Shown: one piece after another, positions 1-11,671 of the stretch
Numbering within the stretch: position 1 is the stretch's first letter
How the letters are laid out: the number at the start of each line of letters is the position of its first letter
NCBI GenBank assembly: GCA_902984215.1
Contig: CADWAF010001777.1
Span: forward strand, 1 to 11,671
Source of the DNA: Willaertia magna
Lineage: Eukaryota; Heterolobosea; Eutetramitea; Acrasida; Naegleriidae
Direction of reading: 5' to 3'
DNA: 11,671 bases
Notes under the pieces: model-generated
Told to the model about the DNA's origin: nothing
The model's database searches: none
Seen by the model: only the letters and a program-made list of their open reading frames with translations
Made by a program: the position numbers and the translations under genes

Positions 1-1
1 A

Positions 2-1773
2 ATAGATGAAGCATTAAAAGAATTTAAAGAAGGATCCATTCATTTTCAAAAACATTTCTATTCTAAAGCAATTCAACATTACGAAGAGGCAATTGAAATT
101 ATTTCTAAAAATAGTAATGAATTTAAAAATATTTTATTTGATGGAATTTCTTTTGAAATTTTAATTAAATCTTTAACTTCAAAAGGTTTATGTTATTTTA
201 ATGAACAGTATGTTTTTAATTTTTTAATTTTTATTTTTTGTAATGATTATTGTAATAATTTTTTTTAATTTTTTGTAATTTTTTTTGTAATGATTAAAAA
301 AGGAAATGGGAAAGTGCTAATAAAGATTTTGATGAAAGTATTTCCTTATTTGAACAATTTAAATCTAAATTAAATGATGATGATTTAAATTCAATTGTTT
401 TATCAATCATAAAAGGTAATTATTTTTTTTTTAAAAATCTTTACAATAACTTTACAAAACTTTACAAAAAATTGAATACAGCCAATCACATGAAAGGAAA
501 ATGTTTAATTTATTTAAAAAAAGAAAAAGAAGCTTTACAAAACTTTACAAAAGCAATTCAATTAGGAAATGAATACAATTCCAATTTTGAAAATGTTGAT
601 GAAAATGTCACAAAAATAATTTCCTTATTTAATTATTACATGTCACGTGGATTATTACAAAATCAATTACAACAATTTGATTTAGCAATTGATGATTTTA
701 CACAATGTGTGACAATACTTGACAATACTTTACAAAATAAATTATTAAATAATTGTGACAATATTGACATGTCACAAATTAATCATGATTATTATGTGAC
801 ATTACACAATAGAGGAATTTCTTATGAAAATTTACAAAATTATGAAATGGCTCTTCATGATTACAATGCTGCTATAAATTATATTGACTTGTCAACTTTA
901 CAAAATAGTTTACAAAAAAATAATGTGATTGACACATTTTATTATCGTGCAAGATTAAATGATCAATTTTTACAAAATAAATCGGAAGCCGAAAAAGATT
1001 ATTTAAAAATTTTAACTTTACAAAAAGATCACATTTTAGCAAATTATTATTTAGGTGAAATTTATTATTTTAAAAAAAATTATAAATTGTCACAAAATTA
1101 TTTTACAATTGTCATTGACAATTTATGTGACAATGTTGACAACAATGTTGACAATAATGAAAAATTATTTTATTCACATTTTAATAGAGGAATGTGTTAC
1201 AAAAATTGTAATGAATTTGAAAATGCCATAAATGATTTTGAATTAGCTATAAATACAAATAAGGAAATTTTTTATAAAGTTTTTATTGAATTAGCAAGAT
1301 TATACACAAAATTACAATTAAAAACTAATGAAGAACTTGTCACACTTTACAATCAAGGAATTTCCTTATTAGAAAAGTCACCATCCACCACAATGATTGA
1401 CAATAAAAGTCACATCTATTTCGAAAGAGGAATTCTTTACAATAAATTAGACAACTACCAATCAGCAATTAAAGATTTTACAACAACCATCCAATTAGAT
1501 CCCAATTTCATTGACGCATATTTCAATAGAGGATTTATAAATCATAGAAAATTAAAGTTATTTGAAAAAGCAATTGAAGATTATGATAAAGTAATTTATT
1601 TAAATCCATATGATGTTGATTGTGAAAATCAAAAGGTAATGTGTTTGATTGAATTGGAGAGGGAAGAGGAAGCAAAAGTGTTGGTTCAGGAGATTTTGGA
1701 GAGAAATCCGGAGAATGAAACGACAATGGGTTTGAAAAGATATTTAAATAATGAAGATAATGAGGAAGTGTAA
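2..1773 (+). CDS. Tetratricopeptide-repeat (TPR) protein, 5'-partial, three exons
   Basis: Exons are 2-207, 303-415 and 482-1773. The reading frame is kept across both introns, giving about 536 visible residues; the gene runs off the left edge, so its N-terminus is unknown. At least seven or eight degenerate TPR helix pairs are visible. Examples are the stretches around 62-110 (Y-x-K-A-I-x-x-Y), 789-880 (NRGISYENL...YEMALHDY), 1174-1260 (FNRGMCYKN...FENAINDF) and three C-terminal units at 1414-1740 ending in NPENETTM. TPR arrays are helical scaffolds for protein-protein contacts; no enzyme or membrane segment is seen, so the partner is unknown. The protein is Asn-rich, with a short DNVDNNVDNN tract at about 1129-1158. 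Codons end almost only in A/T (about 22 percent G+C in a counted stretch). An ATG-less reading from TTG 472 is an artefact of reading through intron 2. Confidence 0.85.
208..302 (+). other. Intron 1 of the TPR gene
   Basis: This 95-bp segment starts with GTATGT and ends with AG, is almost pure A/T, and contains in-frame stops. Removing it joins a split codon (CA + G, Gln) and continues the TPR frame into Lys-Trp-Glu. The short, T-rich style matches dictyostelid-type introns. Confidence 0.85.
416..481 (+). other. Intron 2 of the TPR gene
   Basis: This 66-bp segment starts with GTAATT and ends with ACAG. Splicing joins G + CC into an Ala codon and restores one continuous TPR frame. It carries three TTTACAAAA-like units, a word that is also frequent inside the neighbouring exon, so the intron may have drifted from, or toward, the same simple-sequence pool. 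Confidence 0.8.
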
Positions 1774-1809
1774 TTTGGAAATTTATTTGGAATTTTATTT
1801 GGAATTTTA
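1774..1809 (+). repeat. 12-bp x 3 tandem repeat after the TPR stop codon
   Basis: Three consecutive copies of TTTGGAATTTTA (the first with one change) begin at 1774, 1786 and 1798, directly after the TAA stop. They lie in the presumed 3' UTR. No function can be read from them. Confidence 0.7.
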
Positions 1810-1851
1810 TAAAATTTACAAAATTGCAGTTTGAAAAACGAATAGTGTGTA

Positions 1852-1857
1852 AATAAA
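1852..1857 (+). terminator. Candidate poly(A) signal of the TPR gene
   Basis: An AATAAA hexamer lies about 80 nt after the TPR stop codon, a usual distance for cleavage/polyadenylation. In DNA this A+T-rich the hexamer occurs by chance, so position is the main support. Confidence 0.4.
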
Positions 1858-1906
1858 GTGTTAGTGTGAGGGAAAAAATGTGTTTACGCCTTCCGTGGGG
1901 ATAGAA

Positions 1907-1928
1907 CTCGGGTTCACTACAACCCAAG
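1907..1928. other. Hairpin with 8-bp stem in a tRNA-like G+C-rich patch
   Basis: The arms CTCGGGTT and AACCCAAG pair over eight positions, with one wobble pair depending on strand, around a six-base loop. The surrounding patch, read on the minus strand, has weak resemblance to tRNA A and B boxes. The T-arm does not pair and no acceptor stem closes, so this is not called as a tRNA. It may be a decayed tRNA or tRNA-derived sequence. Confidence 0.35.
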
Positions 1929-2346
1929 ACCCATAAAAAATCGCTTATCGCTACCCTGGAAAAAAAAATAATGAGTTTTTTAATGTTTTAAAAAGGATGC
2001 GCGGCAGGAATATTTATTTTGTTGATAAACTTGTTTTTTTAAAAGATCGATTTTTAATTACAAATAGTTGAGAAGAATGAAGAATAAAAATTCAATGTAA
2101 ATATTGTGTTTTTAAACGGTTTAAAAATAATTTGTATGCAATTAAATATTTATTTTTTAAGTTTATTGTTTTTTGTAATCGGGGAGTATTTGTCGAATCT
2201 AAAAAAAAGTCCTATCCTTTTTTGCTTTAAAAAAATCACATTATTTTTTGTTGACTAGGCGAACCCAAGGGTTGTAGTGGAGATTAAGCTACTAAATAAA
2301 GAATGTACTGTAGTTTATTGTAAAGTTAAGTCAATAATTTCAAAAG

Positions 2347-2403
2347 TATACATTTTGTCAGTTAGGATCAATAATAAAAAAAGATTATACATTTTGTCGG
2401 TTA
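2347..2403 (+). repeat. 18-bp direct repeat, two copies 39 bp apart
   Basis: TATACATTTTGTCAGTTA at 2347-2364 and TATACATTTTGTCGGTTA at 2386-2403 differ at one position. They contain G/C positions, so they are unlikely to be chance matches of A/T-rich sequence. Confidence 0.7.
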
Positions 2404-2515
2404 TAAAAAAATTAAATAGTTAAAAATTTAAACACAATTTTAGACAAAATTTTAGTGACACAGTTGAAAAGTAATGATTAAAATAATAAAAAAGTATTAA
2501 AATTTTAAGTAAACC

Positions 2516-2808
2516 ACTATTCGTACGTCTTATTTCCTTATTTAGATTATTAAAAAAATAATATAAAAACAAGAGATGGTCAAAGAGGTAAGAGAAATAA
2601 GTATTATTAATTAATATCTGTATGTTGGATTTCCTTATTTGTATTTTCATTATTAGTGTACTTTCTAATGTGAAAATATTATTATTATTGTATTTTTAAA
2701 AAAACTTATGTTAAATAAAGTACGACACAAAATACCAAATCTTTTAGAAAAAAAAAATCTTCTTATTAACTTTTACTATTCGTACGTTCAATTTCCTTTT
2801 TTAGATTA
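2516..2808 (+). repeat. 34-bp direct repeat pair (2516-2549 and 2775-2808)
   Basis: The two copies match at 30 of 34 positions and share the core ACTATTCGTACGT followed by ATTTCCTT and TTTAGATTA. Each contains the palindrome CGTACG. A partial relative (GGATTTCCTTATTTGTA) lies near 2628. These may be remnants of a dispersed repeat family or paired binding sites. Confidence 0.65.
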
Positions 2809-2859
2809 CCCACTTTAAAAAAATTTAATTAAAATTAAAACTAACTTTACTATCAAAAA

Positions 2860-5700
2860 TAAATTCAGTTGTTATTATTTAATTATATAAAGATAAAAAT
2901 TATAAAAATTTTTTTTATTTAAAAAAAATCAAAAATAAATAAAATTAATTTATAAAAAAATAAAAAAATTAAAAATTATTAACATTATTTTTTTATTAAC
3001 AATAATAATGTATTACTTAAAAATTATATATAAAGTATAATAATAATATATATTTTTTTATTAAATTATTGATATTTTTTATTATTTTATTTAAAAATTT
3101 TAAAACTTTTAACAAAATTATTTAAAATATTAAAATATTATTAAATTAAATAAAAAATATTTTAAATAAAACAATAAAATTAAAAAAATTAATAATTTAA
3201 TATTTTTTAAAATTTTTGATTAAATTATTATTATATTTTTTTAAAATATAAAATAATTAATATATAATTAAATATTTTTTAATTTATTTTGTTTACTATT
3301 TGTTTTAATTTTTTAATATTTTTTATGTTTAATTTTTTTTAAAATTTATAAATTAAAAATAAAAATAATCTATAAAATTACTGAAAAATAAGAAAAATAT
3401 TTTTTATTTATTTTAATTTACAAAGAAAAAATTTAAAAACTTAAAAAAAAAAAACTAAATAATTAAAAAATATTTAAAATAAATTAATAAAAAATACAAA
3501 TTAATAAAAAAAATAATATATTTATTAAATATTTTTTAAATATTTTTTTAATATTTTTTATAATTAATTTATTTTTTTTTCAATTTATTATTTATTTATC
3601 TATTTTTTTTGACTATTTTATTTATTAAAATAATTAAATAAAAAAATATTATTAATTAAATAAATAAAAAGTTAAATTACTTATTAAATTAATTAAAATC
3701 TAAATAAAATTAATTAAAATCATAATATAATTAAAAATAATCTTTTATTTTTTTTTAATAATCTTTATATTCAAAATAATTATTTTAAATAATTTTTTTA
3801 ATTAAAAAAAATTATTAAATTATATATAATCTTATACAATCTTATTTAAAAAAACTTTATTATATTAATAATTATTTAATTATTTTTATTTAATTTTAAT
3901 AACTTTAAAGTTATTAAAATAATTTTAAAAAAAAAAATTTATATTAATCTTTTTTCACAATAATTTATCTTAACAGTAAATAAAATATAAACACTATTTA
4001 CTAAATTATTTATTTTTTATTCTATTGTGTCTTTTTTTTTAATATTATTTAGTTTTTTTTAATTTTTAATTAACAATTTATATTTTTTGTTTTTTTTCTT
4101 CTTTTTTTTTATATTTACCTTTTCAACTTCTCGATCTAAATATTTTTAAAGGATTGACTGTTTTTATTTTTTTTATTTGAGAGTTAATTTAAAAAAAATT
4201 TTTATTTTTTTTATTTTTTTAACTTTAATAATAACTTTATATAATATATAATACTGATGATTTTAATAAAAAAATTAATAAAATAACTTTTGATTATTTA
4301 TTTAAATTTTAAAATAACAATAATAATCCTAATATTTAAAATAAAAATAAAAAAATAAAAAATATTAATTTTATTTACAAAATTCTATAATATTTTTAAA
4401 ATATTTTATATTACTAATAAATATTATTTATAATTAGATAATATTAATGTTATTTATATTAAAGATAAATTATAATAAATATATGAAGAACTAAAAGAAA
4501 ATAATTTTTAAATATTAATTTATTTTAAAAATTTATTTCAATTTTTAATAATTAATAATAAAATAAAAAAAGTAATTATAATTAAAAAAATTATATTTAA
4601 AAACTTAGATGAATTATTTAATAAATAGATTGATAATAATTATAAATATTTTAATGATAAAAATAAATAATAAAAGATTAAAAAAATATTAAATATTTTA
4701 TTTAAATAAAAATAATTTTATATAATAATAATAAAATTTATATAAATTTATATTGTTTTAAAAAAAAAATAATTTTTTTAAATAAATAATTTAAATAAAA
4801 TTAATATTTTATTAAATAATATAAATTATATTATTAATAATATAATTTATATAGATTTTATAAAATTTTATAAAAAATCTTTATTTTTTTCTTTAAAATA
4901 ATTATAAAATTACTAAATTTATTAAAAAATACAAAATTAAAACTAAACTTATATTTTTTAAAAAGTTTAATAAAAAAAATAAAAAATATATTATTTTATT
5001 ATCTTTTAAATATTGTTATTTTATTTATTTTTAATATTATTATTATTGATTATTTTTTATTTTCTTTAAATAACTTTATTAATTTATTAATCTATTATAA
5101 ATAAAATTATTATAAATACTATTAATAAATCTTTTAATTTTATTTTTTATTAATATTATATATTTTTTATATTTATAATAAAAATATTTTTAAAAATTTT
5201 CTTAATATTAATTATTAATTTAATTATATATTCTATTTTAAAAAGTTTTATTTTTTATAAAATATTTTTTATATTTTTATTTAATATAAAAATTAAATTA
5301 TTTATTTTAATTTTAATTAATTTTAAATTTATAAATAATATAAATAAATTAATTTGTTTATAATAATAAATTTAATAAAATATTTAATTTTATATATATT
5401 ATATAAAATATAATCCTTATAATCTTAAATATAATCAGTTTTAATAATTTTTTTATTTTAATAAAATATTTAAAATAATTTAAATATATCTTGATTATAA
5501 TATTTTTTAGATTATATAATGAATATTATATATTATTTTTTTTATGAATGTTTTTGGTTTAAATGTTATGATTTAAAAAAGTGGTTGACATAATATTTGG
5601 TATATAGATTATAGTTAAATTTAATATTTTATTTATTTAATTTAGTTTTTCTATAAATTATTATTTATTTTAAAAAAAATATTTTTAAAATAAAAAGAAA
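2860..5700. other. About 2.8-kb near-pure A/T block, no gene
   Basis: Most 60-base lines here contain zero to three G or C residues (about 3 percent G+C by spot counts; 4081-4140 is richest among those checked). This is far below even the neighbouring intergenic DNA. No ORF, RNA gene or long repeat is visible, apart from homopolymer runs and a palindrome. By size and composition it could be ordinary spacer in an extremely biased genome, an origin region, or a short A/T-rich centromere-like element. Confidence 0.7.
4819..4852. repeat. Perfect 34-bp A/T palindrome
   Basis: Both 17-base arms are exact reverse complements with no spacer, so the segment could extrude as a cruciform. It consists only of A and T. 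Confidence 0.75.
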
Positions 5701-5743
5701 TAGAAATAAAATAAAAAACAACTTTAAAGTTGGATTGATTATT

Positions 5744-5834
5744 TCCTTAATACTACGGAGTTGAGAAACGTTTCCGTCACGAGTATGTAAGCACGAGTAG
5801 AGGAAACTGTTTCTAAACGACGGCTAGTTAAGGA
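5744..5834. repeat. Imperfect inverted repeat / long hairpin at the edge of the A/T block
   Basis: The outer arms TCCTTAA (5744-5750) and TTAAGGA (5828-5834) are exact complements. Inside them GAAACGTTTCC (5765-5775) faces GGAAACTGTTTC (5802-5813), and further partial pairing extends each arm to about 30 bases around a loop near 5776-5801. The arms are clearly richer in G/C than the DNA to their left. It could be the end structure of a small mobile element or a structured non-coding RNA; the sequence does not decide. Confidence 0.5.
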
Positions 5835-5837
5835 TAG

Positions 5838-6012
5838 AATTTTCTTTAACAAAAAAAATATGTTAATTGCTTTTGTGGTTTTGTGTTAGAGTAAGGCATC
5901 TTGGAGGTGATGGATGAAAATGTTGAAGATGAAATTTTTTTTAACGAAAAAAATATATTAATCACTTAAGTGAATTTGTATTAGAGTCAGGTATATTGGA
6001 GGTGATAGATGA
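5838..6012. repeat. 95-bp tandem duplication, two diverged copies
   Basis: Copy one (about 5838-5917) and copy two (about 5933-6012) run in register with a 95-bp period. Shared landmarks are TTAAC/TTAACG, GTTAGAGT/ATTAGAGT and TTGGAGGTGATGGATGA/TTGGAGGTGATAGATGA. On the minus strand both copies read Ser-Ser-Ile-Thr-Ser then Asn-Thr before stops, so a former short coding repeat is possible but not shown. Confidence 0.6.
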
Positions 6013-6658
6013 TACAATTAGAAGCTTATGAGTAAGAGTGGTAAGTAGTTAAGATCCATTGGTTTTTGAAGATACTGATTTTATTTTTTTTTTAAGAACG
6101 TTAGTGTTAAAAGTTTAAAGAAGTACAAAAGAAAGTACTAAATGTAATTAGTTAATGTTGATGGTTACTCGAAGATAAAGAGTATCATCAAACAATTGAT
6201 ATTATCAAATATTTGTAGGTGTTTTAATAAAATTTATTAATATGTCCATACTAATAATACTTTTCTAGTAAAATTCTGATAAACAACTGCATTAAAATTG
6301 CACTAACTACACATTCAATTTTGATAAAAAAAGATACAAGGTGCATGGTTTGTTTGCTTTTTTTTTCTATCCACGTACGGAAACGTTTCCGTCACTGTTG
6401 TAACGAAAGATTTTGAGTAAGGATACAGACTCGGAGTTAAAGAAAAAATATTGTTTCCTCAAAACTGAGATTACGGGAGATATTGTGCGACAATCTTTAT
6501 TTGAAAATGCGTACGCATTAACGTTTTTTACAGTTACACGATCTATTATAAACTTAGCTCCCTGCCGAAATTGTAAAATAAACCAAATTAAGGGCAATTC
6601 TAGGAGCGTTTGCAATATTTTGTGATCAACCAAAAAAAAATGAGAAATTTAAAAAAAT
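6013..6658. other. Gene-poor stretch with an unassigned G+C-richer patch
   Basis: Positions 6013-6370 show nothing recognisable. From about 6375 to 6630 base composition is balanced and both strands stay open for 70-88 codons, but both readings need a TTG start and neither resembles a family I know. The patch begins with a perfect 16-bp palindrome at 6377-6392. It may be a remnant of a gene or mobile element. An AATAAA on the minus strand at 6496-6501 could serve the leftward gene that ends at 6659. Confidence 0.45.
6377..6392. repeat. 16-bp perfect palindrome, shared core with 5765-5780
   Basis: ACGGAAACGTTTCCGT is its own reverse complement. The overlapping 16-mer GAAACGTTTCCGTCAC at 6380-6395 is identical to 5765-5780, about 600 bp upstream. 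Two identical G/C-containing 16-mers in a short window are very unlikely by chance. Confidence 0.7.
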
Positions 6659-7258
6659 TTATTTAAATAATTTGGCAAATTCTTCAAGCACGTATTTGTT
6701 ATTGCGCAACTCGCCAACACTACAAGCAGCTTGTTCAGTGCTTTGGATTGAAAAAGCTAACTGTTGTGAAAGTTCTTTTACTCCCTTGCAGTCGTTGTTA
6801 TATGACCCGTTATTAAAAGAACATGCATTGATATCATTGCAATATGCCATTCCGTTGTTTTTCATACCGTGGTTAATTATAAGCGGATAGTTGCTTGATG
6901 CATCCTTCATTGATTCAACTTTTGTATCCTTTATTGGTTCATCAAAAAGTTGTTGTTCTTGTTCACTTGAACTGGTTAATTTTTGTTTTTTAGTTGTAAC
7001 GGTGCGTGGCTTTTGAAATTTCAAAAGGATTACTGTGTCTTGGTCAGTAATTGCATCACTTAAATACTTTGAGCCTTGAACAGAGAAAAATGTAGCATCT
7101 TCGATTTGTTTATCCTTTGCGTAATCTTTATACATAATGTGTTTTTGCAAAAGGTCTTTCAATTGATTTAGGGTATGAGGATGTGGTACTGAAAACGAAA
7201 CTTTTTTCTTTAAACCTCCCAAGCAAACGTCGCAAGTAATGGTTTGCTGATTATTCAT
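6659..7258 (-). CDS. Small protein with probable ubiquitin-like (beta-grasp) N-domain and a prion-like Asn/Gly motif
   Basis: 199 residues, ATG at 7258 after an A-rich leader, stop TAA at 6659. I do not recognise the gene. Residues 6-82 alternate short strands with one amphipathic helix (about 29-42) and end in YLSDAITDQDTVILLKF, which looks like a ubiquitin/PB1/doublecortin/CIDE-N-type beta-grasp fold. A Lys/Ser/Glu-rich linker follows (about 83-120). Residues 134-151 (NNGMAYCNDINACSFNNG) match, without gaps, the two motifs of the divergent neighbour. The C-terminus (about 158-199) is probably helical. No signal peptide or membrane segment is seen, so it is likely cytosolic. Sharing a motif and a promoter region with the neighbour suggests an adaptor or effector working with it; this is inference. 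The open frame and codon use support a real gene. Confidence 0.75.
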   Translation of the reverse strand: MNNQQTITCDVCLGGLKKKVSFSVPHPHTLNQLKDLLQKHIMYKDYAKDKQIEDATFFSVQGSKYLSDAITDQDTVILLKFQKPRTVTTKKQKLTSSSEQEQQLFDEPIKDTKVESMKDASSNYPLIINHGMKNNGMAYCNDINACSFNNGSYNNDCKGVKELSQQLAFSIQSTEQAACSVGELRNNKYVLEEFAKLFK

Positions 7259-7457
7259 TTTTTTAAAGTTGGAAAATGAACCATTTATACCGGAACTTCG
7301 AGTAGTTTAAAATATCGTTACCCAATGAATTTCATGGTACCTATGGATGTAGTTATCGGAATTTAATTACCGGAATTTAATTACCGGAATTTAATCAGTA
7401 TTTGAAAGAAAGTTATTGGAAGTAATTTTAAAATAATCAACAAAAAAAAATCAAAAA
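7259..7457. promoter_or_regulatory. Divergent promoter region between the motif-sharing genes
   Basis: This 199-bp gap separates the two start codons, so it must hold both promoters. It contains three in-register 14-bp units (TTATCGGAATTTAA once, TTACCGGAATTTAA twice) at 7353, 7367 and 7381. Related words are TATACCGGAA near 7286-7295 and TTATTGGAAGTAA at 7413. Five copies of a TAYYGGAA core, spread between two divergent starts, look like binding sites for one regulator driving both genes together. Poly(A) tracts precede each ATG. Confidence 0.55.
7353..7394 (+). repeat. 14-bp x 3 tandem repeat in the divergent promoter
   Basis: The copies start at 7353, 7367 and 7381; the last two are identical and the first differs at one base (T for C). 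Each contains the CGGAATTTAA core. Confidence 0.8.
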
Positions 7458-8624
7458 ATGGCAGACCGCTCAATGAATAACTTCGGTATACTTGATAGTG
7501 AAAACGTAAACAATAATTCTTTCAACAATGGAAAACAAACACCAAGTTATAGTAATGCAAATTATGGAATTATTGGTAGTCGCAATATTCAAGGAAATAA
7601 TTTCAATAATACCACCGAGAATACTTTTACGTCTTCAAAAGAACAGGTAGATGTTGTAGTTCAAACAGCTCTAAAATTAGAAATGGATAAAGCCATCCAG
7701 TATTTTAGTAGTAATGGTTTCAACATTAGTCAGTATGGTGAATATTTTAAAGGTACAGGTTTTATAAATAACAAGCATTTCAGTATCATATTTGCTTGTT
7801 CTTATGACATGAATTCCGTTAATGCAGCAAAGTTGGCTTCTGTCGTTCGATCAGTATTTGATGTAAAACTTTTCTGTATGATAGGGATATGTGCTGTAAA
7901 AGAAGGAAAATTAAAAATGTTTGACGTGGTCATTCCTGATCAAATTCAATTTGCTGGTACTGGTAAACAAACTGATAATGGATTACAGCATACACAAGAA
8001 ACTGTTCGTTTAAAAGATAAGCTGAGAATTGTTGCCAATAGGATGAACCAAAACACTTTTGTAGAAAGAATAATGAAATTTCTCAACAAACAGTACATAC
8101 CAACATACACCACTTTTCATGTATCAATTCTTGCGAGATTATTAAACTACAAAACTGAAGGTGAAGAATTTATTGACTTTTGTTTTAACAAATTTCGTGA
8201 ATACAGAACATATTTAACAAGAATGAAAAACAATGGATTGATAAGTGGAACTTTTGGATCTACTCTTGATATTGAGTGTACCGAAAAAGGTAAACAATAT
8301 TTCGAAGAGGTGTTGCAAAACACTGATAACGAAATTGAATATTTCAGTAACCCTAACTTTATGATTGTAGCCGAGAAACAAGTTGCACAAACTACAAATT
8401 TTGTTGCAGCAAACAGCGATCCTTTTGGTGGAGCTACAGACAGACGTACCAGCGTTATTGATATGGAAGGCTATGGCTTTTCAAAGGTGTTGGAAGAAAA
8501 GGATTTTCTCTTTGCAAAGTGTGGGGTGGATTATGGAAATGAGGAAAAAGATGACAAAATTCAAGAAGATGCCTGTACTGTAGCAGCTGTGTTTTTATAC
8601 ATGTTTCTTGAAGGATGGAATTGA
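7458..8624 (+). CDS. PNP/UDP-phosphorylase-family protein with two N-terminal Asn/Gly motifs
   Basis: 388 residues, intron-free, ATG at 7458 after an A-rich leader, stop TGA. Residues 8-25 (NFGILDSENVNNNSFNNG) and 35-52 (NYGIIGSRNIQGNNFNNT) are two copies of one motif, 27 residues apart; the divergent neighbour has a third. The enzyme domain starts near 64. E75 fits the catalytic Glu of the MTA/SAH nucleosidase branch, 141-160 (MIGICAV...FDVVIP) is the family core, VIDMEGYGF at 333-341 holds the ribose-binding Met-Glu (E337), and the GVDY motif at 356-359 carries the catalytic Asp, D358. Between about 198 and 290 lies an insertion with a winged-helix look (LTRMKNNGLI...CTEKGKQYFEEV). The enzyme would act on a nucleoside or nucleotide; the substrate is unknown. 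Known relatives include bacterial Detocs-type ATP-cleaving effectors and PNP domains of fungal NLRs. G+C is higher (about 32-48 percent in counted stretches) than in the TPR and nicotinamidase genes. Confidence 0.85.
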   Translation: MADRSMNNFGILDSENVNNNSFNNGKQTPSYSNANYGIIGSRNIQGNNFNNTTENTFTSSKEQVDVVVQTALKLEMDKAIQYFSSNGFNISQYGEYFKGTGFINNKHFSIIFACSYDMNSVNAAKLASVVRSVFDVKLFCMIGICAVKEGKLKMFDVVIPDQIQFAGTGKQTDNGLQHTQETVRLKDKLRIVANRMNQNTFVERIMKFLNKQYIPTYTTFHVSILARLLNYKTEGEEFIDFCFNKFREYRTYLTRMKNNGLISGTFGSTLDIECTEKGKQYFEEVLQNTDNEIEYFSNPNFMIVAEKQVAQTTNFVAANSDPFGGATDRRTSVIDMEGYGFSKVLEEKDFLFAKCGVDYGNEEKDDKIQEDACTVAAVFLYMFLEGWN

Positions 8625-9039
8625 GGCCCTAGTTATGTACTGGAATTTTATACTCACGGATAAATACTTGTTAATTGTAATTTAATTCTTATCCTTCTTC
8701 TTTGTTTTTGTTGATTTTCTTTAGACTTTTGAATTTTCTCCCTAATGATTCTATTTGATCCAAGTTGAGATCTCTACTTCAATAAAAATGAGTATCTCAG
8801 CTTGTAAACTTTTCGAAAGTAAATAGTTTTTTGTAAATGTTGGTATCCATTTTTGATATCTGAGTTTTTTTTTTTGCGCACGTTTTGCATCTAACTTTTG
8901 GAGCTACTTTTTTAAAAAAAAAAGCAAAGTTTGTATCTAACTTTTTTGTAAAATACATTTATCTTTGTATTTAATTTTTTGTAAAATGACATCTAAGTTT
9001 GTACTTAAATCAAAGAAAATATTTAATTTTATTAAAATA
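8625..9039. other. Intergenic region, short degenerate repeat, no gene
   Basis: No coding sequence is seen. An AATAAA at 8781-8786 may be the poly(A) signal of the phosphorylase-like gene. From 8884 a T-rich unit TTTGTATCTAACTTTTTTGTAAAAT recurs loosely (8884, 8930, 8964, and a trace at 8998), with a period of about 34 between the best two copies. Confidence 0.5.
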
Positions 9040-9157
9040 CAAAATTTACACCTTTTGAAGGCTTAATACCTTAATATTTTCATATAATTCAGGATGAGTT
9101 AATAAAAATTCTACAGCTTCTTTAATTTCTTGTATTTGATCTTCTAAACCATTAATT
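9040..9157 (-). pseudogene. Fragment of 26S proteasome regulatory ATPase Rpt2-like gene
   Basis: The minus strand encodes about 35 residues: NGLEDQIQEIKEAVEFLLTH, then PELYENI. After a two-base slip, GIKPSKGV follows in another frame. This is the region just before the Walker A loop of proteasomal AAA ATPases, closest by eye to Rpt2 (PSMC1), where the intact pattern is GGL-x-x-QIQEIKE-x-VE and GIKPPKGV. The frameshift, the loss of Walker A and everything else, and the join to an unrelated gene show it is dead. Pro-to-Leu and Pro-to-Ser changes fit G:C to A:T decay. Other Rpt subunits are possible sources. Confidence 0.75.
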
Positions 9158-9550
9158 GATAATCATCTTTTCTAGAACTTTTTGTAAAAATAAAGCACTA
9201 GTTGAAGATAAAACAACTTTTTCATCAAAAGGTAAGAATAGTAAAGGTATTGCTTCAAATCCTGTTGCGATAACAATATTATCGGTTGTAACACGTTCTT
9301 CCTTTTCATCTAAACCTTTAACTAAAACTTCATTCTTATTTACAATACTACCTTCACCTTTAAAGTATTCAACTTTATATTTCTTAAATAAAAACTCAAT
9401 ACCTCCAGTTAATCCTTTAACTGCTTTATCTTTTTGAGCCATCATTACTCCGACATCCATTGCTAAATCTTTATATTAGATACCCCACTTTTTAAATGTT
9501 GTTCCGTGAGCTTCATAATATAAGTAAAATGTATGTAATAAAGCCTTTGA
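9158..9550 (-). pseudogene. Fragment of dihydrolipoamide dehydrogenase (E3)
   Basis: Reading the minus strand from about 9550, SKALL...YYEAHGTTFKKWGI is followed by an in-frame TAA. It continues as YKDLAMDVGVMMAQKDKAVK, GLTGGIEFLFKKYKV, IVIATGFEAIP, FLPFDEK and SSTSALFLQKVLEK. This is the N-terminal FAD-domain region of mitochondrial E3, starting right after the redox-active disulfide and stopping just before the NAD-binding glycine motif. A 102-codon ATG-to-stop stretch (9152-9460) survives but is only a piece of the 470-500-residue enzyme. The internal stop and both truncations make it a pseudogene. Several differences from the family pattern (ATGSE to ATGFE, STGAL to STSAL, KVPEK to KVLEK) are C-to-T or G-to-A type. 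Confidence 0.85.
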
Positions 9551-9711
9551 TAAGTTTTAATATCAGTAATATCTAAACTATTTGGATTATAAACAGCACT
9601 ATCTCTTTCAAAAATACCAATAATCTTTGCACCATGTTCTTTAAAGAATTTAATTGCATGATAACTAACATTATCTAAACTTTGAACAATAACACATTTA
9701 TCTTCATATTT
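9549..9711 (-). pseudogene. Fragment of glutamate dehydrogenase
   Basis: The minus strand encodes about 54 residues: KYEDKCVIVQSLDNVSYHAI, KFFKEHGAKIIGIFERDSAV, YNPNSLDITDIKTYQ. This is the start of the NAD(P)-binding domain of hexameric glutamate dehydrogenase, whose family pattern is VVQGFGNVG...GAK...DG-x-YNP-x-G-x-D. The dinucleotide-binding glycines have become S-L-D-N-V-S, and two further Gly positions are Ser. It has no start or remaining catalytic half, is preceded by a stop, and runs directly into the E3 fragment in another frame. It is a dead fragment; the source gene must lie elsewhere in the genome. Confidence 0.8.
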
Positions 9712-9745
9712 TTAATGTATAATTTCTAGTTTTTGATACTACTTG

Positions 9746-9766
9746 TTACTATATTACATATAGTAA
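9746..9766. repeat. Perfect 9-bp-stem hairpin, copy A
   Basis: TTACTATAT pairs with ATATAGTAA around the triloop TAC. An outer pair GATAC (9735-9739) / GTATC (9771-9775) could extend it. It is related to the hairpin at 9817-9835. Confidence 0.65.
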
Positions 9767-9816
9767 GGTTTGTATCAATTTACATAAAATATTAGAAATG
9801 GTACTATTGCTACTTA

Positions 9817-9835
9817 TCACTATGTATCATAGTGA
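9817..9835. repeat. Perfect 8-bp-stem hairpin, copy B
   Basis: TCACTATG pairs with CATAGTGA around the triloop TAT. Relative to copy A, a T:A pair has become C:G and an A:T pair has become G:C, so pairing is kept while sequence differs. Flanks are also similar (GGTACTATTG before, GGTTCGCAAG after). Confidence 0.65.
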
Positions 9836-10038
9836 GGTTCGCAAGTTTCCTGCATTTCAAAATACTTTATTTTTTTTACTTCAAGTACGCGCTCAACAAG
9901 TTCTATGAGTATTCAGTTTTATTAACAGTGAATGCAATTAAACTTTAGATAATAATAAACATTAAACTTATTTACAAAGTTAAATGCTTCTTTTTGTAAA
10001 ATAACTACTTGAGAAAAGTAGCTATTTATTTTTACAAC

Positions 10039-10099
10039 TAGCTATCTGTTTTTTGTAAATAGATAGCTACAAAAACTAGCTATCAAAAAGAGATAGCTA
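10039..10099. repeat. Two consecutive hairpins built from TAGCTATC
   Basis: TAGCTATCT (10039-10047) pairs with AGATAGCTA (10061-10069) around 13 bases. TAGCTATC (10077-10084) pairs with GATAGCTA (10092-10099) around 7 bases. The same octamer therefore occurs four times in alternating orientation, with a fifth partial copy (GTAGCTATTT) near 10018. It lies 55-115 bp before the nicotinamidase ATG. Confidence 0.7.
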
Positions 10100-10102
10100 A
10101 CT

Positions 10103-10123
10103 GCCCAAAAATGAGATCTGGGC
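10103..10123. other. GCCCA/TGGGC hairpin in the nicotinamidase leader region
   Basis: GCCCA (10103-10107) and TGGGC (10119-10123) can pair around 11 bases. It is a G/C-rich stem in A/T-rich surroundings, 30 bp before the start codon, possibly within the 5' UTR. Confidence 0.4.
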
Positions 10124-10153
10124 GTTCATTAGGGCTACCAAAAAAAAATAAAA

Positions 10154-10771
10154 ATGAAAAAGAGAGCGTTGATAATAATTGACGTTCAAAATGATTTTTG
10201 TAAAGGTGGATCATTAGAAGTACCAAATGCCAACGATATCATAGGAATCATTAACGATATAAAAACAACCAAATACTTCCATGCCACCATCTTAACACAA
10301 GATTATCATCCAGCCAATCACATTAGTTTCGCATCTAACCATAAAGATAATCCACCACTTTTCCAAATTAAAAAACTAAATGACGGTACAGATCAAGTAA
10401 TGTGGCCAAATCATTGCGTTCAAGGAACATATGGCGTTGAATTTCATTCTGAATTAATTATTAATGAAAATGATATCATTGTACATAAAGGAATGAATGA
10501 ATTAATTGATTCTTATAGTGGATTTTATGATAATCAATATAAACAAAAAACGGAATTAGATAATGTATTAAAAAAGAATGGAATTAATCAAGTTTTTATT
10601 TGTGGATTAGCATTAGATGTTTGTGTGAAAGCCACGGCATTGGATGCCATTAAATTGGGATATGAAACTTTTTTAATTTTAAATGCATGTAGAGGAATTG
10701 GAAAGGAAGAAGAGGCAATCAAAGAAATGAAAGAAAATGGTGTTGTTATCTTGACTGATCATTCAATTTAA
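10154..10771 (+). CDS. Nicotinamidase (isochorismatase-fold cysteine hydrolase)
   Basis: 205 residues, intron-free, ATG after an A-rich leader, stop TAA. Nicotinamidase converts nicotinamide to nicotinate and ammonia, feeding NAD salvage through the Preiss-Handler route in the cytosol. The catalytic triad is complete: D10 in IIIDVQNDF, K112 in VHKG and C157 in LALDVCVKATA. The metal-site residues D50 and H52 (TQDYHP) and H87 (WPNHCVQGT) are all present, as is the family's cis-peptide stretch before the Cys (CGLALDVC). Length matches typical PncA/Pnc1 (about 185-220). The WPNHCVQGT signature separates it from generic isochorismatases. Codon use is A/T-ending, like the TPR gene. It converges on the L10a gene and has no operon-like partner. 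Hairpins at 10039-10123 lie in its promoter or leader. Confidence 0.93.
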   Translation: MKKRALIIIDVQNDFCKGGSLEVPNANDIIGIINDIKTTKYFHATILTQDYHPANHISFASNHKDNPPLFQIKKLNDGTDQVMWPNHCVQGTYGVEFHSELIINENDIIVHKGMNELIDSYSGFYDNQYKQKTELDNVLKKNGINQVFICGLALDVCVKATALDAIKLGYETFLILNACRGIGKEEEAIKEMKENGVVILTDHSI

Positions 10772-10804
10772 TTTTGTATTAAAATTGTATTAATTTTGTT
10801 TTTA

Positions 10805-10810
10805 AATAAA
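10805..10810 (+). terminator. Candidate poly(A) signal of nicotinamidase
   Basis: AATAAA lies about 35 nt downstream of the TAA stop and is followed by an A run, a fitting position for 3'-end processing. Confidence 0.45.
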
Positions 10811-10875
10811 AAAACATCATGATAGCACTTAGTAATCGGAACAAATAAAAAGAATACAATTGTCTTAAATACAAA

Positions 10876-10881
10876 TTTATT
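10876..10881 (-). terminator. Candidate poly(A) signal of the L10a gene
   Basis: The minus strand reads AATAAA about 90 nt after the L10a stop codon. Together with the plus-strand signal at 10805 it would let the two convergent transcripts overlap slightly or end back to back. Confidence 0.4.
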
Positions 10882-10888
10882 AGTGACT

Positions 10889-10937
10889 ACCAATACATCT
10901 AAACCGCAACTAAATGCAAAGACATTTAGAGATTGGT
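10889..10937. other. Two-level hairpin in the convergent 3' region
   Basis: The inner stem CTAAATG (10910-10916) / CATTTAG (10923-10929) is perfect with a 6-base loop. The outer arms ACCAAT (10889-10894) / ATTGGT (10932-10937) also pair. On the minus strand it lies 30-80 nt after the L10a stop, so it probably sits in that 3' UTR, just before the poly(A) signal. Confidence 0.5.
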
Positions 10938-10968
10938 GGAGGGGAATACAATATCAAATACAACTAAC

Positions 10969-11616
10969 TTATGGATAAACTTTTTGTGGAGAACCCATAG
11001 TTGCCTTAATGTGGACTGAACCAACATTTTGCCAATTCTTCTTTAATAAAGAAACCAAAAAGTTAAGACCCATAGTAACATTTTGTTGGATTTCTTCTGG
11101 AGCCATTTCAACATTACCAATTGCAGTACCCAAGTTAATTTCCTTCTTTAATTGGAATTTAACAGTCTTCTTCATTTCTTCAATCTTTGATTTGATATCA
11201 TCATTTTGACCTAAAACAAGAGGGAATTTACCTGCTTTAGATAAACCTGGACCGATCAATCTAGGGATCTTCTTAATTAAAGAATCAGAAGCTAAGAAAG
11301 CATCATAGGTTGCTGCTAATTTCTTAACTGCCTTTTTATTCTTACCCATATTCTTTAAATCATCAACAGTTCTGAATGGAATGTTCATTTCTTTTGCCTT
11401 TTCGCAATGGTTATGGTCACCTAAGATACAGACCTTTAAGTTCTTTTTAACGTATTGTGGTAATTTAAGAGAACCATTGAAACGTTTATCCTTTGCTGGA
11501 TCATAGTTCTTCAACTTGATTTGCATATCAACAGTTTGAACGAACTTTCTCTTTTCTTTATCAGCAAGAACTTTAACAATAGCTTCCCTTAAGTCGTCAC
11601 TTGGAATTTTAGACAT
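10969..11616 (-). CDS. 60S ribosomal protein L10a (uL1)
   Basis: 215 residues, intron-free in the window, ATG at 11616 in an A-rich context, stop TAA at 10969. The length matches eukaryotic L10a (about 215-217). uL1 binds the 28S rRNA L1 stalk and helps deacylated tRNA leave the E site. Family landmarks are all present: KNYDPAKDKRFNGS, YDAFLASDSLIKKIPR, GPGLSKAGKFP, TVKFQLKK and the very conserved NFLVSLLKKNWQNV near the C-terminus. Codon choice is less A/T-extreme (about 37 percent G+C in a counted stretch), as expected for a highly expressed gene. The final KVYP adds one Pro after the usual aromatic end. It is convergent with the nicotinamidase gene. Confidence 0.96.
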   Translation of the reverse strand: MSKIPSDDLREAIVKVLADKEKRKFVQTVDMQIKLKNYDPAKDKRFNGSLKLPQYVKKNLKVCILGDHNHCEKAKEMNIPFRTVDDLKNMGKNKKAVKKLAATYDAFLASDSLIKKIPRLIGPGLSKAGKFPLVLGQNDDIKSKIEEMKKTVKFQLKKEINLGTAIGNVEMAPEEIQQNVTMGLNFLVSLLKKNWQNVGSVHIKATMGSPQKVYP

Positions 11617-11671
11617 CTTTTTGTATTTTTTTTCAACAAATTTTTTAAAGGCTTTTCGTTCAGTTGACTTT
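11617..11671 (-). promoter_or_regulatory. Upstream leader of the L10a gene (partial)
   Basis: The 55 bases before the ATG (minus strand) are A-rich with short A runs. No pyrimidine tract typical of vertebrate ribosomal-protein genes is seen, and no clear TATA element can be singled out in so little sequence. Confidence 0.3.

Follow-up and report, generated by a model that had tools for sequence, protein, structure and literature searches.

A divergent gene pair in the amoeba Willaertia magna encodes two proteins, designated P and S, that share an 18-residue Asn/Gly motif, carried N-terminally on P and in the C-terminal half of S. To judge from its sequence and predicted fold, P belongs with the PNP immune effectors; it would most likely be an ATP nucleosidase. 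The best explanation of the pair, though a tentative one that falls short of an even chance, is that S recruits and activates latent P through homotypic contact between the motifs, probably of the cross-beta type, ending in the destruction of ATP.

Organization of the divergent pair and its surroundings

The window analyzed here is an 11,671-nucleotide stretch of W. magna DNA (contig CADWAF010001777.1). Within it the S and P genes stand back to back, 199 bases apart (Table 1), and the intergenic region contains, at 7347–7395, copies of a unit with a 14-base period; a 24-mer from this unit is unique, at up to 2 mismatches, in the genome assembly examined (19.24 Mb in 894 contigs). The three motif copies align without gaps. 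Residues N1, G3, F15, N16, and N17 are invariant, the variable sites are hydrophobic position 4, S/C7, V/I10, and S/N14, and positions 6, 8, and 9 include charged residues. An earlier reading, made from the letters of the window (the sequence-only reading), had placed a short Asn/Gly motif in these adjacent genes, twice in P and once in S, and its coordinates, sequences, ungapped alignment, and conserved positions are all correct. Its amoeba-like host is confirmed as well, W. magna being a heterolobosean amoeba from which the sole relative of S found also comes. Identical motif residues often differ in codon (5/9 between the two P copies, 6/8 between P copy 1 and S, and 4/6 between P copy 2 and S), which argues against a recent DNA duplication.

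Table 1. Coordinates of the S/P pair and of features within it, numbered from the first base of the window
Feature	Position	Strand	Basis or remark
S	6659–7258	−	ORF; 199-aa orphan protein, partner gene
S residues 1–92, possible small beta-grasp-like domain	6983–7258	−	by eye; no Pfam match
Motif copy in S, residues 134–151, NNGMAYCNDINACSFNNG	6806–6859	−	alignment
Intergenic region common to S and P	7259–7457		199 bases
P	7458–8624	+	ORF; 388 aa, predicted PNP-superfamily nucleosidase of immune-effector type
P residues 1–57, Asn-rich tail with both motif copies	7458–7628	+	28% Asn
Motif copy 1 in P, residues 8–25, NFGILDSENVNNNSFNNG	7479–7532	+	alignment
Motif copy 2 in P, residues 35–52, NYGIIGSRNIQGNNFNNT	7560–7613	+	alignment
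P nucleosidase core, residues 62–388, including the insertion	7641–8621	+	
Winged-helix-like insertion, P residues ~196–287	8043–8318	+	alignments read by eye
Glu75, at the MTAN Glu12 position	7680–7682	+	13-sequence alignment; profile alignment to MTAN chains
Glu337, in the conserved ME of MTAN	8466–8468	+	13-sequence alignment; profile alignment to MTAN chains
Asp358, at the MTAN Asp197 position	8529–8531	+	13-sequence alignment; profile alignment to MTAN chains

The neighbors of P are S and genes for a TPR protein, an isochorismatase-family protein, a ribosomal L1 protein, and a reductase fragment; no recognized sensor gene (CD-NTase, kinase/REC, or STAND) is among its neighbors in the window. 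S itself could be a sensor without any known domain. The adjacency of S and P is known from this window alone. In the protein collection searched, the P sequence occurs twice, on different contigs; the larger contig measures 1,292,540 bases and so exceeds the largest sequence of either published W. magna assembly, and the relative of S is encoded on a contig of 346,278 bases. The contigs bearing P and the S relative therefore probably belong to different assemblies. The available text of published W. magna genome descriptions gives sizes of 36.5 and 47.6 Mb (two strains), largest sequences of 0.22 and 0.6 Mb, and a GC content of 24.7–24.8%. The GC content in 20 sampled stretches of the present genome is 26.9%. 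The 19.24-Mb assembly lies well below the published sizes, and genome-wide absences are therefore not conclusive.

Several further features of the window were observed. On the reverse strand at 9152–9475, a 102-aa ORF with stops on both sides encodes a Pyr_redox_2 flavoprotein fragment (E 6.3e-7), which looks like a decayed copy and is dihydrolipoamide-dehydrogenase-like by eye. A segment of ~2 kb between the TPR gene and the S/P pair (3001–5000) has a GC content of 4.6–6.4%. Beside the pair, a 91-base unit is repeated at 80% identity (5827–6012), and the 16-base sequence GAAACGTTTCCGTCAC occurs at 5765 and again at 6380, 615 bases apart. Scans of the window for tRNA genes and Rfam families gave no matches.

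P resembles PNP-type immune effectors

P matches the PADLOC profiles PDC-M60C (E 1.6e-14) and Effector PN-superfamily (E 4.7e-9), its one Pfam match is to PNP_UDP_1 (E 0.02), and structure comparison of the predicted model returns the MTAN fold. The winged-helix-like insertion is modeled as a helix (residues 236–258), two strands (262–266 and 270–274), and a second helix (276–287) at pLDDT 37–70; a like insertion is present in the CBASS and EAD1 relatives of P and absent from its REC-type relatives. E75, E337, and D358 are invariant in all 13 aligned sequences, comprising P and 12 relatives to which it is about 19–23% identical, and they align with what we take to be the catalytic residues of MTAN. 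Mutants of MTAN Glu12 and Asp197 are named in PDB titles. Because P has Asp where 8/12 REC-type relatives have Arg, and GICAV in place of GICAG, its activity is not certain.

The sequence of P is isolated. A tree of P and 19 others sets it on a very long branch and leaves its placement without resolution. A search of the genome at E≤10 finds P itself only, and among 5.8 billion proteins, in searches confined to relatives with short words in common, no homolog but itself was found (E≤1e-3 for the whole protein; E≤10 for residues 58–388). Scans of viral contigs and GTDB genomes for close relatives gave none. In a viral fold library P is matched by giant-virus nucleoside phosphorylases at 7–8% identity, a likeness of fold only. 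Elsewhere in the genome PF01048 (PNP_UDP_1) has two matches over the Pfam cut-off and one below it; one PF01048 protein is MTAP-like by eye and matches no defense profile at E≤1e-4. The plasmid relatives of P that were examined are mostly found within defense-like operons, and together with the effector-profile matches of P this supports the earlier proposal of a phosphorylase-like enzyme in an immune context.

Where the REC-type and CBASS relatives have a regulatory domain, P has its motif tail, which is scarcely covered by the 12 aligned relatives. The Asn content of the tail and the very low pLDDT of its model (31–37 over residues 1–50) suggest that it is probably disordered.

The shared motif compared with chance

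The BLOSUM62 scores of the motif pairs are 56 (P copy 1 with P copy 2), 38 (P copy 1 with S), and 25 (P copy 2 with S). The best P–S 18-mer score was reached by 56, 75, and 86 of 3000 shuffled pairs under global, 20-aa block, and 40-aa block shuffling, respectively, and the score summed over the three motif sites by 0/150 under each of the three shuffling schemes. When a profile was built from the two P copies only, the S site scored 14.8 bits and ranked top against 55,498 genome windows (next, 14.2); these windows derive from 144 ORFs (≥120 aa) in a 256,517-base sample of this genome, and 2082 of them hold at least 5 Asn. The score of the S site was reached by 3/2880 shuffled ORFs and by 3/5000 shuffles of the S tail. 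Chance matches between P and S, as estimated from 1500 random pairs of real ORFs and scaled to the P–S search space, are expected 0.12 times over 14 columns, 0.070 times over 16, 0.038 times over 18, and 0.013 times over both 20 and 22. Among adjacent ORF pairs a score of 38 is reached by 11/103, or by 2/43 when the search space is at most that of P–S. Asn accounts for 8.6% of residues in 89 sampled ORFs. Taken alone, the internal repeat of P is not exceptional; repeats as strong as that between its two copies occur in 4/140 ORFs.

Across this range of tests, sharing of the motif by P and S has post hoc support at a level of about 0.001–0.05 per pair. By these sequence comparisons the sharing is probably real, and the raw pair scores are marginal. 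The sequence-only reading had named random shuffles of Asn-rich proteins as a test of its motif; the profile score of the S site was equaled by 3/2880 shuffled ORFs, and the raw pair score by 2–3% of shuffled pairs. It had also proposed to look for further genomic copies: no second copy of the S tail was found in the 19.24-Mb assembly, and the P tail returned a single weak match (E 0.35), to an LRR protein whose own tail is rich in Asn.

The partner protein S

In the genome S finds itself only (E≤10), and among 5.8 billion proteins it has one relative at E≤10, a 158-aa hypothetical protein of W. magna that spans S residues 42–199 with one difference in 158 residues. This difference, Cys to Ser, falls on motif position 7 (Cys140 of S) and gives the residue present in both P copies, so that the motif of the relative scores 18.4 with the P profile, compared with 14.8 for S. 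The motif is retained in this protein, a relative too close to be informative on conservation. The coding score of S is positive over residues 42–199; over residues 1–41, which are absent from the relative and rest on this assembly alone, it is near zero (−1.7), yet the best of six frames.

S has no match over the cut-off in Pfam or PADLOC, and a scan of viral contigs for close relatives gave none. Weak similarities that were taken as chance include an NCBIfam purine-synthesis model (E 0.006; 15.6 bits, where the cut-off is 387), phage gp32 (four PDB matches to the motif-holding stretch, E 0.14–0.22), two PDB matches to residues 1–92 (E 1 and 3), and a single match in plasmids (E 3). In the known pairs that the sequence-only reading took as its analogy one member is an NLR; S is not an NLR or STAND protein. 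In the genome, 13 NACHT and 4 NB-ARC hits are among the matches listed; the 4 of these 17 that were scanned (loci L005 and L064–L066) include no clear NLR, their best families being ATPase_2, AAA_22, ArsA_ATPase, and ABC, and L005 meets the NACHT cut-off exactly.

The globular domain that the sequence-only reading assigned to S received no confident fold: the structure model of S has a mean pLDDT of 30.8, with a low-confidence strand-strand-helix arrangement over residues 4–39 (pLDDT 35–39). That residues 1–92 are beta-grasp-like is a weak guess from this model, because the coding score of residues 1–41 is close to neutral and the W. magna relative lacks them. In and around the motif, residues 130–157 (6788–6871, reverse strand) include His130, Cys140, Cys146, and Cys157. 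Together with the weak gp32 likeness, these residues make a metal-binding knuckle in S conceivable, but the relative has Ser in place of Cys140, and Cys is absent from the P tail.

Comparison with known systems

Cap17 and DtcC are PNP effectors of CBASS and Detocs. P is like Cap17 and DtcC in its nucleosidase core, catalytic acids, PADLOC profile match, and regulatory N-terminal part, and it shares an insertion of similar kind with its CBASS and EAD1 relatives. Unlike Cap17 and DtcC, it comes from an amoeba, carries a tandem-motif tail instead of a receiver or receptor domain, and has no recognized sensor gene nearby. From MTAN it differs in its insertion, motif tail, and defense-profile match. 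The PNP effectors of CBASS and Detocs are ATP nucleosidases (Rousset et al. 2023, as cited in the available text of PMC12881547 and PMC10952713).

In Pezizomycotina, gene pairs of a PNP_UDP effector and an NLR share the amyloid motif PUASM, according to the available text of PMC9815663. P and S resemble these pairs in combining a PNP-type effector with an adjacent gene that has a common short motif. However, in PUASM pairs the effector bears the motif at its C terminus and the NLR at its N terminus, whereas the motif of P is N-terminal and doubled, and S is no NLR. The sequence-only reading had put an enzyme in the place of a pore-former, for which the fungal pairs, as there described, are a precedent, and an enzyme in an amyloid-signaling role is thus not new. 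Among patterns of known amyloid motifs, the PUASM pattern FxGxGxQxxGxGxF, the PP pattern, and what we take to be the RHIM pattern are all absent from P and S. As in HRAM, PP/RHIM, sigma, and BASS1-10, a short motif occurs in adjacent genes with at least one copy per protein; unlike in those systems, the partner is no NLR.

By analogy, the P/S pair may work like an amyloid signaling pair. Membership of that group is not claimed, because the pair differs from it in receptor and in motif placement. P/S differs from the fungal pairs in its lineage, in its non-NLR partner, in the reversed and doubled placement on the enzyme, and in a motif matched by none of the three patterns tested. Literature searches on amyloid signaling in Naegleria and protists and on eukaryotic PNP effectors, with a coverage that most subscription journals lie outside, returned no account of a Discoba pair of this kind.

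A putative ATP-depletion switch and its alternatives

P may be a latent purine-nucleotide nucleosidase, most likely an ATP nucleosidase, whose tail bears two homotypic interaction motifs. The N-terminal part of S would sense or relay a danger signal, which would cluster or release S; the S motif would then draw several P molecules together by their tails, and the contact would probably be a templated, amyloid-like stack of cross-beta type. Crowded together, the nucleosidase domains of P would turn active and destroy ATP, and the loss of ATP would kill or stall the infected amoeba. The observed basis of this scheme is the shared motif, the family and fold of P, its conserved catalytic acids, and the divergent adjacency of the genes, from which we infer the ATP substrate, the S-to-P direction, activation by oligomerization, the amyloid nature of the contact, and the immune role.

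Three other explanations of the pair deserve consideration. Charged residues among motif positions 6, 8, and 9, a motif set in a probably disordered tail, and the failure of all three tested amyloid patterns to fit would suit a homotypic or docking motif that is not amyloid and through which P and S bind a common third protein, or each other, in a soluble complex. A divergent pair with one common intergenic region also suits a regulator and its effector, in which S might serve to restrain P, as its inhibitor or chaperone, in the manner of a toxin–antitoxin pair. Doubled and single motif copies in adjacent genes are what the available text of PMC9815663 reports for amyloid signaling pairs, and we regard the soluble complex as somewhat unlikely. 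A second alternative is that the two proteins match by coincidence or convergence of their Asn-rich tails, in which case P would still be an immune-type nucleosidase with a tandem tail and S an unrelated neighbor. Asn-rich segments are common in this genome, where Asn reaches 8.6% in sampled ORFs, and the raw score, expected 0.038 times, is attained by 2/43 adjacent pairs and 2–3% of shuffles. Nevertheless, the S site tops all 55,498 windows, including the 2082 Asn-rich ones, the match extends to the non-Asn positions G3, V/I10, and F15, and the sole change in the W. magna relative moves towards the profile; coincidence is judged unlikely.

It is very improbable that P is an MTAN-like housekeeping purine nucleosidase with an irrelevant tail. 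Its MTAN fold, its catalytic residues, and a Pfam result limited to PNP_UDP_1 at E 0.02 would be expected of such an enzyme, but two other proteins in the genome match PNP_UDP_1 over the cut-off, P matches defense profiles and has the CBASS/EAD1-like insertion, and the finding of no homolog but itself among 5.8 billion proteins, in searches confined to relatives with short words in common, is unlike a housekeeping gene.

Activation of P by S through the motif remains the preferred reading. Its strongest form, which is rather unlikely, is that a new amyloid-type motif exists in Discoba, through which a small non-NLR protein would template ATP-nucleosidase assembly via a tandem N-terminal tail. 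The amoeba would thereby have an ATP-depletion switch of bacterial type, with which it would kill itself when attacked by giant viruses or intracellular bacteria. ATP-destroying immune effectors are known in bacteria, and related domains occur in fungal NLRs (available text of PMC10197012 and PMC12881547). Genome sequencing has taken in W. magna as a host, known or potential, of giant viruses, and the species is reported to eliminate Legionella (PMC11702301 and PMC6892926, in the text available). If the preferred reading is true, ATP-depletion immunity and motif-templated signaling would extend to the heterolobosean amoebae, a little-studied branch of eukaryotes, and an amyloid-type motif in Discoba would lie outside fungi, animals, and bacteria. 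As a pair of small genes, P and S lend themselves to direct testing.

Observations on relatives of P

Several other loci are of separate interest. A Detocs-like operon (L023) has a first gene that drew no match from the PADLOC models or, over the cut-off, from the Pfam families, so that the Detocs label rests on the layout and on the M60B and M60C matches. On another contig (C309), positions 23832–24002 of the reverse strand weakly resemble the receiver region of PDC-M60C (E 0.002); they lie within a 921-aa open frame, which is probably an ordinary receiver protein. The PNP protein of Streptomyces acidiscabies (L040, 3800–4840) has a C-terminal Gly/Asn tail that by eye resembles motif copy 2 of P and is absent from the other ORFs examined within 6.7 kb. 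In Mesorhizobium (L022, 3554–4996), a Cap15-type cyclic-dinucleotide receptor domain is fused to a nucleosidase, and the gene adjoins DncV-like and ThiF-family genes. Finally, a relative of P from Ktedonobacteraceae (L029, 3501–5081) has a TIR-like stretch at its C terminus (TIR_2, E 5.8e-4, under the Pfam cut-off), and double depletion of ATP and NAD by this protein is possible, to judge from its domains.
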